Below are positions 1 through 7,601 of a stretch of DNA of 7,601 bases, in pieces. The stretch's first letter is position 1; each line of letters starts with the position of its first letter. Source of the DNA: Acidobacteriota bacterium (GTDB lineage: Bacteria; Acidobacteriota; Terriglobia; UBA7540); contig JAKASH010000132.1 of the NCBI GenBank assembly GCA_021828225.1, forward strand, positions 1-7,601. The letters run 5' to 3'. The notes below the pieces were generated by a model. The model was given only the letters and a program-made list of their open reading frames with translations. It was not told the DNA's origin and ran no database searches. Made by a program: the position numbers and the translations under genes.

Positions 1-356
1 AGCCTTTCCACACCCTGAGCAAAGTTAGCAGGCTATTCCCGCACGGTCCTTCACTATTGAAAAGGATTTGACACTTTGCCGATTATGAGGCAAAACTCTA
101 AGCTATATGGCAATAGCAGGGGAAGCTAGGTAGTCTTACCTGCATTGCATCCGCATCTCGCCGGAATGCTGATAAAGCAGAGAACTAAACCCGGGTCAGC
201 TAGCCGGCTGCAAGGTAGTCAAATGTCATCCAAGAGCCGAGCCCGTTTCGCTGGACTCTCCACCAGCCTCCCTATTTTGTTACTCCGTGATTACCATCAC
301 TGCAACGACATCAGGATCAGGATGAAAATTAGCTGCAGTAGAGGAGGAAATTCTCT
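1..356. other. Upstream non-coding region of the stressosome operon
   Basis: No convincing gene lies here. A 77-residue open frame starting with TTG at 145 runs into rsbR but has a random-looking composition, with no motif and no ribosome site. A perfect TTGACA stands at 68-73, but the bases 16-19 nt downstream (around CAAAACT) are a poor -10 box, so it is only a weak promoter candidate. A small stem (AGGTA 128-132 with TACCT 137-141, loop GTCT) could form in the leader. The operon promoter is presumably somewhere in this stretch, but it cannot be placed with confidence. Confidence 0.5.
342..347 (+). promoter_or_regulatory. Ribosome binding site of rsbR
   Basis: A perfect AGGAGG lies 9 nt before the ATG at 357. 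It fixes the start of rsbR and is the strongest Shine-Dalgarno sequence in the operon, as expected for its first gene. Confidence 0.8.
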
Positions 357-1259
357 ATGTCCGCGGTCAGGAGATTAGCCATAAGCCCTCAGCCACGATA
401 CGAAAACTCTTCGGTATTACCCGAACTTGTAGCTCACCTGCGCGAAAACAGAACTCAGCTCCGCGAGGAATGGGCCCACCGCATAACACAAGCGGAATTG
501 TTAACGGCAATGACCAAAGAGGAGATTTTTGCCGAGGCCACTTCCATTTATGACAATTATGTCAACGTCCTGGAAACCGGCGCAGTTGAGGCGCTGCAGG
601 CCTATGCCCGTAATCTCTCTGAGCGAATCATTCCTCGTGGCGTGGAAACTCACGAAGTAGTCAGGATTGTCCTTCTCCTGCGCGACGTGCTCGCACGGGC
701 GCTGTTTAAGAAATACCAGGCGGATTTTGCGTTGCTCAACCGTGTACTGGACGCGTACGAACCCGCCGCCAATCGAATTGCCGTCACGGTAGCCGTGGGT
801 TTTGCTCAGGAGCGCGAGAGGGTCATCCACGAACAGCAGGAGGCTATCAGAGAACTATCCACACCGGTCCTGCCTGTGCGCGAGGGACTTCTCATCCTGC
901 CCATCGTCGGCGTAATCGATCCGCAGCGAGCGCGCAACTTGACGGGGCAACTCCTGCAAGGCATCCGCGCCAATCGCGCCAGGGTGGTTGTCATTGACAT
1001 TACCGGCGTTCCTTCTATCGACTCGACTGTTGCCAACCATCTTGTCCAGACGGTCGAGGCAGCACGACTGTTGGGCGCAACGGCGATTGTGACAGGGTTG
1101 TCCCCCGAAATTGCCCAAACGTTGGTCACAATTGGTGTAGACCTGACCAAGATGAAAACTGTCTGTGACCTGCGCGGTGGAATCGAACAAGCGGATCGCG
1201 CGCTGGGTTACAGAGTCACCCGGAGGGAGGAATCTTCGCGCCAACAGAAAGGCAGGTAG
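357..1259 (+). CDS. rsbR: RsbR-type stressosome sensor / RsbT co-antagonist with C-terminal STAS domain
   Basis: This 300-residue protein should be the sensory scaffold of a stressosome, the large cytosolic RsbR-RsbS complex that sequesters the kinase RsbT. Residues about 20-160 form an all-helical N-terminal domain of the RsbR/RsbRD type (hydrophobic heptads and a charged linker QERERVIHEQQEAIREL). Residues about 165-285 are the STAS domain, with hallmark strings VVVIDITGVP (210-219), VANHLVQ (225-231) and GLSPEIAQTLV (247-257). Compared from memory with Bacillus subtilis RsbRA, the phosphorylated T205 corresponds to S223 in the IDS motif, whereas the T171 site corresponds to P189 (GVIDPQRAR). 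One of the two regulatory phosphosites therefore appears to be missing and the other is serine. The signal sensed cannot be told from the sequence. The gene is the first of the operon, with a strong ribosome site, and rsbS starts 3 nt after its stop. Family assignment is secure; the subtype is less so. Confidence 0.93.
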   Translation: MSAVRRLAISPQPRYENSSVLPELVAHLRENRTQLREEWAHRITQAELLTAMTKEEIFAEATSIYDNYVNVLETGAVEALQAYARNLSERIIPRGVETHEVVRIVLLLRDVLARALFKKYQADFALLNRVLDAYEPAANRIAVTVAVGFAQERERVIHEQQEAIRELSTPVLPVREGLLILPIVGVIDPQRARNLTGQLLQGIRANRARVVVIDITGVPSIDSTVANHLVQTVEAARLLGATAIVTGLSPEIAQTLVTIGVDLTKMKTVCDLRGGIEQADRALGYRVTRREESSRQQKGR

Positions 1260-1262
1260 CCC

Positions 1263-1643
1263 ATGCTGGTCCCGATTCTCAAGCAGGGACAATACTTGAT
1301 CGCTTCCTTGCAGGCAGCCTTGAGGGACGCTGACCTGGTCAAACTCCGGGATGCGCTGACAGAACAAGTCGGCACTCACCGTTCCAGCGGCGTCATCATC
1401 GACCTCACAGCGCTCGATGTCCTCGACTCCTTCGCCTGCCGAATTCTGGCTGATATCGCCAATATGGTCAGATTGCGTGGGGCAGAAACGGTGATTGTGG
1501 GGATTCAGCCCGAGGTAGCTTTTTCAATGGTTCAATTAGGACTCAGATTGGATGGTGTAGCAACGGCGCTCGATCTGGAAGAGGGTCTTGAGTACATGAA
1601 ACGCAGAACTGGACGGATCACGCATGACTGTTATCCGAGATGA
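1263..1643 (+). CDS. rsbS: RsbS, stressosome core STAS protein (RsbT antagonist)
   Basis: This 126-residue protein is a single STAS domain and the expected second building block of the stressosome. RsbS binds RsbT directly and releases it when RsbT phosphorylates one serine. The phosphosite motif is intact: GVIIDLTALDVLDSF places S56 at the position of B. subtilis S59. Other family strings are VIVGIQPEVAFSMVQLGL (77-94) and TALDLEEGLE (101-110). The length is close to the family norm of about 120 residues, with a short basic extension RRTGRITHDCYPR at the C-terminus that overlaps the next gene. The start at 1263 follows the rsbR stop by 3 nt and has a modest AGGCAGG ribosome site inside the rsbR end, so translation is probably coupled. 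The order rsbR-rsbS-rsbT-rsbX is the classic stressosome order, which makes the call very safe. Confidence 0.95.
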   Translation: MLVPILKQGQYLIASLQAALRDADLVKLRDALTEQVGTHRSSGVIIDLTALDVLDSFACRILADIANMVRLRGAETVIVGIQPEVAFSMVQLGLRLDGVATALDLEEGLEYMKRRTGRITHDCYPR

Positions 1644-2034
1644 GATCCGGGTGCCCATCGGCACCGATGACGACATCCTTATTGCGCGACAGAAGGGACG
1701 AGAACTGGGGATCCGTTTAGGATTTGGGCCGTCGGATCTGGCGGTGATCGCAACAGCCATTTCGGAATTGGCGCGGAACATCCTGGTTTATGCAAGAAGC
1801 GGAAACATTATCTGCTGGCCTATTGAGAGAGGAACAAAAAAGGGGATTGTCATACAAGCCATCGATGAGGGCCCTGGCATTCCGAACATTGAAGTCGTTT
1901 TGAGGGACGGCTATTCCACCTCCGGCGGCCTGGGTCTTGGCTTGCCGGGCGTGCGACGGCTGATGGACGAGTTTGCAATCGTTTCCCGCAAGGATCGCGG
2001 GACTACGGTGACCGCAATCAAGTGGAAGGAATGA
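1624..2034 (+). CDS. rsbT: RsbT, stressosome serine/threonine kinase (switch protein)
   Basis: This 136-residue GHKL-fold kinase (the ATPase fold of anti-sigma factors and histidine kinases) should phosphorylate RsbR and RsbS and then leave the complex to activate an output partner. The ATP-binding motifs are visible: N-box ISELARNIL with E48 and N52, the G1 box DEGPGI (81-86), and the glycine-rich lid GGLGLGLPG (101-109). Length and motif spacing match B. subtilis RsbT (about 133 residues). The gene overlaps the end of rsbS by 20 nt, and its stop overlaps the ATG of rsbX at 2031 as ATGA, both signs of translational coupling. In B. subtilis the output partner is the RsbU N-terminal domain; here the best candidate is the histidine kinase two genes downstream, which carries a similar domain. 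The partner is inferred; the kinase identity is clear. Confidence 0.95.
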   Translation: MTVIRDEIRVPIGTDDDILIARQKGRELGIRLGFGPSDLAVIATAISELARNILVYARSGNIICWPIERGTKKGIVIQAIDEGPGIPNIEVVLRDGYSTSGGLGLGLPGVRRLMDEFAIVSRKDRGTTVTAIKWKE

Positions 2035-2639
2035 ATTCATACATCGTCGAGTGGGGAGTGGCGGCGAAACAGATGCCCGGAGAGAGCATATGCGGTGACC
2101 TGCATCTGGTCAAGCCGGTTGATAAAGGTGTGCTGGTTGCCGTCGCTGACGGGCTGGGACACGGAAAACCGGCTGCCGAAGCTGCAGAACTCGCCATAGA
2201 CGTGGCAGCGCAGTGTGCGTACGAGCCGCTGATTCGAGTGCTTGAGCATTGCAATCAGAGATTGAGCCGGACACGCGGAGCCGTAATGAGCCTCGCATTC
2301 TTCAACGCACTGGACAGCACCATGGCATGGTTGGGCGTGGGCAATGTTGAAGGCTTGCTGATGCGCCCGGTATTGGACGGGAAACACATCGATGAGTCCC
2401 TGGTGTTATCTGCGGGAGTCGTCGGAGTTCGGCTCCCACCCCTGCGCGCCGCTGTCCTGCAGATTGCTCCTCGAGATACACTTATTTTTGCAACTGACGG
2501 TATCCGGCCTGGATTCGAAGACACTGTAAATCTTTCCCAGGCGCCTGACAAGACCGCACAGGGTATCCTTGCACGCGACTGTCTGGGGACAGATGATGCC
2601 CTAGTGCTTGTCGCCATCTATCGAGGGAGGCCGCAATGA
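2031..2639 (+). CDS. rsbX: RsbX-like PP2C-type phosphatase (stressosome reset)
   Basis: This protein of about 202 residues is a minimal PP2C/SpoIIE-fold serine/threonine phosphatase. RsbX removes the phosphates that RsbT puts on RsbS and RsbR, returning the stressosome to its resting state. Metal-binding and fold motifs are present: CGDLHLV with D23, VAVADGLGHG with D40, the TRGAVMSL strand (81-88), FATDGI with D156, and DDALVLVAIY with D188 and D189. The length fits RsbX (about 200 residues) and is too short for RsbU, whose extra N-terminal partner-binding domain is absent. I chose the ATG at 2031 because it overlaps the rsbT stop as ATGA. An in-frame GTG at 2022 would add three residues (MEG) and is possible; the purine stretch GGAAGGA lies unusually close to the ATG. 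The downstream kinase gene also begins in a 4-nt ATGA overlap. Confidence 0.9.
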   Translation: MNSYIVEWGVAAKQMPGESICGDLHLVKPVDKGVLVAVADGLGHGKPAAEAAELAIDVAAQCAYEPLIRVLEHCNQRLSRTRGAVMSLAFFNALDSTMAWLGVGNVEGLLMRPVLDGKHIDESLVLSAGVVGVRLPPLRAAVLQIAPRDTLIFATDGIRPGFEDTVNLSQAPDKTAQGILARDCLGTDDALVLVAIYRGRPQ

Positions 2640-3964
2640 CAGCCAGCAATGCCGAATTTATCGGCCGCTACGCTTCAGCCTTGCAGACCTACCTGGAGAG
2701 AACTGACGAAGCAGCCTTGGCGGAAGCTTATGAACTCGGTCGCGGGGCGCTGGGGCAGGAGATCAGTGTCCTCGAAATGGTCAGCCTGCATTGCGAAGCA
2801 CTCGACCAGGCTCTCTCCCACATGTCTGGCCGCAAGGCTCTTCAGGGGATCATGAGATCCGCCCAGAGATTTCTGATCGAAAGTCTCACCCCTTACGAAA
2901 TGACGATCAGCGGCTATCGGGAGACCAATCGAGCGCTGCAGGCCAGCGAGGAACGTTATCGTGAGCTGTTCGAAAACGCCAACGACATCATCTTCACCAC
3001 GGACTCCGAAGGGAGGCTCACTTCAATCAACAGGGCCGGTGAAAGAATCACTGGCTATTACCGGGATGACCCTCCGCCAATCCCTTCCGACGTCGTGGTG
3101 TTGGAGAATTTTGAGCTGGCGGTCAGGCTGTTTGACCAGCTCATGGCCGGAGGCGATCCCATAACGCACGAATTCTCAATTCTGACCAAAGATGGGCGCC
3201 CCGTTACAGTAGAAGTGAGCGCCCGTCCGATTCTCCAGGAGGGGAAACCAGTGGGCGTCCAGGGTATTGCCCGCGACATCACTGAGCGCAAACGTGCCGA
3301 GCAGGCCTTGCACCGGCTCAACGAAGCTCTCGAAGAACGTGCCCGGCATATTGCGCACGAGCTTCATGACGAGGCGAGCCAGCTCCTGGTGTCGGTCCAT
3401 ATTGCCCTCGATGGATTAGCTCGTGATCTGCAGCCTTCCGGCCAGCAGACCATCCAGGACATTAAGGAGCTGATCGAACAGATTGAAGCTGAATTGCGCC
3501 ATCTTTCCCATGAATTGCGTCCGACCATCCTGGACGATCTGGGCCTGCTTCCGGCCGTGGAGTTCCTTGCCCAGGGCGTCTCGAAGCGGTTTGGAATTCC
3601 CATCACGGTCGAGGGAATCGCCGAAGGTCGACTTTCGCCCCAAGCGGAAGTTGCCTTGTACCGTATCGCACAAGAGGCTCTGAACAATACCACAAAGCAC
3701 GCGAGAGCCACGCACGCGTGGATTCGGCTGGAGAGGGAGAACGACAAGGTCCGTTTGACAATTGCCGACGACGGCGTCGGCTTTGATATCCAGTCCGTTT
3801 TGGGTCAAAAAGGAAGGCCGGGACTCGGATTGATCGGCATGAGAGAACGGCTGATTCCCTTGCATGGAGAGTGTATGATTAGTTCCAGTCCTGGCAAAGG
3901 TACGGAAATCTCAGTTTTAGTTCCATCGGAGGGCAAAGATGCCTACTCGTATCCTTCTGGCTGA
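2636..3964 (+). CDS. Sensor histidine kinase with RsbU-like N-terminal domain, PAS, HisKA_3 and HATPase_c
   Basis: This 442-residue soluble kinase has no membrane segment. Residues 1 to about 95 are helical and resemble the RsbU N-terminal domain that RsbT binds (AYELGRGAL at 31-39, SVLEMVSLHCEAL at 44-56). Residues about 104-218 are a PAS domain (YRELFENANDIIFTTD, then a C-terminal DITERKRAEQ linker). Residues about 219-238 are a short coiled coil. HisKA_3 follows with the HELHDEASQLL motif, where H244 is the expected phosphoacceptor, then the LSHELRPTILDDLGLLPAVE helix. The HATPase_c domain has an N-box (RIAQEALNNTTKHA, N350/N351), a G1 box (DDGVGFD, 378-384) and a G2 box (GLGLIGMRER). All catalytic motifs look intact. 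The kinase should autophosphorylate and pass phosphate to the adjacent regulator, whose gene it overlaps by 26 nt. The RsbU-like domain, in the position where rsbU often stands, suggests direct activation by RsbT; this partner is inferred. Confidence 0.92.
   Translation: MTASNAEFIGRYASALQTYLERTDEAALAEAYELGRGALGQEISVLEMVSLHCEALDQALSHMSGRKALQGIMRSAQRFLIESLTPYEMTISGYRETNRALQASEERYRELFENANDIIFTTDSEGRLTSINRAGERITGYYRDDPPPIPSDVVVLENFELAVRLFDQLMAGGDPITHEFSILTKDGRPVTVEVSARPILQEGKPVGVQGIARDITERKRAEQALHRLNEALEERARHIAHELHDEASQLLVSVHIALDGLARDLQPSGQQTIQDIKELIEQIEAELRHLSHELRPTILDDLGLLPAVEFLAQGVSKRFGIPITVEGIAEGRLSPQAEVALYRIAQEALNNTTKHARATHAWIRLERENDKVRLTIADDGVGFDIQSVLGQKGRPGLGLIGMRERLIPLHGECMISSSPGKGTEISVLVPSEGKDAYSYPSG
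3928..3933 (+). promoter_or_regulatory. Ribosome binding site of the LuxR-type regulator, inside the kinase gene
   Basis: GGAGGG lies 5 nt before the ATG at 3939 and inside the 3' end of the kinase gene. It supports this start and hence the 26-nt overlap of kinase and regulator. Confidence 0.6.
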
Positions 3965-4571
3965 CGATCATCAAATGGTGCGGCAGGGGCTGAAAGCTAT
4001 TCTTGAGCAGGAAGGCTTCAAGGTCGTCGGAGAGGCCGCGAACGGCCACGAAGCTACCAGATTGGCTCAGGAATTGGCTCCCGACGTCGCGGTCCTTGAC
4101 TTGGCCATGCCTCTTATGAACGGAATCGGCGCCGCCAAAGCTATTGCTCAGGTCAATTCGGCAACCAAAATCGTCGTCTTGACGATGCACACGGAGGCCC
4201 AGTACGTTCTGGAAGCACTGCGGGCTGGAATCAGGGGCTACGTGCTTAAGAGCCGCGCTGCCTCCGAGCTGGTTCAGGCAATTCGCGAAGTTTCAAGAGG
4301 ATCGACCTTCCTGAGTTCTGATATTTCAGATACGGTTGTCGATGCCTATCTCAATAAGGTCGATGTCCCAAATGATTCCTTAAGCCCACGGGAGCTCCAG
4401 GTCCTCCAGTTGGTCGCTGAGGGGAAAACGACGAAAGAAGTGGCGGCTCTGTTGAACATCAGCGTCAAAACGGCGGAATCACACAGAACGCGGATCATGG
4501 AAAAACTCGATGTTCACGAAACAGCAAGTCTGGTCCGGTACGCTATCCGGCGTGGCCTGGTTCAGCCTTGA
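3939..4571 (+). CDS. NarL/FixJ-family response regulator (receiver + LuxR-type HTH)
   Basis: This 210-residue protein is the expected DNA-binding partner of the upstream HisKA_3 kinase, a pairing typical of the NarL family. The receiver (about 1-125) has all key residues: acidic pair D9/D10, phosphoacceptor D54 in VLDLAMP, T82 in VVLTMH, and K104 in YVLKS. The LuxR-type helix-turn-helix (about 148-206) reads LSPRELQVLQLVAEGKTTKE, then a recognition-helix region with VKTAESHRTRIMEKL. It is the last gene of the tightly packed operon. Its promoter targets are not known; palindromes near 4681, 4733 and 4754 in the following gap are candidates only. Its receiver is clearly a paralogue of the single-domain protein at 4973-5401. 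Confidence 0.95.
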   Translation: MPTRILLADDHQMVRQGLKAILEQEGFKVVGEAANGHEATRLAQELAPDVAVLDLAMPLMNGIGAAKAIAQVNSATKIVVLTMHTEAQYVLEALRAGIRGYVLKSRAASELVQAIREVSRGSTFLSSDISDTVVDAYLNKVDVPNDSLSPRELQVLQLVAEGKTTKEVAALLNISVKTAESHRTRIMEKLDVHETASLVRYAIRRGLVQP

Positions 4572-4673
4572 AAGCATACTGAGGAGATCGCCCGCTACGA
4601 GATGGTTTCTCACCGCACACAACACTGACCGAGTCCACAGGTCTTGCGATGGATCCCACCGTTCCTTCCTCAC

Positions 4674-4688
4674 GATGCAAGTTGCATC
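4674..4688. repeat. 15-bp perfect inverted repeat, possible operator
   Basis: GATGCAA and TTGCATC flank a single central G at 4681. The symmetry is perfect over 7+7 bases. It sits about 35 bp upstream of the -35 box at 4716, close to -71 from the predicted start, a position typical of activator sites. The protein that might bind is unknown; the LuxR-type regulator encoded just upstream is one candidate. Confidence 0.4.
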
Positions 4689-4715
4689 AAGAAACGTTGT
4701 AAGGTTTTTACCGGA

Positions 4716-4745
4716 TTGACCTCTCTCCACTCGCGAGAATAGGAT
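4716..4745 (+). promoter_or_regulatory. Sigma70-like promoter for the receiver-only regulator gene
   Basis: TTGACC (4716-4721) and TAGGAT (4740-4745) are separated by 18 bp, giving a predicted start near 4752 and a leader of about 220 nt before the GTG at 4973. The match is 5/6 for the -35 box and 4/6 for the -10 box, including its most conserved positions. The palindrome CTCGCGAG occupies the spacer and recurs over the predicted start, which adds weight to this being a regulated promoter. It is predicted by eye only. Confidence 0.45.
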
Positions 4746-4759
4746 GAGTGCTCGCGAGA
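4730..4759. repeat. Tandem CTCGCGAG palindromes, possible repressor operators
   Basis: The self-complementary 8-mer CTCGCGAG occurs at 4730-4737 and again at 4751-4758, each followed by A. The repeats are exactly 21 bp apart, two helical turns, so bound proteins would face the same side of the DNA. The first lies between the predicted -35 and -10 boxes and the second over the predicted transcription start, classic repressor positions. As RNA the copies could also pair to an 8-bp stem with a 13-nt loop, but no T run follows. Confidence 0.45.
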
Positions 4760-4882
4760 TGCCCACGCTGTTTCGTGTTAAGGATGGGCGCTTGGCACGT
4801 TCGGCTTGAGTGAAGGTGACGGAGAAACCAAACATCCGGATCTGTGGAGACCGCATGGAACGCGTGTAAAAGTGAGATTTGA

Positions 4883-4914
4883 AAGGCTCTTTAAAGCCTT
4901 CCTGAAAATTCAGG
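4883..4914 (+). other. Two adjacent small hairpins in the leader of the receiver gene
   Basis: AAGGCT (4883-4888) pairs with AGCCTT (4895-4900) around the loop CTTTAA. Directly next to it, CCTGA (4901-4905) pairs with TCAGG (4910-4914) around a 4-nt loop. They lie in the predicted untranslated leader, about 60 nt before the start codon. Neither has a T run, so they are not an ordinary terminator. They may be chance or a translational or stability element. Confidence 0.3.
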
Positions 4915-4972
4915 GGGCGAATAACCCGGTCGTGAGAAAAAGGGGCGTTTCCATGGCCACGGATAGGAAAAC

Positions 4973-5401
4973 GTGCTCAAGCCGCTAATGGCGTTGCGAG
5001 TCCTGCTGGCAGACGACAACGCGCCAGTTCGTCGGAGCCTGAAGGCTCTTCTTGAAAGGGAAGGATTCAAGGTGGTTGTTGAGGCCGCCGACGGAGAGCA
5101 AGCTGTCACGCTCGCCCACAAACATAAACCAGACGTCATCCTCCTTGATCTTTCGATGCCCCGTCTTAACGGAATCGAAGCTGCCCGCCGCATTCACAAG
5201 GCCATTCCCGGGGCGCGAACAATTATCCTGACCGTACACCGCGATTACCACTACATTGTCCAGGCCCTGGAAGCGGGCGTCAGCGGCTATATTATTAAGG
5301 CGCGCGCAACCCAGGATCTGGCCAAAGGCGTTCAGCAGGTCGCCGAGGGCAAACTCTTCCTCAGCCAGGGACTTCCGCAGGAACTCGTCCAGAACGTTTA
5401 A
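4973..5401 (+). CDS. Single-domain (receiver-only) response regulator
   Basis: This protein of about 142 residues is a complete receiver domain with no output domain. Key residues are intact, numbered from the GTG: acidic pair D14/D15, phosphoacceptor D59 in LLDLSMP, T87 in IILTVH, and K109 in YIIKA. It is plainly a paralogue of the receiver of the LuxR-type regulator upstream (shared LLADD, EGFKVV, LNGI/MNGI and FLS strings). It stops where that protein's linker to the helix-turn-helix begins; the downstream frame contains no HTH remnant. The start is uncertain: GTG 4973 has AGGA 4 nt upstream, while ATG 4988 aligns with the start of the paralogue (MALRVLLADD) but has no ribosome site. It could be a phosphate sink or shuttle for the stressosome kinase, act by protein-protein contact as CheY-like proteins do, or be a domain-loss product on the way to decay. 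The intact active site favours function. Confidence 0.88.
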   Translation: MLKPLMALRVLLADDNAPVRRSLKALLEREGFKVVVEAADGEQAVTLAHKHKPDVILLDLSMPRLNGIEAARRIHKAIPGARTIILTVHRDYHYIVQALEAGVSGYIIKARATQDLAKGVQQVAEGKLFLSQGLPQELVQNV

Positions 5402-5446
5402 GAAACCTTCCACCCGAAGTGAAGCCTGTCGCAACTGCCTTCACAA

Positions 5447-5466
5447 CCCGAGTGGCGGGAATTTTT
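5447..5466 (+). terminator. Weak terminator-like hairpin after the receiver gene
   Basis: CCCG (5447-5450) pairs with CGGG (5456-5459) around a 5-nt loop, followed by AATTTTT. The stem is only 4 bp, all G-C, and the T run is short, so this is a marginal intrinsic terminator. Its place 45 nt after the stop codon and before a new promoter is reasonable. Confidence 0.3.
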
Positions 5467-5558
5467 CCTCTCTTCACCTATGTCAGGAATCGATGTCTAA
5501 ATCACGATAACCGCTTCTTTGCGAAAAGCCCCTGGCGCCTCATTGAGACGAAATATAG

Positions 5559-5587
5559 TTGAAGAACATTGGCAGATTGTGCATAAT
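5559..5587 (+). promoter_or_regulatory. Sigma70-like promoter for the CADD-type gene
   Basis: TTGAAG (5559-5564) and CATAAT (5582-5587) are spaced by 17 bp, matching the consensus at 4/6 and 5/6. Transcription should start near 5594, giving a leader of about 60 nt. This also argues against the upstream in-frame TTG at 5559 as the translation start, because that TTG would be part of the -35 box. Confidence 0.55.
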
Positions 5588-5641
5588 CGACGGTTTCAAC
5601 GAACGTTACCGGCGCACCTGTCTCTCAAAAATATTTCGCAG

Positions 5642-5648
5642 AAGGAGA
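5642..5648 (+). promoter_or_regulatory. Ribosome binding site deciding the TTG start of the CADD-type gene
   Basis: AAGGAGA lies 6 nt before TTG 5655, near-optimal spacing. No such site precedes the upstream in-frame TTG at 5559, so the gene start should be moved to 5655. Confidence 0.7.
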
Positions 5649-5654
5649 ATTCGA

Positions 5655-6335
5655 TTGAACATCACGGCCGGCACCATCGACCATATTGACGCCCGCATCG
5701 CGGAACGGAACCTGCTTCTCCATCCCTTCTACCAGGCATGGACGCGGGGGGAATTGCCGCAGCCCTCGCTGCGCGATTATGCTCAACAGTATTACCATCA
5801 CGTTGCAGCATTCCCCACTTATCTTTCGGCGCTTCACGCGCACACCGACGACCTGCAAGTCCGGCGGCACATTCTGGCCAACTTGATGGACGAGGAAGCC
5901 GGCAATCCCAATCATCCGGAACTCTGGCTCCGTTTTGCGGAAGCCACGGGCCTCAGCCGTGAGGAGGTCACCAACGCTGAACTGTGGACCGAAACCGAAA
6001 ATCTGATCCGGACATTCCGCTTGGTGTGCCGCGTCGGAAGCGTGGCCCAGGGGCTTGCTGCGCTCTACGCTTATGAATCTCAGATTCCCAAAGTCGCGGA
6101 GTCGAAAATTGAAGGTCTCGAGAGTTTTTATGGTATGAGCAGCCCCGACGCCCTCGCCTATTTTCGCGTCCATATTGAAGCCGACCGTGAGCACTCGCGA
6201 GTCGAGCGGGAACTACTCGAATCCACTTTAGAATCCAACGACTCCCGCGACGTCGTTGAGGCAGTTGATACCGTACTGAACTCGCTTTGGGGCTTACTCT
6301 CGGGTGTCTGCTGGCGCCACGGCATCGAGTGCTAG
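5655..6335 (+). CDS. CADD-type TenA/PqqC-fold diiron protein, probable p-aminobenzoate (folate) synthesis enzyme
   Basis: This 226-residue helical-bundle protein closely resembles Chlamydia CADD and related 'folate metabolism' proteins such as that of Nitrosomonas. Known members make p-aminobenzoate from their own tyrosine using oxygen and a dinuclear metal site, replacing the PabABC route. Nearly the whole length matches the family from memory: YAQQYYHHVAAFPTYLSALH (42-61), NLMDEEAGNPNH (76-87), ALYAYESQIPKVAESKI (136-152), AYFRVHIEADREH (168-180). Likely metal ligands are E80 or E81, H87, E141, H173, D177 and H180. The implicated tyrosines (Y26, Y42, Y140, Y169) and lysine (K151) are all kept, offset by one from the chlamydial numbering as I recall it. 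The start is TTG 5655 with AAGGAGA 6 nt upstream. The open frame reaches back to 5559, but that extension overlaps the promoter and does not look like the family. A TenA-like thiaminase or PqqC role is less likely. Confidence 0.88.
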   Translation: MNITAGTIDHIDARIAERNLLLHPFYQAWTRGELPQPSLRDYAQQYYHHVAAFPTYLSALHAHTDDLQVRRHILANLMDEEAGNPNHPELWLRFAEATGLSREEVTNAELWTETENLIRTFRLVCRVGSVAQGLAALYAYESQIPKVAESKIEGLESFYGMSSPDALAYFRVHIEADREHSRVERELLESTLESNDSRDVVEAVDTVLNSLWGLLSGVCWRHGIEC

Positions 6336-6395
6336 TGCGGCGGCAACTCATTAAATACCTGCACTCGTACAATAACATTCGTCAAAAAAGTCCGC

Positions 6396-6410
6396 TGTGA
6401 GTTTCTCACA
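6396..6410. repeat. Perfect TGTGAG-TTT-CTCACA palindrome
   Basis: TGTGAG and CTCACA flank TTT. The halves resemble CRP/FNR-type half-sites (TGTGA and TCACA), but the inner spacing is 5 rather than 6 bp. As RNA it makes a 6-bp stem with a 3-nt loop about 60 nt after the stop of the CADD-type gene, without a T run. Confidence 0.35.
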
Positions 6411-6456
6411 TCAGACCTCGGTTCCAACCAGGACTACGTTTCATCAAACCTCAGTT
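6409..6456. repeat. Short imperfect direct repeat, 33-bp period
   Basis: CATCAGACCTCGGTT (6409-6423) recurs as CATCAAACCTCAGTT (6442-6456), 13 of 15 bases identical. A third copy is not evident. It may be a decayed minisatellite or chance. Confidence 0.3.
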
Positions 6457-6479
6457 TGGCACCCCAAGGTACGCCGGCT

Positions 6480-6507
6480 GTGCCTCGGGATCTCTACTCC
6501 CAGGCAC
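6480..6507. other. Strong 10-bp stem-loop with one bulged C
   Basis: GTGCCT (6480-6485) and GGGA (6487-6490) pair with TCCC (6498-6501) and AGGCAC (6502-6507); C6486 is bulged and the loop is TCTCTAC. The ten pairs, mostly G-C, make this the most stable local hairpin in the window. No T run follows, so it is not a simple terminator. A smaller stem, GCGCC/GGCGC with loop TTT, follows at 6523-6535. A structured RNA or part of a mobile-element end is possible. Confidence 0.4.
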
Positions 6508-6646
6508 TATCTTCAGTGCGAAGCGCCTTTGGCGCCTTATGCTGGCAGGCGTAGTTGGGCCCGCGACAATACGACGCTCCGTCAACCTCGCAACAAAGGG
6601 GAAAAGCTCTTATCATCTAGAAAACAAATGTCGTTGATGTCCGGGA

Positions 6647-6717
6647 TGACAGTTTATGACCCGAGTGACATTTTTTGACGTGGGGGTAGAGGCATGGTGA
6701 CAGAAAGTGGCATGACA
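6647..6717. repeat. Cluster of TGAC repeats, possible insertion-sequence end remnant
   Basis: TGAC starts at 6647, 6657, 6666, 6676, 6698 and 6713, always in the same orientation; the first four are spaced 9-10 bp, about one helical turn. Four of the six extend to TGACA. Repeated TGTCA/TGACA blocks of this kind occur at ends of some insertion sequences, where transposase binds several sites. No transposase gene or second end is in the window, so a solitary decayed end or a protein-binding array are both possible. Confidence 0.35.
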
Positions 6718-6855
6718 AACAAAAGACACCACTCCTCCCTTCCTCGGCCAACAAATATCCGGCGCTCAACGCTATACTCCAAATCCAGTCTCCGACCCAT
6801 CCAAAGCCTGCCAAATTAAGGGCGCCAGTTTTCAACAGGCTCCACCAGCAACTGG

Positions 6856-7503
6856 TCAGAACATCTCTTCATAGGCAGCATTGGGATCAGAGCATCCAGG
6901 GCAGGGCTTGGTGGGATGCTCCGCCGTATAGCCGCACACGTTGCAGACATAGTACAAGTGGCTCTCCGCCGTCATATTTTTAAGGTTCCCAAGAGCAGCT
7001 TTGAACAGTTTCACGTGCTGGATCTCCGCTGTCCGCACATACTGGAAAACTCGCACTGCGTCCGGGTTACCCTCAGCCTTGGCTTCCTCGATAAACGCCG
7101 GGTACAGGGCGTCGCGTTCAGGGGCTTCCCGCAGCTCTGCGGACGACTTGAGGTTTCGCCATGTCGTCTTTGGCACGGGCTGGTCAATCCTGAATGCAGG
7201 TTCAGCGCCCATCTTTCGAATCACAGCAGCAAGGTTTTTAAGGTGAACATGCTCCGCGCACGCGGCGGCGCGAAACAAACTTGCCACTTCACCGTATTCG
7301 TCTTCCTGCGCTCGCTCCGCAAAAGCCAGATAATGCACATAGGCATTCGCCTCGGCGTTGTAAGCCGTCTGCAGATTCTGCAGTGTCTTGCTTTCTTTGG
7401 GCAGAGCAGCAACCAGGGCCAACGATACAAACGCTACAACCGTCAGGCACCCCAGAATTGCCCCCGTTTGCAAGGTTTTGTAATTCAATTCTCGCGTAGT
7501 CAT
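6856..7503 (-). CDS. rbr: Rubrerythrin with N-terminal membrane anchor
   Basis: This 215-residue protein is a rubrerythrin, a diiron peroxidase that reduces hydrogen peroxide using electrons from its own rubredoxin centre. The ferritin-like domain (about 38-172) carries the expected ligands: E51 in AYNAEANAY, E84 and H87 in CAEHVH, E139/E140 and E143 in the FIEEAKAEGN helix, and E160 and H163 in AEIQH. The C-terminal rubredoxin-like part has two CxxC pairs: C187/C190 (YVCNVCGY) and C201/C204 (PCPGC). Unlike ordinary cytosolic rubrerythrins it begins with a charged stretch and a hydrophobic span at about 13-34, so it should be membrane-anchored or exported. C19 is not in a good lipobox and lies too early in the hydrophobic span, so a lipoprotein is less likely. 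The ATG is backed by AGGAGG 7 nt upstream, and the next Met is far inside the fold, so the anchor is real. The gene converges on the CADD-type gene. Confidence 0.93.
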   Translation of the reverse strand: MTTRELNYKTLQTGAILGCLTVVAFVSLALVAALPKESKTLQNLQTAYNAEANAYVHYLAFAERAQEDEYGEVASLFRAAACAEHVHLKNLAAVIRKMGAEPAFRIDQPVPKTTWRNLKSSAELREAPERDALYPAFIEEAKAEGNPDAVRVFQYVRTAEIQHVKLFKAALGNLKNMTAESHLYYVCNVCGYTAEHPTKPCPGCSDPNAAYEEMF

Positions 7504-7510
7504 CTCGATC

Positions 7511-7516
7511 CCTCCT
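7511..7516 (-). promoter_or_regulatory. Ribosome binding site of the rubrerythrin gene
   Basis: On the - strand AGGAGG lies 7 nt before the ATG at 7503. It confirms the start that includes the hydrophobic N-terminal segment. Confidence 0.8.
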
Positions 7517-7561
7517 TTCTCCTTCCCCGGAGGGTCCGGTCAATCGACAATTCCCCTTTTT

Positions 7562-7590
7562 ATTATCTCGAGAACCGGAAAATGTCTCAG
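7562..7590 (-). promoter_or_regulatory. Sigma70-like promoter of the rubrerythrin gene with CTCGAG palindromes
   Basis: On the - strand CTGAGA (7585-7590) and GATAAT (7562-7567) are spaced by 17 bp, matching 4/6 and 5/6. The start should fall near 7555, about 50 nt before the ATG. A TCTCGAGA palindrome (7566-7573) overlaps the edge of the -10 box and the spacer. A perfect GACTCGAGTC palindrome (7592-7601) abuts the -35 box at the window edge. These share the CTCGAG core and could be operators. Confidence 0.45.
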
Positions 7591-7601
7591 TGACTCGAGT
7601 C

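Follow-up and report, generated by a model that had tools for sequence, protein, structure and literature searches.

The window analysed here, a stretch of 7,601 nucleotides from an Acidobacteriota bacterium, carries on its forward strand the genes of a stressosome module followed by those of a two-component system. The gene for the stressosome co-antagonist RsbR (rsbR, 357-1259), with an RsbRD_N-like sensor domain and a STAS domain, is separated by 3 nt from rsbS (1263-1643), which encodes a single-STAS antagonist and overlaps by 20 nt with rsbT (1624-2034), the gene for the GHKL switch kinase. A 4-nt ATGA overlap joins rsbT to rsbX (2031-2639), which encodes a single-domain PPM feedback phosphatase and has a longer alternative GTG start at 2022 in the list of open reading frames, and a further 4-nt ATGA overlap joins rsbX to the gene for a histidine kinase with the domain order RsbU_N-PAS-HisKA_3-HATPase_c (2636-3964). 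The kinase gene in turn overlaps by 26 nt with the gene for a response regulator of the NarL/LuxR type with REC and GerE domains (3939-4571). This gene order, with coupling at every junction, had been put forward in the original prediction, and the gap of 3 nt and the overlaps of 20, 4, 4 and 26 nt match base for base. Shine-Dalgarno-like stretches, as judged by eye, are located upstream of rsbR, rsbX and the genes for the kinase and the regulator. The prediction did not include the N-terminal RsbU_N domain of the kinase or the linked gene for a receiver-only protein (4988-5401).

As in the original prediction, the Pfam scan of the nine proteins in the 7.6 kb window identified no sigma factor and none of the sigma-B pathway components PPM-type RsbU, RsbV, RsbW and sigma-B. 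An Rfam scan of the window gave nothing up to an E-value of 0.1, and the numbers of predicted promoters (7 versus 3.6 by chance, sd 1.7) and terminators (7 versus 8.5 by chance, sd 3.0) were not far from those expected by chance.

All four families of the RsbRSTX stressosome module were identified, in order, by Pfam and structure matches. The C-terminal part of RsbR contains a STAS domain (Pfam, 52.7 bits) and the N-terminal part resembles RsbRD_N, with a score of 23.2 bits that is just below the cut-off of 24.3. In a search of solved structures, residues 27-282 matched the Listeria stressosome protein RsbR (125 bits), and the structure model of RsbR matched 7b0u (E-value 6.8e-12, TM-score 0.44 by query length). 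The phosphorylation sites Thr171 and Thr205 of the B. subtilis RsbR protein correspond in the window protein to Pro189 and to Ser223 rather than a threonine. Because 90 of the 120 RsbR sequences aligned among the matches listed have proline at the first of these sites, and because the four families are present in order, the two residues were not counted as defining a stressosome. RsbS is a STAS protein according to Pfam, matches the solved structure of the Listeria RsbS protein with 98 bits, and has kept the phospho-acceptor serine as Ser56 in a DSF motif. RsbT, the gene for which adjoins rsbS, contains a HATPase_c domain (Pfam, 39.3 bits), and its matches to solved structures were to anti-sigma F factors only, at 24 bits. 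It shows 61% identity to the RsbT-like protein of a survey locus (L001) in which the genes are also arranged in R-S-T-X order, and it has arginines at the positions that presumably correspond to R19 and R23 in the B. subtilis protein. RsbX contains a SpoIIE (PP2C-like) domain (Pfam, 39.3 bits) and matches the solved structures of a Moorella protein (3zt9, 58.6 bits) and of B. subtilis RsbX (3w40, 55.5 bits).

The RsbU_N domain of the kinase (PF08673; residues 11-89, positions 2666-2902 on the forward strand) is the predicted docking site for RsbT, since this is the part of the Bacillus RsbU protein that binds RsbT. It was identified in the Pfam scan with 54 bits (E-value 1.9e-14), about twice the cut-off of 25.5. 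A profile built mostly from relatives of this domain matched the N-domain of B. subtilis RsbU with 38 bits, and the single-sequence comparison of the window kinase with B. subtilis RsbU gave a weak match (E-value 0.34). The RsbU_N-like N-domain of the kinase in L001 was missed by PF08673 and found by a profile of relatives of the window domain that had the L001 sequence among its seeds. The fold-match lists for the kinase contain the PAS and catalytic domains, with the RsbU_N part not showing, and the membership in the RsbU_N family rests on sequence profiles. Four residues in RsbU have been implicated in RsbT binding, E24, Y28, I74 and I78 (as listed in an excerpt of PMC12143880); the equivalents of E24 and I74 are kept in the window kinase, and those of Y28 and I78 are replaced by alanine and threonine. 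Among the loci with both RsbU_N and RsbT genes, 19 of 24 were aligned, and in these the E24 equivalent was kept in 18 and the R19 equivalent of RsbT in all 19.

Downstream of RsbU_N, the kinase contains PAS, HisKA_3 and HATPase_c domains and no membrane sensor domain in Pfam, and the residues His244, Asp245 and Gln249 are invariant in 53 aligned sequences. The AlphaFold2 model has a catalytic part with a DesK/VraS-like fold and a four-helix N-domain, the last helix of which continues unbroken up to the PAS domain, at a pTM of 0.40 and with pLDDT values of 61-64 around residues 101-120 in the linker. No relative was found in viral contigs scanned with a protein 88% identical to the kinase, and the 1039 matches to the kinase in plasmid records were all below 60% identity.

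The association between RsbU_N and RsbT extends to other bacteria. In a survey of 22 regions from three other phyla, fetched via RsbU_N without regard to RsbT, an RsbT gene was located on the same strand within 6 kb in 16 regions and was not found in the other six. The outputs in the 16 regions were ten histidine kinases, four PPM phosphatases, one HD-GYP protein and one stand-alone case. All ten kinases were of the HisKA class and not of the HisKA_3 class, and a simple search for a NarL-type regulator nearby on the same strand retrieved none for them. In one phylum, RsbT was present in 8 of 9 genomes with RsbU_N, versus 40 of 301 genomes overall (Fisher p 4e-7), and in 7 of 8 (p 3e-6) without the genome that had been chosen through RsbT.

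The regulator contains a REC domain (105.8 bits) and a GerE domain (70.9 bits) in Pfam, and the pairing of a HisKA_3 and HATPase_c kinase with a REC-GerE regulator identifies a NarL-class two-component system. We considered the possibility that the overlap of the two genes is peculiar to the window genome and rejected it because all 35 close full-length sequences retain the overlapping coding tail of the kinase, versus none of 19 distant ones, a count that includes the window's own sequence, leaves out two incomplete ones and uses a motif written after the tails had been seen. We infer that the genes also overlap in close relatives.

The linked gene at 4988-5401 on the forward strand, with an alternative GTG start at 4973, encodes a receiver-only (CheY-like) response regulator without an output domain (REC, 102.5 bits). 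It belongs to a compact family, with 74 members among the matches listed, in which the Asp/Asp/Asp/Lys residues are intact. Among the matches listed, 14 of 56 kinase sequences, the window's own included, were located on contigs of exactly the same size as that of an RsbR relative (shift control mean 0.41, max 2), and 11 of 56 on contigs of the same size as that of a receiver-only relative (shift control mean 0.34, max 3). Two of the 14 contigs (1614 and 1713 bases) cannot fit both genes and represent chance matches, and one is the window's own (29671). For the 35 kinase sequences on contigs of at least 5 kb among the matches listed, 12 match RsbR (own included) and 10 the receiver-only protein, such that 17 match one or the other and 18 neither, with each list comprising up to 120 matches. 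These equal sizes provide strong but indirect evidence that the genes are located on one contig. The palindrome CTCGCGAG occurs twice upstream of the receiver-only gene, with starts 21 nt apart (4730-4758, forward strand) and over a sigma-70-like match at 4716-4745. The two copies could conceivably act as an operator, but the signal is weak: the pattern was picked after being seen, and 17 of 200 shuffles matched it with up to three mismatches.

Building on the observed gene order, domains, conserved residues and linkage, we think it probable that the locus encodes a stressosome-controlled two-component system, in which freed RsbT docks on the RsbU_N domain of the kinase and switches it. RsbR and RsbS would build a megadalton sensing particle, predicted here from the genes, that holds RsbT. 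In response to a signal, RsbT would phosphorylate RsbS at Ser56 and probably also RsbR at Ser223, leave the particle and dock on the N-terminal RsbU_N dimer of the kinase. Docking may then stiffen or rotate the helix from RsbU_N to PAS (residues 69-113) and shift HisKA_3 between its kinase and phosphatase states. We infer that the phosphate is transferred to the NarL-type regulator encoded by the overlapping gene, and probably also to the linked receiver-only protein. The particle would be reset when RsbX dephosphorylates RsbS and RsbR.

The original prediction of one machine that leads from the stressosome via a phosphorelay to transcription had drawn on the gene overlaps, which alone are weak as proof and were set aside. 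The pathway from the stressosome to the two-component system is nevertheless well supported because the kinase has an RsbT-docking domain and because RsbT is found beside this domain in most of the surveyed regions, whereas the physical and enzymatic step is predicted. Several observations speak against our explanation, including the loss of the Y28 and I78 equivalents, the proline at the Thr171 equivalent, the six surveyed regions in which RsbT was not found, the 32 of 40 RsbT genomes in the one phylum in which RsbU_N was not seen, the HisKA class of the surveyed kinases and the failure of a simple search to retrieve a NarL-type regulator near them, the negative Vibrio result described below, and the low-confidence linker in the kinase model. 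The kinase may also respond to a separate signal through its PAS domain.

The sign of the switch could be the opposite, with docked RsbT keeping the kinase in its phosphatase state, in which case stress would turn the regulator off. The HisKA_3 motif His-Asp-x-x-x-Gln is associated with phosphatase activity in kinases of the NarX type, and it is present in the window kinase with its three invariant residues. However, RsbT is an activator of RsbU in excerpts of PMC12143880, and we regard this variant as doubtful. Less likely still is that the genes merely share an operon, with the kinase reading its own PAS signal, the stressosome acting on another target and the regulator controlling the operon. 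The kinase does have a PAS domain, and RsbU_N was not seen in 32 of the 40 RsbT-bearing genomes in the one phylum, so partners other than RsbU_N proteins are open to RsbT, but this idea is at odds with a kinase that itself bears RsbU_N, a domain associated with RsbT across phyla. We assign the lowest probability to transient phosphorylation of the kinase or the regulator by RsbT, with no stable docking on RsbU_N. Such a mechanism has been proposed for downstream kinases that have no RsbU_N (PMC9237108 section 10), whereas the window kinase contains this domain, which the same study treats as strongly indicating a connection with RsbT.

If RsbT gates the histidine kinase directly, as in our favored explanation, a serine/threonine partner-switching particle would feed into a histidine-aspartate phosphorelay at a single defined point. 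An RsbT-gated histidine kinase is offered as a model with AlphaFold support in an excerpt of the 2025 eLife paper (PMC12143880), and our literature search retrieved no measurements of binding or activity for RsbT paired with a histidine kinase. RsbT, the 442-residue kinase, the 210-residue regulator and the 137-residue receiver, with no Pfam membrane domain, represent a compact set for in vitro work. More tentatively, the pathway may be branched in a manner peculiar to the Acidobacteriota, with the RsbT-gated kinase feeding both the NarL-type regulator and the receiver-only protein as a phosphate sink or diffusible second output. Stressosome release would then lead to transcription and also to a post-translational signal.

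The complete, fully coupled operon stood out in the original prediction, but the arrangement is less unusual than this implies, since this kind of wiring is known from gene neighbourhoods in other bacteria. The rsbRSTX order, with RsbX directly after RsbT and then signalling proteins, some with RsbU_N and some of them HisKA/REC phosphorelays, has been described previously (Heinz et al. 2022, PMC9237108 section 10). These modules share the gene order and the downstream signalling proteins with the window. However, that survey began from globin-coupled RsbR, whereas the window has a non-globin, RsbRD_N-like RsbR, a kinase of the HisKA_3 class with a regulator of the NarL type, and a linked receiver-only protein. 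No positive interaction was obtained in Vibrio between RsbT and VvD1, a downstream protein in which RsbU_N was not detected (PMC9237108). No paper that joins the stressosome, RsbR and Acidobacteria was found in a search of literature other than the 2005 and 2017 Pane-Farre reviews, so an earlier mention is possible, and one listed paper, a blue-light review (PMC4844311), contains both the stressosome and "Acidobacteri-".

The NreB histidine kinase MBI3545564.1 of a gammaproteobacterium also has an RsbU N-terminal domain (PMC12143880, Fig. 5E legend), and control by RsbT via a coiled-coil linker is proposed in the same excerpt; the comparison with the window kinase, in which a PAS domain separates RsbU_N from the core, is by the RsbU N-domain alone. 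In B. subtilis, where RsbT activates RsbU through a coiled-coil linker (excerpt of PMC12143880), the sigma-B pathway has the RsbU_N domain, RsbT, RsbR, RsbS and RsbX in common with the window, but in the latter a histidine kinase output replaces the PPM phosphatase and RsbV, RsbW and sigma-B are absent. Likewise, RsbT and an RsbU N-domain control a GGDEF cyclase in Moorella thermoacetica (Quin 2012 as cited in an excerpt of PMC12143880), which resembles the window in that the target of RsbT is an RsbU N-domain joined to a foreign output, with cyclic-di-GMP rather than a phosphorelay as the output. Compared to the NarL-class systems DesK/DesR and VraS, the window kinase has RsbU_N-PAS as its input and no membrane sensor domain in Pfam. 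The window thereby adds a subtype, probably of the Acidobacteriota, in which a non-globin RsbR occurs together with a pair of the NarL type and a linked gene for a receiver-only protein.

The original prediction, that rsbR (357-1259), rsbS (1263-1643), rsbT (1624-2034), rsbX (2031-2639), a histidine kinase (2636-3964) and a NarL/LuxR-type regulator (3939-4571) form a tightly coupled series on the forward strand, was borne out: all six genes and every junction (a 3 nt gap and overlaps of 20, 4, 4 and 26 nt) were read from the sequence at these positions, and the domains were upheld by Pfam. Matches to solved structures support the identities of RsbR, RsbS and RsbX, and those of RsbT were to anti-sigma F factors only. 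The N-terminus of RsbR is an RsbRD_N-like helical domain about 1 bit below the Pfam cut-off; residues 27-282 aligned with the Listeria RsbR at 125 bits, and the best match of the predicted RsbR model (mean pLDDT 81.8) was the Listeria RsbR complex (E 6.8e-12, TM 0.44, rmsd 8.1). RsbS retains its phospho-serine, while Pro189 and Ser223 of RsbR occupy the positions of the two B. subtilis threonine sites, Thr171 and Thr205. An alignment of the best 120 of 8000 RsbR matches, including the window, has at the first site Pro 90 times, Ser 23 times and Thr once, and at the second Ser 103 times and Ala 12 times.

The original prediction overlooked the N-terminal end of the kinase, which Pfam identified as RsbU_N (PF08673, 54 bits) in the domain order RsbU_N-PAS-HisKA_3-HATPase_c, with a catalytic part that resembles DesK/VraS. 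In B. subtilis, RsbU dimerises through this domain and RsbT binds to it (PMC12143880). A profile built from 56 kinase N-domains plus three outside sequences matched the N-domain of B. subtilis RsbU at 38 bits; the window kinase as a single sequence matched it weakly (E 0.34). The predicted kinase model (mean pLDDT 77.5, pTM 0.40) has helices at 3-21, 25-40 and 45-62, followed by a single helix at 69-113 that reaches the PAS domain, with a pLDDT of just 61-64 at residues ~101-120.

Residues implicated in RsbT-RsbU binding, as listed in PMC12143880, were compared in 19 of the 24 loci with both genes, the window included (all but the comparison regions L003, L004, L005, L007 and L045). The equivalent of RsbU Glu24 is present in 18 of the 19. 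RsbT Arg19, in what is presumably B. subtilis numbering, has its equivalent in all 19, and the residue equivalent to Arg23 is Arg in 13 loci, Lys in four and His in two. Seven loci have Tyr or Phe at position 28 of RsbU_N together with Ile, Met or Leu at position 78. The remaining 12, including the window, have Ala, Gly, Leu, His or Gln at position 28 and Thr, Ser, Ala or Val (once Ile) at position 78. This paired pattern is consistent with a re-tuned RsbT-RsbU_N interface, without proving one.

PF08673 was surveyed in the phyla of three genomes first reached through RsbT and scored above cut-off in 4/297, 9/301 and 8/198 sampled genomes. From its matches we fetched 22 regions, excluding the starting genomes' own matches and one match below cut-off (L059, among the 22, is also below it; L001-L007, fetched through RsbT, are outside the set). 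Of these, 16 have RsbT on the same strand no more than 6 kb away, and none was found in L039, L042, L047, L049, L058 and L059. The 16 outputs comprise 10 histidine kinases, four PPM phosphatases, one HD-GYP protein and one stand-alone RsbU_N; all 10 kinases have HisKA and none HisKA_3, and two of these regions, L040 and L041, look almost identical. Both queries were run on one phylum. There, 40 of the 301 genomes have RsbT (E 1e-10) and nine have RsbU_N; eight of these nine also bear RsbT (Fisher p 4e-7); with the starting genome, chosen through RsbT, removed, the count is 7/8 (p 3e-6). In the other 32 of the 40 RsbT genomes RsbU_N was not found, and thus RsbT also has other partners.

Other arrangements were seen along the way. 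Six actinobacterial loci (L002, L003, L004, L005, L007 and L055) have the order T-R-S and RsbU_N in a short frame after rsbS (93 aa in L002); Pfam found no output domain on these frames in L002, L004, L007 and L055, and those of L003 and L005 are known from search and profile alone. L006, L043 and L038 each have two RsbT-like kinases per cluster; the RsbU_N kinase of L006 and that of L043 lie upstream of rsbR, not after rsbX. L038 and L039, from the same genome, each encode an RsbU_N-GAF-HD-GYP protein; that of L038 belongs to an R-S-T-T-X cluster, and no RsbT was found near that of L039. A Binatia RSTX operon (L001, 6599-10236) has an RsbR N-terminus that looks globin-sensor-like by eye and an RsbU_N-PAS-PAS protein truncated at the contig edge, its RsbU_N not detected by PF08673 itself.

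RsbU_N was present in all 56 rows of the kinase list, the window included, and HisKA_3 in 53; one relative, 82% identical, is labelled Acidobacteriota, and the named RsbR relatives (best 120 of 8000 matches) are Acidobacteriota, Terriglobia or Vicinamibacterales, which makes Acidobacteriota the most likely source of the window. The protein lists carry no gene neighbours, and each row's longest contig was used to seek shared contigs. Among the matches listed, 14 of the 56 kinase rows had longest contigs exactly equal in size to those in the RsbR list (mean 0.41, maximum 2, with lengths shifted by 1-50), 12 of them at least 5 kb, the window's own included. A C-terminal tail like EGKDAYSYPSG occurs in 35/35 close, full-length kinase rows (window included) and 0/19 distant rows; in the window its codons, read in the other frame, encode the regulator start MPTRILLADD. 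Since the tail is of low confidence in the predicted model, overlap with the regulator gene is the best explanation for why it is conserved.

We consider it rather likely that RsbT docks on RsbU_N and thereby switches the kinase. Of the two possible effects activation is the more probable, but the HisKA_3 phosphatase motif of the kinase is compatible with either sign.

About 400 bases downstream of the regulator lies a CheY-like, receiver-only gene (4988-5401, forward strand). Among the best 120 of 4465 matches, 74 rows, window included, are at least 66% identical, and the other 46, of which 39 have a GerE domain, are at most 65% identical. All 75 aligned receiver-only proteins (the 74 rows and a longer form from the window) have the acidic pair, the phospho-acceptor Asp and the Lys, as well as Thr or Ser. 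Among the matches listed, 11 of the 56 kinase rows have a longest contig exactly equal in size to one from the 74-row family (shift control: mean 0.34, maximum 3), and none to one from the other 46 rows. We infer that the protein belongs to the stressosome-kinase system, as a putative phosphate sink or second output. Upstream of the gene, two perfect CTCGCGAG palindromes (4730-4758, starts 21 nt apart) lie over a sigma-70-like match; the octamer alone occurs about as often as chance predicts, and the pair likewise does not exceed chance. A CADD-family (TENA/PqqC-like) putative folate metabolism protein (5655-6335, forward strand; TIGR04305, 288 bits, cut-off 200) follows, and a rubrerythrin (Pfam; hydrophobic N-terminal segment by eye) lies at 6856-7503 on the reverse strand, opposite to the operon.

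Within the literature collection searched, no paper on a stressosome of Acidobacteriota was found; the one listing to come up was a blue-light review (PMC4844311). Heinz et al. (2022; PMC9237108) describe RSTX modules with globin RsbR and eleven types of downstream architecture, as well as RsbU_N on part of the downstream proteins, and HisKA/REC phosphorelays; together with a 2025 eLife paper (PMC12143880), this means that the kind of arrangement is already known. A CheY-like gene adjoins a Vibrio RsbR/S/T operon, as noted in a 2016 paper (PMC4976288). The RsbR of the window is non-globin, whereas the modules described in PMC9237108 have globin RsbR. What the window contributes to this kind is a non-globin, NarL-type form, probably of the Acidobacteriota, with a linked receiver-only gene.
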